A stretch of DNA of 64,000 nucleotides. Source: Salinigranum halophilum. GTDB taxonomy: Archaea > Halobacteriota > Halobacteria > Halobacteriales > Haloferacaceae. Below the pieces are notes generated by a model. The model made no database searches. It saw only the letters and a list, made by a program, of their open reading frames with translations, and was not told where the DNA came from. Below, piece after piece: positions 1 through 64,000 of this stretch. Numbering within the stretch: the first letter of the stretch is position 1; each line of letters starts with the position of its first letter. The DNA lies in NCBI RefSeq assembly GCF_007004735.1, contig NZ_SSNL01000007.1:1-64000 (forward strand), given 5' to 3'. The translations under genes were made by a program, and so were the position numbers.

Positions 1-808
1 GTCCAGTGACACACCGGGTCGACCGGGTGTCACCGAACTACCAGGGCTAACATCAGATTCCGTCTTACGGCGGACCGCAGGGGGGGAATCCTCACGTATC
101 GTTTCGGACCTGAACCAACGTGAGTCGGGGGTATAAACCCGTCGAACCTCGCTGGGAGTGTCCGAGGCGAGCGCGGGCCGAGTTGAACGGCCCACAGTCG
201 CGTTGTGTTGTGTTTTACTTCCGCATCACACCGAAATGCCCTGGCACACTTAACCCCATCGAACCCGACTCGCGTCGAGGCCGGTAGGACCGAGCGTGTG
301 GTGCATCGGGGAGATGCTGACACACCCGGCGTGACCCGGGTGCGTCCTTCGCATTACATCGAATGCCGGGGGAACATAAAAGGTCGTCGAACCACGGCCG
401 CTTCGTCACTCGGTTTCACGACACACCTACTCATAAGCGAATGAGAGCGTGTCTCACGACTGGTCGGAGGCAGCAGTCGCTCGACGAACGGTCGACGACG
501 CGTAGAGCTGTCGCGCGGCTGGAGGTCGGTCGGTCATCCCGCGCGTCGCGCGTGAGGTCGGACCGGGTGTTGGCCGCGCGTGCGTGGGTGCCCACGCGAA
601 GGACAATACTCTTGCGTTGCATCCCGGAGGAGAGACTGGCGCACGTCGCGAGCACGGCCCTCCGGACGCTGAATCGGTCATCGTCGGGAGGCCACCGCTC
701 TGGCCGACGCGACAAGCCCGAACGTCTCGGGTAGCTGCCAGATGGTTGCCTGACGGTGTAGACAACACTTATGTATATCCTATGTCGAAGCTTCGGTAGA
801 CACCCCCG
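1..808. other. Intergenic region, no convincing gene
   Basis: I see no reading frame here with haloarchaeal codon bias or a recognisable product; the open frames are Arg/Ser-rich and look like noise. The stretch holds a hairpin at 6-33 (arms gtgacac/gtgtcac), a strong TATA-like box at 130-138 (gtataaacc), a GC hairpin at 175-193 (gggccg/cggccc) and a second hairpin at 323-342 (cacccgg/ccgggtg) resembling the first. It may hold the end of a transcript from outside the window, or a small RNA. Confidence 0.5.
768..778 (+). promoter_or_regulatory. TATA-type promoter for the 809 gene
   Basis: The AT-rich box cttatgtatat stands out in GC-rich surroundings and sits about 35 nt before the ATG at 809. 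Transcription would start near 796 and leave a 5' leader of roughly a dozen bases. It could also drive pyrD, which follows 69 nt after the stop of the 809 gene. Confidence 0.5.
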
Positions 809-1006
809 ATGGTCCGGAAAAAGAAGCTCAGCCCGAGTGGAGCTAAAGACGAGAACGGCGAGTACCACAACGTTCACCTCAATCTCCACGAGGACGAACT
901 CACGGTCGCGGGCATGGAGATCGGCGACGAAGTGTTCGTCCGCGTCAGAGATGGGAAAATCATCATCCAGAAAGCAGACCCGGACGACGTGGAACACGAC
1001 TTCTGA
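809..1006 (+). CDS. Small AbrB/SpoVT-like conserved protein
   Basis: This is a 65-residue acidic protein. Its middle reads like the AbrB/MazE beta-barrel half: a hydrophobic strand, then MEIGDEVFVRV, then DGKIIIQKA, the usual 'GDEV..v.dgkiiI' pattern of swapped-hairpin DNA-binding domains. The N-terminus is basic (VRKKKLSPSG), which suits nucleic-acid binding. It precedes pyrD on the same strand by 69 nt and may be co-transcribed with it. A regulator or antitoxin-like role is inference from the fold only; no toxin partner is adjacent. The ATG is supported by the upstream TATA box. Confidence 0.8.
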   Translation: MVRKKKLSPSGAKDENGEYHNVHLNLHEDELTVAGMEIGDEVFVRVRDGKIIIQKADPDDVEHDF

Positions 1007-1075
1007 CCCGGTTGTGAGACGACAGCTACACCCCGAGAGAGCGGAGAGACCACGCCAGGCGATGACGGTGGGTCG

Positions 1076-2131
1076 ATGAGTCTCTACGACCTCGTCCGAC
1101 CGGCACTGTTCGCCCTGCCCGCGGAGACGGCTCACGGCATCGGAACGCACGCACTGAGTGCCGCACAGGGGACGACAGTCGAGCGACTCGCTCGGAACCG
1201 TCTCCGTGTCGACGACGCGCGCCTCGCGACGACCGCCTTCGGCCAGTCATTCCCGAACCCCGTGGGCGTCGCCGCCGGCTTCGACAAGAACGCTGAACTT
1301 CCCCGGGTGCTCGCCGCGCTCGGCTTCGGTCACGTCGAGGTCGGAGGAGTGACGGCGGAGCGACAGCCGGGCAACCCGAAGCCGCGGATGTTCCGCCTCC
1401 GCGAGGACCGAGCGATCATCAACCGGATGGGGTTCAACAACCACGGGGCCGACGTCGTCGGGGAGCGCCTCTCGGCGGCCACGCTCCCGGACGTCCCCGT
1501 CGGCCTCAACATCGGGAAGTCGAAGACCACGCCCCTGGACGAGGCACCGAGCGATTATCTGTACACCTTCGAGCGCTGCGGAGAGTGGGTCGACTACAGC
1601 GTCGTCAACGTCTCCAGCCCGAACACGCCCGGCCTCCGCGAGCTACAGAACCGCGCTGCCCTCGAAGAGATCATCGGCACACTCCTCGACGCCGGCGCCC
1701 GACCACTCCTCGTGAAACTCTCGCCGGACCTCCCCGAGAGAGCGGTTGAGGAGGCGCTGGCCGTCGTGGACGACCTCGACCTCGACGGCGTCATCGCGAC
1801 GAACACGACCACCTCCCGGCCGTCGAGCCTGCGCTCGCCCGAACAGGCTGAACGCGGTGGCCTCTCGGGGAAACCCATCGAACAGACCTCGACGTCGTTC
1901 GTCGAGTTCGTCGCGCGACGGACCGACGTCCCGGTCGTCGGCGTCGGCGGTATCTCGGACGCCGAGGGCGCGTACGCCAAGATTCGTGCGGGCGCGGCCG
2001 TCGTCCAACTGTACACCGCCCTCGTCTACGAGGGGCCGACCGTCGCTCGCGACATCAACCGTGGGCTCCTCGACCTCCTCGACCGCGACGGCTTCGACCA
2101 CGTCTCCGAGGCGGTCGGCGTCGACCTTTAG
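1076..2131 (+). CDS. pyrD: Dihydroorotate dehydrogenase (quinone), class 2
   Basis: This 351-residue enzyme oxidises dihydroorotate to orotate in pyrimidine synthesis, with FMN as cofactor and membrane quinone as acceptor. The FMN/substrate motifs appear in order: GVAAGFDKNAE (about residue 64), GGVTAERQPGNPKPRMFRL (about 90), INRMGFNN (about 114), the class 2 catalytic serine in VNVSSPNTPGLREL (about 177), VKLSPD, TNTT, and the C-terminal phosphate-binding GVGGISDAEGAYAKIRAGA. The N-terminal segment before residue 50 matches the membrane-associating extension of class 2 enzymes. Length is normal for the family. Confidence 0.96.
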   Translation: MSLYDLVRPALFALPAETAHGIGTHALSAAQGTTVERLARNRLRVDDARLATTAFGQSFPNPVGVAAGFDKNAELPRVLAALGFGHVEVGGVTAERQPGNPKPRMFRLREDRAIINRMGFNNHGADVVGERLSAATLPDVPVGLNIGKSKTTPLDEAPSDYLYTFERCGEWVDYSVVNVSSPNTPGLRELQNRAALEEIIGTLLDAGARPLLVKLSPDLPERAVEEALAVVDDLDLDGVIATNTTTSRPSSLRSPEQAERGGLSGKPIEQTSTSFVEFVARRTDVPVVGVGGISDAEGAYAKIRAGAAVVQLYTALVYEGPTVARDINRGLLDLLDRDGFDHVSEAVGVDL

Positions 2132-2194
2132 GCGGAGACGTTCCCCCCGTCGGTTCGAGACAGTAGAACAGAACAGAGCGAGCGGTACGTCCCG

Positions 2195-4819
2195 CTACTG
2201 GACGATGACGACCGCGTGCTCGGCCTCGACCATCTCGCCCGAGCCGGTGTACTGTCGCTCCTCCTCGACGGTGAACATCTCCGCGGAGAGTTCGACGCCC
2301 GCCGCTCGAAGCGTCCCGTCGACGACATCGTACTCGCCGGCCTCGATGGCGGCGTCGATGTCGGACACCTGGTTCCCGAACTCGGGGCCGACGAGCGAGT
2401 AGTCGAGGTCGATACCGGTCACGACGGACTCGATGGGTGGCTCCTCGTCGCTCGTTTCTAGCTCGTCGACGTGCATCACACGCCGGATGTCCTCGGCGAA
2501 GCCGGCGATATCGCCGTACACCTTGACCGAGTCGAGGCTCGCGTTCATCGACAGCTGGTTGTCCGACTTGTACCTTCGAAGCGCGCTCACGACGTCGAGC
2601 GCCGTCTCACCCGCTTCGACGTTCGCGTCGAGCCCGAGCGGTTCGGGCCAGTCCGCGCGGTGGACGCTCTCGTCACCCACCGTACCGTACATGTCCCGCC
2701 ACAGTTCCTCGGTGATGTGTGCGAGGAACGGGGCGAACAGCTTCAGGAACCGGCGGTGGGCGACCTGGAGCGTGTAGGCGGCCGAGTCGTCTTCCCCCTC
2801 GCGGATGCGCTGTTTCGCGATCTCGAGGTAGTCGTCACAGAACGTGTGCCAGAAGAAACTCCGGAGGCGGTCGCGCGCCTTCGAGAACTCGTACGCGTCG
2901 AGTTTCTCCGTGATGTACGCGACCTCCTCGTCGAGCGAGGCCAGCATCCAGCGGTCGAGTTCCTGTAAGTCGTCGTGGTCCATCTGCACCTCGTCGTCGG
3001 GGGTGAGCGAGTCGACGAGCTTCGAGGCGTTCCACAGTTTGCGGAGGAGCTTCTCGCCCGCGCGGAGTCCCTTCTCCTTGTAGGGAAGGTCGTCGCCGAC
3101 GGCGCTTCCGGCGGCCCAGTAGCGCGCGGCGTCGACCGGGAACTTCTCGACGACCTCGTCGGGCGCGACGATGTTCCCGACCGACTTCGACATCTTTTGG
3201 CGGTTCTCGTCGAGGACCATCCCGTTTATCATCACGCTGTCGAACGGCACCTCGCCGGTGTGTTCGTAGCACTTGACGACCGTGTGGAAGAGCCAAAACG
3301 AGATGATGTCGTGACCCTGTGGCCGGAGGTTGACGGGGTACAGTTCCTCGCGTTCGACCTCCATCCGTCCTTCTTCGGGGTTCCACTCCCACCCGGCGTT
3401 GATGAGCGGCGTGAGCGAAGAGGTGGCCCACGTGTCGAAGACGTCGTCCTCGGGGACGAACGCGTCGTGCCCGCAGTCGGGACAGCTGTCGACCGGCGGT
3501 GCGTCCTGCAGGGGGTCCACCGGGAGCTGGTCGCGTTCGGCCATCACCGCGTGGTCACACTCGGCGCAGTACCAGACGGGGAACGGGATGCCCGACGAGC
3601 GCTGTCGGGAGATGGACCAGTCCCACTGGAGCCCCTCGATCCAGTTCTTGTACCGCGTGAACATCTTCTCGGGGTACCAGTCCATCTCTCGTCCCGCCTG
3701 GAGGTACTCCTCTTTCTTGTCGAGGAGCTTGATGTACCACTGCTCGGCGACGAGGAACTCGATGCTCGTCCCACAGCGCTCGTGGACGTTCACCGTGTGG
3801 GTGATTGCGCGCTTGTCGAGGAGCGCACCCGCGTCGTCGAGGTCCGAGACGATGTTCTCGCGGGCCTCGTCGGCGGAGAGGCCGACGTACTCGCCGGCCT
3901 CCTCCGTCATCGTGCCGGACTCGTCGATAGCGATGCGGAGGTCGAGGTCGTGCGCCTGGTACCACTCGATGTCGGTCTGGTCACCGAACGTACAGCACAT
4001 GACGAGACCCGACCCGGTCTCCATGTCGACGCGCTCGTCGGCGATGATGGGGACCTCCTGTCCGAAGAGCGGAATCCGAGCGTGGTTTCCCACGAGGTGC
4101 TGGTTCTCGTCGTCGTCGGGGTGGACGAAGACGGAGACACACGCCGGGAGGAGTTCGGGGCGCGTCGTCGAGATGGTGAACGTCTCGGGCAGGTCGTCGT
4201 CGTCTTCGACGACCTCGAAGGCGATGTCGTGGAAGTGACTCGCCTGCTCGTCGTCCTCGGTTTCGACCTGTGAGATGGCCGTCTCACAGTCGGGACACCA
4301 GATGGTGGGTGCGCGCTGACGGTACTCGCGACCCTGGTCGTAGAGGTCCAAGAACGAGAGCTGTGAGATGCGCTGGACCTCCGGCGAGATGGTCTGGTAG
4401 GTCTCGTCCCAGTCGATAGAGATACCGAGGCTCTGCATCTTCTCGGTGAACTCGGCCTCGTACTGCTGGCAGACCTCGCGGCACATCTCCTGGAACTCGC
4501 GCCGGTCGTACTCCTGGTGGCGCACGTCGAGTTCGTCCTCCGTCAGTCGTTCGGAGGCGATGCCGTTGTCGTCGTAGCCGAACGGGAAGAAGACGTCTTT
4601 CCCGCGCATGCGGTTGAACCGAGCGACGAAGTCCTGGAGCGTGAAGCCGTAGACGTGGCCCCAGTGGAGGCTACCCGAGACCGTCGGCGGCGGGGAGTCG
4701 ATGGAGAAGACGGTGTTGGGGTCTACCGCCTCTCCGTCGTAGGCGTAGGTGTCCTCTCGGACCCACTGCTCTTGCCACTTGGCCTCGACGGTGTCGGGGT
4801 CGTATTCTCCGCTCGGCAT
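2195..4819 (-). CDS. valS: Valyl-tRNA synthetase
   Basis: This class I synthetase of 874 residues charges tRNA-Val. The HIGH signature appears as HWGH near residue 52 (PPPTVSGSLHWGHVYGF) and KMSKS as RQKMSKSVGN near 541. The connective editing domain lies between them, and Cys pairs (CPDC, CAEC, CPDC) indicate zinc knuckles. The C-terminal third is the helical anticodon-binding domain with a conserved WPEP segment. It is transcribed convergently with pyrD, 63 nt between stops. The 78-nt upstream gap holds no valine-rich leader peptide. Confidence 0.97.
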   Translation of the reverse strand: MPSGEYDPDTVEAKWQEQWVREDTYAYDGEAVDPNTVFSIDSPPPTVSGSLHWGHVYGFTLQDFVARFNRMRGKDVFFPFGYDDNGIASERLTEDELDVRHQEYDRREFQEMCREVCQQYEAEFTEKMQSLGISIDWDETYQTISPEVQRISQLSFLDLYDQGREYRQRAPTIWCPDCETAISQVETEDDEQASHFHDIAFEVVEDDDDLPETFTISTTRPELLPACVSVFVHPDDDENQHLVGNHARIPLFGQEVPIIADERVDMETGSGLVMCCTFGDQTDIEWYQAHDLDLRIAIDESGTMTEEAGEYVGLSADEARENIVSDLDDAGALLDKRAITHTVNVHERCGTSIEFLVAEQWYIKLLDKKEEYLQAGREMDWYPEKMFTRYKNWIEGLQWDWSISRQRSSGIPFPVWYCAECDHAVMAERDQLPVDPLQDAPPVDSCPDCGHDAFVPEDDVFDTWATSSLTPLINAGWEWNPEEGRMEVEREELYPVNLRPQGHDIISFWLFHTVVKCYEHTGEVPFDSVMINGMVLDENRQKMSKSVGNIVAPDEVVEKFPVDAARYWAAGSAVGDDLPYKEKGLRAGEKLLRKLWNASKLVDSLTPDDEVQMDHDDLQELDRWMLASLDEEVAYITEKLDAYEFSKARDRLRSFFWHTFCDDYLEIAKQRIREGEDDSAAYTLQVAHRRFLKLFAPFLAHITEELWRDMYGTVGDESVHRADWPEPLGLDANVEAGETALDVVSALRRYKSDNQLSMNASLDSVKVYGDIAGFAEDIRRVMHVDELETSDEEPPIESVVTGIDLDYSLVGPEFGNQVSDIDAAIEAGEYDVVDGTLRAAGVELSAEMFTVEEERQYTGSGEMVEAEHAVVIVQ

Positions 4820-4897
4820 TCTCGGGTGGGTCTACCGCTTGCGCGCCTGTTAAACACCTCGGTTGGCCCCTCTCACCACCGAAGCCAGCGTGCGACC

Positions 4898-6097
4898 TCA
4901 CCGGAGTGCGGCGAGTCCAGTGTCGAGGTCGGCGATGAGGTCGTCGACGTTCTCGACGCCCACCGACACCCTGACCAGCGAGTCGGTGATACCGAGCGCG
5001 GCGCGGTCCTCGGGCGTGAGCGGCGAGTGCGTCATCGTCGCGGGGTGTTCGATGAGGCTCTCCACGCCACCCAGACTCACCGCGAGCGGGAACGCGGTGA
5101 GCGAGCCGAGGAACGTCGCCACGCCGTCTAGGTCCGAGTCGACCTCGAACGAGAGCATCCCGCCGAAGCCGTCCATCTGCCGCGCGGCCAGGTCGTGCTG
5201 TGGGTGCGAGTCGAGCCCGGGGTAGTGAACGTGCGTCACGCGTGGGTGGTCCGCGAGGAACTCCGCGATGGCCCCCGCGTTGGCCTCGTGGCGCTCCATC
5301 CGGAGCGGGAGCGTCTTCACGCCGCGAAGCGTGAGATACGCGTCGAACGGCGAGAGGACGTTCCCCATGCCGACCTGCTGGAGGAAGCCGACCTCGTCGG
5401 CGAGACAGGCATCGTCGGTGACGACCGCCCCGCCGAGCGAGTCGGAGTGACCGTTGAGGTACTTCGTCGTGGAGTGGACGACCACGTCGGCCCCGAGTTC
5501 GAGCGGGCGCTGGAGGACGGGACTCGCGAAGGTGTTGTCCACACCGAGCACCGCACCCACGTCGTGGGCGAGGTCCGCGATGGCCCCGACGTCGCAGAGG
5601 CGCATGAGCGGGTTCGTGGGAGTTTCCATCCAGACGAGGCTCGTCTCCTCGGTGAGCGCGGCGGCGACGTTCGCGGGGTCGCGCGCGTCGACGAACGAGA
5701 CGTCGACGCCCAAACGCTCCTCGAACAGTCGCGAGAGCATCGTCTTCGTGCCCCCGTACAGGTCCTCGAACGCGACGACGTGGCCACCGGGTTCGACGCA
5801 GGACATCACGGTCGCGACGATAGCCGAGGTCCCGGAGGCGAACGCCATCGCGTGCTGGCCGCCTTCGAGCGACGCCAGTCGGTGTTCGAGTGCGTTTCGG
5901 GTCGGGTTCGAGAGCCGCGAGTAGAGGTACTCCCCGGCGTCGGGGTCGAGCTCTTCCAGACTCGCGTCGGGGTCGATGTCGTCGATTTCGTACGTGGAGG
6001 TGAGGTGGATGGGGACGACGACGTCCTCGGCGGCCATCCGTCGACGGCCCTCGCCGTGGGTCACAGAACGGGTGTCGAAGTGCGAGTCCCGGGACAT
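4898..6097 (-). CDS. Cystathionine gamma-synthase/lyase family PLP enzyme
   Basis: This 399-residue fold-type I PLP enzyme belongs to the Cys/Met metabolism family. The start chosen gives MSRDSHFDTRSVTHG, the usual N-terminus; an upstream in-frame ATG would add 17 atypical residues. Visible motifs are the sheet following PIHLTSTYE, the PLP-ring contact EDLYGGT, the METPTNP segment, and the PLP lysine in VVHSTTKYLNGHSD near residue 211, ending with SVGVENVDDLI. It acts in trans-sulfuration, making or cleaving cystathionine; gamma-synthase, gamma-lyase and homocysteine-synthase activities cannot be told apart by eye. The upstream region carries a palindromic operator candidate. Confidence 0.92.
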   Translation of the reverse strand: MSRDSHFDTRSVTHGEGRRRMAAEDVVVPIHLTSTYEIDDIDPDASLEELDPDAGEYLYSRLSNPTRNALEHRLASLEGGQHAMAFASGTSAIVATVMSCVEPGGHVVAFEDLYGGTKTMLSRLFEERLGVDVSFVDARDPANVAAALTEETSLVWMETPTNPLMRLCDVGAIADLAHDVGAVLGVDNTFASPVLQRPLELGADVVVHSTTKYLNGHSDSLGGAVVTDDACLADEVGFLQQVGMGNVLSPFDAYLTLRGVKTLPLRMERHEANAGAIAEFLADHPRVTHVHYPGLDSHPQHDLAARQMDGFGGMLSFEVDSDLDGVATFLGSLTAFPLAVSLGGVESLIEHPATMTHSPLTPEDRAALGITDSLVRVSVGVENVDDLIADLDTGLAALR

Positions 6098-6154
6098 GGC
6101 TGAACCGATACGGGGAGAGGTGGTAGTCTTTTCGGCGTTTCTCAACAAACACAG

Positions 6155-6165
6155 AGATATAATAC
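6155..6165 (-). promoter_or_regulatory. TATA box of the trans-sulfuration gene
   Basis: On the minus strand the AT-rich block around ggtattatatctc is the only strong TATA candidate before the ATG at 6097. Transcription would start about 35-40 nt before the ATG, so this transcript probably has a short leader, unlike the leaderless genes common elsewhere in the window. Confidence 0.5.
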
Positions 6166-6177
6166 CTTAATGTAAAA

Positions 6178-6196
6178 TTATTATTCGAGGTAATAA
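6178..6196. promoter_or_regulatory. Palindromic operator candidate
   Basis: A perfect inverted repeat ttatta-N7-taataa lies just upstream of the TATA box of the PLP enzyme gene. Symmetric AT-rich half-sites next to a promoter are typical of dimeric HTH (Lrp/TrmB-type) binding. The regulator is unknown. Confidence 0.4.
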
Positions 6197-6213
6197 GACA
6201 GGGGCGCACCCCG

Positions 6214-6711
6214 TCACTCCGGGTCGAGCGGGGATACTCTCGGGGGAGCACCGACCGTCGCGTGGACCCCCACGAGGACCACGACGGCGACGACGACGAT
6301 TCCCGCCTCGAGGGGCGACGAGAGCAACCCGAGGGCGACGATGAGTGTCGTCGCACAGGCGGGGGGATGGACGAGACCGGTCCGGCGCATGGCTGCGGTG
6401 GTGAGGACAACGGCGACGACGCCGCTGGCGACCAGCCTGAGTTGTGCGAGCGAAAAGGCAGGAACCGCCGACGTGATGAGCAGGCCCGACGCGAGCACGT
6501 GGTAGGTGAAGAGGCCGGCCCCGAGGCCGAGGAGATGCCCGCCGACGACCTTCCGCGGAGTCGCGTCCGCGGAGGACGCGGTCGCCAGCACGTAGCCGGA
6601 GGGACCGAGGCTCGGGAAGACGAACGGCCGACCGGTCGCCCACGCCAGGAGACCGACGACTGTGAGGAGAACTCCGGCGTACAGGCTCGGCCGTACCGTC
6701 TGGCGGTCCAT
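6214..6711 (-). CDS. HPP family integral membrane protein
   Basis: This 165-residue protein has four to five hydrophobic helices. The start at 6711 gives MDRQTVRPS and places the first helix (SLYAGVLLTVVGLLAWATG) directly after a short N-terminus; upstream in-frame starts would add 38 non-conserved residues. The family signatures are PFVFPSLGPSGYVLATAS, where HPP proteins bind anion, and HPPACATTLIVALG, which contains the literal His-Pro-Pro of the family name. HPP proteins have been linked to nitrite or small-anion transport in plastids and cyanobacteria; the haloarchaeal substrate is unknown. Confidence 0.85.
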   Translation of the reverse strand: MDRQTVRPSLYAGVLLTVVGLLAWATGRPFVFPSLGPSGYVLATASSADATPRKVVGGHLLGLGAGLFTYHVLASGLLITSAVPAFSLAQLRLVASGVVAVVLTTAAMRRTGLVHPPACATTLIVALGLLSSPLEAGIVVVAVVVLVGVHATVGAPPRVSPLDPE

Positions 6712-6842
6712 AGTCGACCTGGTCGAGCCCGCGACGTAGACGCTTCGTTTCACGCCGATGAGGTCGCCCCGGAGAACGAGGTGAACACGACACCTCGAGA
6801 CGCTTACCTGGGGAGGGGAGAGCAAGAGACCGACAGCGCGGC

Positions 6843-6866
6843 CTACTGCAGCGCGAACTCGAACCC
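6843..6866 (-). repeat. Duplicated fragment of the pheT 3' end
   Basis: Positions 6843-6866 repeat the last bases of pheT (6952-6984), including its stop codon, with one 9-base deletion. Read on the minus strand it still spells G-F-E-F-A-L-Q-stop. It lies about 85 bp beyond the pheT terminator region and looks like a short tandem-duplication scar. Confidence 0.6.
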
Positions 6867-6914
6867 TCAGCTTTTTCGGTCTCGTGGCGCCCGCTGTCGC
6901 TCGCGCACGCTCGA

Positions 6915-6945
6915 CGCAAAAAGCTGGAGCAAAAAGTGGCCGAAG
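6915..6945 (-). terminator. Oligo-T terminator of pheST
   Basis: Directly after the pheT stop the minus strand carries two T5 tracts separated by a GC-containing spacer (cactttttgctccagcttttt). Runs of T are sufficient for archaeal transcription termination, so this is the likely end of the pheS-pheT transcript. Confidence 0.5.
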
Positions 6946-6951
6946 AGAGAG

Positions 6952-8685
6952 CTACTGCAGCGCGTCCAGCGCGAACTCGAACCCGGCGACGGGAAGTTCG
7001 AGGTCGTGTTCGACCAGCACTTCGGGGTGGAACTCGCCGACGACACCCACCGACTCGCCGTCGATGACGACGTCGGCAGCGCGACCGGGGATGAACGACG
7101 GATGCTCGGTCGCCGGGGTTTCGAGGTCAGCGTCGAAGTCGCGGCAGAGCGCAGCGAGACGGGCCTTCGCGTCCTCGTAGGTCGCGTCGTACCGGGCCAG
7201 GACACCGGCGACGTGTCTGGACTCGCGGACGTGCGTCGACTCGGCGGCGTCGACGTGGGCGACGAGGCCGATTTCGGCGAGGTCCTGCGGGTACGACCGG
7301 TGGGTGTTGTTCTCGAGCACCATCATCAGCGAGGGGAGCGCCCACGTCCGAAGCATGGTGTAGTCCTCGCTGTACGGTTCGGTGATGCTCACCGCCTCCT
7401 GTCCGCCGAGGGCGTCGTCGCCCTCGGTGAGGCGCATCCGGTCGTAGTTCTCTCCCTCAGAGATCATGTGGAAGTTCAGCAGGTCCTCGAAGCCGAGTCC
7501 CACGAGCGACGCGCGGGCGGCGTTCTCGAGGCGGGAGCGGTCGTGGCGTCCGCCGACGGTCGAGACGTCGGGGTACGTCGGCTCCAGTTCGTTGAAGCCG
7601 TACGCGCGGCCCACGTCGTCGATGAGGTCGAGCGGGTGGAGGACGTCGACCCGGTAGGGCGGAACCTCCACGTCGTACGCCACCTCGTCGCCGAGGGTGT
7701 ACGTCGCGTCGAGCCCCGAGCGCTCGAAGAGGTCGACGACCTCCTCGCTGTCGAGGTCGACCCCGAGGACCGATTCGATGCGGTCGTGTGAGACCGTCTT
7801 CTCGTCGACCGAGAAGTCCGGACGGACGAGGTGGGCACCGTCGTCGGGTGCCCGGGCCTCGTCCGCGTACGCGACTTCGACCTGTTCGATGGTCGCCCCG
7901 CGTGCGGAGAGCGCGTAGCAGATGATGGTACACATCCGGTCGATGGTCCACTGGTCGGTCCCCGTGAGTTCGACGAGCAGGTCACGCGAGTCGGTGTCGA
8001 CCTCGGTCCGACGGCCGTTGATGACCGGCGGGAACGAGAAGAGGCCGAGTTCGTCGTAGATGGCCGGGTAGCGGTTGTACTCACTCACGAGGTCGGCGTA
8101 CGTCTTCCCCGTCGGGTGCTGTTCGAGGACTTCCTGCGGCGTGAGTTCGTCGTTCGAGTCGAGCGCGACGAAGCGGTCGCCGTCCGGCGCGACTCCCCTG
8201 TACGTGATGGTGTTGTCCCCGCCCTCGTCGGTGAGGACTTCACCCTTCAGCATCGCGAGGTCGTGGATACCGATCGCGCCTTTGGCGCGCTTGCGACCCA
8301 TCGTCGCGTGGAGTTTCTCCTGGAGTTGGATGAGCGAGTCGAGGCCGGCCTCGTCGAGGTCGACCCCTCTGACGACGGCACCCGTGACGTAGGGACGTTC
8401 CTCGGGGACGGACGAGTCCACCTCGATGGTCCAGTCGGCGTCGTTCGTCTTCGGAATCGCGACGCCTCTGTCGCTTCCGTACTGGTACCGCAGCGACCGT
8501 GCGACACCCTCGACCGAGAGCCGGTCGAGTCGGTCGGGACCGAACTCCAGTTGCATCTTCCCGTCTTCGGTCTCGCCCTCGTACTCCAGGCCGAGTGCGA
8601 ACAGGTCGTCTTTGAACGCCTCTTCGCTCTTCTCCTCGCCGGTGAGCCGCTGCAGTTCCTCGAGGGAGACGTCGACGACGGGCAT
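6952..8685 (-). CDS. pheT: Phenylalanyl-tRNA synthetase beta subunit
   Basis: This 577-residue subunit forms the alpha2-beta2 enzyme that charges tRNA-Phe. Its length fits the archaeal/eukaryal-type beta subunit, shorter than the bacterial form. The N-terminus MPVVDVSLEELQRLTG is typical. A central B3/B4 editing region (MLKGEVLTDEGGDNTITYRG) is followed by the B5 DNA-binding-like fold (VDVLHPLDLIDDVGRAYGFN) and a catalytic-like domain ending GVVGEFHPEVLVEHDLELPV. The ATG overlaps the pheS stop (ATGA), so the two subunits are translationally coupled. Confidence 0.97.
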   Translation of the reverse strand: MPVVDVSLEELQRLTGEEKSEEAFKDDLFALGLEYEGETEDGKMQLEFGPDRLDRLSVEGVARSLRYQYGSDRGVAIPKTNDADWTIEVDSSVPEERPYVTGAVVRGVDLDEAGLDSLIQLQEKLHATMGRKRAKGAIGIHDLAMLKGEVLTDEGGDNTITYRGVAPDGDRFVALDSNDELTPQEVLEQHPTGKTYADLVSEYNRYPAIYDELGLFSFPPVINGRRTEVDTDSRDLLVELTGTDQWTIDRMCTIICYALSARGATIEQVEVAYADEARAPDDGAHLVRPDFSVDEKTVSHDRIESVLGVDLDSEEVVDLFERSGLDATYTLGDEVAYDVEVPPYRVDVLHPLDLIDDVGRAYGFNELEPTYPDVSTVGGRHDRSRLENAARASLVGLGFEDLLNFHMISEGENYDRMRLTEGDDALGGQEAVSITEPYSEDYTMLRTWALPSLMMVLENNTHRSYPQDLAEIGLVAHVDAAESTHVRESRHVAGVLARYDATYEDAKARLAALCRDFDADLETPATEHPSFIPGRAADVVIDGESVGVVGEFHPEVLVEHDLELPVAGFEFALDALQ

Positions 8686-10202
8686 CAGTGAAGCACCTCC
8701 GTCTCTCGCAGCAGGTCGAGGTCACACAGCGTCCCGTGCACGTCGCGGATGTCGTCGAAGCCGTACATGAGCATCAACAGGCGTTCCAGCGCGAGCCCCC
8801 AGGCCATCACGTCGCACTCGACACCGAGTGGCCGAAGCACCTCGTCGCGGAACATTCCCGAGTTGCCGATTTCGATGAGTTCGTCCGTCTCGGGGTGTCG
8901 GCCGAACAGCTCGAACGACGGCTCCGTGTAGGGGTTGTAGTGCGGTTTGAACTGGATGTCGGTGATGCCGAACTGGCTGTAGAACTCGGTGAACGTGCCC
9001 ATCAGGTCCCGCACGGAGAGGTCCTCGGCCATCACCCACCCTTCGATCTGGAAGAACTCGAGGAGGTGTGTCGGGTCCAGCGTATCGTTTCTGTATACTT
9101 TCTCGACGGAGAAATATCGTTGTGGCGGCTCCAGTTCCCCGACCTCGTGTCCCGAGAGATACCGCATCGACAGCGACGTGGTGTGCCCGCGGAGGTCGAC
9201 CTCCCGCGCCACGTCCTCGGTCCACGGGGAGTGATAGCCGTCGCCGTCCTCGCCCTCGCCGTTGCGGTGGGCGTCTTCGACCCGGGCGACCAGGTCCTCG
9301 GGGAGCTCTCGCATCGGCGGCACGTCGAGGGCGAACTGGTCCCAGTGGGTGCGGGCGGGGTGGTCCTGAGGCATGAACAGGCAGTCGTTGATCCAGAACT
9401 CCGCGTCGGCGTGCGGGCCGTCCATCTCCTCGAAGCCCATCCCCACCAGGACGTCCTTGACGCGTTCGGCGGTCTGCCTGAGGATGTGGGTCTTCCCGCC
9501 TCGGTGTTCGGGCGCGTCGGCCTCGACGTTGTAGGCGGTGAACTCCACGTCGCGCCACTCGCCGGAGGTCAGCATCTCGGGCGTGAGTCGGTCGACCGTC
9601 TCCGCGACCTCGACGCCCTCCAGCATGACGGCGTCGACACCGGCGTCGGTCAGGGTCACGGAACGGACGGTGCGCTCGTGTCGCTCGACGAGGTTGCGGG
9701 ACTCAAGCTGGTCGAGCACGTCGGCGTCGACGCCGTCGACATCGCCGTCGTCGTGGAGAGCCGCGAGCGCGGCCGCCTCGGCGTCGGCGTCGGGGTCCGC
9801 GTCGTCGGCCGAGAGCTGCCCGCTCTCGATGGTACCGTACCCCTTGCGGGCGAGGTTGGCGAGCGCGACGTCGACCGCGCCCCCGTCGAGCCCCGAAGCG
9901 CCGATGACCTGCCCCATCGAGACGGGCTCGTCATGGGCACCCGCGTCGACGGCGGCGCGGTAGAGGCGGACCTCGGGGAGGCCCTCGTCGACGTACCGTT
10001 CGCCCTCGTCCGTGAGCGTGTAGTCGACGACGACTGCTTCGTCGACGGCGACGAGCCCCGCCGCTTCGAGTTCGAAGGCCGCGCCGGTGACGGTCTCGGG
10101 CTTCAGCGCCGTCGCGTCGGCGAGGTCGTCGATGGTCTGTGCGTCGTCTGCCGACGCGGTCGTGAGGACCGCGTGCTGGGCTTCCGGGAGTGTGCGTGTC
10201 AT
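8685..10202 (-). CDS. pheS: Phenylalanyl-tRNA synthetase alpha subunit
   Basis: This 505-residue catalytic subunit is a class II synthetase. The first roughly 200 residues are winged-helix modules that replace the bacterial coiled coil (LPEAQHAVLTTASADDAQ, then ALKPETVTGAAFELE). Motif 2 is SVEKVYRNDTLDPTHLLEF near residue 367, FKPHYNPYTEPSFELF contributes to the Phe pocket, and motif 3 is VMAWGLALERLLML near 464. It is the first gene of pheST. Its ATG has no Shine-Dalgarno sequence and is preceded by 147 nt of structured leader after the stop of a Phe-rich micro-ORF (10350-10427). Confidence 0.97.
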   Translation of the reverse strand: MTRTLPEAQHAVLTTASADDAQTIDDLADATALKPETVTGAAFELEAAGLVAVDEAVVVDYTLTDEGERYVDEGLPEVRLYRAAVDAGAHDEPVSMGQVIGASGLDGGAVDVALANLARKGYGTIESGQLSADDADPDADAEAAALAALHDDGDVDGVDADVLDQLESRNLVERHERTVRSVTLTDAGVDAVMLEGVEVAETVDRLTPEMLTSGEWRDVEFTAYNVEADAPEHRGGKTHILRQTAERVKDVLVGMGFEEMDGPHADAEFWINDCLFMPQDHPARTHWDQFALDVPPMRELPEDLVARVEDAHRNGEGEDGDGYHSPWTEDVAREVDLRGHTTSLSMRYLSGHEVGELEPPQRYFSVEKVYRNDTLDPTHLLEFFQIEGWVMAEDLSVRDLMGTFTEFYSQFGITDIQFKPHYNPYTEPSFELFGRHPETDELIEIGNSGMFRDEVLRPLGVECDVMAWGLALERLLMLMYGFDDIRDVHGTLCDLDLLRETEVLH

Positions 10203-10312
10203 GTGTCGCGAGTGTCGGTCGGTGTGTGGTGGAGCGTCCGGTCGTCAGTTAGCCGTTGCGGGTCGTGACCAGCGCGTGCGTGCGGTCCGGTCGAGCACGC
10301 CGGTTTCGCCCG

Positions 10313-10332
10313 TCGCATCCCCTCGGATGCGA
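10313..10332 (-). promoter_or_regulatory. 8-bp hairpin in the pheST leader
   Basis: The arms tcgcatcc and ggatgcga are perfectly complementary around a 4-base loop (10321-10324). The hairpin begins 17 nt after the stop of the Phe-rich micro-ORF and about 110 nt before the pheS ATG. A self-complementary GC block (10341-10349) lies between stop and hairpin. No T-tract follows, so it is not an obvious intrinsic terminator; it could act as an anti-anti-structure, pause site or translational block. Confidence 0.55.
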
Positions 10333-10349
10333 GCGAGGTCCGCCGGCGG

Positions 10350-10427
10350 TCAGCCCGCGAAGAAGAAGCCGAACCCCGCTTCCGGTGGCTGGGGAGCGGT
10401 CCGCCGCACGTGGGGTTCGGACACCAT
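10350..10427 (-). CDS. Phe-rich leader micro-ORF upstream of pheST
   Basis: A 25-codon reading frame starts with ATG GTG and stops 147 nt before pheS on the same strand. Its last eight residues are GFGFFFAG, four Phe in five codons (TTC, GGC, TTC, TTC, TTC), in a place where nothing selects for Phe except a sensor of charged tRNA-Phe. The arms ccgaacccc (minus strand, codons 3-6) and ggggttcgg (overlapping codon 18-20) can form a 9-bp stem that a ribosome stalled on the Phe codons would cover. A T-rich box near 10455-10462 (aacgttttt on the minus strand) can serve as its promoter. The design parallels the pheM leader of enteric pheST; function here is inference. Confidence 0.55.
   Translation of the reverse strand: MVSEPHVRRTAPQPPEAGFGFFFAG
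10369..10420 (-). promoter_or_regulatory. Long-range stem within the Phe leader ORF
   Basis: The bases at 10412-10420 and 10369-10377 are perfectly complementary over 9 bp with a 34-nt loop, all inside the micro-ORF. The downstream arm touches the first Phe codons, so the position of a translating ribosome would decide whether this stem or downstream structures form. Confidence 0.5.
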
Positions 10428-10510
10428 GTCAGTGGGAGAACGTCGCGCGGACAAAAACGTTGTGAGTGGGCGCGAGAGCACGGGCGGTGCGGACTCGACT
10501 CCCACGCGTT

Positions 10511-10924
10511 TCAGGGTGATTCGGCCTCGATGATCGCGGCGAGGTGGTCCAGTTCCACCGACAGGAGGCGGACGAGGTCGTCGAGCGTGACGATGCCGAC
10601 GATGATGCCGTTGTCGTCGACGATGGGGACCCGGCGGACGCCCTCGACGTCCATCCGTTCGGTGAGTTCGAGCAGGCCGGCGCTGGAGGGCATCGTCAGG
10701 GGTTCGGCCGTCATCACGTCCGCGGCGGTGAGCGCCGTCGGGTCGGACTCACGAGCCATCGTCAGCGCGATGTCGCGGTCGGTGACGATTCCCACGACGC
10801 GGTTCGCCTCGGTGATGACGACGCTCCCGACGCCCTTCTCGTCCATCGTGTTCACCAACACGGCCACGCTGGCGTCCGGTCCTGCCGTCTCGACGCCTCT
10901 GATGGCGACGTCTTTCAGTGTCAT
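10511..10924 (-). CDS. CBS-domain pair protein
   Basis: This 137-residue protein consists of two tandem CBS domains and nothing else. CBS1 spans about residues 5-62 with GVGSVVITEANRVVGIVTDRDI, and CBS2 about 68-128 with GVRRVPIVDDNGIIVGIVTLDDL. Stand-alone CBS pairs form a Bateman module that binds adenosine nucleotides and tunes partner proteins. The gene lies 84 nt upstream of the pheST leader on the same strand, but a promoter between them makes co-transcription uncertain. The partner is unknown. Confidence 0.9.
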   Translation of the reverse strand: MTLKDVAIRGVETAGPDASVAVLVNTMDEKGVGSVVITEANRVVGIVTDRDIALTMARESDPTALTAADVMTAEPLTMPSSAGLLELTERMDVEGVRRVPIVDDNGIIVGIVTLDDLVRLLSVELDHLAAIIEAESP

Positions 10925-11010
10925 CGTTCTTCCCTCGACGGAGTGTTGAAGCAGCGACAGTATAGCGTCGGCTGGTCGTTCCCGGAAGCCGAGAAGCCGA
11001 CGCGGAGAGG

Positions 11011-12174
11011 TCAGGCGACGTTCCGTTCGTCCACGTCGGTACCGCGGGCGAACCGCTCACGGGAGAGCGAAGAGACGTCGAGGAGCGACGCCTCGCCGTC
11101 GAGACAGAGTTCGGCGACGAGTCTGCCCGTCGCGGGCGAGTGCTGGAACCCGTGGCCCGAGAACCCCCCGGCCGTCACGACACCGGGCTTCGATAGCTCG
11201 ATGACGGGGTGGTGGTCGGGCGTGACGGCGTACAGACCGGCCCACCCCCGGACGATTCCGGAGTCCGGCCCGAAGTAGCGAGCCACGCGCCCGGCGTGTT
11301 CGACGGCGTCGACCGCCCAGTCGAGGTCCATGCCCGTGTCGTAGTCGTCGGGGTCGACGTCCGGGTCCTCGTCCGAAAAGTGCCCGCCGACGAGCGCCTG
11401 TCCCTCCCGCTCGGGGCGGAAGTACGACCCCGTCTCGAGGTCGATGGTGAGCGGGACGGACTCGGGAACCGGCGTCTCCGGTGCCACGACGGCGACCTGC
11501 CGCCGACGTGGGGCGATTGGTAGGTCGACGCCGTACAGGCCGCCGATCCGCCGGGCCCACGCGCCCGCCGCGTTGACGAACACGTCGGCGTCGAGCGTCT
11601 CGCCCCCGGCCTCGACCCGCACGTCCGCCGTCACCGCGTCACCGGTCTCGGTGACATCGACGGCCGTGATGGGCGTCTTCGTCCGGATGTCCGCGCCGGC
11701 CTCCCGCGCGGCCTGCGAGAAGCCCTGCAGTGCGAGGTGGGGGTCGGCGAAGCCGTCCGTGGGCGAGTACGTCGCACCGACGAACGCCTCGGCCCGGAGT
11801 TCGGGGCAGTGTTCCCGCGCTGCGGCGGGCGAGAGGAACTCGCTCGGGACGCCCCGGTCGTTCTGCATCCGCACCTGGTCGCGAAACTGCGCGGCGGTCT
11901 CTGCGGTGCGAGCGAGGAAGAGATATCCCGAGCGACGGTAGGCGATGTCGACACCGAACCGTTCCTCGAAGGAGTCCCAGACCGCCATCGAGGCGAGCGA
12001 GAGGTCGACGTTCACGGGCGTCGAGAACTGCGCGCGGATGCCGCCGGCAGAGCGGTCGGTGTTGCCGCTGCCGAGTGCCCCGGCCTCACAGACGGTCACT
12101 TCCGCGCCGCGGCGAGCCAGCGAGTAGGCGGCGGCGAGGCCGACGATGCCACCGCCGCAGACGACGACGCGCAC
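11011..12174 (-). CDS. FAD-dependent amino-acid oxidoreductase (DAO family)
   Basis: A protein of about 387 residues with a Rossmann FAD motif at the very N-terminus (VVVCGGGIVGLAAAYSLA) followed by EVTVCEAG, and the DAO C-terminal signature GWAGLYAVTPDHHPVI and GVVTAGGFSGHGFQHSPATG. It resembles sarcosine oxidase beta, glycine oxidase or D-amino-acid dehydrogenase and would oxidise a secondary or primary amine. I place the start at the GTG at 12174 because a TATA-like catacc box lies about 26 nt upstream; an in-frame ATG at 12213 would add 13 residues. It is divergent from the ornithine cyclodeaminase-like gene, which suggests a shared amino-acid catabolic role. Confidence 0.88.
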   Translation of the reverse strand: MRVVVCGGGIVGLAAAYSLARRGAEVTVCEAGALGSGNTDRSAGGIRAQFSTPVNVDLSLASMAVWDSFEERFGVDIAYRRSGYLFLARTAETAAQFRDQVRMQNDRGVPSEFLSPAAAREHCPELRAEAFVGATYSPTDGFADPHLALQGFSQAAREAGADIRTKTPITAVDVTETGDAVTADVRVEAGGETLDADVFVNAAGAWARRIGGLYGVDLPIAPRRRQVAVVAPETPVPESVPLTIDLETGSYFRPEREGQALVGGHFSDEDPDVDPDDYDTGMDLDWAVDAVEHAGRVARYFGPDSGIVRGWAGLYAVTPDHHPVIELSKPGVVTAGGFSGHGFQHSPATGRLVAELCLDGEASLLDVSSLSRERFARGTDVDERNVA

Positions 12175-12266
12175 GGATTCTATCGAGGGGCCGGAGGTAT
12201 GAAGATTGCCCACAGTGGGGGGCGAACGGAGAAACGTTCACCACCCGCCCGTGAGAGCGACCACGT

Positions 12267-13226
12267 ATGCGCGTCCTCACCGACAGCGACGTGAACGCGG
12301 TCCTCTCGCTTACCGACCTCCTCCCGGTCGTCGAAGAGGCGTTCGTGAAGCAGGGCCGTGGCGAGGTCGAACGCCCGCCGCGGCCACATTTCCCCATCAG
12401 CGAGGGTGAGACCGCAGGCACGGGTCTCGTGATGCCCGCCGCCATCCACGGGGCGTCGACGTTCGCGACCAAGGTGGCGACGGTCCATCCGTCGAACCCC
12501 GAACGAGGGCTCCCGACGGTCCGCGCGCAGGTACACGTCACGGACGCGGCCACGGGAGCGACGCGCGCGACGATGGACGGGAGTCGACTCACGAACGCCC
12601 GGACGGGCTGTATCGGCGGGCTCGCCGCGCGGGAACTCGCCGTCGACGGCCCGGTCGACCTCGCCGTCATCGGAGCCGGGGCGCAGGCGCGCTGGCAGAC
12701 GCGCGCCATCGCGGCCGCGACCGAGGTGAAGCGGGTCCGGGTCTACTCGCCGACGCCCGCCTCCCGAGCGGCGTGCGCCGCCGACCTCCGTGGGGAGGGC
12801 CTCGACGCCGAGGCGGTCACCACGCCGGCCGAGGCGGTCGCGGATGCGTCGGTCGTCGTCACGGCCACGACGGCGACGGAACCCGTCTTCCCCGAGAGTG
12901 CCCTCGCGCCGGGAGCGCTCGTCGTCGCCGTCGGTGCGTACACGTCCGAGATGTGCGAACTCGACGCGACGACGGTCGAGCGGGCGGCGCGCGTCTTCGC
13001 CGACGTGCCCGAGGAGGTGGCCGAGACCGGCGACATCGCGGGACGACTCACGGTCGAGGAACTGCACCCGCTCTCGGCGGTGTTCGAGGGGCGGGCGGGA
13101 CGAGAAGACGACGCGGAGCTGCTCGTCGTCGACAGCGTGGGGAGCGCAGTGCTCGACGCGGCCGCGGCGGAACACGTGCTCGAACGCGCAGAGGAGCGGG
13201 GCGTCGGGACCGTCGTCGGGGAGTGA
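12267..13226 (+). CDS. Ornithine cyclodeaminase/mu-crystallin family protein
   Basis: A 319-residue NAD(P)-dependent protein. The N-terminal half carries the substrate platform (PHFPISEG, MPAAIHGASTFATKVATVHP), and the Rossmann motif is VIGAGAQARWQTRAIA near residue 133, followed by VYSP. The family includes ornithine cyclodeaminase, alanine dehydrogenase (archaeal Ala), ketimine reductase and L-lysine cyclodeaminase, which cannot be separated by eye. Its placement 93 nt from a divergent DAO oxidoreductase fits proline or cyclic-imine metabolism. Promoter-like AAACGTT precedes the ATG by about 30 nt. Confidence 0.9.
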   Translation: MRVLTDSDVNAVLSLTDLLPVVEEAFVKQGRGEVERPPRPHFPISEGETAGTGLVMPAAIHGASTFATKVATVHPSNPERGLPTVRAQVHVTDAATGATRATMDGSRLTNARTGCIGGLAARELAVDGPVDLAVIGAGAQARWQTRAIAAATEVKRVRVYSPTPASRAACAADLRGEGLDAEAVTTPAEAVADASVVVTATTATEPVFPESALAPGALVVAVGAYTSEMCELDATTVERAARVFADVPEEVAETGDIAGRLTVEELHPLSAVFEGRAGREDDAELLVVDSVGSAVLDAAAAEHVLERAEERGVGTVVGE

Positions 13227-13253
13227 GCAGCGGGGCGAGACGGTGGGACCGGA

Positions 13254-14921
13254 TCAGTCGTCGGCCTCGCCCGCAACCCGCCGCCGCGGCGATTCGAGGT
13301 CGATATCGAGGTCGTCGAGGGCCGCTTCGACCTCCGCGCGTTTCTCCTGGTGCTCTTCGAGGAACTCCTTCATCAGGACCGCCGCTTGCTCTTTGCAGTC
13401 GCCACAGAGACGTTCGCCGCCGACGCACTCGTCGTACACGCGTTTGGCGAAGTCGTCGTCGTCGCCCGAGAGGAGGTACGCGTACAGTTCGTACACCGGG
13501 CACTTGTCGGCCTCGCCGCCGAGTTCGCGCTGCTTTTCCGCGGTGTCTCGGCCGCCAGTGGTCGCCGACTTGACCTTCGCGTAGCCGTCTTCGGGGTCGT
13601 CGAGGAGCGAGATGTGGCTCGCCGGGATGGACGAGGACATCTTCCCGCCCGTGAGCCCGGTCATGAACCGGTGGTAGATAGAGGAGGGCATCTGGAAGCC
13701 GTAGCCGCCGTTGTCGACTTCGACCTCGCGAGCGAGTTCCTCGGCGTCTTCGGGCGAGAGCTCGAACGCGTCGACGTGCTCGTCGTACCGCCGCTTCTCG
13801 CCCTCGATGCGCTCGACGAGGTCCTCGAACGCGTCGTCGGAGGCGTTACGGTCGAGAAAGCGCACGCGTGGACGAAGGGGTTCCATGCCGGCGTTCTGGA
13901 GCTTCTTGACCGCGGAGGCTCTGACGGAGTCGTCGAGTTCGGGGACGTCGACGGTGGGGCGGTCGGCGTCGAGCGTGACGGCGTCCGGGTCGACGAGATA
14001 CTGCGCGCCGTGGATGCAGCGGACGTCCTGTTCCGCCCCTGCGCGGGCGACGAGGTGCTCGTGGGCTTCAGCGACGAGAGCCCGCTCGTCGTCGTCGAGT
14101 TCCTGGCTGAAGTACGCCTCGGTCACCTTGAAAAAGCGCATCCGGGCGGCGAGGTCACGGGCGAGACGGACGTGGGGGTCCTGGTCCGGACCGACCGGAA
14201 TCACGGTGGGCTTCGGCTCGTCCATCTGCGGGTAGAGGATGTCCGCCATCTGCGTCACGACGCTCTGCATGTGGGAGACCGAAGTCTCGCTGTCGAAGCC
14301 GTAGATGCCCTCGAACTCCGCGAACCGGGCCTTCGAGCCGAGTTCGAAGGCGAGGTCCTGTACCTCGCGGTTCCCGGACTGGCGGTAGAGCGTGCCCTCC
14401 TCGGGGTCGAACCCGAGCGCCAAGAGCGAGAGCAGGTAGTCGCGGGCGTGCTCGTCGATTTCCGCCCAGGTGAGGCCGCGCGCGGCGTGCGCTTCGAGGT
14501 CCGCGATGAGGCCGTAGGCGTCGGCACCCTGCTGTTGGTGCCAGATGATCTCGTCGAACACCAGTTTGTGCCCGATGTGGGGGTCGCCGGTCGGCATGAA
14601 CCCCGAGAGGACGGCTGCGGGTTCGTCGTTCCGGAGGGCCTCGGCCACCGGGCCGTAGTCGCGATGGCCGAAGATGACGCCGCGACGCATCAGGTAGTGG
14701 GGGTTCGGGACCGATTCGATGAGTTCGTCGAACTCCTCGATGCCGAACTCCTCGAACAGTTTCCGGTAGTCGGCGATGGTCGACGAGCCCCACGGGTCCA
14801 GCGTCACGTCGTCCGCGCCGGCGGCCGTGCCGCCGTCCGCACGCGTACGGGCTCGATGCTCGGGGGCGACTCCGGGGGCGTCCGCGTCCGCGTCTGTGTC
14901 CGTGGGTGTGTCGTCGGTCAT
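13254..14921 (-). CDS. trpS: Tryptophanyl-tRNA synthetase
   Basis: This class I synthetase of 555 residues charges tRNA-Trp. After an acidic, Thr/Asp/Ala-rich N-terminal extension of about 40 residues, HIGH is seen as PTGDPHIGHKLVF near residue 114 and KMSKS as TGGKMSSSIPASH near 427. The C-terminus has CVGGERLCGDCKEQAA, a likely metal or structural knuckle. The ATG overlaps the endA stop (ATGA), so it is translated after endA. The longest open frame runs further upstream through endA in another frame, but the start at 14921 is the only plausible one. Confidence 0.96.
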   Translation of the reverse strand: MTDDTPTDTDADADAPGVAPEHRARTRADGGTAAGADDVTLDPWGSSTIADYRKLFEEFGIEEFDELIESVPNPHYLMRRGVIFGHRDYGPVAEALRNDEPAAVLSGFMPTGDPHIGHKLVFDEIIWHQQQGADAYGLIADLEAHAARGLTWAEIDEHARDYLLSLLALGFDPEEGTLYRQSGNREVQDLAFELGSKARFAEFEGIYGFDSETSVSHMQSVVTQMADILYPQMDEPKPTVIPVGPDQDPHVRLARDLAARMRFFKVTEAYFSQELDDDERALVAEAHEHLVARAGAEQDVRCIHGAQYLVDPDAVTLDADRPTVDVPELDDSVRASAVKKLQNAGMEPLRPRVRFLDRNASDDAFEDLVERIEGEKRRYDEHVDAFELSPEDAEELAREVEVDNGGYGFQMPSSIYHRFMTGLTGGKMSSSIPASHISLLDDPEDGYAKVKSATTGGRDTAEKQRELGGEADKCPVYELYAYLLSGDDDDFAKRVYDECVGGERLCGDCKEQAAVLMKEFLEEHQEKRAEVEAALDDLDIDLESPRRRVAGEADD

Positions 14922-15979
14922 GGGGTCAACCGGGCTACGGAGAGCCAGTCTACTCCACCGTTGGCGTCGGTCAGCGCAAAAACCATTCGTTTGCGAACCC
15001 CACCAGCGAGTCGTACGTCGAGCGAGAGCTCTCGCGGGAGGACGGTGTGGTCCGGGTCGAGGACGCGGACGAGCGAGTCGGAGTGCGAGAGGTCCGAAAC
15101 CGTGGAGAAGGTCTCGTACACCCGGAAGTCGGCGCCGAACTTGAATCCGGACTTCGGGACACCGCCCTCGTCGCGGAGAGCCGTGTACGTCCGAAGTCGG
15201 CGGTCGAACCGGTCGCCTTCGACCTCGCGACCGCGCGCGACGACGGCGCTGTCGTCGGCCATCGGCTCGCCGGAGGCGTCGGTCACCGCCAGCGCGTCCT
15301 GTCGAACCAGCGAGGCGGCCTCCAGCAGAGAGAGTTGAAGCGGGCCGGCGTCGGCGTTCCGTCCGTAGAGCCGTTGCCCGTAGAAGTGTCCCTCGTACAG
15401 GGTCTCTGGCGGCTCCCACACGAGGACGCGATCGGCGAGGAGCGTTCCCTCGAGCTCCCGGGGAGGGTCGGTGTCGAGCGTGCCACCGGGTGCGTCGTGG
15501 GTGGTCTCGAAGTACGTGAGGTCGCCGTCCTCGTCGACGACGGCGAGGACCACGTCACCGAGCGCGCGGGGAGAGAGCGACTCACGTTCGCCGACGACGC
15601 GGACGCGATGGGCGACCTCGTCGTCCCACGGCCCGCTCCCGCGGGGGTAGACGACGAAATCGACGTCACTCGCGCGCTCGGTCTCGTCGGCGCGGCCGGC
15701 CGGAGAGAGGTAGAAGCCGCGGTCGCGGAGGTCCTTGTAGACGACGAACTCCAGGACGACGCCCGTGGTCGCGAGGAAGGCCCGGAAGTCGAGTGGTCTG
15801 CCTTCGAAGTCGACGCTGTCGAGGTCTCCACGCTGGAGCAGGTGTGCGGCCTCGACGGGGGCCAGTTCGAGCCCGTTGCCGCCGGTCGGCCGGCCGTACC
15901 CCCGCGAGTCGTAGAAGCGCTGACGGGCGTTACCGTCGAGCCGAACCGTCCGCCCGTCGGCGTCGAGCGTCGCGTGCAT
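14918..15979 (-). CDS. endA: tRNA-splicing endonuclease
   Basis: This 353-residue enzyme cleaves introns from pre-tRNA (and archaeal pre-rRNA) at bulge-helix-bulge sites. The length indicates the fused homodimeric type with two EndA repeats per chain. The N-terminal repeat (YDSRGYGRP, RDRGFYLSPAG, DFVVYPRGSG) is a degenerate structural copy; the C-terminal repeat has the catalytic triad Tyr (ADFRVYETFS, about 286), His (LSHSDSLVRVL, about 298) and Lys (VRKRMVFALTD, about 330). Haloarchaeal tRNA-Trp genes are known to carry a long intron, so pairing endA with trpS puts two steps of tRNA-Trp maturation in one operon. Confidence 0.95.
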   Translation of the reverse strand: MHATLDADGRTVRLDGNARQRFYDSRGYGRPTGGNGLELAPVEAAHLLQRGDLDSVDFEGRPLDFRAFLATTGVVLEFVVYKDLRDRGFYLSPAGRADETERASDVDFVVYPRGSGPWDDEVAHRVRVVGERESLSPRALGDVVLAVVDEDGDLTYFETTHDAPGGTLDTDPPRELEGTLLADRVLVWEPPETLYEGHFYGQRLYGRNADAGPLQLSLLEAASLVRQDALAVTDASGEPMADDSAVVARGREVEGDRFDRRLRTYTALRDEGGVPKSGFKFGADFRVYETFSTVSDLSHSDSLVRVLDPDHTVLPRELSLDVRLAGGVRKRMVFALTDANGGVDWLSVARLTP

Positions 15980-16027
15980 ACCGCGCTTGCGGGTCGGCGG
16001 CGTGAAAGCCCCACCGGTTGCGACCGG

Positions 16028-16774
16028 TCAGTCGCCGTCGGGCGTGGAGTACACGTCGCAGGTGCCGTCGAGACACCGCCGCCCGGTCGCGGTCTCGAAG
16101 ACCGGGAGGCCGCAGCCGCAGGTGTCGACCACGACGCCCATCGGTATCGAGAAGGCGGTCTCGCACGCCGGGTAGGCGTCACAGCCGGCGATGAGCCCCG
16201 ACCGTCGGAGGACGCGGAGGGGCGACCCACAGTCGGGACACGACCACGCACCGTCGAACCGCTCGCGGACGGCGTCGTCGAGTGGCTCACAGGAGCGGTC
16301 GACACACACCTCGAAGACGGCCCCGCGTTCGACCCGCATCAGCGGGAGCCCGCAGTCGTCACAGCGCTCGTCGAGGACCTGCGCGCCGGCGACGAGAGGG
16401 TACTCGACACCCGAGTCAAGGCCGACGAGGCGACCGCCGGTGCGGACGAGCGGTTCGCCGGTCTCCGGATGGTGACCGACCGGCACGCCGGCGGCCGAGA
16501 CGGGGTGAGTCGCCCTCCCACCCAGGTCGTGAGAGACGACGCGCAGGGTCTGTTCACCCGCCCGGGCGGTGAGTCCGAACCCGGAGCCGTCCTCCTCGAC
16601 CGAGAGCGAGTCGGGACGGGTGAGCCACGCCACTGGCTGGTAGCCGTCGGCGTCGTGGACGAGGACGGTCCGGTCGGGCTTGACGAGGACGACGACGCGA
16701 CCGCGGGTGGTCCGCTCGCGCGTCCCCTCGAAGGTCGTGGTACAGTCGCCGGCGAACACACGGACTGAGTCCAT
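16028..16774 (-). CDS. NucS-N-domain protein with topoisomerase-type zinc fingers
   Basis: This 248-residue protein has two parts. Residues 1 to about 120 resemble the dimerisation/DNA-binding N-domain of the mismatch endonuclease NucS (VRVFAGDCTTTFEG, VVVLVKPDRTVLVHDADGY, PVAWLTRPDSLSVEE, GEQTLRVVSHDL). No RecB-like nuclease domain follows. Instead there are three Cys-rich modules of the topoisomerase I C-terminal type: CDDCGLPL...C....C (from 138), CPDCGSPL...C....C (from 180) and CGCGLP...C....C (from 220). A DNA- or RNA-binding role without catalysis is inferred. It precedes endA-trpS by 48 nt on the same strand, probably as first gene of that operon. Confidence 0.85.
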   Translation of the reverse strand: MDSVRVFAGDCTTTFEGTRERTTRGRVVVLVKPDRTVLVHDADGYQPVAWLTRPDSLSVEEDGSGFGLTARAGEQTLRVVSHDLGGRATHPVSAAGVPVGHHPETGEPLVRTGGRLVGLDSGVEYPLVAGAQVLDERCDDCGLPLMRVERGAVFEVCVDRSCEPLDDAVRERFDGAWSCPDCGSPLRVLRRSGLIAGCDAYPACETAFSIPMGVVVDTCGCGLPVFETATGRRCLDGTCDVYSTPDGD

Positions 16775-16837
16775 GTGTCGAGGTGGCCTCGGAATCCGAT
16801 TTGAACCCTCGGACGAAGGGTCGCGCGAGAAGAGGAG

Positions 16838-18640
16838 TCAGTCGCGCCGGGCGAGGAAGAGCGCGGCGAGCAGAAGGGCAGCGAGCGCGACGAGCGGGCC
16901 GAACCCGGGGAACTGGGTCGACGTCGTCGGCGTCCCGGTCGCGGCGCTCGTCGCGTCGGCGGATTCGACGACGGTGACCGTCGCGGTCTCGTCGTCGACG
17001 CGCGCGGTGTACGTGCCCGGCTCGACGATGTTGTGGTTGAACTGCACCGCCGCCTCCCCGCGGGCGGGGACGGTGACTTCGCGGGCGTTGATCACCTGGC
17101 CGAACATCTCGAGTTCGACCAGATGCGTGTCCGCCGTCTGCTGCGGGTTCTGGACGGTGACGACGACGGTGGCCTGGACGTTCGTCGAGATGCGCGAGGG
17201 CTCGAACGAGACGTCGGTCACGACCGTATCGTTACCCGTCAGACGGGTCGCGTCCGACGTGTTCGTCGCCGTCGACAGGACGGCACTGGAGTTGTTCGGT
17301 GGCGTCGTCACCGGCGTCGCAGTCCCGGTAGCGGTACTGGTTCCGGTCGCCGTCGGCGACTCGGTCTGCTGATTCCTGTCGTCACGGTCGTCGTCGTCAT
17401 CGTCGTCATCGTCACTACTGAAGAGGTCGAACAGACCCCCTCCACCGCCACCGCCGCCACTGCTGCTGTCGTCATCGTCGGGTGTCGCTGTCGGCACCGA
17501 CGTGTCTGTCGAGGACGCTGTCGACGTGTCGGAGTCAGTGTCGGTCGTCCCGTCGTCCGTCTCTGTCGAGTCCGCCTCTGTCGAATCTGTCTCTGTCGAG
17601 TCCGCCTCTGTCGAATCTGTCTCTGTCGAGTCCGCCTCTGTCGAATCTGTCTCTGTCGAATCTGTCTCGGTCGAATCTGTCTCGGTCGAATCTGTCTCCG
17701 TGGAGTCTGTCTCGGTCGAATCCGTCTCGGTCGAATCCGTCTCCGTGGAGTCCGTCTCTGTCGAATCCGTCTCCGTGGAGTCTGTCTCAGTCGAATCCGT
17801 CTCCGTGGAGTCTGTCTCAGTCGAATCTGTCTCTGTCGAGTCCGTCTCTGTCGAATCTGTCTCTGTCGAGTCCGTCTCTGTCGAATCCGTCTCCGTGGAG
17901 TCTGTCTCTGTCGAATCCGTCTCCGTGGAGTCTGTCTCAGTCGAATCTGTCTCTGTCGAGTCCGTCTCTGTCGAGTCCGTCTCTGTCGAATCTGTCTCTG
18001 TCGAGTCCGTCTCCGTGGAGTCCGTCTCAGTCGAGTCGGTCGTGTCGTCTGTCGTGTCGTCTGTCGAATCCGTTGAGTCGTCCGTCGTGTCGTCTGTCGA
18101 ATCCGTCGTGTCGTCTGTCGAATCCGTCGTGTCGTCGGTCGAATCCGTTGAGTCGTCCGTCGAGTCCGTCGTGTCGTCGGTCGAATCCGTTGAGTCGTCC
18201 GTCGAGTCCGTCGTGTCGTCTGTCGTGTCGTCCGTCGAATCCGTTGAGTCGTCCGTCGAGTCCGTCGAATCCGTCGTGTCGTCTGTCGTGTCGTCCGTCG
18301 AATCCGTCGTGTCGTCGGTCGAATCGGTCGAATCGTCCGTTGAATCGGTCGAATCGTCTGTCGAGTCCGTCGAGTCCGTCGAATCCGTTGAGTCGTCCGT
18401 CGAGTCCGTCGAATCGTCCGTCGAATCGTCCGTTGAGTCGTCTGTCGAATCCGTCGAATCGTCCGTCGAGTCGTCCGTCGTCCCGTCGTCTTGCTGTTCG
18501 AACGTGTCGGCACCGCCGATTTGAACCGAGTCTAGCTGTGTGTCGGTCGTCGCGGTGGCCGTGCCGGCGAAGACGGGCGCGGCAGGGGCACACAGGAGAG
18601 CGACCACGAGTACGATGGTGGCGAGGACGTGACTGTTCAT
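16838..18640 (-). CDS. PGF-CTERM surface protein with Asp/Ser/Thr repeats
   Basis: A 600-residue exported protein. Residues 1-25 form a Sec signal peptide (LATIVLVVALLCAPAAPVFAG). From about 50 to 365 is a low-complexity stalk: first D-D-S/T-T-D-S-T units, then about 30 near-perfect S-T-E-T-D repeats. A Gly-rich and Asp-rich linker (GGGGGGGLFDLF, SDDDDDDDDDR) leads to a beta-sandwich domain of CARDB/adhesin type (ISTNVQATVVVTVQNPQQ through AVQFNHNIVEPGTYTARV). The C-terminus is a PGF-CTERM tripartite signal (FPGFGPLVALAALLLAALFL, then ARRD), cleaved and lipid-anchored by archaeosortase A. The Thr/Ser stalk is a likely O-glycosylated spacer outside the S-layer. Confidence 0.92.
   Translation of the reverse strand: MNSHVLATIVLVVALLCAPAAPVFAGTATATTDTQLDSVQIGGADTFEQQDDGTTDDSTDDSTDSTDDSTDDSTDDSTDSTDDSTDSTDSTDSTDDSTDSTDDSTDSTDDTTDSTDDTTDDTTDSTDSTDDSTDSTDDTTDDTTDSTDDSTDSTDDTTDSTDDSTDSTDDTTDSTDDTTDSTDDTTDDSTDSTDDTTDDTTDSTETDSTETDSTETDSTETDSTETDSTETDSTETDSTETDSTETDSTETDSTETDSTETDSTETDSTETDSTETDSTETDSTETDSTETDSTETDSTETDSTETDSTETDSTETDSTETDSTETDSTETDSTEADSTETDSTEADSTETDSTEADSTETDDGTTDTDSDTSTASSTDTSVPTATPDDDDSSSGGGGGGGGLFDLFSSDDDDDDDDDRDDRNQQTESPTATGTSTATGTATPVTTPPNNSSAVLSTATNTSDATRLTGNDTVVTDVSFEPSRISTNVQATVVVTVQNPQQTADTHLVELEMFGQVINAREVTVPARGEAAVQFNHNIVEPGTYTARVDDETATVTVVESADATSAATGTPTTSTQFPGFGPLVALAALLLAALFLARRD
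17563..18480. repeat. Coding tandem repeats of the surface stalk
   Basis: Two adjacent arrays lie within the surface-protein gene. 17563-18034 repeats a 15-bp unit (gtctctgtcgaatct and variants) about 31 times. 18035-18480 repeats 9-, 12- and 21-bp combinations of tcgtcngtcga-type units. Variants recur in blocks (tcc gtg gag; tct cag tcg), the mark of slippage and unequal exchange. Because each unit is a multiple of three, length changes keep the frame. All frames are open here, so open frames on the opposite strand are artefacts. Confidence 0.92.
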
Positions 18641-18840
18641 AGTTCAAGGGGGAGCTCGAGGCGTCTGTGACGCCTGTGGTCAGCCGTACCGACACCAACG
18701 CACCCGCCAATTTAAATCAGTCCCGATATGTGCGTAATTTATTCAGCGCCGGGAGAAATTCTGCCGGGAGAGAATGTGAGTTCCGGGCACATCCGGCGCC
18801 CGGTCAGCAGACCTTTGACCGGGGACGCTCGACACGGAGT

Positions 18841-19494
18841 GTGGACGCTGTACTCTTCGACATGGACGGGGTACTGGTCGACTCCGAGCGCTTCTGGCAC
18901 GCGTTCGAAGACGAGTGGGTCTTCACCGAGGCGACGGAGGGCACGCCCGACCGCGACGAGATTACGGGGCGCAACTACCGCGAGATACACGACTACCTCT
19001 CGCGGGAGTACGGGACCACGGTCTCGAAAGACGAGTTCGTGGCCCGCTACGACGAGCACGCCATGGAGGTCGTCTACCGCGACGGTGTCGAACTGATGGA
19101 CGGTGCCGTGGCGTTGTTCGACGACATCCGCGAACGGGGGAAACTCGCCATCGTCTCCTCCGCCCCGCAGTCGTGGATCGCCGTCGTACGCGAACGGTTC
19201 GGGCTCGACCCGCTCGACCTGGTCCTCAGCGCCGACGACATCGACGACCCCGGCAAGCCCGAACCGCACATCTACGAACACGCGGCGCGGGAACTCGCAC
19301 TCCAGCCCGAAGACTGCGTCGTCGTCGAGGACTCGTACAACGGCGTACTCGCCGCCTCGCGTGCAGGTACGTACTGTATCGGGTATCGGACAGCCGAGAA
19401 CGAGGGCGTCGACCACTCCGCGGCCGACGAGGTTGTCGAAGGGCCGGCGGAGTTGCGCGCCGCCCTGTCGCGGCTCGTCGGCATCCCCGAATGA
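18841..19494 (+). CDS. HAD family phosphatase (phosphoglycolate/beta-PGM type)
   Basis: A 217-218-residue HAD hydrolase. I start at the GTG at 18841 so that the protein begins VDAVLFDMDGVLVDSE with the nucleophile and acid/base Asp at residues 7 and 9; the open frame upstream lacks any conserved sequence. A four-helix cap follows (FWHAFEDEWVF...YLSREYG). Motif II Ser is in LAIVSSAPQSW, motif III Lys in PGKPEPHIYEHA, and motif IV Asp in CVVVEDSYNGVLAA. Likely substrates are phosphoglycolate or a sugar phosphate; specificity cannot be read from the sequence. A tttgacc box about 25-30 nt upstream may be its TATA element. Confidence 0.88.
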   Translation: MDAVLFDMDGVLVDSERFWHAFEDEWVFTEATEGTPDRDEITGRNYREIHDYLSREYGTTVSKDEFVARYDEHAMEVVYRDGVELMDGAVALFDDIRERGKLAIVSSAPQSWIAVVRERFGLDPLDLVLSADDIDDPGKPEPHIYEHAARELALQPEDCVVVEDSYNGVLAASRAGTYCIGYRTAENEGVDHSAADEVVEGPAELRAALSRLVGIPE

Positions 19495-19497
19495 GCG

Positions 19498-21837
19498 TCA
19501 GTCGACGACGCTGACGACCCGTTCTTCGTGGACCGGGAGCAGCGGGAGGTCGGGGAACGAAACCTCGACACGGAAGGTGAGTTCGTCGTCGGTCGCGCCG
19601 AACACCCCGACGGGAACGCGCGTCGAGTCCGAGAGGTACGTCGTCTTCGTCGTCATCTCCACGTCGTTGACCGTGACGCGGACTCCAGTTCGTGCGCTCC
19701 CCCCGGTGTTCGTCACGCCGACCTGCTGGACCGTGCTCGCCCCTCGGGAGACCGTTTCGGGGAACGCTCCCCAGTCGATGTCGATGGCCGGGAGCGCCTC
19801 CGCCGACGTCACGACGCGTTCGGCGACCCCCTCCGAGAGGTCCGCACGGGTCAGTTCGGTGACGCCGGCCGCGACGAGGTCGGCCGGGGTTCGCAGCCCC
19901 GCCGTGGCGAGCCGGCTCGCGCGACGCGACCCGATGCCGTCCACAGCAGTGAGGCCGACGGCGTCCCGGGAGACGCCGTGGTCGACGCGGGCCTCGATGC
20001 GGCGGGCGAGGTTGGCCGCGCGCGGGCCGGAGAACGTGTCGAGGAACTCCCTGAGCGCAGCCAACAACCGGAGCGCGTTCTGCCGGATGACCCAGGCGTC
20101 GCTCCGCAGGTCCGCGGGCGTCGACCCGGTCATCGACGCCCGACAGATGGCGAGCACCTTCCGATTGCCACCGTCGAGGCTCGTATCGACGCCGGTGAGT
20201 ACCGAGTCGACCGCGTCCGTCTCGGCCGCTCGGCAGGAGACCGAGTCGAACTCCGAGGCGGCCGAGACGCAGTCGAGCACCGCGTCGGCGTCGATGTAGT
20301 CGCGCTGAGAGAGTTCGTAAAAGCGCTGGGCGGTGGCGAGGTCGAGGTAGTACTTCGAGGCCAGACGCCCGAGCGAGGTCGGTTCGACTCGCAGTTCACT
20401 CATCTCGACGAAGCCGCGCGCGACGAGCGATTCGAGCGTCTCACGGACGCGCTCGCGGAGGCCGTCGAAGCCGTACTCGGCCGGTCTGGACTGCGCGCGG
20501 ACGTAGTAGAACGTGGTTTCGAGCCACGAGAGCACGTCGTCGAGGTCGTCGATAGTCCCCATGGCGATCTCGGCGTTGAGGTGCGAGTCCAGTTCCTCGG
20601 CGAGATGTGACTCGATGTCCTTTCCCTCACGAATCAGTCGCCGGTAGCGGTCGGCGTCCGAGTGGTCACAGACCACCCAGCCGTAGCCGACGTCGTCGTA
20701 GCCGGGTCGCCCCGCACGCCCGAGCATCTGCATCACGTCGAGCGGCGAGATGTCGACGTCGCCCTCGAGGGGGTCGTGGTACTTGGTGTCACGGATGACG
20801 ACACAGCGGGCGGGGAGGTTGACGCCCCACGCCAGCGTCGACGTCGAGAAGAGCAGTTGGACCTTCCCCTCACGGAACCACTGTTCGACCCGGTCTCGGT
20901 CCGCTTTTCCGAGTCCTGCGTGGTGAAAGCCGACGCCGTCGACGACCGACTTTCGAAGCGAGTCGTTCGTCAGTTCCTTCGCCTCGTTGTGGAAGTCGTA
21001 GTCGCCGCGGGCACCCATCGGCACGTCCCGCTCGGCGAACTCGTCGCGCGCCTTCGCCGCGGCCTGGACGGTGTCCTGCCGCGAGGAGACGAACACGAGC
21101 GCCTGACCAGCGTCGCGGATGTGCGGTTCGGCGAGGTCGAACGCCCGGTACAGTCGACGGTACTTGTCGGCGAAGCTGTTCTCGCCGTGGCTGTACGTCT
21201 TCACGCCGGCGTGGAGTTTCACCGGTCGGTAGTCGTCGTCGAACTCGAACGTGGTCTCGGGCACCGCGTCGAGCCACTCGGCCACGTCGGCGACGTTCCG
21301 CATCGTCGCCGACAGCGCGACCACGCGCGGGTCACAGAGCCGCCGCAGTCGAGCGACCGTCACCTCGAGGACGCCGCCTCTCGAATCCGAGTCGAGGAGG
21401 TGGACCTCGTCGATGACGACGCAGCCCACGTCGGTGATGAACTGATACCGGGGTGATTCGTGCTTTCTCGTGGCCGAGTCGGTCTTCTCGGGCGTCATCA
21501 CGAGGATGTCCGCCCGCTCCGCGCGCCGGGGGTTGAGGTCGCGCTCGCCCGTCACCACGTAGACGGAGTAGCCGAGGTCCTCGAACCGCTCCCACTCGGC
21601 CTCCTTCTCGTTCGTCAGCGCGCGCAGGGGCGCGACGAAGAGCGCCGTGCCGCCGTCGCGGAGCGTCTTGCAGATAGCCAGTTCCGCGAGGGCCGTCTTG
21701 CCCGAGGCCGTCGGCGCGGCAGCGACGACGTTCTCGTCCCGCTCCATGATGGCCGGAAGCGCCTCGCGTTGCATCCGGTTGAACTCCTCGAAGCCGAAGG
21801 CGTCGGCGAAGTCCGGTAGCGCCTCTGCGACCTTCAC
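19498..21837 (-). CDS. hel308: Ski2-like DNA helicase Hel308
   Basis: This 779-residue superfamily 2 helicase acts at stalled replication forks with 3'-5' polarity. Motifs in order: Q-like FNRMQREALPAI, Walker A AAAPTASGKTALAEL (about 41), motif Ib/II VVIDEVHLLDSDSRGG (about 142), motif III ALSATMRNV, motif IV-V (LVFVSSRQDT, STLAWGVNLPARCVVI), motif VI MQMLGRAGRPGYDD (about 374). A winged helix and ratchet domain follow, then a helix-hairpin-helix (VDGIGSRRASRLATAGLRTP). An extra C-terminal roughly 100-residue beta-rich domain (STVQQVGVTNTGGSARTGVR) is seen in haloarchaeal members. The start codon is GTG. It ends 3 nt from the convergent HAD gene. Confidence 0.94.
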   Translation of the reverse strand: MKVAEALPDFADAFGFEEFNRMQREALPAIMERDENVVAAAPTASGKTALAELAICKTLRDGGTALFVAPLRALTNEKEAEWERFEDLGYSVYVVTGERDLNPRRAERADILVMTPEKTDSATRKHESPRYQFITDVGCVVIDEVHLLDSDSRGGVLEVTVARLRRLCDPRVVALSATMRNVADVAEWLDAVPETTFEFDDDYRPVKLHAGVKTYSHGENSFADKYRRLYRAFDLAEPHIRDAGQALVFVSSRQDTVQAAAKARDEFAERDVPMGARGDYDFHNEAKELTNDSLRKSVVDGVGFHHAGLGKADRDRVEQWFREGKVQLLFSTSTLAWGVNLPARCVVIRDTKYHDPLEGDVDISPLDVMQMLGRAGRPGYDDVGYGWVVCDHSDADRYRRLIREGKDIESHLAEELDSHLNAEIAMGTIDDLDDVLSWLETTFYYVRAQSRPAEYGFDGLRERVRETLESLVARGFVEMSELRVEPTSLGRLASKYYLDLATAQRFYELSQRDYIDADAVLDCVSAASEFDSVSCRAAETDAVDSVLTGVDTSLDGGNRKVLAICRASMTGSTPADLRSDAWVIRQNALRLLAALREFLDTFSGPRAANLARRIEARVDHGVSRDAVGLTAVDGIGSRRASRLATAGLRTPADLVAAGVTELTRADLSEGVAERVVTSAEALPAIDIDWGAFPETVSRGASTVQQVGVTNTGGSARTGVRVTVNDVEMTTKTTYLSDSTRVPVGVFGATDDELTFRVEVSFPDLPLLPVHEERVVSVVD

Positions 21838-22015
21838 CCGTCGGCTCCTCCCGGTTCCCAGTTCCCGAAGCCACTCATGCTCAGACCGGGGCGCTCACCC
21901 GACCAAAAACTTCCGGTGGCAGGGTGGACGTGAACCGGACGACGGACGGTTCTCACCGGGTGGGGTTGTCCACAGAATACAATATCGTGGGGCGTGAACG
22001 AGTAGACGAAGACCA

Positions 22016-22240
22016 ATGAACAAGAACGTCGGAGGAATCGACCGGAAGGCTCGGCTCGTCGTCGGACCGCTCTTGCTCCTCGTAGGCATCGCTGCGTTCC
22101 TGGGGGCGGTCCCGCTGGGGACGCTCGGGAGTGCCGTCTCCGTCGTCGTCGGCGCGGTGTTGACCGTGACCGGGGCGACCCAGCGGTGTCCGCTGCACGT
22201 GCTGCTCGGCGTCAACACCTGTCCCGTCGACGCACGGTAG
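22016..22240 (+). CDS. Small DUF2892/YgaP-like membrane protein
   Basis: A 74-residue protein with the N-terminal signature MNKNVGGIDRKARLVVGPLL typical of the DUF2892 family, two hydrophobic helices (LLLLVGIAAFLGAVPLGTLG and AVSVVVGAVLTVTGAT) and a Cys pair CPLHVLLGVNTC. In bacteria such domains are fused to or sit beside rhodanese proteins; no sulfurtransferase is adjacent here. Its promoter (acaatatcg) is at 21979-21987. It precedes lipA by 53 nt on the same strand, but lipA has its own TATA-like box. Confidence 0.85.
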   Translation: MNKNVGGIDRKARLVVGPLLLLVGIAAFLGAVPLGTLGSAVSVVVGAVLTVTGATQRCPLHVLLGVNTCPVDAR

Positions 22241-22293
22241 TCGGGGCAGTGAGGCGTCCGCACGTTTTTCACCACTCCCCTCTACGGTGAGGT

Positions 22294-23235
22294 ATGAGCG
22301 GGAGTCGCCGGCACCGCCGAAAGCCCGACTGGCTGAAGATGCGGCCGCCGTCTGGCCAGCGCTTCACCGAGATCAAACGAGAGCTCAGAGACCGAAACCT
22401 CCACACCGTCTGTGAGGAGGCCAACTGCCCGAACCTCGGGGAGTGCTGGTCCGGTCGCGACGGCCCGGGGACGGCGACGTTCATGCTGATGGGCGACCGC
22501 TGCTCGCGCGGGTGTAACTTCTGCGACGTCCAGACGGGTGGGATGGAGGCGCTCGACCCCGACGAACCCGACAACGTCGCCGAAGCCGTCGCCGAAATCG
22601 GCCTCGACTACGTCGTCCTCACGTCCGTCGACCGCGACGACCTCCCCGACCAGGGCGCAGAGCACTTCGCGGAGACCATCCGCGCCATCAAAGCGCGCGA
22701 CGCCTCCATCCTCGTCGAGGTGCTCATCCCCGACTTCCAGGGCGAACCCGAGTTGGTACGGAAGATCATCGACGCCGGCCCCGACGTCATCGCGCACAAC
22801 ATCGAGACGGTCGAGCGGCTCCAGTGGCCCGTCCGTGACCGCCGCGCCGGCTACGAGCAGTCGCTCTCGGTCCTCGAGCAGGTCCAGCGGGAGTCGGACA
22901 TCTACACGAAGACCTCCATCATGCTCGGCCTGGGCGAGTACGCCCACGAGGTGTACCAGACGCTCTCGGACCTCCGAGAGGCCGACGTCGACGTGGTCAC
23001 CCTCGGGCAGTATCTCCAGCCCTCACGGTCGCACCTCGACGTGTACGACTACGTCCACCCCGACGCGTTCGACACGTGGCAGCGGGTCGCCGAGGACGAA
23101 CTGGGCTTTCTGTACTGCGCGTCGGGACCGATGGTCCGCTCGTCGTACAAGGCGGGAGAGCTGTTCGTCGACGCGCTCGTCCGCGAGGGCCGGTCGGTCG
23201 AGGAGGCGCGGCAGGCCGCACGCGCCGCGGACTGA
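22294..23235 (+). CDS. lipA: Lipoyl synthase
   Basis: This 313-residue radical-SAM enzyme inserts two sulfurs into protein-bound octanoyl groups to make the lipoyl cofactor. It has both iron-sulfur sites: the auxiliary CEEANCPNLGEC (from about residue 40) and the radical-SAM CSRGCNFCDV (from about 69), plus the C-terminal RSSYKAGE that supplies the serine ligand to the auxiliary cluster. The start MSGSRRHRRKPDWLKMR fits the family. It lies 123 nt upstream of pdhABC, whose E2 carries the lipoyl domain, so cofactor synthesis and its acceptor are neighbours. No lipoate ligase or octanoyltransferase is visible in the window. Confidence 0.96.
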   Translation: MSGSRRHRRKPDWLKMRPPSGQRFTEIKRELRDRNLHTVCEEANCPNLGECWSGRDGPGTATFMLMGDRCSRGCNFCDVQTGGMEALDPDEPDNVAEAVAEIGLDYVVLTSVDRDDLPDQGAEHFAETIRAIKARDASILVEVLIPDFQGEPELVRKIIDAGPDVIAHNIETVERLQWPVRDRRAGYEQSLSVLEQVQRESDIYTKTSIMLGLGEYAHEVYQTLSDLREADVDVVTLGQYLQPSRSHLDVYDYVHPDAFDTWQRVAEDELGFLYCASGPMVRSSYKAGELFVDALVREGRSVEEARQAARAAD

Positions 23236-23308
23236 GACGAGGCCGAAACGGCCGGGACAGGCGGCGAGCGGCGCGGATACCGAATGTCCACGCTAGTTCT
23301 ACGAAAAC

Positions 23309-23350
23309 ACTATACGGCAGGGAGGTGACCCATCTCGCATGTACTGGAGG
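23309..23350 (+). promoter_or_regulatory. Promoter and SD of pdhABC, with a 7-codon uORF
   Basis: A BRE/TATA pair (cgaaaacactatacg, 23302-23316) predicts transcription from about 23338. The first bases of that transcript read ATG at 23339, opening a 7-codon frame (MYWRVRP) whose TGA at 23360 overlaps the pdhA GTG. The same leader holds GGAGG at 23346-23350, eight bases before the GTG. Either the ATG is fortuitous and the SD drives pdhA, or the short frame is translated and couples to pdhA. Confidence 0.45.
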
Positions 23351-23358
23351 GTCCGACC

Positions 23359-24462
23359 GTGAGCGTGCTACAGCGCGACCCGCGGGATCGAGTCCAGGTC
23401 CTCGACGAGGACGGCAGCGTCGTCGGCGAGGTGCCCGACGTCGACGACGAGACGCTGCTGTCGATCTACCGGGAGATGAAACTCGCCCGGCACTTCGACA
23501 CCCGCGCAGTGAGCCTCCAGCGGCAGGGGCGGATGGGGACGTACCCACCCCTGTCGGGCCAGGAGGGCGCGCAGGTGGCCAGCGCCCACGCCCTCGACGA
23601 GGAGGACTGGCTGTTCCCCTCGTACCGCGAGCACGGCGCGCTCCACGTCCGGGGCTTCCCGCTCGACCGTATCCTCCTCTACTGGATGGGGGCGGAACAG
23701 GGGAACGTGTCGCCGCCGGACGTCAACACCTTCCCCGCCGCGGTCCCCATCGCGACGCAGACGCTTCACGCCGTCGGCGCGTCGTGGGCTTCGAAGCTGA
23801 AGGGGGAACGAAAGGGGTTCATCGTCTACTTCGGCGACGGCGGGACGAGCGAGGGCGACACCCACGAGGCGATGAACTTCGCCGGGGTGTTCGACACCCC
23901 GACGGTGTTCTTCTGCAACAACAACCAGTGGGCCATCTCCGTGCCCAGAGAGCGACAGACGAAGTCCGAGACCATCGCACAGAAGGCCGACGCCTACGGC
24001 TTCCAGGGCGTCCAGGTCGACGGGATGGACCCGCTCGCGGTGTATCAGGTGACGCGTGCGGCCGTCGAGAAGGCGAAGGCCGACGACCCCGACGAACTGC
24101 GGCCGACGCTCATCGAGGCGGTCCAGTACCGCTTCGGCGCGCACACGACGGCCGACGACCCGACGGTGTACCGCGACAGCGACGAGGTCGAACAGTGGAA
24201 GCGAAAAGACCCCATTCCGCGGCTGGAGACGTTCCTCCGCGACACCGGACGACTCGACGACGAACGAGTGCAGGACGTCGAACGCGAGGTCCAACAGACG
24301 GTCGCCGACGCCATCGAGACGGCGGAGTCGACCCCGCGACCCGAACCGGAGGAGATGTTCGAGTCCGTGTTCGCCGAACGGACACCCGACCTCGAGTCGC
24401 AGTACGAGTCGTTCGCCGCGCTCCGCGAGGAGTTCGGCGACGACGCGTTCCTCCACAGGTGA
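23359..24462 (+). CDS. pdhA: 2-oxoacid dehydrogenase E1 alpha subunit
   Basis: This 367-residue TPP-dependent E1 alpha decarboxylates a 2-oxoacid and passes the acyl group to E2. It shows the substrate segment MKLARHFDTRAVSLQRQGRM, the conserved YREHGAL, and the TPP/Mg motif GDGGTSEGDTHEAMNF near residue 158 ending in NNNQWAIS. The phosphorylation-loop region (RFGAHTTADDPTVYR) is present. The start is GTG with an SD. It is first in pdhA-pdhB-pdhC. Branched-chain 2-oxoacids, pyruvate and other 2-oxoacids are all possible; haloarchaea use ferredoxin oxidoreductases for central pyruvate oxidation, so a catabolic branched-chain role is plausible. Confidence 0.94.
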   Translation: MSVLQRDPRDRVQVLDEDGSVVGEVPDVDDETLLSIYREMKLARHFDTRAVSLQRQGRMGTYPPLSGQEGAQVASAHALDEEDWLFPSYREHGALHVRGFPLDRILLYWMGAEQGNVSPPDVNTFPAAVPIATQTLHAVGASWASKLKGERKGFIVYFGDGGTSEGDTHEAMNFAGVFDTPTVFFCNNNQWAISVPRERQTKSETIAQKADAYGFQGVQVDGMDPLAVYQVTRAAVEKAKADDPDELRPTLIEAVQYRFGAHTTADDPTVYRDSDEVEQWKRKDPIPRLETFLRDTGRLDDERVQDVEREVQQTVADAIETAESTPRPEPEEMFESVFAERTPDLESQYESFAALREEFGDDAFLHR

Positions 24463-24466
24463 TATC

Positions 24467-25462
24467 ATGAGTACCCAACAGACACAGAACCTCACCCTGG
24501 TCCAGGCAGTACGGGACGGTCTCCACACCGAGATGAACAGAGACGAGGACGTCATCGTCCTCGGGGAGGACGTCGGGAAGAACGGCGGGGTCTTCCGCGC
24601 GACCGAAGGGCTGTTCGACGAGTTCGGCGGCGAGCGCGTCATCGACACACCCCTGGCCGAGTCGGGCATCGTCGGCACCGCCATCGGGATGGCCGCCTAC
24701 GGCCTCAAACCCGTCCCCGAGATCCAGTTCTCGGGCTTCATGTACCCCGCGTTCGACCAGATCGTCTCTCACGCCGCCCGCCTCCGGACCCGCTCACGCG
24801 GGCGGTTCACCTGTCCGATGGTCATCCGCGCACCGTACGGCGGCGGTATCCGCGCACCCGAACACCACTCCGAGTCGAAGGAGGCGTTCTACGCGCACGA
24901 GGCCGGACTCAAGGTCGTCATCCCGTCGACGCCGTACGACACGAAGGGGCTCCTCATCTCCGCGATTCGCGACCCGGACCCCGTTATCTTCCTCGAACCG
25001 AAGCTCATCTACCGCGCCTTCCGCGGCGACGTCCCCGAAGGGGAGTACACCGTCCCCATCGGCGAGGCCGAGGTGCGGCGAGCGGGCGCGGACGTCTCGG
25101 TGTTCGTCTACGGCGCGATGACGCCGCGCACCCTCGAAGCGGCGGAGAACCTCGCCGAGGAGGGTATCGACGCCGAGGTCGTCGACCTCCGGACGGTCTC
25201 CCCGCTCGACCGCGACGCCATCGTCGACTCGTTCAAGAAGACGGGGCGGGCCTGTGTGGTCCACGAAGCACCGCGCTCGGGCGGCATGGCTGGTGAGATT
25301 ACGGCCACCATCCAGGAGCGGGCGCTCTACTACCAGGAGGCACCGGTGGTCCGCGTGACCGGTTACGACGTCCCGTACCCGCTCTACGCGCTGGAGGACT
25401 ACTACCTCCCCTCGGTGGCGCGCATCGAAGACGGCATCCGGGAGGCGGCCGAGTTCCGATGA
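24467..25462 (+). CDS. pdhB: 2-oxoacid dehydrogenase E1 beta subunit
   Basis: A 331-residue partner of PdhA in the alpha2-beta2 E1. The start MSTQQTQNLTLVQAVRDGLH lies 4 nt after the pdhA stop; the longer open frame upstream is an overlap with pdhA. Motifs are VIVLGEDVGKNGGVFRAT, the pyrophosphate-domain INTERFACE ETPLAES-like DTPLAESGIVGTAIGMA, PEIQFSGFMYPAFDQIV, APYGGGIRAPEHHSESKEA, and the transketolase C-domain with VVDLRTVSPLDRDAI and VVHEAPRSGG. Length and order are canonical. Confidence 0.95.
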   Translation: MSTQQTQNLTLVQAVRDGLHTEMNRDEDVIVLGEDVGKNGGVFRATEGLFDEFGGERVIDTPLAESGIVGTAIGMAAYGLKPVPEIQFSGFMYPAFDQIVSHAARLRTRSRGRFTCPMVIRAPYGGGIRAPEHHSESKEAFYAHEAGLKVVIPSTPYDTKGLLISAIRDPDPVIFLEPKLIYRAFRGDVPEGEYTVPIGEAEVRRAGADVSVFVYGAMTPRTLEAAENLAEEGIDAEVVDLRTVSPLDRDAIVDSFKKTGRACVVHEAPRSGGMAGEITATIQERALYYQEAPVVRVTGYDVPYPLYALEDYYLPSVARIEDGIREAAEFR

Positions 25463-27051
25463 TCGAGGAGTTCAAACTCCCCGACGTCGGCGAAGGGGTG
25501 GCGGAGGGAGAGCTGGTCGAGTGGCACGTCGAACCCGGCGATACGGTCACAGAGGACCAGGTCGTCGCGGAGGTCGAGACGGACAAGGCGCTCGTCGAGG
25601 TGCCCTCGCCGTACAACGGGACGGTGAAAGAACTCCTCGCCGAGGAGGGGGAGGTCGTGCCCGTCGGAAACGTCATCATCACGTTCGAGGTGCCCGGCGA
25701 GGGTGACGAAGAGGCGGCGGCAGGGGCGGCCGACGCCGAAGCCGAACCAGCGCCGGACGCGGACGCCGAACCCGACGAGGGGGAAGATGAAACCGAAGCC
25801 GCAGACACACCGGACGCGCGCGTGTTCGCCCCGCCGAGCGTCCGCCGGCTCGCGCGCGAACTCGGCGTCGACCTGGCGGCCGTGGACGGCAGTGGTCCCG
25901 GCGGGCGGATCACCGAGGGCGACGTGCGAACCTCGGCGGACACCGGCGACGACGCGGCGGACGAGGGGGGCCCGGCCGCCGTCACGTTCAGCGGACGGTC
26001 CGCGACGTCGCGCGGGGACGCCGGTGACGGGGAGACGGGGGAGGCGGTGGGAGAGTCGACGCCCGCCGGGCGCTCGCAAACGCTCGCCGCGCCGGCGACG
26101 CGGAAGCTCGCCCAGGAGGAGGGCGTCGACATCGATGACGTCCCGACCGACGAGGAACGGGAGGGAGCGGCGTTCGTCGCGCCCGACGACGTCCGCGCGT
26201 ACGCCGAGGCACAGCGGGCGGCCCAGGAGGCCGACGCGACGGCCGTGACGGCAGATGCCGAAGCCAGCGGGGACGCTGACTCCACCGGGACCGCGACGGC
26301 GGCCGAGCCGGTCGAACCGGCCGAGGCGGCCGAACCGGTGAGCGTCGCGGGGAGCGAGGGAGACGAGCGCGTCCCGTATCGCGGGGTCCGTCGGGCCATC
26401 GGCGAGCAGATGCAGCGTTCGAAGTACACCGCACCGCACGTCTCTCACCACGACACCGCCGTGGTGGACGACCTCGTCGCGCTCCGCGCCGAACTCAAGC
26501 CACACGCGGAAGAACAGGGCGTCTCGCTCACCTACATGCCCTTCGTCATGGCGGCGGTCGTGAAGGCGCTGAAGGAGTTCCCCGTCCTCAACGCCGTCCT
26601 CGACGAGGAGGCCGAAGAGATCGTCTACCGGAAGGAGTACAACCTCGGCGTCGCCGTCGCCACCGACGCGGGGTTGATGGTTCCCGTCGTGCGCGACGTC
26701 GACCGGAAAGGCGCGGTGGAACTCGCCTCGGACCTCGGTGGTCTCGTCGAGCGGGCGCGGGACCGGGACATCTCGCGTGCGGAGATGCAAGGGAGCACGT
26801 TCACGCTCACGAACTTCGGTGCCATCGGCGGCGAGTACGCCACCCCCATCATCAACTACCCCGAGGTCGCGATTCTCGGACTCGGCGCCATCGAACAACG
26901 GCCCGTCGTCGAAGACGGCGAGGTGGTCGCGAGACACACCCTGCCGTTGTCGCTGTCTATCGACCACCGGGTCGTCGACGGCGCCGACGCGGGGCAGTTC
27001 ACGAATCGGGTCATCGAACTGCTGGAGAACCCGCGGCTGCTGTTGCTCTGA
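25459..27051 (+). CDS. pdhC: 2-oxoacid dehydrogenase E2 (dihydrolipoamide acyltransferase)
   Basis: This 530-residue core protein transfers acyl groups to CoA. Order: lipoyl domain 1-76 with the modified Lys at 43 (EVETDKALVEVPS); acidic Glu/Asp/Ala linker to about 118; peripheral-subunit-binding domain about 122-157 (VRRLARELGVDLAAVDGSG, then PGGRITEGDV); linker; a second, degenerate binding-domain-like segment about 213-255 (ATRKLAQEEGVDIDDVPTD...FVAPDDVRAY); acidic linker; catalytic CAT domain from about 300 with IDHRVVDGADAG, His near 502. The ATG overlaps the pdhB stop (ATGA). The two binding-type domains are unusual against the usual single copy. Confidence 0.95.
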   Translation: MIEEFKLPDVGEGVAEGELVEWHVEPGDTVTEDQVVAEVETDKALVEVPSPYNGTVKELLAEEGEVVPVGNVIITFEVPGEGDEEAAAGAADAEAEPAPDADAEPDEGEDETEAADTPDARVFAPPSVRRLARELGVDLAAVDGSGPGGRITEGDVRTSADTGDDAADEGGPAAVTFSGRSATSRGDAGDGETGEAVGESTPAGRSQTLAAPATRKLAQEEGVDIDDVPTDEEREGAAFVAPDDVRAYAEAQRAAQEADATAVTADAEASGDADSTGTATAAEPVEPAEAAEPVSVAGSEGDERVPYRGVRRAIGEQMQRSKYTAPHVSHHDTAVVDDLVALRAELKPHAEEQGVSLTYMPFVMAAVVKALKEFPVLNAVLDEEAEEIVYRKEYNLGVAVATDAGLMVPVVRDVDRKGAVELASDLGGLVERARDRDISRAEMQGSTFTLTNFGAIGGEYATPIINYPEVAILGLGAIEQRPVVEDGEVVARHTLPLSLSIDHRVVDGADAGQFTNRVIELLENPRLLLL

Positions 27052-27086
27052 ACGGGTCGGGAGGACTAGCCTGCCGCGTGGCGTCA

Positions 27087-27092
27087 TTTTAA
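27087..27092 (+). promoter_or_regulatory. TATA box giving leaderless lpdA
   Basis: The box catttta(a)ctc lies 25-30 nt before the lpdA ATG at 27117, the spacing of a leaderless haloarchaeal transcript. It shows that lpdA can be expressed separately from pdhABC, as expected for an E3 shared by several complexes. Confidence 0.55.
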
Positions 27093-27116
27093 CTCGGCGG
27101 ACGGCGAGACCGAGAC

Positions 27117-28544
27117 ATGGTCGTCGGAGACATCTCGACAGGGACCGAACTGCTCGTCATCGGCGCCGGCCCGGGCGGCTACGTCGCCGCCATCCGCGCC
27201 GCGCAGAAGGGAATCGACACGACGCTCGTCGAACGTGACGCCTACGGCGGGACCTGCCTCAATCACGGCTGCATCCCCTCGAAGGCGTACATCACGGCGA
27301 CGGACCTCGCCCACCGGGCCGGCCACGCCGAGGAGATGGGTATCCACGCCGACCCCGTGGTCGACATGGCCGGCCTGCGCGACTGGAAGGACGGCGTCGT
27401 CGGGCAGTTGACCGGTGGCGTCGAGAAGCTCTGCAAGGCCAACGGCGTCAACCTCGTCGAGGGGACGGCGCGGTTCGACAGCCCCACCAAGGTCCGCGTC
27501 GCCCACGGCGGCGAGGGGCAGGGTTCAGAGAGCATCGAGTTCGAACACTGCATCGTCGCGACGGGCTCTCGTCCCATCGAGATTCCGGGCTTTTCGTACG
27601 GCGACGACCCGGTCCTCTCCTCGCGGGACGCGCTCGCGCTCGACTCCGTCCCGGACAGGCTGGTCGTGGTCGGCGCGGGCTACATCGGGATGGAGCTGTC
27701 CACCGTCTTCGCCAAACTCGGGACCGACGTGACCGTGGTCGAGATGCTCGACGACGTCCTCCCGGGCTACGAGGACGACGTCGCGCGCGTCGTCAGGACC
27801 CGCGCCGAGGAACTCGGTGTGGAGTTTCACTTCGGCGAGGGCGCAGCGGAGTGGCGCGACGGCAACGACGGCGGCATCGTCGTCGCCACGGAGACCGAAG
27901 ACGGAGAGACGAGCGAGTACGACGCCGACAAGGTGCTCGTCGCCGTCGGGCGCGCGCCCGTCTCGGACACGCTTGACCTCGACGCCGCCGGGGTGGAGAC
28001 GGACGACAAGGGGTTCATCGGGACGGACGACCAGTGCCGGACGAACGTCGACTCGATCTTCGCCGTCGGCGACGTCGCGGGCGAACCGATGCTGGCACAC
28101 GTCGGGTCGAAAGAGGGCATCGTCGCCGCGGAGGTGGTCGCCGGCGAACCCGCCGCCCTCGACTATCAGGCCTGTCCCGCGGCGGTGTTCACCGACCCCG
28201 AGATCGGAACGGTCGGGATGACCGAGGCCGAGGCCGAGGAGGCGGGCTTCGACCCGGTCGTCGGACAGATGCCGTTCAACGCGTCGGGTCGCGCGCTGAC
28301 GACGGGTCACGCGAACGGGTTCGTCCGTGTCGTTGCCGACGAGGCGACGGGGTTCGTCCTCGGCGGGCAGGTCGTCGGCCCCGAGGCGTCCGAACTCGTC
28401 GCCGAACTCGCGCTCGCCGTCGAGATGGGGGCGACGCTCGAGGACGTGGCAGCGACGGTCCACACCCACCCGACGCTCGCGGAGGCGACGATGGAAGCCT
28501 GCGAGAACGCGCTCGGACAGGCCATCCACACGCTGAACCGGTAA
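27117..28544 (+). CDS. lpdA: Dihydrolipoyl dehydrogenase (E3)
   Basis: This 475-residue flavoprotein reoxidises dihydrolipoyl groups of E2 with NAD+. FAD motif LLVIGAGPGGYVAAIRAAQ, redox-active cysteines C47 and C52 in GGTCLNHGCIPSK, NAD motif VVVGAGYIGMELSTVFAKLG, second FAD contact IFAVGDVAGEPMLAH, and the active-site His in HTHPTLAEATMEACENA near the end. Length is canonical. It follows pdhC by 65 nt but has its own TATA box, so it may serve other lipoate complexes such as the glycine cleavage system. Confidence 0.97.
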   Translation: MVVGDISTGTELLVIGAGPGGYVAAIRAAQKGIDTTLVERDAYGGTCLNHGCIPSKAYITATDLAHRAGHAEEMGIHADPVVDMAGLRDWKDGVVGQLTGGVEKLCKANGVNLVEGTARFDSPTKVRVAHGGEGQGSESIEFEHCIVATGSRPIEIPGFSYGDDPVLSSRDALALDSVPDRLVVVGAGYIGMELSTVFAKLGTDVTVVEMLDDVLPGYEDDVARVVRTRAEELGVEFHFGEGAAEWRDGNDGGIVVATETEDGETSEYDADKVLVAVGRAPVSDTLDLDAAGVETDDKGFIGTDDQCRTNVDSIFAVGDVAGEPMLAHVGSKEGIVAAEVVAGEPAALDYQACPAAVFTDPEIGTVGMTEAEAEEAGFDPVVGQMPFNASGRALTTGHANGFVRVVADEATGFVLGGQVVGPEASELVAELALAVEMGATLEDVAATVHTHPTLAEATMEACENALGQAIHTLNR

Positions 28545-29146
28545 GAGACTCACAGAACGTGTCGACGGCGGGGGGTGCCGGCGACAGGACTCACCGCCAC
28601 GACGGGAGTTCACGACAGGAGGGGGTGCCTCCGAGGAACCACGCGGCCCGAATGTGATGGGGAGGGGGCGTCGTGATGCCTCGATCGGGTGTATGCGTGT
28701 AGTATTATTGAGCCTTGACACGCAGATATGAGGGTCGCGCGCGTCGAGCAAGACCGAGCCGTCGGCTCGCCACGGAGCCGACACTGCTGTATCCGACCAC
28801 GACGAGGCCGGAGCCCGCAGGTTCCGGTGGGGACGAAGCAACAGTCGTGGTCGTGGGGGCAACGCGGCCGGTCGTCGGCCACGAGAGAACACCGGTCCAC
28901 ATCGTCGTCGGCGCTGACACACTCCGGCCTCGACGCCGCGAAAGCGGCGACGTCGGCGTCGAGGACGAGTTCGTTCGGGTCGAGTGCACTCAGTTCGGAT
29001 GCCATCACGGAGTGGTCGTTCGGTGACAGCGTCGCCGCACACACGGCGTGTTGCGCCGGCAGTTCTCACGGGGAAAACGGAGCCGACCGGCGGAGTGCCG
29101 CGTGGACGCCGCCGTCCCGGCGGCAGCGGTCGCCGCGCGACAGAGC
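28545..29146. other. Intergenic region between lpdA and serB
   Basis: No gene is clear in these 602 bases. A TATA-like tattatt (28700-28706) lies about 25 nt before an ATG at 28728 on the plus strand, but the frame it opens is Arg/Ser-rich and not protein-like. On the minus strand a Cys-rich frame from 29005 starts with good haloarchaeal codon use and then deteriorates. The stretch may hold a decayed gene. Confidence 0.4.
28610..29005 (-). CDS. Possible Cys-rich hypothetical protein, maybe decayed
   Basis: The first 45 codons (MASELSALDPNELVLDADVA onward) use GC-ending codons and acidic residues as the neighbours do. The following part is rich in Cys, His and Arg (CPHDHDCCFVPTGTCGLRP), and the end looks like random sequence. 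It could be a small metal-binding protein whose 3' half has been lost or frameshifted, or chance. No promoter is evident at the right distance. I do not recognise it. Confidence 0.25.
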   Translation of the reverse strand: MASELSALDPNELVLDADVAAFAASRPECVSADDDVDRCSLVADDRPRCPHDHDCCFVPTGTCGLRPRRGRIQQCRLRGEPTARSCSTRATLISACQGSIILHAYTRSRHHDAPSPSHSGRVVPRRHPLLS

Positions 29147-29803
29147 CTACTCGTCCGGGGCGCGCAGGATTTCTCGCGTCTCGAACACACCGGCGAGTTC
29201 GTCCATCGTCTCGACGACGAGGTCGCAGTGGGGTCGGACGGCCGGTTTCGGGAGGAAACCGACGGCGAGGCCGGCCACCTCGAGCATCGGCAGGTCGTTC
29301 GCACCGTCACCGACGGCGACGGTCTGAGACAGCTTCACGTCGAGGTCGGCCGCGAGCGATTCGAGTGCCTCGTCCTTCGTGCCCTCGATGAGCGACCCCT
29401 CCACGCCGCCGGTGAGCCGTCCGCCCGTGACCGGCAGGCGGTTGGAGACGATGGTGTCGACGGCGTCTCCGACGCCCGCCTTCTCGAGGGCGCGTTCGAC
29501 GCCGCGCTCGAACCCCCCGGTGAGAATCGCGACGTGGTGGCCGTAGTCGTCGAGGCGGCGGACGACGTCGGCCGCGCCGGGACGGAGCGTCACCTCGTCG
29601 TACGCTTCCTCGGCGAGTTCCTCCTCGAGGCCCTCGAGGAGCGCCGCCCGCTCGCGGAGGCTCTTCGCGTACGATATCTCGTCGTTCATCGCCCGCTCGG
29701 TAATCAAGGCCATCTCGTCGGCGACGCCCTCTCGCTCGCCGAGGAGGACCGTCATCTCCGAGTCCGAGAGCGTCCCGTCGAAGTCGAACGCGATGAGTTT
29801 CAT
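29147..29803 (-). CDS. serB: Phosphoserine phosphatase (HAD family)
   Basis: This 218-residue HAD phosphatase catalyses the last step of serine synthesis. The start gives MKLIAFDFDGTLSDSE with catalytic Asp 7 and 9; upstream residues in the open frame are not conserved. Other motifs: VAILTGGFERGV (motif II), K in the SerB cap/ADLDVKLSQTV region, and VAVGDGANDLPMLEVAGLAV (motifs III/IV, the SerB GDGxND signature). It is divergent from serA, 208 nt apart, so both genes of the pathway share a control region. Confidence 0.93.
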   Translation of the reverse strand: MKLIAFDFDGTLSDSEMTVLLGEREGVADEMALITERAMNDEISYAKSLRERAALLEGLEEELAEEAYDEVTLRPGAADVVRRLDDYGHHVAILTGGFERGVERALEKAGVGDAVDTIVSNRLPVTGGRLTGGVEGSLIEGTKDEALESLAADLDVKLSQTVAVGDGANDLPMLEVAGLAVGFLPKPAVRPHCDLVVETMDELAGVFETREILRAPDE

Positions 29804-29980
29804 ACCGGATAGACGGGAGGCCGGGTTTGAAACTTTGCCATCTCGCGCGGCGCGAACCACGGGAGAACACGACCGACGAAGCCCGAGAGAGGGGCAGTCG
29901 GGACGAGACCACACACTGCGCCGTTCGGGCCTGTGTCGTGTGAACACACCAAATACCACGGAGTTAGACCGCTGAAGAAA

Positions 29981-29990
29981 CGCTTAACCG
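29981..29990 (+). promoter_or_regulatory. TATA box giving leaderless serA
   Basis: The sequence gaaacgcttaacc places a TATA element about 26 nt before the serA ATG at 30012, consistent with a leaderless mRNA. There is no Shine-Dalgarno sequence. Confidence 0.55.
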
Positions 29991-30011
29991 GGCACCGAAG
30001 AACGTACGCGC

Positions 30012-31607
30012 ATGAAGGTACTCATCACGGACCCCATCGCTGATGCGGGTGTCCAACGACTGCGTGACGCGGGTCACGAGGTCGTGACCGACTACGACTC
30101 GGAGGGTGACGCGCTGCTTGACGCGGTGGCGGACGCGAACGCGCTCGTCGTCCGCTCGGGCACGGAGGTGACGCGCGAGGTGTTCGAGGCCGCGCCCGAC
30201 CTCGTCATCGTCGGGCGTGCGGGCATCGGCGTCGACAACATCGACATCGACGCCGCGACGGACCACGGCGTCGTCGTCGCGAACGCCCCCGAGGGGAACG
30301 TTCGCGCGGCCGCAGAACACACCGTCGCGATGGCGTTCGCGACCGCACGCTCCATCCCGCAGGCGCACGCCCGACTCCGCGGCGGCGAGTGGGCGAAGGG
30401 CGACTACCTCGGGACGGAACTGAACGGGAAGACGCTCGGCATCGTGGGGCTGGGTCGCGTCGGTCAGGAAGTCGCAAAGCGACTCGACTCGCTCGGGATG
30501 AACCTCGTCGCGTACGACCCCTACATCGGCGAGGAGCGCGCCGACCGACTCGGCGCCGAGTTGGTGGAGTTCGAGGAGTGTCTCGAACGTGCCGACTTCC
30601 TCACCGTCCACACGCCGCTGACGCCCGAGACGGAGGGGCTCATCTCCACGGACGAACTCGAACTGATGGGTGGCGGCTACCTCGTCAACTGCGCCCGCGG
30701 GGGTGTCGTCGACGAGGCGGCACTCGCCGCCGCCGTCGAAGCTGGTACGCTCGACGGTGCCGCCATCGACGTCTTCGAGAGCGAACCCGTCTCGCCCGAC
30801 AACCCACTCCTGAAAGTCGACGACGTCATCGTCACACCGCACCTCGGCGCTTCGACGGAGGCCGCCCAGGAGAACGTCGCGACGAGCATCGCCGACCAGG
30901 TGATGGCCGCGTTCGCCGACGAACCGGTCATCAACGCGCTGAACGCGCCGTCGGTGGACCAGAGCGCCTTCCCCCGCATCCGCCCGTACATCGAACTCGC
31001 CGAGACCGCAGGGAAGGTCGCCGCACAGGTGTTCGACCAGCGTATCTCGGAGGTCGAGGTGAGCTACCAGGGCGACATCGCCGAGGAGGACCTCGACCTC
31101 GTCACCGCGAGCGCGCTGAAGGGTGTCTTCACGCCGCTGGAGTGGCAGGTCAACGCGGTGAACGCGCCGAGCATCGCCGAAGAGCGCGGGATCGAGGTCG
31201 TCGAGACCAAGTCGCGACAGTCGGAGGACTTCCAGAGCCTCGTGACCGTGACGGTGAAGAACGAGGAGGGCTCGCTCGGCGTCTGCGGGACGCTCTTCGC
31301 CGGCGACGACCCGCGCATCGTCCGCATCGACGGCTACCGCGTCGACGCCATCCCGCACGGCCAGATGCTCGTCGCCCGCAACTACGACCGCCCCGGCGTC
31401 ATCGGCTTCATCGGGACGGTGCTCGGGGACAACGACGTCAACATCGCCGGGATGTTCAACGCCCGCCGGTCGCCCGGCGACGACGCCGCACTCACCGTCT
31501 ACAACCTCGACACGCCGGTGCCCGAGTCCGTCCGCGAGCAGTTGCTCGCCGACGAGCGCATCACGGACGTGAAGTACATCACCCTCGACAACGGCGACGA
31601 CGAGTAA
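30012..31607 (+). CDS. serA: D-3-phosphoglycerate dehydrogenase
   Basis: This 531-residue enzyme oxidises 3-phosphoglycerate in the first step of serine synthesis. Substrate/NAD domains: VVRSGTEVTREVFEAAP, VGRAGIGVDNIDID, Rossmann IVGLGRVGQEVAKRLDSLGM (about 145), NCARGGVVDE, and catalytic His in TPHLGASTEAAQENV. An intervening domain (320-450) follows, and a C-terminal ACT domain from about 455 (MLVARNYDRPGVIGFIGTVL, NDVNIAGMF) that would bind serine for feedback inhibition. Length matches the long form. It pairs with the divergent serB. Confidence 0.97.
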   Translation: MKVLITDPIADAGVQRLRDAGHEVVTDYDSEGDALLDAVADANALVVRSGTEVTREVFEAAPDLVIVGRAGIGVDNIDIDAATDHGVVVANAPEGNVRAAAEHTVAMAFATARSIPQAHARLRGGEWAKGDYLGTELNGKTLGIVGLGRVGQEVAKRLDSLGMNLVAYDPYIGEERADRLGAELVEFEECLERADFLTVHTPLTPETEGLISTDELELMGGGYLVNCARGGVVDEAALAAAVEAGTLDGAAIDVFESEPVSPDNPLLKVDDVIVTPHLGASTEAAQENVATSIADQVMAAFADEPVINALNAPSVDQSAFPRIRPYIELAETAGKVAAQVFDQRISEVEVSYQGDIAEEDLDLVTASALKGVFTPLEWQVNAVNAPSIAEERGIEVVETKSRQSEDFQSLVTVTVKNEEGSLGVCGTLFAGDDPRIVRIDGYRVDAIPHGQMLVARNYDRPGVIGFIGTVLGDNDVNIAGMFNARRSPGDDAALTVYNLDTPVPESVREQLLADERITDVKYITLDNGDDE

Positions 31608-31811
31608 TCAGCGACAGCCCGGTTTCAGCTTCGACTTCAGTTTTCCCTTCGCGGTGCCGGCGATGAAGCCAGACGCGCCGCCGAATCCGGCACCGATGCC
31701 GGCACCCAGCGGCCCGAGCGGCGAGCCAACGAGCGCACCGACCGTCGCGCCCGCGGCCGCCCCTTTACTCGCTTCCTTCCGCTCCGTGTGTGACCTGGAC
31801 GAACAGGGCAT
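31608..31811 (-). CDS. Small glycine-zipper protein
   Basis: A 67-residue protein with a basic N-terminus (SHTERKEASKG), a Gly/Ala-rich hydrophobic core (AAAGATVGALVGSPLGPLGA, GIGAGFGGASGFIAG) and a basic tail (KGKLKSKLKPGC). Repeated GxxxG spacing is the glycine-zipper pattern that packs helices in membranes. The stop is adjacent to the convergent serA stop. Function unknown. Confidence 0.65.
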   Translation of the reverse strand: MPCSSRSHTERKEASKGAAAGATVGALVGSPLGPLGAGIGAGFGGASGFIAGTAKGKLKSKLKPGCR

Positions 31812-31864
31812 AGGCGTCGGTCAGGAGCCGAGAGACAAGAGTCTGCGGGCCGAGTGAGGCAGGC

Positions 31865-32380
31865 TCAGTCGCGACCGAGCCACCCGCCGACTCGAGAGCG
31901 GAGCGTCGAGACGCCCGCCCGAAGCGTCTCGACGAGTCCGTCCCGCGTGGACGGGGAACGACCGGCCGACGTCGGCGACGGGGGTGTCGATGACGTCGAC
32001 GTCGACGTCGCTGTCGACAGCGACGTCTCGCGCGCGTCACGCTGCTGCAGGAGGTGTTCGTACCGTTCGATGACGGCCTGCTTGTCGGTGGCTTGCTCGC
32101 GGATGTACTCGCGGAGCGCCTCGTTCTCGCGGGCGAGTTCGGCGACGCGGTCGTGTTCACGGGAGACGGCGACGTCGTGCTCGCGTCTCGGGACGACCGG
32201 CGAGGGAGGGCCGCTCGGGCCGCGTGGAGTCGGAGGAAACGGTGTCTGTGGGGGTCGACGGTTCGGCGTCGACGCGACGGAGACACGCTCGCGCTCGCGG
32301 TCGGAGTTCGATTCCGGGGGGAACGTTCGCGTGCCCGCCGACGTCTGGCTGACAGTTCCGGTTGGGAGGCTCGGGGGCAC
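31865..32380 (-). CDS. Hypothetical protein with central coiled coil
   Basis: About 171 residues. I place the start at the GTG at 32380 because a TATA-like gcttttgc lies about 28 nt upstream (32405-32412); further upstream a TTG also opens the frame. Residues 10-65 are Pro/Arg-rich and disordered, a coiled coil spans about 75-115 (ELARENEALREYIREQATDK, then QAVIERYEHLLQQRDARE), a Ser/Thr-rich linker follows, and the end is amphipathic (LVETLRAGVSTLRSRVGGWL). It resembles haloarchaeal membrane-peripheral or scaffold proteins; function not recognised. Confidence 0.65.
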   Translation of the reverse strand: MPPSLPTGTVSQTSAGTRTFPPESNSDRERERVSVASTPNRRPPQTPFPPTPRGPSGPPSPVVPRREHDVAVSREHDRVAELARENEALREYIREQATDKQAVIERYEHLLQQRDARETSLSTATSTSTSSTPPSPTSAGRSPSTRDGLVETLRAGVSTLRSRVGGWLGRD

Positions 32381-32466
32381 GAGAGGGAGTTCTCGGGCGA
32401 CGAGCAAAAGCGTACGTCAGACGGACGTCACGCACGTTCACCGCGCGGGGAAGAAACAGCGCGGAG

Positions 32467-33771
32467 TCAGAACGGGAGGAGCCGGCGGAGACGGCCCCGA
32501 CTCGGGGACGCGTCGCCCTCGATGAGGTCGAGGACCGCGTCGGTGTCGTTGGCGACGGGTTCGGGCTCGTTACCCGCCTCGAACGCGGCGTCGGGGTCTT
32601 TCAGGAGGTGTCCCGTCGTGAGACAGACGACGTTCTCGTCGGCGTCGACGTCGCCGCGGTCGCGCAGTTTCTTCAGGCCGGCGACGCTCGCCGCGGAGGC
32701 GGGTTCGACACCGACGCCCTCCTTCGCGAGCGCCCGCTGTGCGGCCGTGATCTCCTCGTCGGAGACGGAGACGGCGGTCCCGCCCGTGTTGCGGATGCCC
32801 GGGAGCGCCTTGGGCGCGTTGACCGGGTTGCCGATGCGGATGGCGGTGGCGATGGTCTCGACCTCGTCCCACCTTCGGACCTCGTCGGCGCCGTTCTCGA
32901 CGGCTTCGACCATCGGCGCGGCCCCTTCGGCCTGGACGCCGGTGAGTTTGGGCACGTCCTCGGGGTCGAGCGCGCCCGCCTGGACGAGTTCGCGGAAGCA
33001 CTTGTACAGCGCGGCGGTGTTGCCGGCGTTCCCGACGGGGAGGACGATCCGGTCCGGGTAGGTGTCGTAGTCGGCGTGGAACTCCTCGAGAATCTCGAGG
33101 CCGATAGTCTTCTGTCCCTCCAGACGGAAGGGGTTCAGCGAGTTCAGCAGGTAGACCTCGCCTTGCTCGGCCAGCTCCTGGACGATGTCGAGACAGGCGT
33201 CGAAGTTGCCGTCGACCTCGAGGATGCGCGCGTCGTGAAGCGCCGCCTGGGCGATTTTGCCGGCGGCGACCTTCCCGGCGGGGAGGAGCACGAGCGTCTC
33301 CAACCCGGCACGAGCGCCGTAGGCGGCCAGCGCCGCCGACGTGTTCCCCGTCGAGGCACAGGCGAGTCGGCCGACGCCGAGTTCCTTCGCGACGCGGACG
33401 CCGACGGTCATCCCGCGGTCTTTGAAGCTCCCCGTGGGGTTCATCCCCTCGTGTTTCACGCGGAGGTTCTCGACGCCGATAGCCGCCTCGAGTCGTGGAA
33501 CGCGGTGGAGCGGCGTCGCCCCCTCGGGGAGGGAGACGCCCTCCTCGAACGGAAGCGCGGCGTTGTAGCGCCAGACGCCGCGCCCTTCGAACTCGTCGAA
33601 CGTCGGCGGGTCGTCGTAGCGGACCTCGAGGAGGCCGTCGCAGTCGTCGCAGGTGTAGCGGATGTCCTCGAACGGGGCGAACGTCTCACCGCACTCGATA
33701 CACTCCAGCCAGACGCCACCGTCGACGTCGTCGGGCGCCGTCGGGGCGGCCGCGGTCAACTCCAGGCTCAT
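32467..33771 (-). CDS. thrC: Threonine synthase
   Basis: This 434-residue PLP enzyme converts O-phosphohomoserine to threonine. The start MSLELTAAAPTAPDD leads into an N-terminal zinc-ribbon-like segment with two Cys pairs (CIECGETFAPFEDIRYTCDD), then VSLPEGATPLHRVPRLE and the PLP lysine in NPTGSFKDRGMTVG near residue 114. Later motifs are CASTGNTSAALAAYGARAGL and the phosphate loop VLPVGNAGNTAA. A ctttttgtg box about 20-25 nt upstream is a likely TATA element. An HTH gene follows upstream on the same strand. Confidence 0.96.
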   Translation of the reverse strand: MSLELTAAAPTAPDDVDGGVWLECIECGETFAPFEDIRYTCDDCDGLLEVRYDDPPTFDEFEGRGVWRYNAALPFEEGVSLPEGATPLHRVPRLEAAIGVENLRVKHEGMNPTGSFKDRGMTVGVRVAKELGVGRLACASTGNTSAALAAYGARAGLETLVLLPAGKVAAGKIAQAALHDARILEVDGNFDACLDIVQELAEQGEVYLLNSLNPFRLEGQKTIGLEILEEFHADYDTYPDRIVLPVGNAGNTAALYKCFRELVQAGALDPEDVPKLTGVQAEGAAPMVEAVENGADEVRRWDEVETIATAIRIGNPVNAPKALPGIRNTGGTAVSVSDEEITAAQRALAKEGVGVEPASAASVAGLKKLRDRGDVDADENVVCLTTGHLLKDPDAAFEAGNEPEPVANDTDAVLDLIEGDASPSRGRLRRLLPF

Positions 33772-33910
33772 TGTGCTGTGGCTCGTGCCAGAGCACAAAA
33801 AGGGGGACGGTCGGCAGGCGCGACGAGGGGTGACGGCTTCGTCACGACCGGGCGCGGCCGGCACTTCCTCGGCGCCCCCGACGGTCGGTGCCGCCGTGTC
33901 GGACGCTCGG

Positions 33911-34288
33911 CTACTGTCGCCGGGGGCCGAACTCGTCGATCCGTTCGTGGACCGTCTCGGCCCACGTGTCGAGTGCGTCGTGGAGCATCCCCTTCGCTTC
34001 CGGGAGCGGGGTCGCCGTGTACTGGTAGACGTAGCCACCGGGGTCGAGCAGGCGTCGCTGTCGACCGGCGAGTCCCTTCTCCATCAGCGTCGTCAGCGAG
34101 CGGTTGACGTTGCTCCGGTCGCGGTCGAGGACGTCGGCCAGTTCGGCGACGGTGCTTCCGGGGTGGTCGAGAAGGACGAGATACGTCCGACTCTCGTGGT
34201 TCTGAATGCCGAACACACACGAGAGGACCTGCTGGAACTCGGGGTCGTCGGTCTCCAGAAGGTCGGCCATGTCGGGGGAGTCTGCCAT
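33911..34288 (-). CDS. HTH transcriptional regulator (TrmB/PadR-like)
   Basis: A 125-residue protein starting MADSPDMADLLETDDPEFQQ; the TATA element 28 nt upstream supports this start over an upstream in-frame one. The winged helix is VLLDHPGSTVAELADVLDRD, RSNVNRSLTTLMEKGLAGRQ, then a wing in LLDPGGYVYQYTATPLPE and a C-terminal helix. It is a member of the short TrmB-like regulators common in haloarchaea. It sits 139 nt upstream of thrC on the same strand, so thrC is a candidate target; that is inference. Confidence 0.88.
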   Translation of the reverse strand: MADSPDMADLLETDDPEFQQVLSCVFGIQNHESRTYLVLLDHPGSTVAELADVLDRDRSNVNRSLTTLMEKGLAGRQRRLLDPGGYVYQYTATPLPEAKGMLHDALDTWAETVHERIDEFGPRRQ

Positions 34289-34310
34289 ACGGACGAGAAG
34301 AGCCCCGGAG

Positions 34311-34320
34311 TGGTTAAATC
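34311..34320 (-). promoter_or_regulatory. TATA box giving leaderless HTH gene
   Basis: Minus-strand gatttaacca centred about 28 nt before the ATG at 34288 marks a leaderless start and decides between the two in-frame start codons. Confidence 0.55.
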
Positions 34321-34393
34321 TCCCCGCGCGGGTTGGCACGGGTGTCGCACAGGCGGTGGCGCGCGGACGGGGTGTGGGGCGCGGCCGACGTCC

Positions 34394-34642
34394 TCAGTCG
34401 TCGGCGTCGGCCCGCGCGTAGCCCATCTTGGCGATACAGGTGCGCATTCCCTCGACGTCCTCGTGTTTGTGGAGCGTGGTTGGCGTGTCGCAGTAGAAGA
34501 CGGTGCCGTCGTGGCGGAGCGTGACGTCGTACGTCCCACCCATCATCTCCGTGCGGACGACGACGCGGCGGCCCTCCTCGAGCGCAGCGAGAATCTCGTC
34601 GGACGTCAACTCACCGGAGTCGACACGAAGGGGTGCTGGCAT
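34394..34642 (-). CDS. Conserved small haloarchaeal protein
   Basis: An 82-residue acidic protein: PLRVDSGELTSDEILAALEE, then GRRVVVRTEMMGGTYDVTLR, HDGTVFYCDTPTTLHKHEDV and a C-terminal CIAKMGYARADADD. The pattern is a small alpha/beta protein with a five-stranded core and two conserved Cys. A TATA box (gatataaaaa, 34665-34674) lies 27 nt before the ATG at 34642, so I prefer this to the GTG nine bases upstream. I do not recognise a function. Confidence 0.8.
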   Translation of the reverse strand: MPAPLRVDSGELTSDEILAALEEGRRVVVRTEMMGGTYDVTLRHDGTVFYCDTPTTLHKHEDVEGMRTCIAKMGYARADADD

Positions 34643-34664
34643 GTGTGTCACGAGACACGCGTGC

Positions 34665-34674
34665 GATATAAAAA
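34665..34674 (-). promoter_or_regulatory. TATA box giving leaderless 34642 gene
   Basis: The minus-strand box tttttatatc is the strongest TATA element in this part of the window and is centred 27 nt before the ATG at 34642. It supports a leaderless transcript. Confidence 0.6.
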
Positions 34675-34699
34675 CAGAGGCACGGGAGCGAGGCGCTCG

Positions 34700-35389
34700 T
34701 CAGTTGGTGGTCGACTTCGACTCGGGCTCGTTCTGAGGGACTTCGACGCCCTCGACGGCTTCGGCGGTCGTGGTGTCCTTCTCGGTGTCGATGTGCCAGC
34801 GGTCGACCTCGTCCTCGTACGCGGCGAGGCGCTCGGAGACCTGCTGTTTGAGGTCGTCGTCGTTGACGTTGACCTCGAAGACGAACTCGACCTCGTCGGT
34901 GGTGCCGCGGGCCACCCGCTGGACGTTGGCGCTGATGAGTTCGTTGTCGAAGTAGTAGGGCGCGAGCTGTGTCATCACCTTCCGGTAGACGGTGTCTTCG
35001 ACCGCCCGGAGCGCCTTTCGGCTCGCGGAGTCGGCCGCGCGCTTGACGTAGTCGATGGAGTCCTGCCAGCGCTCGACGGCACCCTCGTTGTCTCCCTCCT
35101 CGACCTTCTCGTACGACTCCGAGAGCTTGCGCCCGGCGCTCTGGAGGTCCTCTTCGGGCTTCTTGCCCGCCTTCTCTCCCTCGCCCTCGGCGACACTCGC
35201 CTGGGCGGCGGTCTTCTCGTTGACGTCCTGCGAGAGGCGTTCGTGGGACTTGGGTCGCCACTCGTCCCACTCGGTGAACGCGTCACTGTCGACGCCGGCG
35301 TCGCGGAGCGCGCGGGTGACGCGTTCACCGTGCTCGACGATATCCCCCCACGAGCCGCGGTGTTTGAATCCTGAGATGCTCTCTTCCAT
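34700..35389 (-). CDS. Haloarchaeal conserved protein, acidic, coiled-coil
   Basis: A 229-residue protein starting MEESISGFKHRGSWGDIVEHGERVTR. A helical acidic region (GEGEKAGKKPEEDLQSAGRK, then LSESYEKVEEGDNEGAVERW) is followed by DSIDYVKRAADSASRKALRA, YRKVMTQLAPYYFDNELISA, and a beta segment DEVEFVFEVNVNDDDLKQQV. It ends in a disordered acidic tail (NEPESKSTTN). I believe this belongs to a halophile-specific DUF family (DUF5828-like), but the family number is from memory. Function unknown; cytoplasmic. Confidence 0.8.
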   Translation of the reverse strand: MEESISGFKHRGSWGDIVEHGERVTRALRDAGVDSDAFTEWDEWRPKSHERLSQDVNEKTAAQASVAEGEGEKAGKKPEEDLQSAGRKLSESYEKVEEGDNEGAVERWQDSIDYVKRAADSASRKALRAVEDTVYRKVMTQLAPYYFDNELISANVQRVARGTTDEVEFVFEVNVNDDDLKQQVSERLAAYEDEVDRWHIDTEKDTTTAEAVEGVEVPQNEPESKSTTN

Positions 35390-35464
35390 TCGTCGTTCTA
35401 GAGCCCACTCGCTGCGTGATGAAAAACTCTCCGCGCGACCCTCTGCCACGCGAGATAGCGTGTC

Positions 35465-35695
35465 TCAGCGCCGTCCGTACGTGAGTCCGGTGGCGAACGC
35501 GTCGAGTCGCCGTTTGATGCCTTCGAGCCAGGCGGCCGGCGACACGCGTCGCGCCTCGGCGTCGGAGACTTCGATGCGTCCCGACGCGAACGGGTCGCGC
35601 TCCGCCGTCTCGCCGTCCTCGTGGCCCTGCTGTGTGGTGTCGACGACGGACGTCATCGCACAGCGTCCGCAGCTCTCGGTTCCGGTTCCACCCAT
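35465..35695 (-). CDS. Small Cys-containing haloarchaeal protein
   Basis: A 76-residue protein beginning MGGTGTESCGRCAMTSVVDT with one CGRC pair, an acidic middle (HEDGETAERDPFASGRIEVS) and a C-terminal amphipathic helix (PAAWLEGIKRRLDAFATGLT). The TATA-like ctttaatga near 35725-35735 fits a start at 35695 with a short leader; an in-frame ATG at 35725 is an alternative adding 10 residues. A partner-binding or zinc-knuckle role is possible; nothing specific is recognised. Confidence 0.6.
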   Translation of the reverse strand: MGGTGTESCGRCAMTSVVDTTQQGHEDGETAERDPFASGRIEVSDAEARRVSPAAWLEGIKRRLDAFATGLTYGRR

Positions 35696-35832
35696 GACTG
35701 GCTGTGGGTTCGGCCTATTCGTCATTAAAGATTGTCGTGTGTACGCGTCGCAGACGAGTGCCAGCCGCCCGGCGAGTGGCCGACCACGCGGATGGCAACG
35801 TGCTTTTGTTCGGTCGTGCTGTGTGAGCACAC

Positions 35833-36219
35833 ATGAGCTACCGAGTCGTGGAGACCGAGACCGTCGAGGCGGAACCCGACAGGCCCTGTACGCTGCGCCG
35901 CCTCTCGGAACGGGCGGGCCTCGAGCGGATGGCCGTCAACCGGTTCGAGGCCGACCCCGGCGAGCAGGTCCCGCTCGCGTACCACTACCACGACGAACAG
36001 GAGGAGGCGTTCTTCGTCCTCTCGGGGACGCTCCACGTCGAGACGCCCGCGGAGGAGTACGTCGTTCCGGCGGGGAGCCTGTTCGCCGTCGAACCGGGAA
36101 GTCCACAGCGAGCGTTCAATCCCGCAGACGCCGACGAGCGGGTCGAACTCGTCGCGGTCGGCGCACCGGCGGTGTCGGGCGACGCCCACGCGTACGACCC
36201 CGACGAGGACGAGACATGA
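35833..36219 (+). CDS. Cupin-domain protein
   Basis: A 128-residue single-domain cupin. Motif 1 is PLAYHYHDEQEEAFFVLSGT, with the His and Glu metal ligands, and motif 2 VVPAGSLFAVEPGSPQRAFN, though the canonical second-motif His is replaced (QRAFN). The Cys/Arg-rich N-terminus (PCTLRRLSERAGLERMAVNR) is typical of haloarchaeal cupins. It could be a sugar-nucleotide- or metal-binding protein. The stop overlaps the ATG of the next gene (ATGA), so both are translationally coupled. Confidence 0.85.
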   Translation: MSYRVVETETVEAEPDRPCTLRRLSERAGLERMAVNRFEADPGEQVPLAYHYHDEQEEAFFVLSGTLHVETPAEEYVVPAGSLFAVEPGSPQRAFNPADADERVELVAVGAPAVSGDAHAYDPDEDET

Positions 36220-36893
36220 GCGAGCGGGGCGAACCGAACGGGAAGGCAGAGCCGTCCGACGGGGAGGGCGTCCCGCAGGCGGTTCGCGAGTCCGTCGGCG
36301 AGGACGTCATCGCCGAGGTCGAAGCGAACGTCCCCGACTGGGACGACCCGTTCTTCGACCGTGTCTCGGACCGGCTGATGTTCAGCTACGACCTCGAAAA
36401 GGACGAGCGGGTCCGCGGCGAGACGTGGGACCTGTTCGGACGGATGCGCATCGAGAGCCAGAAGCAGTTCCTCCACCGCTCGATCAACTTCGCCAACCAC
36501 CACGTGGACGAGTACCTGTTCGCCAGGCGAGTCGCCCGAGTTCGCGCGGGCGACCTCGACCGGCTCGTCGACCTCGCCGACGACCTCGCCGACGAGTGGA
36601 TCACCAGAGACGAAGAACACCAGGGCACCGAGTTCACCTTCGTCCTCGTCGCGCCCGACATTCCCGACGACGTCCGTCGGGCGGTCGAGTCGTGGTCCGA
36701 GCGGACCCTCCTGAAGTTCGGCTACTACGGCCACTACGAGGTGAACCTCGTCGTCGTCGCCCCCGAACGCGAGGACGTGGTCGCCTCTCCGAACGCCGAC
36801 GTCTGGCGGGCGTTCGCGCTCTGGCGAGCGCCCGGCGCGGAGCCGTCGTCGGGCGGGCTCCTCGACCGGCTCGTCCGTGCGTTCCGACGGTGA
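36216..36893 (+). CDS. Conserved haloarchaeal protein coupled to cupin
   Basis: A 225-residue acidic protein. After a disordered start, it has DWDDPFFDRVSDRLMFSYDL, then MRIESQKQFLHRSINFANHH, VDEYLFARRVARVRAGDLDR, LVDLADDLADEWITRDEEHQ and a beta-rich half (TEFTFVLVAPDIPDDVRRAV, TLLKFGYYGHYEVNLVVVAP). There is no signal peptide or membrane helix until a possible amphipathic C-terminus (LLDRLVRAFRR). The name of the family is not known to me. The overlap with the cupin gene argues for a shared role. Confidence 0.75.
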   Translation: MSERGEPNGKAEPSDGEGVPQAVRESVGEDVIAEVEANVPDWDDPFFDRVSDRLMFSYDLEKDERVRGETWDLFGRMRIESQKQFLHRSINFANHHVDEYLFARRVARVRAGDLDRLVDLADDLADEWITRDEEHQGTEFTFVLVAPDIPDDVRRAVESWSERTLLKFGYYGHYEVNLVVVAPEREDVVASPNADVWRAFALWRAPGAEPSSGGLLDRLVRAFRR

Positions 36894-36952
36894 GGTGACA
36901 CTCACGGGGGAAGTCCCCACACAGAAAAGCGAAGACGGCCGGAGACGGGGTC

Positions 36953-38761
36953 TCAGTCGTCCGAATCGACGGTTCCGCCGTCCGCGAGGGCGGCACCGCT
37001 GCCGCCGCGGCGGGCGTTCTGGATGTTCTCGTAGCCCATCTTGACGAGCGAGAGCGCCAGGAAGATGAGCGTCAACGCGAGCACGATCTGGACGATGGCC
37101 GAGATGATGCCGAAGGTCCCCAGGTCGGCCGGGTTCCCGACGATGAACTTCTGGTACAGATTGCTGTAGAAGGCCAGCCAGGAGAGCCCGAGCGTCGTGA
37201 TGGTGACCATGACCGCCATCGGGACGCCCGTCGAGATGAGCTGCTTGGAGTCGTCCCAGTTGGCGAGCCACACCGTCGCAGTCAAGAGCGCGAGCGCGGC
37301 GAGCAGCTGGTTCGCACCGCCGAACAGCTGCCAGAGCGTCACCCACGACCCGCTGGTGATGAGGATGTACGCCGGGACACCCTGGACGGCCGCGTTCGCG
37401 TAGCGGTCGACCGCGACCTTCTCGACGGCGGTCTCGGGTGTGCCGACGATCTCCTCCATCATGTAGCGACCGAGCCTGACGGCGGTGTCGGTCGAGGTGA
37501 GGAGGAAGCTCACGAGCACGAGCGCCATGAACGGCGCGCCGAAGCTCTGGGGGATGCCGAACGAGGTGAGGAAGATGCCGCCGCCGGTCGCGAAGTTCGG
37601 CAGGGCGACGCCGATTCCGCCGGCGGGGTCGAGGCTCGCACCGGCGACCGCGAGCGCCGCGAGCGCGACGGTCGCGAGCAGGCCCTCCCCGAGCATGCCA
37701 CCGTAGCCGATGGTACGGGCGTCGCTCTCCTTGTTCAGCTGCTTCGCCGTGGTGCCCGAAGAGACCAGCGAGTGGAAGCCGCTGATGGTCCCACAGGCGA
37801 TGGTGATGAACAGGAGCGGGAAGAGCGGAGCCGTACCGGTGACGCCCCAGAAGCCGTTGAACGCCGGGATGCCGACCTCGAGCGGCTGGGTGGGAATCGG
37901 CGTGATGCCGAGCCACATCCCGCCCACGGTGCCGACGATAATCGCGAGGAGCGCGCCGCCGACACCCGAATAGAGCAGGAACGACGACAGGTAGTCACGC
38001 GGCTGGAGCAGCATCCAGACCGGGAGCGCGCTCGCGATGGCCGCGTAGATGATGATGACGGGAATCCACGCCGAGACGTTGGCGTTGATCACGGTCGGGA
38101 GGAACGTGCTGCCGCCCTCGGGGACGAGCACCAGCGGGTTCTGGATACCGACCCAGACGCTGGCGAAGACGCCGATGACGAACACCACGGTCCCCGGGAC
38201 GAACGGGAGGTCGAGCTGGTAGAGGTAGATGCCGAAGAGGAACGCGAGCGCGATGTAGAGGATACTCGCGGTGGCGGCGCTCGGGAACGCGTCGAAGACG
38301 ATGGCGACGACGAGTGCGAACACCGCGACGACGAGGATGATGGTGAGGAAGGCGAACCACAGGAGCATCTTCTTGCCCCGCTCACCGACGTACTCGCCGA
38401 TGATGTACCCGATGGACTTCCCCTCGTGACGGAGGCTCGCCGACAGCGAGACGAAGTCGTGAACGCTCCCCATCAGGGGGTTGCCGATGGCGATCCACAG
38501 GAGCGCCGGCACCCAGCCCCACAGGATGCCGGCAGTGATGGGACCGACGATCGGTGCGCCACCCGCAATACTCGAGTAGTGATGCCCCAGCAGGACAGGC
38601 TTCTTCGCCGGAACGTACTCCTGTCCGTCTTCGTACTTGTGCGCCGGTGTCTCACGGGAGTCGTCGAGTTCGACGAACTGCGAAAGATACCGTGAGTAGC
38701 CCAAGTACCCCACGCTGAACAGTGCCAGCACGGCAACGACCAGCCACAACGCTTGTACCAT
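36953..38761 (-). CDS. cstA: CstA family peptide/pyruvate transporter
   Basis: A 602-residue polytopic membrane protein with about 16-18 hydrophobic helices. CstA signatures: the N-terminal YSRYLSQFVELDDSRETPAH, GHHYSSIAGGAPIVGPITAG near residue 65, and the segments CGTISGFHSLVSSGTTAKQL, YGGMLGEGLLATVALAALAV and FGGANQLLAALALL. CstA proteins take up peptides or, in some bacteria, pyruvate when carbon is short. The upstream region carries a perfect inverted repeat, a candidate operator. A short acidic tail ends the protein. Confidence 0.93.
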   Translation of the reverse strand: MVQALWLVVAVLALFSVGYLGYSRYLSQFVELDDSRETPAHKYEDGQEYVPAKKPVLLGHHYSSIAGGAPIVGPITAGILWGWVPALLWIAIGNPLMGSVHDFVSLSASLRHEGKSIGYIIGEYVGERGKKMLLWFAFLTIILVVAVFALVVAIVFDAFPSAATASILYIALAFLFGIYLYQLDLPFVPGTVVFVIGVFASVWVGIQNPLVLVPEGGSTFLPTVINANVSAWIPVIIIYAAIASALPVWMLLQPRDYLSSFLLYSGVGGALLAIIVGTVGGMWLGITPIPTQPLEVGIPAFNGFWGVTGTAPLFPLLFITIACGTISGFHSLVSSGTTAKQLNKESDARTIGYGGMLGEGLLATVALAALAVAGASLDPAGGIGVALPNFATGGGIFLTSFGIPQSFGAPFMALVLVSFLLTSTDTAVRLGRYMMEEIVGTPETAVEKVAVDRYANAAVQGVPAYILITSGSWVTLWQLFGGANQLLAALALLTATVWLANWDDSKQLISTGVPMAVMVTITTLGLSWLAFYSNLYQKFIVGNPADLGTFGIISAIVQIVLALTLIFLALSLVKMGYENIQNARRGGSGAALADGGTVDSDD

Positions 38762-38985
38762 GTGATAGTACCTCAGGATGAACCATGAGGAAATTTGTAC
38801 TTAAAACTTAATATTCAATCGTGATACGATTTACACACACGAGAGTTCATATTGGCATCTTTCAGCGTTTAATTCTCGCGCTCGAGCGCAAATTCAACGA
38901 ACGAGGCAGACGTTACTCTTGTATGTCTTGTGGGGGTGTGAGTGCGATTCACAGCCCGCGCGGTCGTGTACAGATGTGGAACGAC
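38762..38985. other. AT-rich intergenic region, cstA promoter
   Basis: This 224-base gap is AT-richer than the surroundings. Beyond the cstA promoter elements it contains palindromic gcgctcgagcgc (38878-38889) and tttaattc. I see no gene in it. Confidence 0.5.
38795..38831 (-). promoter_or_regulatory. cstA: cstA promoter and operator candidate
   Basis: On the minus strand a ttttaagtac TATA-like box lies about 35-40 nt before the cstA ATG. Just upstream is a perfect inverted repeat aatcgt-gat-acgatt (38817-38831), where a dimeric regulator could block or recruit the basal factors. A weaker repeat cctca-N10-tgagg lies between the TATA box and the ATG. Confidence 0.45.
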
Positions 38986-39951
38986 TCAGCCGGCCGAGTC
39001 GGGGGCGACGCCGATGTCGAGTTCGTCGGCGACCTCGACGAGGAAGTCCCCCTTGACTTCGGAGATGCGGGTCTCGATCTCCGCGACGACGGGCTGGTCG
39101 AACTCCTCGCGGAGCGTCTCCAGTCGCTCCCGTTCGGTCGCGACGCGGTCGCGGAGGAATCGCGCACCCCTCCCCTCCTCTTCGGGATCGGGTTCGGGCG
39201 TGAGCTTGTTCACGGCGAGCCCTTCGACGGAGAGGCCCGCCTCCAGCAGTTCGTCCACCGCGCGGGAGGTCTCCTTGAGCGAGAGTTCGTCGGGGTTGAC
39301 GACGAGGAAGAACCCGGCCTGCTCGCGGAGCGTCCGGCCGGCGAACTCGAACTGCTCTTTCCGCGCCTGGAGGCGGGCGATGATGGGGTCGCCGTCCATC
39401 ATCCGCCGCGGCTCGTTGTTGCCGATGGCGGCTTTCTCGTAGAGGTCGATGCTCTTCTTTCGCTTGTACAGCAGCCGGTCGATCCACCCCTCGAGGAAGG
39501 CGGGAAGCGAGAGCAGTCGGAGCGTGCCGCCGGTCGGCGAGGTGTCGAAGACGACGCGGTCGTAGTCGGTGTCGCGCATCACGCTCACGAAGCGGTCGAA
39601 CAGCGCCGCCTCGTACGCGCCGGGCGTCTGGTGGGCCATCTCGAGTTGGCGGTCGATCTCGTTGACCATCGCCGGACTCACCTGGTCACCCATCGCCCGC
39701 TTCGTCTCCATGAGGTGCCGTTCGACCTCGTCGTCGGGGTCGATCTCCATCGCGTGGAGGTTGTCGATGCCCTCGACGGGAGCCGGGTCGTCGGAGAACT
39801 GCTGGTCGAACACGTCCGACGTGGAGTGGGCGGGGTCCGTCGAGACCACGAGCGTCTCCAGTCCGGCGGTGGCGCACTTGTAGGCGTACGCCGAGGAGAC
39901 CGTGGTCTTGCCGACGCCGCCTTTGCCGCCGAAGAAGACGAAGTCGTGCAT
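38986..39951 (-). CDS. ArsA/Get3-type ATPase
   Basis: A 321-residue P-loop ATPase with the deviant Walker A FFGGKGGVGKTTVSSAYAYK at residues 4-23, switch I DPAHSTSDVF near 42, VVFDTSPTGGTLRLLSLPAF and the Asn-containing VVNPDELSLKE. It resembles arsenite-stimulated ArsA or tail-anchored-protein targeting Get3; there is one ATPase half, so it would dimerise. There is no ars operon nearby, which favours a Get3-like targeting role. Its start is 1 nt after the stop of the upstream 98-residue gene. Confidence 0.92.
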   Translation of the reverse strand: MHDFVFFGGKGGVGKTTVSSAYAYKCATAGLETLVVSTDPAHSTSDVFDQQFSDDPAPVEGIDNLHAMEIDPDDEVERHLMETKRAMGDQVSPAMVNEIDRQLEMAHQTPGAYEAALFDRFVSVMRDTDYDRVVFDTSPTGGTLRLLSLPAFLEGWIDRLLYKRKKSIDLYEKAAIGNNEPRRMMDGDPIIARLQARKEQFEFAGRTLREQAGFFLVVNPDELSLKETSRAVDELLEAGLSVEGLAVNKLTPEPDPEEEGRGARFLRDRVATERERLETLREEFDQPVVAEIETRISEVKGDFLVEVADELDIGVAPDSAG

Positions 39952-39952
39952 G

Positions 39953-40249
39953 TCAGAAGTGGTACTGTTGGCCCTTGCGTTCTAAGAGCGACCCGCGGTC
40001 CCACATCCGTCGCTCCCACGATTCGAACTCGTCTTCGAGGTACGGGAGGAGTTCGGCGGTGTAGTACGAGACCGGGGAAGGAATCCCGAAGGCGTCGGGG
40101 AAACACGCCAGCATGAACGTGTCCTCGATGTCCTCGGCCTCCTTCTCGATCTTCTCGTAGGCGGGGTGGGTGAACAGCCCGTGAAACAGCCCACGGGCCC
40201 ACTCCGCTGCGAGGTCGAGGAAGGCCGCGATGCGGTCCGCGAGTGTCAT
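39953..40249 (-). CDS. Conserved small protein upstream of arsA/get3
   Basis: A 98-residue protein, MTLADRIAAFLDLAAEWARG, then LFHGLFTHPAYEKIEKEAED, IEDTFMLACFPDAFGIPSPV, SYYTAELLPYLEDEFESWER and a basic C-terminus. It is helical with one amphipathic region, not a membrane protein. Its stop is 2 nt before the ATPase start, so the genes are tightly coupled, and the pair is probably functionally linked. Function unknown. Confidence 0.8.
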   Translation of the reverse strand: MTLADRIAAFLDLAAEWARGLFHGLFTHPAYEKIEKEAEDIEDTFMLACFPDAFGIPSPVSYYTAELLPYLEDEFESWERRMWDRGSLLERKGQQYHF

Positions 40250-40368
40250 ACTCTGACGGTCATCAAAGACGAGGCAAAAGCGTGTCGTCTGCGCGCGCCC
40301 GGACGGCGCGTTCGGGGCGCTCCCGGAAACCCTCCCATTCAATACTGAGAGACAGTCATCACCGACTG

Positions 40369-41607
40369 ATGCCAGGGGACGAGATTCCGGTCACGGTGCT
40401 TTCGGGGAGTCTTGGCGCGGGCAAGACCACGCTGTTGAACCATCTGCTCGAAGGCGCGGGCGACAGGCGCATCGCCGTCCTCGTCAACGACATGGGGGAG
40501 GTGAACGTCGACGCCGAACTCGTCAGTGGCACGTCGAAGGGGCTGGCCGGCGACGTGACCGAGCTCTCGAACGGCTGTATCTGTTGTGAGCTCCGCGGCG
40601 ACCTCGAACGCGCCGTGATGCGACTCGCGCGCGAGCGCGACTTCGACCACCTCGTGGTGGAGGCGTCGGGAATCTCCGAGCCCGCGCCGGTGGCGAAGCT
40701 GTTCACGCGGGGGAAGGCGTCGGCGCGGTACGTCGTCGACAGCATCGTCACCGTGGTCGACGCTCGTCAGTTCCACGACGCGTTCGGCGGCACGGGTGTC
40801 GTCGAGCGACGCGGTGCGGCCGAGGACGACACGAGGCCCCTGTCGGACCTGCTGGTCGAGCAGGTGGAGTTGGCGAACCTCGTCGTGGTGAACAAGGCCG
40901 ACCTCGTCTCCGACGCCGAGTTGGCGACGGTCGAGGAACTCGTCGCCGGGCTCAGGCCCGACGCCGAAATCGTGACGACGGAGTACTCGTCGGTCGACCC
41001 CGACGTGCTGTTCGGTCGGCGGCTGTACGACCCCGCGACGGCCGCCGAAGCCGCCGGCTGGCGACGAGCGCTGAGCGAGGACGAAGTGGGTGACGGTCAC
41101 GACCACGATGACCACGACGACCACCACCACGACGGCCATCGACACCCCGACGAGGTGTACGGCGTCACCTCCTTCGTCTTCCGCAGTCGACGGCCGTTCG
41201 ACCCGTCGTGTATCGCGGACGTCCTCGCCGACCTGCCCGAGAGCGTCGTCCGGTCGAAGGGGACACTGTGGGTCGCCGGGAGCGAACAGCACCTCACGCT
41301 CGGTCAGGCCGGCCCCTCGGTCCACGTCGAGGCCGCCGGACCGTGGGTCGCGACGCTCCCCGCGTTCGAACAGGACGCGTACCACCGGAACCGAAGGCAG
41401 GTCGCGTGGGACGACACGTGGGGCGACCGCCGGACCGAACTGGTGTTCATCGGGACCGGGATCGACGAGGCAGCGTTACGAGGCCGACTCGACGACTGTC
41501 TCCTCGACGAGGAGGCATTCGCCGACTTCGAACCCGGCGCATGGGAGGGCGGCGACGACAGGATTCCGACGGAACAGGGTGAGCGGGTCGTCGTCGCGAC
41601 ACCCTGA
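40369..41607 (+). CDS. COG0523 (CobW/YjiA-type) GTPase metallochaperone
   Basis: A 412-residue protein starting MPGDEIPVTVLSGSLGAGKT, with the P-loop at 13-21, the metal-binding GCICC in LSNGCICCELRGD near residue 70, ExxG VEASGISEPAPVAK, and the base motif NKAD in LVVVNKADLVSD. Between about 241 and 262 lies a His/Asp-rich stretch (GHDHDDHDDHHHDGHRHPDE), a metal reservoir common in zinc-handling members. The C-terminal CobW domain ends with WDDTWGDRRTELVFIGTG. It most likely delivers zinc or another metal to a client enzyme; the client is not adjacent. Confidence 0.93.
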   Translation: MPGDEIPVTVLSGSLGAGKTTLLNHLLEGAGDRRIAVLVNDMGEVNVDAELVSGTSKGLAGDVTELSNGCICCELRGDLERAVMRLARERDFDHLVVEASGISEPAPVAKLFTRGKASARYVVDSIVTVVDARQFHDAFGGTGVVERRGAAEDDTRPLSDLLVEQVELANLVVVNKADLVSDAELATVEELVAGLRPDAEIVTTEYSSVDPDVLFGRRLYDPATAAEAAGWRRALSEDEVGDGHDHDDHDDHHHDGHRHPDEVYGVTSFVFRSRRPFDPSCIADVLADLPESVVRSKGTLWVAGSEQHLTLGQAGPSVHVEAAGPWVATLPAFEQDAYHRNRRQVAWDDTWGDRRTELVFIGTGIDEAALRGRLDDCLLDEEAFADFEPGAWEGGDDRIPTEQGERVVVATP

Positions 41608-41659
41608 GGCGCGTCGGAGACCCATAGGTACATTCGCCTGACACTCGACGGTGGAGGGG

Positions 41660-42955
41660 ATGCGGTTCATCCACGTCCGCGTTCCCCGAGACCGAAGCGA
41701 CGCCGTCTTCGAGGTCCTCGGAGACGAGCAGGTCGACTACGTCGTGACCGAGGTCGCAGACGACGACGCGCTGGTCGTCCAGTTTCCGCTTCCGGTACAG
41801 GCCGTCGACACGGTGCTCGCGGACCTGCGCGACGCCGGCGTCGACGACTCGTTCACCGTCATCGCCAACGCCGAGACGGCGTCGACCCCACACTTCGCCG
41901 AACTGGAACGCCGGTTCGTCGAAGGGGAGGAAGACGACGACGCGGTCGTCCCCGAGGAGATTCGCTCGAAGGCCCGAAACATGAAACCGGGCGTGCGAAC
42001 GTACTACGCCATGACGCTGTTGAGCGTGCTCGTCGCGACGGTCGGCCTCTTGCTCGACTCGCCCGCGGTCGTCGTCGGCTCGATGGTCATCGCCCCGCAG
42101 GTCGGTGCCGCGTTGACGGCGAGTGTCGGCGTCGCCTTCAGCGACGGGCGGATGATACGCGACGGGATGAGCTCACAGCTGCTCGGACTCGGACTCGCCG
42201 TGGCGAGTGCGACGGCGTTCGGCTGGCTGCTCAGGGCGACCCAGTTCGTCTCCCCCGCGGTCGACGTGACGACAATCGCACAGGTGAGCGCCCGGACGTC
42301 GCCGGGCGTGCTGTCGCTCGTCGTCGGAGTCTGCGCGGGTGCGGCGGGAGCGTTCGGTCTCTCGACGGACCTCCCGGTGTCGCTCGTCGGCGTCGCCGTC
42401 GCGGCGGCGCTCATTCCGGCCGCCGCCGCCGTGGGCATCGGGGTCGCGTGGGGGTATCCGGCTGTGGCCGTCGGCGCGGCCGTGTTGCTGGTGGTGAACG
42501 TCCTCACCATCACCGCGAGCGGGGCCGGGGCACTCTGGTACCTCGGCTACCGGCCCGAGGCGTGGCGCGAGAGAGCGCCGGTCGACGCGCTCCGGTCGGG
42601 ACGGTTGAACGCCGTCGTCACGGCACTGGTCTGTATCCTGGTCGTCACGGGCGCAGTCGGGGCGGCCGTCGCCGACCAGAGCGCGTTCGAGAACACGACG
42701 AACGACGTCGTCGAGGACGTCCTCGACAGCCCCGAGTACGACCGGGTCGTCCTCCGCTCCGTCGGTGTCGAGTTCACCGGGTTCGGTCTCAGAGCGTCAC
42801 CGCGGGAGGTGACCGTGCGCGTCAAGCGACCGGCCGACCAGCCGTATCCGACGCTTCCCGGACGGCTGGAGGACCGAATCGCGACCGCGACGGGAAGCGA
42901 CGTGTCGGTCTCGGTCGAGTTCGTCGAGACGGCGACGGCGGGCGAGAGCGCCTGA
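41660..42955 (+). CDS. TIGR00341/DUF389 family membrane protein
   Basis: A 431-residue protein with a soluble N-terminal ferredoxin-like domain (MRFIHVRVPRDRSDAVFEVL) of about 85 residues, then a membrane domain of roughly eight to ten helices beginning TYYAMTLLSVLVATVGLLLD, with the family signature VVVGSMVIAPQVGAALTASV. A C-terminal soluble domain (residues 340-431) follows. It has an SD (GGAGG, 41652-41656) just before the ATG. The role is unknown; DUF389 proteins have been suggested as transporters. Confidence 0.9.
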   Translation: MRFIHVRVPRDRSDAVFEVLGDEQVDYVVTEVADDDALVVQFPLPVQAVDTVLADLRDAGVDDSFTVIANAETASTPHFAELERRFVEGEEDDDAVVPEEIRSKARNMKPGVRTYYAMTLLSVLVATVGLLLDSPAVVVGSMVIAPQVGAALTASVGVAFSDGRMIRDGMSSQLLGLGLAVASATAFGWLLRATQFVSPAVDVTTIAQVSARTSPGVLSLVVGVCAGAAGAFGLSTDLPVSLVGVAVAAALIPAAAAVGIGVAWGYPAVAVGAAVLLVVNVLTITASGAGALWYLGYRPEAWRERAPVDALRSGRLNAVVTALVCILVVTGAVGAAVADQSAFENTTNDVVEDVLDSPEYDRVVLRSVGVEFTGFGLRASPREVTVRVKRPADQPYPTLPGRLEDRIATATGSDVSVSVEFVETATAGESA

Positions 42956-42975
42956 GCGTCGGCCGACGACGACGG

Positions 42976-43197
42976 TCAGCACGCACACCCGGTCGACCCG
43001 GGGGAGCGCTCGAAGTCCATCTCGTCGCCGCAGTCGGGACAGGCGGGCGGTTCCTCGCCCGCGACGTCGAGGTCGAGCAGTCGTTCGTCGCAGTCGTGAC
43101 ACCAGTACGCGCCCTTCGACTCGGTCGTCCCCGATCCGCGGTCGGTCGACGGGGTCGACGCCACGAACGCTTCTTTGAGCGTTCCGAACAGGCCCAT
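42976..43197 (-). CDS. Small zinc-ribbon protein
   Basis: A 73-residue protein: an N-terminal MGLFGTLKEAFVASTPSTDR, a CHDC...CPDC zinc ribbon (YWCHDCDERLLDLDVAGEEP, then PACPDCGDEMDFERSPG) and a Cys-rich tail (STGCAC). A TATA-like gatttatg lies about 26 nt before the ATG. A small nucleic-acid- or protein-binding ribbon is likely; no partner is identified. Confidence 0.85.
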   Translation of the reverse strand: MGLFGTLKEAFVASTPSTDRGSGTTESKGAYWCHDCDERLLDLDVAGEEPPACPDCGDEMDFERSPGSTGCAC

Positions 43198-43288
43198 AGC
43201 CGAACGTGCTCATTCTTCGACATAAATCCCCGAGCGAGTGGGCGGGCGTGACGCACAACCGAAGGCGAGGCGGCGGACACCGACGGGT

Positions 43289-43696
43289 TCAGTCGAGCGA
43301 CCCGGCGAGCGCGTCGAGTGCCCTGTCGAGTTCGCCACCGCGTTTCCACGCCGCGACCCGGTCGACGAACGGGAGGGGGAGCGCCAGCGACACGGCCGAC
43401 CGCATCGTAACGCGCGAGCCCTCGTCCTCCCTCGCGTACTGGACCCACGTCTCCATCGACTCGAACGGGCCGGCCTCGCCGACCTGTGTGTAGTAGTAGC
43501 CGTCCGCTCTGGGCTCGAACCTGAGGTCGAACGAGAGTCCGCCGCCGCCGACCGTGACGACCGTCGCGTCGTCCGCCTCGCGGACCGTCCGGACGTCGAA
43601 GCTCCCCTCGGCCGCCACCAGCGTCTCGGGCGAGAGCTGCCGGGCGAGCCGCGCGGGCGTGGCGCGGACGAACCGCGAGCGTTCCACCTCGGCCAT
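43289..43696 (-). CDS. SRPBCC-family protein
   Basis: A 135-residue protein starting MAEVERSRFVRATPARLARQ; upstream in-frame residues look unrelated. The pattern is a helix-grip fold (SFDVRTVREADDATVVTVGG, FDLRFEPRADGYYYTQVGEA, WVQYAREDEGSRVTMRSAVS) with C-terminal helix WKRGGELDRALDALAGSLD. SRPBCC domains bind hydrophobic ligands; the ligand is unknown. Confidence 0.8.
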   Translation of the reverse strand: MAEVERSRFVRATPARLARQLSPETLVAAEGSFDVRTVREADDATVVTVGGGGLSFDLRFEPRADGYYYTQVGEAGPFESMETWVQYAREDEGSRVTMRSAVSLALPLPFVDRVAAWKRGGELDRALDALAGSLD

Positions 43697-43766
43697 GAGT
43701 GCGGATACGAGACCGGGGGTCGAAAGGGTGGTGACACCGGCAGCGCGCGGCGGGAGAGCCGACTCG

Positions 43767-44108
43767 TCAGTGCAACTCGGCGAGGAACGGCAGGGAGAGC
43801 CCGAAGAGGACGAGCGCGAGCGCGACGGCCCAGTAGACGATGCGGCGGAGTCGCGCGGCGGCGGGCACCTCCCCCGCGAGGTCGGGGGCGGCCGTCCAGA
43901 CCAGCCGGTAGTGGGCCGCGGCCGCCAACCCGAGGAAGGTGACGGCGGAGACGCCGAGCGCGACGGGGAGCGGGAGGCCGAACGAGAGGAGGTACACCGG
44001 GCCGAACGAGAACACGAGGAGGAAGGCCATCCCCGTGACGACGAGGAACGGCCACGGGTCCACCTCCCCTCCCCCACGACTACGGAGAGCGATGTCGCGA
44101 CGGGCCAC
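43767..44108 (-). CDS. Small integral membrane protein
   Basis: A 113-residue protein with three hydrophobic helices (FLVVTGMAFLLVFSFGPVYL, LPVALGVSAVTFLGLAAAAH, IVYWAVALALVLFGLSLPFL) and one charged loop (TAAPDLAGEVPAAARLRR). The start is GTG at 44108; a start nearer the first helix is possible. It is divergent from the next small membrane gene. Function unknown. Confidence 0.65.
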   Translation of the reverse strand: MARRDIALRSRGGGEVDPWPFLVVTGMAFLLVFSFGPVYLLSFGLPLPVALGVSAVTFLGLAAAAHYRLVWTAAPDLAGEVPAAARLRRIVYWAVALALVLFGLSLPFLAELH

Positions 44109-44168
44109 GGGTGGGGATGGGACGCCAGCGCAAAGAAGTTAAGTCGGGGTCGGGGAAACGGGGAACCG

Positions 44169-44348
44169 ATGACCACCTCTCAGGGCGACCCGAGAGTGCA
44201 CCTCGTGATGAACCTCGTCCTCTCGACGCTCTTTGCCAGCGTCGTCGTCTGGGGGCTGTCGTTCCTCGACATCGTCCCGTTCACGCTCCGGAACGTCGCG
44301 ATCGGCGCGCTCGGCCTCGCGCTGCTCACGTTCGTCGTGCTGCGGTGA
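44169..44348 (+). CDS. Small two-helix membrane protein
   Basis: A 59-residue protein: MTTSQGDPRVHLVMNLVLST, then LFASVVVWGLSFLDIVPFTL and RNVAIGALGLALLTFVVLR, two hydrophobic helices with a short polar link. A TATA-like aagttaagtc lies about 25-30 nt before the ATG. This is a typical small haloarchaeal membrane protein conserved beside upp; function unknown. Confidence 0.75.
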   Translation: MTTSQGDPRVHLVMNLVLSTLFASVVVWGLSFLDIVPFTLRNVAIGALGLALLTFVVLR

Positions 44349-44373
44349 CAGGCGCGGCGACGAACACCCCCTG

Positions 44374-44380
44374 CTTTATC
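44374..44380 (+). promoter_or_regulatory. upp: TATA box of upp
   Basis: The box ctttatc lies about 37 nt before the upp ATG at 44415, predicting a leader of about a dozen bases. Confidence 0.45.
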
Positions 44381-44414
44381 ATCGTCGGCGTCGCGCGCAC
44401 AGATAGACACACAG

Positions 44415-45095
44415 ATGCCTATCGAAGACCGCGACAACGCGTATCTCATCACACACGCGCTGGCGAAAGACACCCTCTCGCGCCTGCGAGACGTCGAGAC
44501 GGAGCAGGTCGCGTTCCGCAAGGGCCTGGTGAAGCTCGGCCGAATCTGTGGCTACGAGATCATCGACGGCGCGATGGAGACCGAGTACGTCTCCATCGAG
44601 ACACCGCTGCAAGAGACCACCGGCGAGCGGGTGAAGGGGCTCGACGACATCGTCATCATCAACGTGTTGCGTGCGGCGACGCCGTTCGTCGAAGGGCTGT
44701 TGAAAGCGTTCCCACGGGCGAAGCAGGGCGTCATCTCCGCCGGCCGTGACGAGGAGGCCGGGATGAACGAGGCGGGCGAGTTCCCCATCACCATCGACTA
44801 CGTGAAACTCCCCGAGATTCGCGCGAAGGACACCGTCATCGTCGCCGACCCCATGCTCGCGACCGGCAGCACGATGTGCGCCGTCCTCGACCACGTCCTC
44901 GAGAGCGCCGCCGAGGAGCCGACGGACCTGTTCGTCCTCTCGGCGGTGTCCGCCCCGGACGGCCTGCTGCGGGTCGACGAGGAGTACCCCGAGGCCGACC
45001 TGCTCACCGTCGCAATCGACGACTACCTCGACGACGACGGCTACATCGTTCCCGGCCTCGGCGACGCCGGCGACCGCGCGTTCCGGACGACGTAA
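44415..45095 (+). CDS. upp: Uracil phosphoribosyltransferase
   Basis: This 226-residue enzyme salvages uracil to UMP with PRPP. It shows the N-terminal [20 protein letters not shown], the SYE-like segment [32 protein letters not shown], the PRPP loop [16 protein letters not shown] near residue 143, and the C-terminal uracil loop [11 protein letters not shown]. Length is normal. With pyrD elsewhere in the window, both de novo and salvage pyrimidine genes are represented. Confidence 0.96.
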
Positions 45096-45587
45096 GCGGG
45101 CGATTCTCGTTTTCGAGGAGTAGTGAGAAGCGAGCCCACAGAACGATGGTCGTGAGACTCGCGACTGGACTGCTCGAACGTACCACGAACACCGTGCGAC
45201 ACACGGGCGCAGTGTAGCCTCGTCCCTCCCCAACCGGTGCGGCCGGGACGGAACCCGGCCGCGACCCTCGCGCGTTCGCTCGCGTTGCTCGCTCATCGCG
45301 CGCCACCGCACCGCCCTGTCGCGGTTGGCGCGTGACGTCACGCGGTCCCGCCGCGTGGCTCACGCGCGAGGGATGAACGAGGGAGCGAGCAGTGCGAGTG
45401 ACCGAGTGAATCGGCTGGGGAGGACTGTGGCTTCACCGCCCTGGCGACCGCGCAGTGTTCGTGGTCCCCACAGTCACGCCCGCCGCTCGAAACTGCCCGA
45501 GGAGCCCATCCAGCGAGACACCCACACCGAATACAACCTCCCACGAGCGGCACCACAGCTAATATCGCGGCCATCGAGTCAGAGCGT
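45096..45587. other. Intergenic region carrying a dispersed repeat
   Basis: These 492 bases contain no gene I can support. The central part (45222-45448) is copy A of a GC-rich repeated element described separately. The rest is unannotated GC-rich sequence with the promoter of the 45588 gene (ctaatatc, 45559-45566) at its right end. Confidence 0.6.
45222..45448. repeat. Dispersed GC-rich repeat, copy A
   Basis: The right end (45411-45446, beginning tcggctggggaggactgtgg) matches copy B (53445-53480) at 34 of 36 bases. The left end holds an inverted, imperfect copy of the same motif (gtccctccccaaccgg, 45222-45237), giving terminal inverted repeats about 190 bp apart. An internal block (45299-45318, cgcgccaccgcaccgccctg) occurs inverted in copy B. 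The interior is full of gcgagc/gctcgc short repeats. The structure suggests a non-autonomous palindromic element rather than a coding gene. Confidence 0.7.
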
Positions 45588-45836
45588 ATGCACGACGCGC
45601 CCGGCGTGAACTGCCACTATCGCCCGGACGGAGGGCGCTCCGAAGAGCCGTGTGACGACTGCGGCCAACCCGTCGCCGACGCACTCACACGCACCGTCGA
45701 GACGAGGGTCGACGGGGCACAGCTACACAGCCACCGACTCTGCCCCGACTGCTTCGCCGCCTGGGTCGACCGCTACGACCGACAGCTGTCGCCCGACAGG
45801 GGAGCGAACGCGGATTCGGAGATTATCGTCGATTAG
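45588..45836 (+). CDS. Small double-CxxC zinc-binding protein
   Basis: An 82-residue protein with CHYRP, a CDDC pair and a CPDC pair (PCDDCGQPVADALTRTVETR, then HRLCPDCFAAWVDRYDRQL), consistent with a zinc ribbon. The leaderless promoter box at 45559-45566 is 25 nt before the ATG. Conserved in haloarchaea by look; the partner is unknown. Confidence 0.8.
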   Translation: MHDAPGVNCHYRPDGGRSEEPCDDCGQPVADALTRTVETRVDGAQLHSHRLCPDCFAAWVDRYDRQLSPDRGANADSEIIVD

Positions 45837-45857
45837 GGGGGCGCGAGTCGGCCGTCG

Positions 45858-47951
45858 TCAGCCGTCCGCGTTTTCACTCTCACCCGCACTCTCGCTCTCG
45901 GGTTCTGCCTCGCCGAGTCCACCGGAGAGGCCGTCGTCGCCGCGGTCCAGCGCCCGAGGGACGTCGTGGTAGTCCGAGTAGCCGTCGAACCAGCGCACGA
46001 TGCGTTCGAGACGGTCGACGACGTGGCCCGGTTCGCCCGACCGTGAGAGTTCGTGGCCCTCGCGCGGATACCGCACGAGCCGGGTGTCGACGCCGGCCTT
46101 CTTCAACAGCACGTAGAGGAGTTCGCCGTTGTTCACCGGCACCCGGAAGTCCTCGGTGGCGTGGAGGACGAGCGTCGGCGTCGTCACCTCGTGAGCCACC
46201 GACGCCGGCGACTGCTCCCAGAGGAACGCGGCGTCGTCTGACGGCGTGGTCTCGAAGTCCCACTCGACGAGTTTGAACGCGTCCGACGAGCCGTAAAAGG
46301 AGGTGAGGTCGTAGACACCGCGCTGGGCGACGGCGGCGCGGAACCGGTCGTCGTGGCCGACGAGCCACGCGGTCATGTACCCGCCGAAGCTTCCCCCCGT
46401 GAGGAACACGTGCGAATCGTCGACCTCGTCGCGCTCGCACACGGCGTCGACGCCCGCGAGGACGTCACGTGCGGTCGTCACCCCCCAGTCGCGCTGGATG
46501 GCCGTCGTGAACGCCTCGCCGTAGCCGAGAGAGCCCCGCGGGTTGCACCAGAACACCGCGTAGCCCCGCGCGGCGAGCGTCTGGAACTCGTGCCACATCG
46601 TTCCCGACGTGCTCCACATGGCGTGTGGGCCGCCGTGAATCTCGACGACGAGCGGGAACCGCTCCCGGCCGTCCCGAGCCCCCTCGGGCGGGAACAGGAG
46701 CCACCCCTGCACCGGCCCCGCCTCCGACTCGAACCACACCTCCTCGGGCGCGGCAAGCGTGCGCGACGAGAGGAGGGCGTCGTTCACGGTCGTGAGGCGG
46801 CGCTCGCCGTCGGCGGCGACGGCGAAGACGTCGCCCGGGTGGTCGGCGGCGCTCTTCGTGACCGCCAGGAGGTCAGCACCGACCCCGAGCCCGTCGACCT
46901 CGCCCGTGTCGACGACGACGTCGCGGTCGACCGACTCACCGTCTCCCGCGTCGAAGCGCCTGACGACGAAGTCGCCCTCGTCGGGCGTGACAGCGTAGAA
47001 CGACTCGAAGTCGGGGCCCCACGCGAAGCCCCGGTCGGGGAGGACGGTCCGGTCGAGGTCGGCGGTGAGTACGGTCTCCTCGCCCGTCTCACACGCCACC
47101 ACGACGACGTCGGCGTGGACCGGTGGCCCGTCGTCCGTCGGGGTGTGGAGGTACGCCACGCGGCCGTCGTCGGTCGCCGCGAGCGCGGGCGTCCACGACT
47201 CCCCCCAGGTCACGTGTCGTGTGTGCGCTCGCGGAAGGTCGTGGGCGACCAGTTCGAACTCGATGGCGTCGTCCGGGTCGCCCCCGTCGCGCCGTCGGGC
47301 GACCGCGTAGTAGAGCGTCTCGGCGTCGCCCCAGGTCGGCGCGGTGTGGTCGCGGTCGCCGTCGGTGACACGGGTGACAGCTCCGCCCGGGTCGTCGAGC
47401 GTCTCGGCGTCGCCGGCAGCGTCGAGGTCGGCGAGGTAGACGTGTCTGTGTGTCCCGTCGAGGTAGGCTGCCGCTCGCCGGTAGACGAGGCGGTCGACGA
47501 CGCGCGGGTCGGGCGTGGACCGTTCGTAGTCGGTCGCGTCGCAGTCGACGCCGCGCTCTCGCTCGGTCGCCGTGGCTTCGCTCACGAAGGCGAGCCGGGT
47601 GCCGTCGGGTGACCACGAGAGCCCCTGAACGCCGCCGGGGACGTTCGTGACGCGTCGGGCCTCGCCGCCGTCGGTCGGCACGACCCACAGCTGTGTCGGC
47701 TCGTCGTCCCGAGCGCGGGTGAACGCGAGGCGGTCGCCCGAGGGGGAGAAGGTAGGTTCGTCGTCGACCCCCGCACTCGCGGTGAATCGCCTGGGGTCGC
47801 CCCCGGCGGTGGGGACGACGAAGACGCTCGCCTCGGTCGTGGTCTCGTCGCGCGGCCGGCGAGCGACGTACGCGACGGTCGACCCGTCCGGGGAGACGGC
47901 CGGCGCGGACACCCGGACGAGGTCGTGGTAGTCTGCGGCCGTGAGCTGCAT
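45858..47951 (-). CDS. S9 family serine peptidase (acylaminoacyl/DPP-type)
   Basis: A 697-residue cytoplasmic peptidase. The start MQLTAADYHDLVRVSAPAVS gives the usual beta-propeller beginning (SPDGSTVAYVARR, WSPDGTRLAFVSEA, SPSGDRLAFTRA). The C-terminal alpha/beta hydrolase has the nucleophile in GGSFGGYMTAWLVG near residue 519, Asp in LHATEDFRVPVNNGE near 600 and His in YPREGHELSRSGEP near 632. It would cleave short peptides or acylated N-termini. The C-terminal tail is acidic. It is divergent from the TAXI gene. Confidence 0.93.
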   Translation of the reverse strand: MQLTAADYHDLVRVSAPAVSPDGSTVAYVARRPRDETTTEASVFVVPTAGGDPRRFTASAGVDDEPTFSPSGDRLAFTRARDDEPTQLWVVPTDGGEARRVTNVPGGVQGLSWSPDGTRLAFVSEATATERERGVDCDATDYERSTPDPRVVDRLVYRRAAAYLDGTHRHVYLADLDAAGDAETLDDPGGAVTRVTDGDRDHTAPTWGDAETLYYAVARRRDGGDPDDAIEFELVAHDLPRAHTRHVTWGESWTPALAATDDGRVAYLHTPTDDGPPVHADVVVVACETGEETVLTADLDRTVLPDRGFAWGPDFESFYAVTPDEGDFVVRRFDAGDGESVDRDVVVDTGEVDGLGVGADLLAVTKSAADHPGDVFAVAADGERRLTTVNDALLSSRTLAAPEEVWFESEAGPVQGWLLFPPEGARDGRERFPLVVEIHGGPHAMWSTSGTMWHEFQTLAARGYAVFWCNPRGSLGYGEAFTTAIQRDWGVTTARDVLAGVDAVCERDEVDDSHVFLTGGSFGGYMTAWLVGHDDRFRAAVAQRGVYDLTSFYGSSDAFKLVEWDFETTPSDDAAFLWEQSPASVAHEVTTPTLVLHATEDFRVPVNNGELLYVLLKKAGVDTRLVRYPREGHELSRSGEPGHVVDRLERIVRWFDGYSDYHDVPRALDRGDDGLSGGLGEAEPESESAGESENADG

Positions 47952-48103
47952 GCGAGCGCACTCGCCACACGGAAGAAAGAACGTTCCGGTGCGGAGAACC
48001 ACCGTCAGCGCCCTCGTACGGTCGTTATGGACGAAATGAACGTCTGATAATTCCGACTATTACCATATGGATGTGGTGAAAGCAGCACACTGACATGAGT
48101 AAT

Positions 48104-48113
48104 CATATATATC
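48104..48113 (+). promoter_or_regulatory. TATA box giving leaderless TAXI gene
   Basis: The sequence catatatatc is centred about 26 nt before the ATG at 48134. It lies inside the longer open frame beginning at 48095, so the true protein starts at 48134. Confidence 0.6.
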
Positions 48114-48133
48114 TCCAGCTACCCCTGTCGAGT

Positions 48134-49189
48134 ATGGTCCAGAAGAAGTTCGACAGACGGAGTTTCCTCGCAGCGACAGGAACGGCGGCGCTGGCCGGCC
48201 TCGCCGGCTGTTCCGGTGGCGGCGGTGGCGGAAGCGGTGGCGAAGGCGGCGAAGAGGGCGGCTCCGATGGAGAGTCGACCGAGATGGACTCGGAGGGTGA
48301 GTCGACCGAGATGGATTCGGGCGGCTCCGGCTCGGGAAGCACGCGTCTCTCGTGGCACGCGGGCGGCACGGGCGGGACGTACTTCCCGCTCTCGAACGAG
48401 TTCAAGGACGTCATCGAGTCCAACACCGACGGCATCACGGTCCAGGTCCAGTCGACCGGTGCCTCCGTCGAGAACGTCGGCTCGCTCGCGAGCGGCGACG
48501 CCGACTTCGCGCTCATCCAGAACGACGTCGCGTTCTTCGCGTCGAACGGCTCGGGTATCGAGGCCTTCCAGGGCAACGCCGTCGACAACCTCCGCGGCGT
48601 CGCCACCCTCTACCCCGAGACCATCCACATCGTGACGCTCGCCGACACGGGCATCGAGACGCCCGCGGACCTCTCGGGCGCGACCATCAACACCGGTGAC
48701 CTCGGCTCCGGGACGCAGGTCAACGCGAACCAGATCCTCGAGGCGCTCGGCATCAGCGACTACACCGAGCAGAACACCGGCTTCTCGCAGGCGTCGGACC
48801 AGCTGAAGAACGGCGACATCGACGCCGCGTTCGTCGTCGGCGGCTACCCCGTCGGTGCCATCGAGGAGCTCGCCGCGACGGAGGACGTCCGCATCGTCCC
48901 CATCGAGGGCGACGCCCGCCAGTCGGTCAAGGACGCCGCCCCGTTCTACGCGGACGACGAGGTCCCCTCGGGCACGTACGGGCTCGAGTCGCCCGCGCCG
49001 ACCGTCGCCGTGCAGGCGATGATCGCGACGAACGCCGAGCAGCCCGAGGACATCGTCGAGACGGTCACGGCGGCCATCTTCGACAACACGGACTCGCTCA
49101 CTATCAAGACGGACTTCATCACGGCCGACTCCGCACAGGACGGCATGTCCATCGACCTGCACCCGGGCGCGGCCGCGTACTTCGGCTGA
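48134..49189 (+). CDS. TAXI-family TRAP substrate-binding lipoprotein
   Basis: A 351-residue exported protein. The N-terminus FDRRSFLAATG carries a Tat twin-arginine motif (R8,R9) and a lipobox LAGC with Cys 26, so it is a Tat-exported lipoprotein. A Gly/Ser/Glu-rich linker follows. The TAXI fold is seen in GGTYFPLSNEFKDVIESNTD, VQVQSTGASVENVGSLASGD, FALIQNDVAFFASNG and TPADLSGATINTGDLGSGTQ. It binds an organic anion outside the membrane for the TRAP permease encoded two genes downstream. Confidence 0.94.
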   Translation: MVQKKFDRRSFLAATGTAALAGLAGCSGGGGGGSGGEGGEEGGSDGESTEMDSEGESTEMDSGGSGSGSTRLSWHAGGTGGTYFPLSNEFKDVIESNTDGITVQVQSTGASVENVGSLASGDADFALIQNDVAFFASNGSGIEAFQGNAVDNLRGVATLYPETIHIVTLADTGIETPADLSGATINTGDLGSGTQVNANQILEALGISDYTEQNTGFSQASDQLKNGDIDAAFVVGGYPVGAIEELAATEDVRIVPIEGDARQSVKDAAPFYADDEVPSGTYGLESPAPTVAVQAMIATNAEQPEDIVETVTAAIFDNTDSLTIKTDFITADSAQDGMSIDLHPGAAAYFG

Positions 49190-49236
49190 GCCCGAACCCG
49201 TAGCGCACTTACAGACACTCGACGTTCTTTGACGCG

Positions 49237-49743
49237 ATGGACGACCAACGTAGACGGTTCGCTCTCGCCGCCGTCGTAGTCGCGGCGTTGCTCGCGGTCA
49301 GCGGTGCCGCGGCCGCGTCGCTCCCGGCCGGACAGGCGCTCGTCGTCGAGACGGCCGACGGCGGTGACGAACTCCTTCGCGTGCCCGTCGAGGACAACAC
49401 GACGGTCGCGCTCGAGTACACCCACAGCGTCGAGAAGACGCGCGTACTCGACGCCTACGCGGTCCGTGACGGCGAACTCGTGATGACGCGGATGGAGTTC
49501 CAGTCGTACGGCTGGGGGCTCCCCGCGCGGGTGAACGTCACCACCGAGAACGGGTCGTTCGTCTTCGACCCCGAGGGGTCCTACGAGGAACTGTACGTGA
49601 AGCCCGGCCGCATCGCCGGCCACAAACTCCACGTCGGCGAGGAGACGTACGACCTCGTCGCGCGTTCGGACGCGGAGTCCGTGCGTATCTATATCACGGA
49701 GCGAACTGTCCTTGACGTTGCACGCTCGATGACACGACCATGA
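49237..49743 (+). CDS. DUF1850 TRAP-associated protein
   Basis: A 168-residue protein with an N-terminal signal/anchor helix (FALAAVVVAALLAVSGAAAA) and the DUF1850 core: VALEYTHSVEKTRVLDAYAV, MTRMEFQSYGWGLPARVNVT and RIAGHKLHVGEETYDLVARS. DUF1850 genes lie between TAXI binding proteins and fused TRAP permeases in many prokaryotes, and this is the same order. It is probably outside the membrane, where it may gate or assemble the transporter. The stop overlaps the permease ATG. Confidence 0.9.
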   Translation: MDDQRRRFALAAVVVAALLAVSGAAAASLPAGQALVVETADGGDELLRVPVEDNTTVALEYTHSVEKTRVLDAYAVRDGELVMTRMEFQSYGWGLPARVNVTTENGSFVFDPEGSYEELYVKPGRIAGHKLHVGEETYDLVARSDAESVRIYITERTVLDVARSMTRP

Positions 49744-52607
49744 CAGATTCAGACCCGGAACGAGCATCAGAGAGAGACGGTCCGACCCGCGACGGTGACT
49801 CCGTGGCCAGGACCGATGGAGGCACCGACGACCGGACCGACCCGGAGTCCGCAGACGGCGGTCCCGACCCGAACACCGACGACGGCGACGGCGAGTTGAG
49901 CGACGCTGAGGCCGAGGAGATTCTCGAAGGAATCGAGCGAAAACGGACACTCTCGGGCAGTACCGCACTCGCCGTCTCGGTCATCGGCATCGCCTTCTCG
50001 CTGTTTCAAATCTGGCTCGCCGCGCGCGGCTTCATCTTCGAGTTCTCCCTGCCCGCGGTGGGTGAGGTCAGGCTCGCCGCCCTCCAGTTGCTGCAGGTGA
50101 ACGCCATCCACGTCGCGTTCGCACTCATCCTCGCGTTCTTGCTCTTCCCGCCGACGGACGGTGGCGGGGCAATCGCGACCAGGCTCGCCCAGGTCGTGCC
50201 GGCCGTCGAGCAGCGCTTCGGTGCGTCGAACCCGATTACGAACGCGGCGAAGACGCTCCGACGAAGCGTCCGCTGGCTCGTCGTCGACGACGAGCGCGAG
50301 CGCGTGACGCCTATCGACTTCGTGTTCATGGTGCTGGCAGCGCTCACGGCGGTCTACATGGTCGTGGACTTCGGCGAGATTCAGCGGCTTCGCGTGCTGG
50401 GGCTCGACTCGGGCCGCACCATCGCGGAGTACGCCACCGGGCTGTTCGTCGCCCTCGGCGACGTCGTCCCCCCGCTCAGCTTCCTCGCGGACGTCGTCGC
50501 GGCCGTGATGGGTGTGGTCCCCTTCACGGGCGTCTCGTACGCCTTCTTCCTCGGGGCCGTCGGGACGCTCCTGGTCCTCGAGGCGACTCGACGCGCGCTC
50601 GGCGTCTACCTCATGCTCATCGTCGCGTCGTTCATCGTCTACGCCCGCTGGGGCTTCATTATCACGCCCGAAACGCCCCTCATCGGCGTGCTCTCCATCC
50701 CACAGGGCAGTTGGGCGAACATCGTCCAGAACCTCTGGTACAACACCGAGAACGGCGTGTTCGGGATTCCGGTTACGGTGTCGGTGCAGTTCATCTACAT
50801 CTTCATCCTCTTCGGCGCGTTCCTCGAGATGTCCGGCGCAGGGCAGTGGTTCATCGAACTCGCGTACTCCGCCACGGGGACGCGGAAAGGCGGCCCCGCG
50901 AAGGCGTCCATCCTCGCGTCGGGCTTCATGGGCACCATCTCCGGGTCGTCCATCGCCAACACGGTGACGACGGGCGCGTTCACCATCCCGCTGATGAAAC
51001 GCTCCGGCTACCGGCCGGAGTTCGCGGGCGCGGTCGAGGCGTCGGCGTCGTCGGGCGGGCAGATCCTCCCGCCCGTCATGGGTGCCGCGGCGTTCCTGAT
51101 GATCGAGTTCATCGGCGTGCCGTTCTCCGATATCATCATCGCCGCGACCATCCCCGCCATCGTGTTCTTCTTCGGCGTCTGGGTGATGGTCCACCTCGAG
51201 GCCTCACGGGCGAACATCGGCGGCCTCTCGCGCGACGACGTCGTCGACATCAAGCGTCACCTCTCGCGCGGGTGGTTCTACCTCGTGCCGCTCATCTTGC
51301 TGCTGTACTACCTGCTCGTCGAGCGTCTCACCGTCGCCCGGTCGGCGTGGTTCACGCTCGTCGCAATCATGGCACTCATCGCGTTCGTCGCCGCCTACAA
51401 CGAGCGAACGGGAGCCCCGCTCGTCGGGACGATTCTCGCCTTGTTCCTCGCCGAGTTGGGTGCGTTCGTCACGAGCGGCGTCGGCATCGTGGGCCTCCTT
51501 ACGGGTGCGAGCGGTGAATCTCGCACCTTCGCAGAGGCGCTCTTCGCGGCCGGTGGCACGCTGGGGACCATCATCGTCCTCGTGAGCGTCGCGTTCATGC
51601 TGTTCCGCCCGCGGAGCGACGCACCGCTTTTGAACTTCGACGACGCCGTCGACACCGCGAGCGAGCGGTTCGCCGAGGGGATTTCGCGACCGAGTCTCGC
51701 CGAGACGCGGCCGTTCCGCTACCTCACCTTCATCGGGAAGTCGATGGACTCGGGCGCGCGGACCTCGACCGAGGTCGTCGTGGCCGTCGCCGCCGCCGGC
51801 ATCATCCCCGGCGTCGTGAGCGCCACCGGACTGGGCCCGAACCTGACGGCGCTCATCAAAGCCGTCGCCGGCGGCTCCATCGTCCTCCTCTTGCTCTTTA
51901 CCGCCATCGCCTCTATCATCCTCGGGATGGGGATGCCGACGACGGTGACGTACATCATCCTCGTCTCCCTCCTGGGCCCGGCCATCGCCCAGTCGTCCGA
52001 CATTCCGCTGCTGGCGGCGCACCTGTTCATCCTCTACTTCGGCGTCATCGCCGACATCACACCACCGGTCGCGGTGGCTGCTTATGCCGCGTCGGGGGTG
52101 GCCAAATCCGACCCCTTCAGGACGGGGACGAAGGCGTTCTCCCTGTCGCTCAACAAGGCCATCGTGCCCTTCGCGTTCGCGCTCACGCCCGGTATCCTCC
52201 TGCTGCGCGGGCAGAATCAGGACTTCCGTGTGCTGAACTTCGCCGACGTGACGGAGGTGACGTACTTCCTGCCGGAGGTGGTGATACCCATCATCGGGGT
52301 GTTCGTCGGCGTGGTCGGCCTCGGAGCGACCGTCATCGGGTACTTCTACGCGCCCGTGAGTCGGGCCGAGCGCGCACTGTTCGTCGTCAGCGCCTTCTTG
52401 TTGATGGCACCGCTCCTGGTCCTCAGTGCGATTACGGACGTGCTCTCGTTCGTCGGCATCGTCCAGAACGTCGGTGAACCGCTCGTCATCGACCTCGGCC
52501 TCCGTGCGGCGGGTGGGGTGCTGTTCGCCGCACTCACGCTGAAGAACCGCGCGGCGAGCCAGAAGCAGCCCCCCCGACCCACGGGTCGCGCCGAAGCGAC
52601 CGACTGA
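49740..52607 (+). CDS. TRAP transporter fused permease (4TM/12TM)
   Basis: A 955-residue inner-membrane permease in which DctQ-like and DctM-like parts are fused. After an acidic cytoplasmic N-terminus (about 80 residues), helices begin with LALSVIGIAFSLFQIWLAARG-type sequence near 85. The DctM core has YIFILFGAFLEMSGAGQWFI, ASGFMGTISGSSIANTVTTG, EASASSGGQILPPVMGAAAF and, in the second repeat, ASIILGMGMPTTVTYIILVS and ITPPVAVAAYAASGVAKSDP. It uses the sodium gradient to import the TAXI-bound ligand. The ATG overlaps the DUF1850 stop. Confidence 0.94.
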   Translation: MTDSDPERASERDGPTRDGDSVARTDGGTDDRTDPESADGGPDPNTDDGDGELSDAEAEEILEGIERKRTLSGSTALAVSVIGIAFSLFQIWLAARGFIFEFSLPAVGEVRLAALQLLQVNAIHVAFALILAFLLFPPTDGGGAIATRLAQVVPAVEQRFGASNPITNAAKTLRRSVRWLVVDDERERVTPIDFVFMVLAALTAVYMVVDFGEIQRLRVLGLDSGRTIAEYATGLFVALGDVVPPLSFLADVVAAVMGVVPFTGVSYAFFLGAVGTLLVLEATRRALGVYLMLIVASFIVYARWGFIITPETPLIGVLSIPQGSWANIVQNLWYNTENGVFGIPVTVSVQFIYIFILFGAFLEMSGAGQWFIELAYSATGTRKGGPAKASILASGFMGTISGSSIANTVTTGAFTIPLMKRSGYRPEFAGAVEASASSGGQILPPVMGAAAFLMIEFIGVPFSDIIIAATIPAIVFFFGVWVMVHLEASRANIGGLSRDDVVDIKRHLSRGWFYLVPLILLLYYLLVERLTVARSAWFTLVAIMALIAFVAAYNERTGAPLVGTILALFLAELGAFVTSGVGIVGLLTGASGESRTFAEALFAAGGTLGTIIVLVSVAFMLFRPRSDAPLLNFDDAVDTASERFAEGISRPSLAETRPFRYLTFIGKSMDSGARTSTEVVVAVAAAGIIPGVVSATGLGPNLTALIKAVAGGSIVLLLLFTAIASIILGMGMPTTVTYIILVSLLGPAIAQSSDIPLLAAHLFILYFGVIADITPPVAVAAYAASGVAKSDPFRTGTKAFSLSLNKAIVPFAFALTPGILLLRGQNQDFRVLNFADVTEVTYFLPEVVIPIIGVFVGVVGLGATVIGYFYAPVSRAERALFVVSAFLLMAPLLVLSAITDVLSFVGIVQNVGEPLVIDLGLRAAGGVLFAALTLKNRAASQKQPPRPTGRAEATD

Positions 52608-52634
52608 GCGAACGGCGCGACCGACCCGCTCTCA

Positions 52635-53285
52635 TCACGCTCGTTTTTTCGACAACTCGACGCGTCCGCTCGTCGCGCTCCGGAGTCGGTCTCTGAGTCC
52701 GGCCGCCTCCTCGACGGGGACGCGAACCGCGAAGGAGACCTGCTCGTCGTAGTCGGCTTCGAACTCGGTCCCGGCGGATTCGAGAATCCCTCGCACCGTC
52801 CCCGAGTCGTCGTAGGTGACGACGGCCGAGAAGCGCTCGTGGGGGCGCTCCTCGACGATGCCGGCGTCGTCGACGGCGTCCTTGACCGCGCGGGAGTACG
52901 CCCGTGCCAGGCCGCCGACGCCCAGATTGGTCCCGCCGTAGTATCTGGTGACCACCGCCACGACGTTTCGAATATCCCGCTGGACGAGGACGTTCAGCGC
53001 CGGTTTTCCGGAGGAACCCGCCGGCTCCCCGTCGTCCGAACACCACTCTCTGAGGAGGACGTCCACCTTCGAGGGGTCCGCAGGCACCCGATACGAGGGC
53101 ACGTTGTGGGTCGCGTCGGGATGCTCCGATTCGACCGCCTCGATGAACGCCTCGGCGTCGGCGACCGTCTCCGCGGGCGAGACGTAGCCGATGAACTCCG
53201 AGCCGCGCACCTCGAACTCGGCCTGTCCGCGGCCCGCGACGGTGCGGTAGGTCCCGGGACCGTCGCCTGTGTCGCCGTCGGTCAT
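52635..53285 (-). CDS. IMPACT/YigZ family protein
   Basis: A 216-residue protein starting MTDGDTGDGPGTYRTVAGRG. The YigZ signature is NVVAVVTRYYGGTNLGVGGL, continuing ARAYSRAVKDAV near residue 120, with EWCSDDGEPAGSSGKPALNV before it. A C-terminal ferredoxin-like DUF1949 domain (RFSAVVTYDDSGTVRGILES) follows. IMPACT relatives bind ribosomes and GCN1-type partners in eukaryotes; the archaeal role is not established. Convergent with the TRAP permease. Confidence 0.92.
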   Translation of the reverse strand: MTDGDTGDGPGTYRTVAGRGQAEFEVRGSEFIGYVSPAETVADAEAFIEAVESEHPDATHNVPSYRVPADPSKVDVLLREWCSDDGEPAGSSGKPALNVLVQRDIRNVVAVVTRYYGGTNLGVGGLARAYSRAVKDAVDDAGIVEERPHERFSAVVTYDDSGTVRGILESAGTEFEADYDEQVSFAVRVPVEEAAGLRDRLRSATSGRVELSKKRA

Positions 53286-53588
53286 CGTTCTGCCAAAGCG
53301 TCGCCCGCAGGCGGATAAAAGGGTAGCGACCAAAATACGAGAGAGCGATGGCAGGGCGTGCGGTGGCGCGACGGGCGCGACGGTATGTCGCGCTGACACG
53401 CGAGGGACGACTGAACGACCGAGCGAAGCGAGGGAGTAAAGTAGTCGGCTGGGGAGGACTGTGGTGTCACCGCCCTGGCGGCCGCTCTCGATTTCCTCGC
53501 GAAACGGCTCCTCTCACTCACGACTGAGTCACCACGCAGCAGAGCCAGCCGAGTGCAGGACGAGCGACAACGACGCAGTGACCGCCTA
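53286..53588. other. Intergenic region with repeat copy B
   Basis: These 303 bases hold the promoter side of the IMPACT gene (ataaaagggt, 53314-53323) and copy B of the dispersed repeat (53349-53480). Nothing else is recognised. Confidence 0.6.
53349..53480. repeat. Dispersed GC-rich repeat, copy B
   Basis: The right end 53445-53480 (tcggctggggaggactgtgg onward) equals copy A at 34 of 36 bases. At 53351-53369 the block cagggcgtgcggtggcgcg is the reverse complement of copy A 45299-45318, with one base missing. The interior has gcgaagcgaggg-type short repeats. This copy lacks the left terminal inverted arm seen in copy A and may be truncated. Confidence 0.65.
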
Positions 53589-54092
53589 TTACGCGATACT
53601 CACGCGCCGCACGAAGTCCAGGTTCGACAGTTCGGTCAGCAAATCGCCGGGGATGTCGCCGTCCGTCACGAGGTAGAGTTTGGGGTCGTCGGTGAACTCG
53701 GGGTCCTCGCTGATGGTCTGCCGGATGGAGATGTCGTGGTCGGCGATGAGGGTCGTGACGCGCGCGACGATGCCCGGCGCGTCGGCGTCGTCGACTTCGA
53801 CCGTGAGCACGGTGAGGTCGAGGACGGGTGCGAGGTCCATCAGGCTCGGAATCGACGAGATGTTCTGGAAGATGCGACGGAGCTGGGGGTCCGCGAGGAT
53901 GGCGTCGGTGGTCGAGTCGACGACACGGCGGTCGACGCCGATTTCGCGGGCGATACCCGTGTTCGGAATCTCGATGCCCCCCGAGACGACCCGGCCGTCG
54001 TCGTTCACCGAGAACCCGCGTTCGAGCAGGAGGCGGATGACAGCCTGCTGGCTCGGACTCCCCTCGAACTTCCGCATGATCTCGTCGAACAT
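53589..54092 (-). CDS. ACT-domain amino-acid metabolism regulator
   Basis: A 167-residue protein. The N-terminal part is a winged-helix-like domain (RKFEGSPSQQAVIRLLLERG, GIEIPNTGIAREIGVDRRVV, STTDAILADPQLRRIFQNIS), then an ACT domain (LTVLTVEVDDADAPGIVARV, TTLIADHDISIRQTISEDPE). This matches the COG1707-type regulators of amino-acid metabolism. It is upstream of no gene in its own direction here but adjacent to hisB, so his genes are possible targets. The ligand is unknown. Confidence 0.88.
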   Translation of the reverse strand: MFDEIMRKFEGSPSQQAVIRLLLERGFSVNDDGRVVSGGIEIPNTGIAREIGVDRRVVDSTTDAILADPQLRRIFQNISSIPSLMDLAPVLDLTVLTVEVDDADAPGIVARVTTLIADHDISIRQTISEDPEFTDDPKLYLVTDGDIPGDLLTELSNLDFVRRVSIA

Positions 54093-54162
54093 CTACACCG
54101 GAGTACGACAGCGCGCCGTTTAGTCGTTTTCTGTGACTCAGTGACTGAAGCTGTCGTTCGGT

Positions 54163-54747
54163 TCAGAGGTCGCCTTTCGTGCTCGGCGTGTCGCTCCGCC
54201 GCTCGTCCAGCCTCGTGGCGTCGTCGAGCGCCCGCGCGAGCGTCTTGAACAGCGCCTCGACCTCGTGGTGGGCGTTCTGTCCGTCGACGGAGGCGTGAAG
54301 GGTGAGGCCGGCGTTCATCGCGAGCGAGAGCGCGAAGTGTCGCGCCATGTCGCTCGTGAACTCCCCCACCGAGTCCTGCGAGAACGCACCGTCGAACTCG
54401 AAGTGGGGGCGACCAGAGACGTCCACGACGACCGAGGCGACGGCCTCGTCGAGCGGGACCTTCCGGTCGGCGAAGCGGCGGATGCCGCGCTTGTCGTCGA
54501 GCGCCTCGACGAACGCCTCGCCGAGGACGATGGCGACGTCCTCGACGGTGTGGTGGTCGTCGACGTGGAGGTCGCCGTCGCACTGGACGCTCAGGTCGAA
54601 GAGGCCGTGCTTGGCGAACGCTTCGAGCATGTGGTCGAAGAAGCCGACGCCGGTGTCGACGACGCACTCCCCGTCGCCGTCGACGTCGAGCGTCAGGTCG
54701 ATGCTCGTCTCGGCCGTCTCACGGGAGACAGCGGCGGTCCGTGTCAT
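54163..54747 (-). CDS. hisB: Imidazoleglycerol-phosphate dehydratase
   Basis: This 194-residue enzyme dehydrates imidazole-glycerol phosphate in histidine synthesis. The start [20 protein letters not shown] is conserved. The Mn-binding motifs are [38 protein letters not shown], and, in the second half, [16 protein letters not shown] and [20 protein letters not shown]. Length is normal for the monofunctional enzyme. A ttctttacc box about 25-30 nt upstream fits a leaderless start. An ORB-like sequence lies further upstream. Confidence 0.96.
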
Positions 54748-54825
54748 ACCCCGGCGGAGGGGAGCGAGGGGTAAAGAAGGTTCGTCACGCGGAGCGGAAC
54801 GACGCGGTGTGAGACTCGATATCGA

Positions 54826-54840
54826 ACCCCTTTGTTTCCA
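54826..54840 (-). promoter_or_regulatory. ORB-like origin-recognition sequence
   Basis: The minus strand reads TGGAAACAAAGGGGT, which matches the core of archaeal Orc1/Cdc6 recognition boxes (TGGAAAC.AA.GGGG). I find no second copy in the window and no cdc6/orc1 gene. A single ORB at an intergenic site may be an accessory binding site or chance. Confidence 0.45.
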
Positions 54841-55013
54841 GTCGAGGGCGTGAGAAGATACCACACCGTAGGAGGAGAGAACGCCGGACGGCAGACGAAC
54901 GTCAGACGTGTGACTGACGGGAGGCGGACGAGTGAGTGAAACGTCGGCCGGTCGGGCTCGAGTCGAAACGGACCCCCTGCTCGGGCGGCTCCGCGCCGTT
55001 CGGTGTACGGGAC

Positions 55014-55736
55014 TTACTCGACGGCCTCTCTCGCCGCGTCGAGCGTGAACCGCCCCTCGTAGAGTGCGGTGCCGACGACGACAGCCGCCGCGCCGGCGTC
55101 GCGGAGGGAGACGACGTCCGAGAGGGTCGCCACGCCGCCGCTGGCGATGACGGGGATGTCGACAGCGTCGACGACGGCCTCGACGGCGTCCGTGTTGACG
55201 CCCTCCAGTTGGCCCTCGACGTCGACGTCGGTGAACAGGATTCCCGCGGCGCCGCGGTCCGCGTAGCGGCCGGCGGCGTCGGCGGGGTGAATGCCCGTTC
55301 CCTCGGTCCACCCTTCGATGACGACTTCGCCCGCCTTGGCGTCGAGCGAGACGACGACGCTCTCCGGATGCGTCTCCGAGATGTCGGCGACGATGTCGGG
55401 GTCGTTCACCGCCGCGGTCCCGAGGATGACGCGGTCGACGCCGCTGTCGAGGAGGTCGCGGGCGTCGGCAGCCGTTCGGATGCCGCCGCCGAGTTGAACC
55501 GGCACGTCGACGGCATCGACGATTGCCTCGACCGCGGCGGCGTTCTTCCGCTCGCCCTCGAACGCACCGTCGAGGTCGACGAGGTGGAGCGTCCGCGCGC
55601 CGCTGTCGACCCATCGGCGGGCGGCCTCGACCGGGTCGCCGTAGCGCTTCTCGGTGCCGCGTTCGCCCTGGACGAGCTGGACGACCTCACCGTCTTGCAT
55701 GTCGACAGCGGGGACGACCTCGAACGTCGGGAACAT
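55014..55736 (-). CDS. hisA: ProFAR isomerase (HisA)
   Basis: This 240-residue TIM-barrel enzyme isomerises ProFAR to PRFAR in histidine synthesis. The start [20 protein letters not shown] places the catalytic Asp in strand 1 (AVDMQDG). Phosphate-binding repeats are seen as [20 protein letters not shown] and [20 protein letters not shown], with the second catalytic Asp in [15 protein letters not shown]. It is separated from hisB by 266 nt. Archaeal his genes are scattered, and here hisA, hisB and hisI are all within 4.5 kb. Confidence 0.96.
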
Positions 55737-55862
55737 AGCGGAGCGGAGGGGGAGAGAGGTGGTAAACGCACCGACACGCGGGGGCGAAACACGTCCGCGG
55801 AGCGGCCGCGAACCGCCATCCGTTCGGAACGGCTTTGGGGGCGGGCGACACAGAAGCAGGAA

Positions 55863-57227
55863 ATGAAGATTTTCGGGTCCAGCGGGACGCGCGGGGTCGT
55901 CACCCAGGAGTTGACGCCCGCGTTCGTCCTGCGGGTGGCACAGGCCGCCGGGACCGTCTGGGACGGCGACCGCGCCGTCGTCTCCCGCGACACCCGGACC
56001 TCCGGCGAGATGTTCGCGAACGCCGCGGCCTCCGGACTGGCGAGCGCCGGACTCGACGTCGACCGCCTCGGGGTGACGCCAACGCCGGCGGTCGTCCGCT
56101 ACTGCGAGGTCGAGGCGGTGCCCGCGGTGCACATCACCGCCTCGCACAACCCCCCGGAGTACAACGGTGTCAAACTCGTCGGCGACGACGGCGTGGAGCT
56201 CACTGTCGACGTCCTCGAGGAGGTCGAAGAGCACGTGCTCGGCGAGGAGTTCGACCTGAAGCCGTGGGACGAGGTCGGTTCGGTCCGCCACGTCGACTCG
56301 GCGAACCGCGCGTACGTCGACGACCTCCTCGCGTCGGTCGACCGCGAGGCGATTACCGAGGCCGGACTGAAGGTCGCGCTCGACCCCGGACACGGGGCGG
56401 GGAGCCTCACCAGCCCCGAGTTCTTCCGCCGACTGGGCTGTGAGGTCGTGACCGTGAACGCGACGCCAGACGGGCACTTCCCCGGCCGACAGCCCGAACC
56501 CGTCGGGAGCCATCTGACCGACCTCTCGCGGCTGGTTCGTGCCTCGGACGCCGACCTCGGCGTCGCCCACGACGGCGACGCCGACCGCGCGGTGTTCGTC
56601 GACGAGACCGGCGAGTTCATCGACGGCGAGTCGTCGATGGCGGCGCTCGCGGCCGCACACCTCTCGGCGGGTGACACGTTCGTCTCGGCCGTCAACGTCT
56701 CACAGCGGGTCGTAGACGCGGTTTCGGAGGCGGGCGCGTCGCTGGAACTCACGCCCATCGGGTCGACGAACATCATCACCCACATCCGCGCGCTCCGGGC
56801 GAAGGGGGAGACGGTTCCCGTCGCCGGCGAGGGCAACGGCGGCGTCTTCTTCCCCAACTATCGCCTGGTCCGCGACGGGGCGTACATCGGCGGGAAGTTC
56901 CTCGAACTCGTCGCCGACCGACCCGCGAGCGAGGTGGTCGCTCCCTTCTCGGCGTACCACGCCGCACGGGTGAACGTCCACTACGACTCGGAGGGGGAGC
57001 TGACGGCGATGCTCGAGGCCGCCGAGGCGTACGCGAAACGCGCCGACGTCGAGCCGAACACCATCGACGGGTACCGGCTCGACTACGGCGACGCGTGGGT
57101 GCTCGTCCGCCCCTCCGGGACCGAACCCGTCATCCGAATCTACGCCGAGGCGCGGGACGCCGACCGCGCGGAGTCGCTCGCCGACGAGGTCGAATCGGCG
57201 CTCCTCGACACCCGCGACGGGGCGTAG
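55863..57227 (+). CDS. glmM: Phosphoglucosamine mutase-type phosphohexomutase
   Basis: A 454-residue alpha-D-phosphohexomutase starting MKIFGSSGTRGVVTQELTPA. The phosphoserine is in ITASHNPPEYNGVKLVG near residue 94, metal binding in VAHDGDADRAVFVDETGEF, sugar loop in GEGNGGVFFP, and the C-terminal phosphate loop VRPSGTEPVIRIYAEA. It interconverts glucosamine-6-phosphate and -1-phosphate, or other hexose phosphates; archaeal members vary. The long open frame upstream of this start is antisense to hisA and not real. Confidence 0.92.
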   Translation: MKIFGSSGTRGVVTQELTPAFVLRVAQAAGTVWDGDRAVVSRDTRTSGEMFANAAASGLASAGLDVDRLGVTPTPAVVRYCEVEAVPAVHITASHNPPEYNGVKLVGDDGVELTVDVLEEVEEHVLGEEFDLKPWDEVGSVRHVDSANRAYVDDLLASVDREAITEAGLKVALDPGHGAGSLTSPEFFRRLGCEVVTVNATPDGHFPGRQPEPVGSHLTDLSRLVRASDADLGVAHDGDADRAVFVDETGEFIDGESSMAALAAAHLSAGDTFVSAVNVSQRVVDAVSEAGASLELTPIGSTNIITHIRALRAKGETVPVAGEGNGGVFFPNYRLVRDGAYIGGKFLELVADRPASEVVAPFSAYHAARVNVHYDSEGELTAMLEAAEAYAKRADVEPNTIDGYRLDYGDAWVLVRPSGTEPVIRIYAEARDADRAESLADEVESALLDTRDGA

Positions 57228-57228
57228 G

Positions 57229-57453
57229 TCAGACGGAGAGGACGACGAACAGCAGACAGAGACTGCCGAGAACGACCAGGGCGAGTCCCCGCGAGAGCGC
57301 CCCCCGACGCACCGCCGACCGGTCGCGCGGGGCGCTGCCGAGATACGTCACCTGTAGCCGGTGGACCAGTTCCGGGTCACGGAGCCACGCGACGCCGGCG
57401 AGGACGGTCGCGACCCCGACGAACGCAGCGACGCCCGTGACGACGGTGACCAC
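57229..57453 (-). CDS. Small two-helix membrane protein
   Basis: A 74-residue protein with helices VVTGVAAFVGVATVLAGVAW and LSRGLALVVLGSLCLLFVVL, separated by a basic linker (RDPELVHRLQVTYLGSAPRD). Its stop is 1 nt from the convergent glmM stop. It begins 2 nt after the stop of the coiled-coil gene, so it may be co-transcribed with it. Function unknown. Confidence 0.75.
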   Translation of the reverse strand: MVTVVTGVAAFVGVATVLAGVAWLRDPELVHRLQVTYLGSAPRDRSAVRRGALSRGLALVVLGSLCLLFVVLSV

Positions 57454-57455
57454 GC

Positions 57456-58586
57456 TCAGGGCTCGCCGTCGTCGAGCGCCGACTGGAGACGGTCGCGCTC
57501 CGCACGCAGGTCAGCGAGTTCCGTCTCGACCGCACCCGAGGCGAGTCGGTCGCGCTCCCCGTCGGTGAGTTCGTCGCGGGCGACCACCGACTGCCGGAGG
57601 CGCTGGTAATCGTCGCGGAACGCGAGGTCACGGACGCGGCGGGCTTGCGCCACGACCGATTCGTCGGCGAACCGAGCGACGACGGCGACGAGTTCCTCCG
57701 CGAACCGACGGAGTTCGCCGGCGGCCGGCGGCGGCCAGTCGACCGTCAACGGCGTCGCGTCGAGTCGGGCGAGGTACGTCTCGTTCGTCGCGACCTTCGT
57801 CCGGAACCGGGCGGGGTCGTCGACGTAGTGGTCGAGCTTCGACTGCGAGTAGCCGGCGTACTCCAGCACCGTCGGGAGCGACTCGCGTCCGACGGGGGCC
57901 GTCTCGAGGTACGACCGGAGCGAGTCGGGCGGGGCGGTGAACTCGACGAGCGGATACGCCGTCGTGGTCCCGACCAGGTCGAGCAGGTCGCGGACGCTCT
58001 CCTCGCGGCGGAACCGCTCGAACGCGTCTGCTATCGCCTGGTTGTAGGCGGTGATGGGGTCGTGAAGCTGTTCTGTCGGTGCGTCGAGGTCGGCCGCGCC
58101 GAGGTCGAGGAGTCGCTCCCTGCGCCCGATTTCGTCGTCGAGGGTCGAGAGTCGGCGACGGACCGCCTGTCGCGTCTCGCGGAGGTGCTGGCGGGCGGCC
58201 TCGCGCTCGTCGAGCGCCTCGACGGCTTCGCGGGCGGGAGCGAGCAGGTCACGTGCCTGCTCGAAGTGTTTCACCGCGAGGCGTCGACGGTCGAGCAGTT
58301 CGTTGGCTTCCTCGAAGGCGTCGCGGGTGGGGAACTCGTCCGGTAACTCCTCGACGAGGTTCACGAACCGCTCTTCGAACTCGACGTAGGCGGCGAAGTT
58401 ACCGCTCCCCGTCGCCGTGTCCTCGTAGTTCGAGAGGAGGTCGAGCGCGTCCGCGTACGCCTCGGCGACCGCGCGGGCCTCGGACTCGCCGTACTCGTCG
58501 ACCGCCGCTTCGGCCTGGCGGAGTCGCTCACGGGCGGCTGCGAGGTCGTCGACCGTGACACCGCTGGCGGAGACAGTCTCGGCCAT
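57456..58586 (-). CDS. Haloarchaeal coiled-coil protein
   Basis: A 376-residue acidic protein, almost entirely helical, with long coiled-coil stretches (LAAARERLRQAEAAVDEYGE, ARQHLRETRQAVRRRLSTLD, ETELADLRAERDRLQSALDD). No membrane or catalytic motif is seen. It starts with an ATGA overlap on the hisI stop. It looks like a structural, SMC-like or chromosome-associated protein; I believe it is a halophile-specific DUF but cannot name it with certainty. Confidence 0.75.
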   Translation of the reverse strand: MAETVSASGVTVDDLAAARERLRQAEAAVDEYGESEARAVAEAYADALDLLSNYEDTATGSGNFAAYVEFEERFVNLVEELPDEFPTRDAFEEANELLDRRRLAVKHFEQARDLLAPAREAVEALDEREAARQHLRETRQAVRRRLSTLDDEIGRRERLLDLGAADLDAPTEQLHDPITAYNQAIADAFERFRREESVRDLLDLVGTTTAYPLVEFTAPPDSLRSYLETAPVGRESLPTVLEYAGYSQSKLDHYVDDPARFRTKVATNETYLARLDATPLTVDWPPPAAGELRRFAEELVAVVARFADESVVAQARRVRDLAFRDDYQRLRQSVVARDELTDGERDRLASGAVETELADLRAERDRLQSALDDGEP

Positions 58587-58981
58587 CAGTAGACGTCGTC
58601 GGGGTCGAACACCTGCTCACCGACGACGCCCCCGTCGGCCCGGCGGTAGAAACACGAGCGATAGCCCGTGTGACACGCCCCGCCGGACTGGTCGACGAGA
58701 TACAGCAGGGCGTCGCCGTCGCAGTCGACGCGGACCTCTCGAACGTCCTGGGTGTGCCCGCTCGTCCCGCCCTTCTCCCACAGTTCGTCGCGGCTCCGCG
58801 AGTAGTAGTGGGCGCGACCCGTCTCGAGGGTTCGCGAGAGCGCCTCTCGCGTCGCGTACGCGAGCATCAACACCTCGCCCGTCTCCGCGTCCTGGGCGAC
58901 AGCCGGGACGAGTCCGTCGTCGCCGAAGTCGAGGTCGACGCCGACCTCGGCGTCACCAACAGCGGCGTCTGCGTCACTCAT
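58586..58981 (-). CDS. hisI: Phosphoribosyl-AMP cyclohydrolase
   Basis: This 131-residue enzyme opens the PR-AMP ring in histidine synthesis. Motifs: [60 protein letters not shown], and the zinc ligands [20 protein letters not shown] with YRSCFYR. It lacks the HisE domain, as in archaea with separate hisI and hisE. A catatcgg element about 28 nt upstream suits a leaderless ATG at 58981. Its stop overlaps the start of the coiled-coil gene. Confidence 0.96.
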
Positions 58982-59152
58982 GCACTGACCGAGGAGCGTC
59001 CGGCCGATATGTCTTGTGTCGACGGACGGTTCGAACGTGAAACCGCGGCCAGTCGGGGTGATGCGCTGAAGAACGTCGGTCGGCGTGCGGCGGCGCGACG
59101 GCACACCGCCGGCCGGGTGGGAGCGTGCCGTCCGTTCGCCGCGTGACGCACC

Positions 59153-60178
59153 TCACGCGAGTCCCAGAACGGCGAGGAGGCCGAACAGCACGTCGCCGTA
59201 GGAGACGGCGAGGAGGAGGCCGACGAACATCGGGACCAGAAACGGGATGCCGGGAGAGATCCAGACGCGCTCGTGCGTCGAGACGAGTTCGAGGCCGTCG
59301 CGTAGCGCCTCCGGCGTGGTGCCGTAGGCGGTGCCCTCGATGCTGTCGAGGAACTGTTCGGCCGCCCAGGGGTCGTCGAACGTCTCGGCGTCGGGAGCGG
59401 GAGGGGTCACGGCTGTGTCCCGTCGGTCGGCCGCCGCCGCGTCCTGTGCGACACCACCGTCGGTCGCCACGTCGGTCGGGTCGACGCGGCCGTCTGTCGG
59501 CTCGAACGTCTCGTCGACGGTCGCGGGGTCACGGAGGGTGTGGGGCGTGGCGAGGAGGTCCTCGAAGGAACTGCCGCGCCAGCGGAGATACATCCTGAGC
59601 GCGTCGAGGTCGAGACCGCCACGAGTGTAGCCGCTCGGCGTCTCGAACAGCCGACCGTGTTCGCTCGGGAGGTCGGCTACGTCGATCCGCCGCCCGAAGA
59701 ACATGATGGGAGCGACGTCGCCCGAGAGCAGGTTCCCCACGCCGATGACGAGCGGATAGACGACGGCGACGACGACGGTGTTCGTCAGAATCGTGAACGA
59801 GAACACACCGAGTGGTGCCTCGACGAGCGGGAGGGCCGTCGAGGGCAGGAAGTACACCGGGTAGGTGGGAAGGAGGAGCGCGAGGGCGATGAGTGCCTTC
59901 GCGTCTGCACCCCCGAAGCCGCCGATGCGCCAGAAGAGGTACGAGAAGGGGACGACGAAGACGACGCTGACGCCGACCTGGACCAGAAAGAGCCGGTCGT
60001 CGAAGGTCGTGGGCGGGAGGTGCGCGAGGAGGTCCCAGAGGAGCAACGCGATACCGAGACCGGCGAGGGGAAGCCACAACCGGTTGGGGACCCGCCGCGT
60101 CCGGATATCAGAGAGCGCCGCCCAACCGAGAACGGGGATGGCGACGAGACGCAGGAGGTCGGGTGCCGATGCGAACAT
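59153..60178 (-). CDS. pibD: Prepilin/preflagellin (archaellin) peptidase
   Basis: A 341-residue membrane aspartate protease that removes the class III signal of archaellins and pilins. It shows the first Asp in AALSDIRTRRVPNRLWLPLA near residue 23 and the GxGD-type second site in WRIGGFGGADAKALIALALL near 95. About six hydrophobic helices are split by a soluble insert (residues 195-290, Ala/Asp/Thr-rich), which is typical of haloarchaeal PibD. Pilin and archaellin genes are not in the window. Confidence 0.9.
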   Translation of the reverse strand: MFASAPDLLRLVAIPVLGWAALSDIRTRRVPNRLWLPLAGLGIALLLWDLLAHLPPTTFDDRLFLVQVGVSVVFVVPFSYLFWRIGGFGGADAKALIALALLLPTYPVYFLPSTALPLVEAPLGVFSFTILTNTVVVAVVYPLVIGVGNLLSGDVAPIMFFGRRIDVADLPSEHGRLFETPSGYTRGGLDLDALRMYLRWRGSSFEDLLATPHTLRDPATVDETFEPTDGRVDPTDVATDGGVAQDAAAADRRDTAVTPPAPDAETFDDPWAAEQFLDSIEGTAYGTTPEALRDGLELVSTHERVWISPGIPFLVPMFVGLLLAVSYGDVLFGLLAVLGLA

Positions 60179-60414
60179 ACAGACGGCGCGGAGAGGAGGA
60201 AGTTAGCCCTTTGGGTGAGAGAATCACAGGCGAGAACGCGAGCCGACGCCGTCGCTACGCCGGGAGCGATACCGGAGAGAAAGTCGGGGTTCGTGGGCAA
60301 TAGTGGGCAAATGTTATTCGACAGTGGGTCATCGTGGAATACAGAGCGCGTATTGGTCAGCGTAGAGCGACTGTCGATGGACTGACTGTGTGCGACAAGA
60401 GTCTTGCCCGAACG

Positions 60415-60422
60415 GATTTACC
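60415..60422 (+). promoter_or_regulatory. TATA box of the 60447 gene
   Basis: gatttacc is centred about 28 nt before the GTG at 60447, consistent with a leaderless transcript and favouring this GTG as start. Confidence 0.45.
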
Positions 60423-60446
60423 ACGTCATCGCATACGTGAACTATA

Positions 60447-60674
60447 GTGGATGCGGGTGCCCTGATTGTCGGACTCATCGCAGTGGCCGCTGGACTTCCC
60501 TCAGTATTCAGACCACAGGCCGTTGTCGACTTCGCTTGCGAAATCAGTCCGTTCTGCAGGTCTCCCATGCAAATGAGTCATGCAGGACAGACCTACAACA
60601 GAATACTAGGCGGCGGCCTCGCTTTCGTAGGCCTACTGCTGATTGCTGGGGCTCTTGCCGGCACGTTCAATTGA
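60447..60674 (+). CDS. Small membrane protein in AT-richer stretch
   Basis: A 75-residue protein with two hydrophobic helices (GALIVGLIAVAAGLPSVFRP and ILGGGLAFVGLLLIAGALAG) and three internal Cys/Met-rich residues (CEISPFCRSPMQMSHAG). The start is GTG. Codon use is less GC-rich than in neighbouring genes. A family is not recognised; a stress or envelope role is possible but not shown. Confidence 0.6.
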   Translation: MDAGALIVGLIAVAAGLPSVFRPQAVVDFACEISPFCRSPMQMSHAGQTYNRILGGGLAFVGLLLIAGALAGTFN

Positions 60675-61045
60675 CGGTATATAACCCACAGTGAAAACCG
60701 CTGTCGAGTACCTCCATACTGTATACGTTTTCTGTCTGTGTCACGCGAGTTCTGTTCAAGCTCGAAGGATTCCAACAGGGCCAGTAAGAAGTAGACTAGA
60801 TTTCACACCGGCTCTCCACGTAGCAGACGCTTGTCGTCTTGTTCAGCCAGTCAGAGGCCTCGGGGAGACATCTCGATGGCGACAGAAGGCAGAGGGTGAA
60901 CCCTCGTTCAGACCGCTGAGTGGTTCTGGTCGGCAGTTTGTTGCAGTATCGAGTTCGTGGGGTGGAGCAGTTGCTACGAGGTCTTTCAGTGAGGTTGCGA
61001 AAAATCGCTAGTCGGGGCGTGTACCGTAACAGTACACGTTCTAAG
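60675..61045. other. AT-richer intergenic region, no gene seen
   Basis: This 371-base gap has visibly lower GC content than the rest of the window. An open frame from 60691 encodes no recognisable or biased protein. The composition could mark an inserted or decayed element, but I find no transposase remnant or terminal repeats. Confidence 0.45.
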
Positions 61046-61435
61046 TTAGATGACGCGGTTCTGGAGGTAGTCGAGGTGCTTGGCGTTGTAGACGATCTGG
61101 ACCTCGTCCTCGGTGGGCGTCCCGATGCAGGTCAGACGGACGTTCTTGTCGTCGACTTCCTCGTCCGAGAGGATCTGCTGCATGTCCATGTCGATGCCGC
61201 CCTTCGTCAGGATGGCAGCACAGTTCGCACAGGCACCCGCGCGGCACGAGAAGGGCCAGTCGTAGCCCTGGGCCTCAGCAGCCTCGAGGATGTACTCGCC
61301 CTGGTTGACCTCCAGCGAGCCGTAATCCTCGTCCGAGAGGCCGGCGTCGGCAGCCTTGTCGAAGAGGTCGTCGTCGTCCATGTCCCAGCCGTTGTCGTCG
61401 AGTACTTCGTAATTGAGGTATTCTACCGTGGGCAT
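61046..61435 (-). CDS. Halophilic [2Fe-2S] ferredoxin
   Basis: A 129-residue plant-type ferredoxin. The start [20 protein letters not shown] is that of haloarchaeal ferredoxins, with the characteristic acidic N-terminal insertion ([20 protein letters not shown]). Cluster ligands are in [15 protein letters not shown] and VRLTCIGTP (C-x4-C-x2-C-xn-C). It carries electrons for 2-oxoacid:ferredoxin oxidoreductases. A gcataatg box lies 25-35 nt upstream. Confidence 0.97.
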
Positions 61436-61568
61436 CTCGTCAGATGATTTGAACCCCACCTCATTATGCTTTGCTGTTCTGAGCGGGTTTTCCCCGCGCC
61501 GTCACTGGTTTTGGTCGGCCAAAACCCGTCCGACTGGACAGGTGAACACGAACGGTGTCGACGGTCGT

Positions 61569-62720
61569 TCAGAGCGCCACCGCTGAGAAGAGCAAATAGG
61601 AGGTCACGGCCGACACCGATGGGGTGAGCAGCCAAAAGAAGATGATTCGCCCGGTCGTCCCCGGGTTGAACAGTTCGTGGGCGGTGAGCGTGTCGTCGGG
61701 TTCGCCGATGGGGGCGACTTCGTCGCCAGGGTCGGCGGCGAGGGCGTTGACCGAGAGTTCGGGTGAAGCCCCGCGGACGGCCTCGCCGAGCGTGACCGTT
61801 CGGGTGGCGCGACCCCAGCCGAGGCCGACGATGCACATCGTCGCCGACACCGCCAGGCTCGCCGGGATACCGATCGCCGAGAGGAACGTGATGAACGACG
61901 CGCTGACCGTCTCGACGACGAGCGCCGCCAGGAGGGGAAGTTCGGTGAGGTCGTTCCCGACCGTGTCGAGCGTCCGCCGGGCGATGGTGAACGCACCGAG
62001 GCCGATAGCACCGCCGGCGAGGAGGATGCCCGCGTCGATGCTCAGGACGCCCGAGCCGACGAGTGGTGCGACGGCGTTCGCGACGTTGGACGCGCCCGCC
62101 GAGAACGCCATGTAGCAGGCGATACCCACGACGAGCAGGACGGTCCCGAGTTCGCGAACGGTCGTACCGGGGCCGAGCGCGGGTGTGGGAACCCCGGAAC
62201 GGTCGAGGGTCACGAGCGGGCCGTCCGAACGGTCCAGCGCGAGGCGGGCGTCGAGATACGGGTAGACGTACCGGCCGATGACAGCACAGACCCAGAAGGC
62301 GAGGACGGGCGCGACGATCCACCACGAGACGATTTCGAGCATGACGGCCTCGTTGAGAGTGTTCGTCGCGACTCCGAGGCCGGCGATAGCGCCGACGGCG
62401 GTCATCGACGTCGACGCCGGCACCCCGAAGGCGTTCGAGATGAGAAGCGCCACGCCGACGAAGAACAGCACGCCGACGCTCGCCGCCAGCGTGAACTCGT
62501 CGCGTGGGACGATACGGCCGCCCATCGTCTCGATGACCTCCCGACCGACCGTCCAGCCCCCGAGGAGCGCGAAGGCGGTCATCAAGCCGGCAGCGGCGAG
62601 TTTCGAGACGACGTCGCTGCCGACGGCGGGACCGAACGCGACGCCGGTCGAGGAGCCACCGATGTTGAATCCGACGAAGGCGGCGACCCCGAGTCCGACG
62701 AGGAGGAGCAGTTCGACCAC
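61569..62720 (-). CDS. PiT-family inorganic phosphate transporter, paralog 1
   Basis: A 383-residue permease with about ten helices. PiT repeats are FVGFNIGGSSTGVAFGPAVG near residue 18 and SAGASNVANAVAPLVGSGVL near 208, the two inverted signature segments. A cytoplasmic loop (residues 315-355, acidic) separates the last helices. It imports phosphate with protons or sodium. It is a close paralog of the gene at 62800, from a tandem duplication. Confidence 0.93.
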   Translation of the reverse strand: MVELLLLVGLGVAAFVGFNIGGSSTGVAFGPAVGSDVVSKLAAAGLMTAFALLGGWTVGREVIETMGGRIVPRDEFTLAASVGVLFFVGVALLISNAFGVPASTSMTAVGAIAGLGVATNTLNEAVMLEIVSWWIVAPVLAFWVCAVIGRYVYPYLDARLALDRSDGPLVTLDRSGVPTPALGPGTTVRELGTVLLVVGIACYMAFSAGASNVANAVAPLVGSGVLSIDAGILLAGGAIGLGAFTIARRTLDTVGNDLTELPLLAALVVETVSASFITFLSAIGIPASLAVSATMCIVGLGWGRATRTVTLGEAVRGASPELSVNALAADPGDEVAPIGEPDDTLTAHELFNPGTTGRIIFFWLLTPSVSAVTSYLLFSAVAL

Positions 62721-62799
62721 GAGGGTCGGTTGTGTCCCGCGGCTTTAGTGCCTGGTGTTCCCGGCGCGGCGCGGGTCTCCACAGCGGCGAGCGAGTCGA

Positions 62800-63894
62800 T
62801 TACCAGACCGAAAACAGGGCGTACGCACCGATGGTCGCGACGGCGGGGACGGCGTTCTGGAGCGCGACGACGCGGAGCGTCGCCCACGGTCGGTAGAGGT
62901 CGCCGACCGAGACCTCCTGCTCGAGTTCCTCGACGACGTCGTCGGCGTCGACGACGAGCGCACCCTCGGCGCGAGTCGCCCGACCCCAGCCGAGCCCGAC
63001 GGTGCTCATCGTGGCGATGACGACGAAGCTGGCGGGGATGCCGATGGCCGAAAGCGCCGTCACGAGCGTCGCGCTCACGACGGCGACGACGAGCGCCGCG
63101 GTCAGCGGCAGTTCGGTGAGCCCCTCACCCATCGTGTCGAGCGTCCGTCGCGCGATGGTGACCGCCCCGAGGCCGATAGCACCGCTGGCGAGGAGGATGC
63201 CCGCGTTCATCGTGAGCTGTCCCGAGCCGACGAGCGGCGCGATGGCGTTGGCGACGTTCGACGCGCCCGCAGAGAACGCCATGAAGCAGGCGATGCCCAC
63301 GACGAGGACGACGCCCGTCGCCTCGCGCGGCGTGGTCTCGTCGGCGAGCTGTGGCGTCGGAACCCGCCCGTCGGTGTCGAGCGCGAGCAGTGAGCCGTCG
63401 CTCGTGTCGACAGCGATGCGCTCCTCGACGGCGTCGTAGGCGTAGCGGCCGACCATCCCGCTCACCCAGAACGCGATGAGCGGGGCGACGATCCACCACG
63501 AGATGATCTCGAGGACGACAGCCGTGGCAAGCGCGTTCTGGGCCAGCCCGAGGCCGGCGATAGCGCCGACGGCGGTCATCGACGTCGACGCCGGCACCCC
63601 GAAGACGTTCGAGACGAAGAGCGAACCGCCGATGAAAAAGAGGACGCCGATACTCACCGGGAGCGTGAAGGGGTCGCCGACGACGAGGTTCGAACCGAGC
63701 GTCGTGACGACGCGTCGACCGACGGTCCACCCGCCGAGGAGGGCGAAGACCGTCATGAGGAGGCCGGCGGCGAGCTTCGAGACCGCACCACTGCCGACGG
63801 CGGGACCGAACGCGACGCCGGTGTTCGAGCCGCCGACGTTGAAGCCGACGAAGACCGCGACGGCGAGCCCGACCAGCAGGAGAAGCGAAATCAC
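62800..63894 (-). CDS. PiT-family inorganic phosphate transporter, paralog 2
   Basis: A 364-residue paralog of the neighbouring permease. The start is GTG at 63894 so that the protein begins VISLLLLVGLAVAVFVGFNV, aligned with paralog 1; the upstream frame adds 15 unconserved residues. Signature segments are GFNVGGSNTGVAFGPAVGSG and SAGASNVANAIAPLVGSGQL. Much of the sequence is identical in stretches to paralog 1, and it differs most in the loop near the C-terminus. A gtttttgtac box about 30 nt upstream may be its TATA element. Confidence 0.92.
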   Translation of the reverse strand: MISLLLLVGLAVAVFVGFNVGGSNTGVAFGPAVGSGAVSKLAAGLLMTVFALLGGWTVGRRVVTTLGSNLVVGDPFTLPVSIGVLFFIGGSLFVSNVFGVPASTSMTAVGAIAGLGLAQNALATAVVLEIISWWIVAPLIAFWVSGMVGRYAYDAVEERIAVDTSDGSLLALDTDGRVPTPQLADETTPREATGVVLVVGIACFMAFSAGASNVANAIAPLVGSGQLTMNAGILLASGAIGLGAVTIARRTLDTMGEGLTELPLTAALVVAVVSATLVTALSAIGIPASFVVIATMSTVGLGWGRATRAEGALVVDADDVVEELEQEVSVGDLYRPWATLRVVALQNAVPAVATIGAYALFSVW

Positions 63895-63967
63895 GGCTGT
63901 GTGAGTCTCGGGCCGGACTGTACAAAAACTCCGTGTCACGGACGCGCGACGACGCCGTCGTGCCGCG

Positions 63968-64000
63968 TTACTTCGTCGCCTCGGAGATGGCTTCGTCGAG
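63968..64000 (-). CDS. 3' end of a gene cut by the window edge
   Basis: On the minus strand the last bases read L-D-E-A-I-S-E-A-T-K-stop in haloarchaeal codons (CTC GAC GAA GCC ATC TCC GAG GCG ACG AAG TAA), a likely C-terminus. It would be the gene upstream of the PiT pair, plausibly a phosphate or stress regulator, but nothing can be identified from ten residues. Confidence 0.35.
   Translation of the reverse strand, partial: LDEAISEATK

What the first reader, a model, noticed from the sequence alone, without database searches (positions are those of the whole stretch)
10313..10427. Attenuator-like Phe-rich leader peptide upstream of pheST in an archaeon
Seen directly: a 25-codon ATG frame 147 nt before pheS, same strand, ending GFGFFFAG with four Phe codons in five; two arms inside it forming a perfect 9-bp stem (10412-10420 with 10369-10377) next to the Phe codons; and a perfect 8-bp hairpin (10313-10332) after its stop. 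Known: enteric pheST is controlled by ribosome stalling on the Phe-rich pheM leader. Inference: a ribosome that stalls for lack of charged tRNA-Phe changes which stem forms and so raises pheST expression. T-box switches are not known in archaea, and a ribosome-mediated attenuator of an archaeal synthetase operon would be new to my knowledge. No T-tract follows the hairpin, so the output could be translational.
Basis: partly seen in the sequence, partly recalled or inferred. Interest (0 to 1): 0.85.

Follow-up and report, generated by a model that had tools for sequence, protein, structure and literature searches.

The report
Archaeal Phe-sensing leader peptide before pheST
In salt-loving archaea, the gene for the enzyme that charges tRNA with phenylalanine is preceded by a tiny, conserved, phenylalanine-rich reading frame set in folded RNA. 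It looks like a ribosome-operated sensor of charged tRNA, a kind of control known in bacteria that I could not find described in archaea.

Summary
The 25-codon frame MVSEPHVRRTAPQPPEAGFGFFFAG (10350-10427, minus) lies 147 nt before pheS. A covariance model of the leader and its stems hits 68 of 80 haloarchaeal pheS loci and 233 of 292 Halobacteria genomes (69 of 78 genera). It finds nothing in other Halobacteriota. A T-rich box starts exactly 30 nt before the leader ATG in 54 of 66 leaders, so the leader is the leaderless 5' end of the mRNA. Stem A (codons 3-6 with the GFG codons) and a hairpin B-C just after the stop show strong compensatory change, some of it altering the peptide. In published H. 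volcanii dRNA-seq the pheS mRNA carries a 26-aa uORF, with no second start site at pheS. A second family, Trp-rich leaders (WRW) with an analogous stem, precedes tryptophanyl-tRNA synthetase genes. It explains the 23-aa uORF in the same published table. Footprint modelling shows that a ribosome on the Phe codons excludes stem A, while one at the stop excludes stem B. Best reading: ribosome-position sensing of charged tRNA-Phe. How pheST output changes is not shown. I found no earlier report of such a system in archaea.

The parts
10453..10457 (-). T-rich (TATA-like) box of the leader promoter P1, 30 nt before the leader ATG
   Evidence: Sequence; T-rich box starts exactly 30 nt before the ATG in 54 of the 64 leaders with a box, of 66 in all; implies a leaderless start at the leader ATG
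10350..10427 (-). leader ORF, 25 codons plus TGA, MVSEPHVRRTAPQPPEAGFGFFFAG
   Evidence: conserved at about 66 of 80 pheS loci by ORF filter, 68 of 80 by covariance model
10412..10420 (-). stem A, 5' arm (CCGAACCCC, leader nt 8-16)
   Evidence: 98% of cells paired, 4 of 9 pairs with changes on both sides
10369..10377 (-). stem A, 3' arm (GGGGTTCGG, in the GFG codons)
10359..10367 (-). control codons: three consecutive Phe codons (TTC TTC TTC)
   Evidence: at these three positions in 60 leaders TTC 110, TTT 56, TTA/TTG 0; TTT share well above that in pheS
10343..10348 (-). stem B, 5' arm, within a few nt of the leader stop
   Evidence: 5 of 6 pairs with changes on both sides
10298..10303 (-). 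stem B, 3' arm
10304..10308 (-). conserved internal-loop strand CGAAA, opposite YGGAC at 10338-10342
   Evidence: nearly invariant unpaired columns
   Evidence: 6 of 6 pairs with changes on both sides
10244..10260 (-). conserved CGCAACGGCTAACTGAC-type motif before pheS, possibly a weak proximal promoter
   Evidence: also present in species without the leader; function inferred; no second TSS listed in H. volcanii
8685..10202 (-). pheS, phenylalanine--tRNA ligase alpha subunit
   Evidence: NF003210, TIGR00468
6952..8685 (-). pheT, phenylalanine--tRNA ligase beta subunit
   Evidence: TIGR00471

Best explanation
A leaderless Phe-rich leader ORF forms the 5' end of the pheST mRNA and senses charged tRNA-Phe through ribosome position, as attenuator leader peptides do in bacteria. 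Ribosomes start at the 5'-terminal AUG and meet three or four Phe codons just after stem A and a few codons before the stop. If charged tRNA-Phe is scarce, the ribosome halts there. Its footprint holds stem A open while the region after the stop is still free to form hairpin B-C. If Phe-tRNA is plentiful, the ribosome reaches the stop, masks the 5' arm of stem B and lets stem A close over the leaderless start site. The A-open, B-C-formed state is inferred to raise pheST expression; the reverse state lowers it. Shown: conserved leader and codons, covarying stems, promoter position, transcript start (published, in a relative), specificity to cognate synthetase genes. Inferred: stalling, the switch in vivo, and the effect on pheST. 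Whether the output is transcription read-through or translation is open.
For: Leader found at 68 of 80 pheS loci and in 233 of 292 Halobacteria genomes, about one copy each. The weak second hits in two genomes look like chance matches. Covariation: 15 of 21 pairs with double changes, 93.6% of cells paired against 27-56% when slid, 0 of 500 shuffles as high. Some compensations change the peptide (L028 F to S, L073 F to V, L019 G to A), while the FFF block stays Phe with TTC/TTT exchange only. Control. Leaderless promoter spacing. Published TSS with a 26-aa uORF before pheS and a 23-aa uORF before a TrpRS gene in H. volcanii (PMC4983044); Haloferax leaders here are 26 aa for Phe in five of ten Haloferax loci and 23 aa for Trp. 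Independent Trp family matched to TrpRS genes, with its own compensatory changes. Footprint modelling: ribosome on Phe codons gives stem A about 0; ribosome at the stop gives stem B about 0 and stem A 0.69 on average.
Against: No expression data under Phe limitation. There is no canonical terminator (longest T run between leader and pheS is 3) and no sequestered Shine-Dalgarno was seen, so the output step is unknown. A conserved promoter-like motif close to pheS could give leader-independent transcripts. 12 of 80 loci lack the leader. The raised TTT share could reflect relaxed codon selection. The footprint calculation assumes 28 nt, fully melted RNA and 37 C low-salt energies, and stem B probabilities vary widely between species.
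Confidence: 0.78

Rival explanations
1. The leader encodes a small functional protein that happens to sit in the pheS 5' UTR.
For: Conserved ORF with its own strong promoter; Babski et al. considered stand-alone small genes.
Against: Residues between the two stem arms are poorly conserved and length varies from 23 to 48 aa. N-terminal and GFG conservation follows RNA pairing, with compensations that change residues. Trp leaders keep a similar layout with a different peptide and a matching different synthetase.
Confidence: 0.07
2. The RNA hairpin B-C is a binding site for PheRS or another protein (autogenous control), and the leader ORF is secondary.
For: Highly conserved unpaired internal loop YGGAC/CGAAA between two covarying stems; E. 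coli thrS is a known precedent (own knowledge).
Against: Does not explain the Phe codons, the fixed spacing of stem A, FFF and stop, or the Trp leaders, where no YGGAC/CGAAA loop emerges from the alignment.
Confidence: 0.1
3. Stem A followed by the T-rich Phe codons is a transcription terminator that is prevented whenever a ribosome starts on the leader, so the element reports translation capacity in general, not Phe.
For: T runs of 5-6 in 38 of 60 leaders, directly after stem A; T stretches terminate transcription in H. volcanii (PMC7237163); stem A overlaps the leaderless initiation site.
Against: 10 of 60 leaders have T runs of only 2 and 10 of 3. It does not explain why Trp leaders carry Trp codons. 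Hairpin B-C downstream would have no role.
Confidence: 0.04
4. Stem A is an inverted-repeat DNA operator for a transcription factor near the promoter.
For: The arms lie within about 60 bp downstream of the start site.
Against: Loop length varies by tens of nt (Natrinema insertions, L041, L064, L068). T:G wobble partners are frequent, e.g. 9 of 38 at one pair. Arms are locked to codon positions.
Confidence: 0.01

Closest known systems
Enteric pheST attenuator with pheM leader peptide (ribosome-mediated transcription attenuation)
   Same: Phe-rich short leader ORF before pheST; RNA stems that a ribosome on the Phe codons would rearrange
   Different: Archaeon; leaderless leader ORF at the mRNA 5' end; control codons lie after the first stem, not in its first arm; no terminator with a T run before pheS; no sequence relation was tested (comparison from general knowledge)
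Bacterial trp leaders (trpL) and attenuated trpS genes
   Same: The second family found here has Trp codons (WRW) in a leader before TrpRS genes
   Different: Same haloarchaeal layout as the Phe element, with start-proximal stem A; followed by a conserved GCTCMCTC pyrimidine-rich tract of unknown role
T-box riboswitches
   Same: Control of synthetase genes by tRNA charging
   Different: No Rfam match at gathering score, none of note in the element at E up to 1; sensing here is by a translated ORF
H. volcanii uORFs listed by Babski et al. 2016 (PMC4983044, Table 2)
   Same: A 26-aa uORF before pheS (HVO_2948) and a 23-aa uORF before a TrpRS gene (HVO_A0127) are, by length and position, the same elements
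   Different: In the sections read, listed only as small proteins in long 5' UTRs; codon content, RNA structure, conservation and attenuation were not discussed

Membership tests
Ribosome-mediated attenuators (leader-peptide type) | Short translated ORF upstream of the regulated operon, in the same transcript | tested here: met
   ORF conserved with intact frame; transcript start upstream of the uORF published for H. volcanii; translation itself not tested
Ribosome-mediated attenuators (leader-peptide type) | Run of codons for the amino acid tied to the downstream genes | tested here: met
   Phe for PheRS; Trp for TrpRS
Ribosome-mediated attenuators (leader-peptide type) | Conserved RNA stems next to the control codons | tested here: met
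   Phe; Trp stem A
Ribosome-mediated attenuators (leader-peptide type) | Mutually exclusive states set by ribosome position | tested here: inconclusive
   Computed from footprint geometry only; the two stems do not share a strand, so exclusion depends on the ribosome
Ribosome-mediated attenuators (leader-peptide type) | Terminator or sequestered ribosome-binding site as output | tested here: inconclusive
   No T run above 3 between leader and pheS; T-rich Phe codons after stem A; hairpins without T tract can terminate partly in H. volcanii (PMC7237163)
Ribosome-mediated attenuators (leader-peptide type) | Expression rises when the cognate charged tRNA is scarce | not testable with these tools
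   Needs reporter or RNA experiments
T-box riboswitch | Match to the T-box covariance model (Rfam) | tested here: not met

The most novel reading that the evidence does not exclude
Halobacteria carry a class-wide, previously unrecognised set of ribosome-operated, amino-acid-specific leader-peptide attenuators on aminoacyl-tRNA synthetase genes (at least Phe and Trp). This would be the first such system described in archaea, with an architecture of its own built on leaderless initiation.
Probability: 0.72. Interest if true: 0.92.

Novelty: new variant of a known kind. Interest (0 to 1): 0.87.

Why it matters
Attenuation by leader peptides is a textbook bacterial mechanism, and I found no archaeal case in the held literature. 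Babski et al. even concluded that structured-leader control is not typical in haloarchaea. A class-wide Phe element and a parallel Trp element would show that archaea, with leaderless mRNAs and a eukaryote-like RNA polymerase, evolved codon-specific ribosome sensing. It gives a genetically tractable handle in Haloferax volcanii on transcription-translation coupling and on how archaea monitor tRNA charging.

Tried and rejected
A 2:3-type alternative pairing of the stem A 3' arm with the conserved downstream CGAAACC (Phe), or with GCTCMCTC (Trp), was considered. It was dropped because the downstream strand does not change when the arm changes. A T-box reading of the GGTGGA motif was dropped: the U varies to C and there is no Rfam match. 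Analogous leaders were sought upstream of TyrRS, trpC and ilvB-like genes (14 genomes) and of the PF00133 (Ile/Leu/Val/Met-type) and PF00587 (Thr/Ser/Pro/Gly-type) synthetases (7 genomes). Only Trp leaders appeared; for genes whose match starts far from the gene start the scan may have missed the upstream region. A DNA pattern for the exact FGFFF tail was too strict (3 of 391 genomes). A generic TATA-ATG-Phe run pattern gave only chance hits. Extra weak Phe-model hits in two genomes (L351, L352) appear to lie inside other genes and look like chance.

Full report
OBSERVATION. The window's minus strand carries ATG GTG TCC GAA CCC ... GGG TTC GGC TTC TTC TTC GCG GGC TGA at 10427-10350, that is MVSEPHVRRTAPQPPEAGFGFFFAG*, 147 nt before the ATG of pheS. 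NCBIfam names the two downstream genes pheS and pheT.

CONSERVATION. Eighty haloarchaeal pheS loci were fetched. An ORF filter finds the same leader in about 66 (the 66 include the window itself). A covariance model built from 38 of the sequences (R1) finds it in 68 of 80 at E below 1e-4; part of these trained the model. The wider test is: 233 of 292 Halobacteria genomes, 69 of 78 genera, one copy each apart from weak second hits in two genomes. Those second hits lie in stretches that look like coding sequence of other genes. In a phylum-wide draw all 39 hits were Halobacteria, and no genome outside the class matched. The element is therefore a Halobacteria trait, lost or absent in some lineages: 12 of the 80 loci lack it.

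PROMOTER. The T-rich box begins exactly 30 nt before the leader ATG in 54 of the 64 leaders where a box was found, out of 66. That places the transcript start at or next to the leader AUG, so the leader is translated as a leaderless ORF (inference from haloarchaeal promoter geometry). Published dRNA-seq of H. volcanii supports this. Table 2 of PMC4983044 lists, among uORFs in 150-250 nt 5' UTRs, a 26-aa ORF before HVO_2948 pheS and a 23-aa ORF before HVO_A0127 tryptophan--tRNA ligase, and marks no additional TSS at either gene. The Haloferax Phe leaders fetched here are 26 aa and 212 nt before pheS in five of ten loci, and 23-28 aa in the others. Three plasmid-borne trpS genes, from H. larsenii, H. 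mediterranei and Natronorubrum aibiense, have 23-aa leaders. The H. volcanii sequence itself was not retrieved, so identity with the listed uORFs rests on length and position.

RNA STRUCTURE. RNAalifold on 38 sequences gives stem A (9 bp), stem B (6 bp), a symmetric 5x5 internal loop with conserved YGGAC/CGAAA, and stem C (6 bp); 15 of 21 pairs show changes on both sides. With that structure 93.6% of cells pair. Sliding the 3' partners gives 27-56%, and no shuffle of 500 reaches the observed score on any of the five measures. The stem A compensations are telling. CCGAACCC/GGGTTCGG changes to CCGAATCCC/GGGATTCGG. In L019, L028 and L073 the paired changes alter the peptide: in L028 and L073 the first Phe becomes S and V, in L019 the following Gly becomes Ala. 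At the three following Phe positions the codons are TTC 110 and TTT 56, never TTA or TTG, with few replacements. So the first Phe is kept for the stem, and the FFF block is kept for its amino acid. TTT makes up 56 of 166 Phe codons there, against 78 of 1488 in pheS; this may be selection for slow codons or a T tract, or relaxed codon choice.

CONTROL. Scanning both strands of all 80 loci (1.03 Mb) for a T-rich box, a short ORF and a start-proximal stem of at least 8 bp found 61 of 64 Phe leaders and four unrelated places; a fifth listed hit, L022, is a pheS leader that the F-count filter missed. The single window sequence does not fold better than shuffles, as expected for a GC-rich genome.

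A SECOND FAMILY. Looking for analogues, I found Trp-rich leaders before TrpRS genes, such as MQSAPTRWRWRTSGADSLAFAA and MTTALEWQWRWGWQPSSRADSIVAAADAA. They share the start-proximal stem (TCCGCTCCC/GGGAGCGGA) and, in many, the T-rich box. A covariance model R2 hits 97 of 242 Halobacteria genomes, and the fetched loci show it before TrpRS genes of two types. Compensatory changes at two stem positions occur in 10-11 of 41 sequences, with a further case (L355). No such leader was found before the other synthetase or biosynthetic genes sampled. R2 does not hit the window's own genome. Two genomes carry an R2-like RNA without Trp codons before what looks like an acetyltransferase gene (L331, L332).

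MECHANISM. Stem A overlaps the leaderless initiation site. The Phe codons lie between its 3' arm and the stop, and stem B begins within a few nt of the stop. With an assumed 28-nt footprint, a ribosome decoding the Phe codons excludes stem A and leaves stem B possible (mean probability 0.32-0.41). A ribosome at the stop excludes stem B and leaves stem A (0.69). The ribosome's position therefore selects the state. That stalling occurs, and that it raises pheST, is inferred from the cognate match of Phe to PheRS and Trp to TrpRS. The output is open. There is no T run above 3 between leader and pheS. T stretches and, less efficiently, a hairpin terminate transcription in H. volcanii (PMC7237163). 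A promoter-like CTAAC motif just before pheS, conserved even in species without the leader, may give basal expression.

KNOWN OR NEW. No Rfam family matches. Nine literature searches found no archaeal leader-peptide attenuator (addressed termination and RNA motifs). The library lacks most subscription journals, and two relevant ribosome-profiling papers were not held. The uORFs themselves were listed in 2016; the interpretation appears new.

Noticed in passing
L204-L207, L209, L213-L216, L218, L223, L224, L226-L229, L329-L348 (upstream of trpS): Trp-rich leader ORFs with a start-proximal covarying stem and a conserved GCTCMCTC pyrimidine-rich tract before TrpRS genes of two types; R2 model hits 97 of 242 Halobacteria genomes.
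   Followed up: yes
L331 (G010) and L332 (G221): A Trp-leader-like RNA without Trp codons (ATGTCCGCTC...GGGAGCGGACAGT) sits before what looks like a GNAT-type acetyltransferase gene.
   Followed up: no
window 10244-10260 and all pheS loci: Conserved CGGAACNGCTAACTGAC motif about 30-65 nt before pheS, present also where the leader is absent; probably a proximal promoter, but no TSS is listed there in H. volcanii.
   Followed up: partly
L041, L064, L068 upstream of pheS: Natrinema leaders are expanded to 46-48 aa; L064 carries an internally repeated stretch (ERRTCSGV) inside the stem A loop, yet the frame and stem are kept.
   Followed up: no
window 13254-15979: trpS and the tRNA splicing endonuclease gene lie about 3 kb upstream of pheS on the same strand; R2 finds no Trp leader in the window's genome, though some relatives have one before this trpS.
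   Followed up: partly
window 43499-43595 (-): ARAGORN reports a tRNA-like gene with a four-base anticodon (cgtc); likely a false positive.
   Followed up: no
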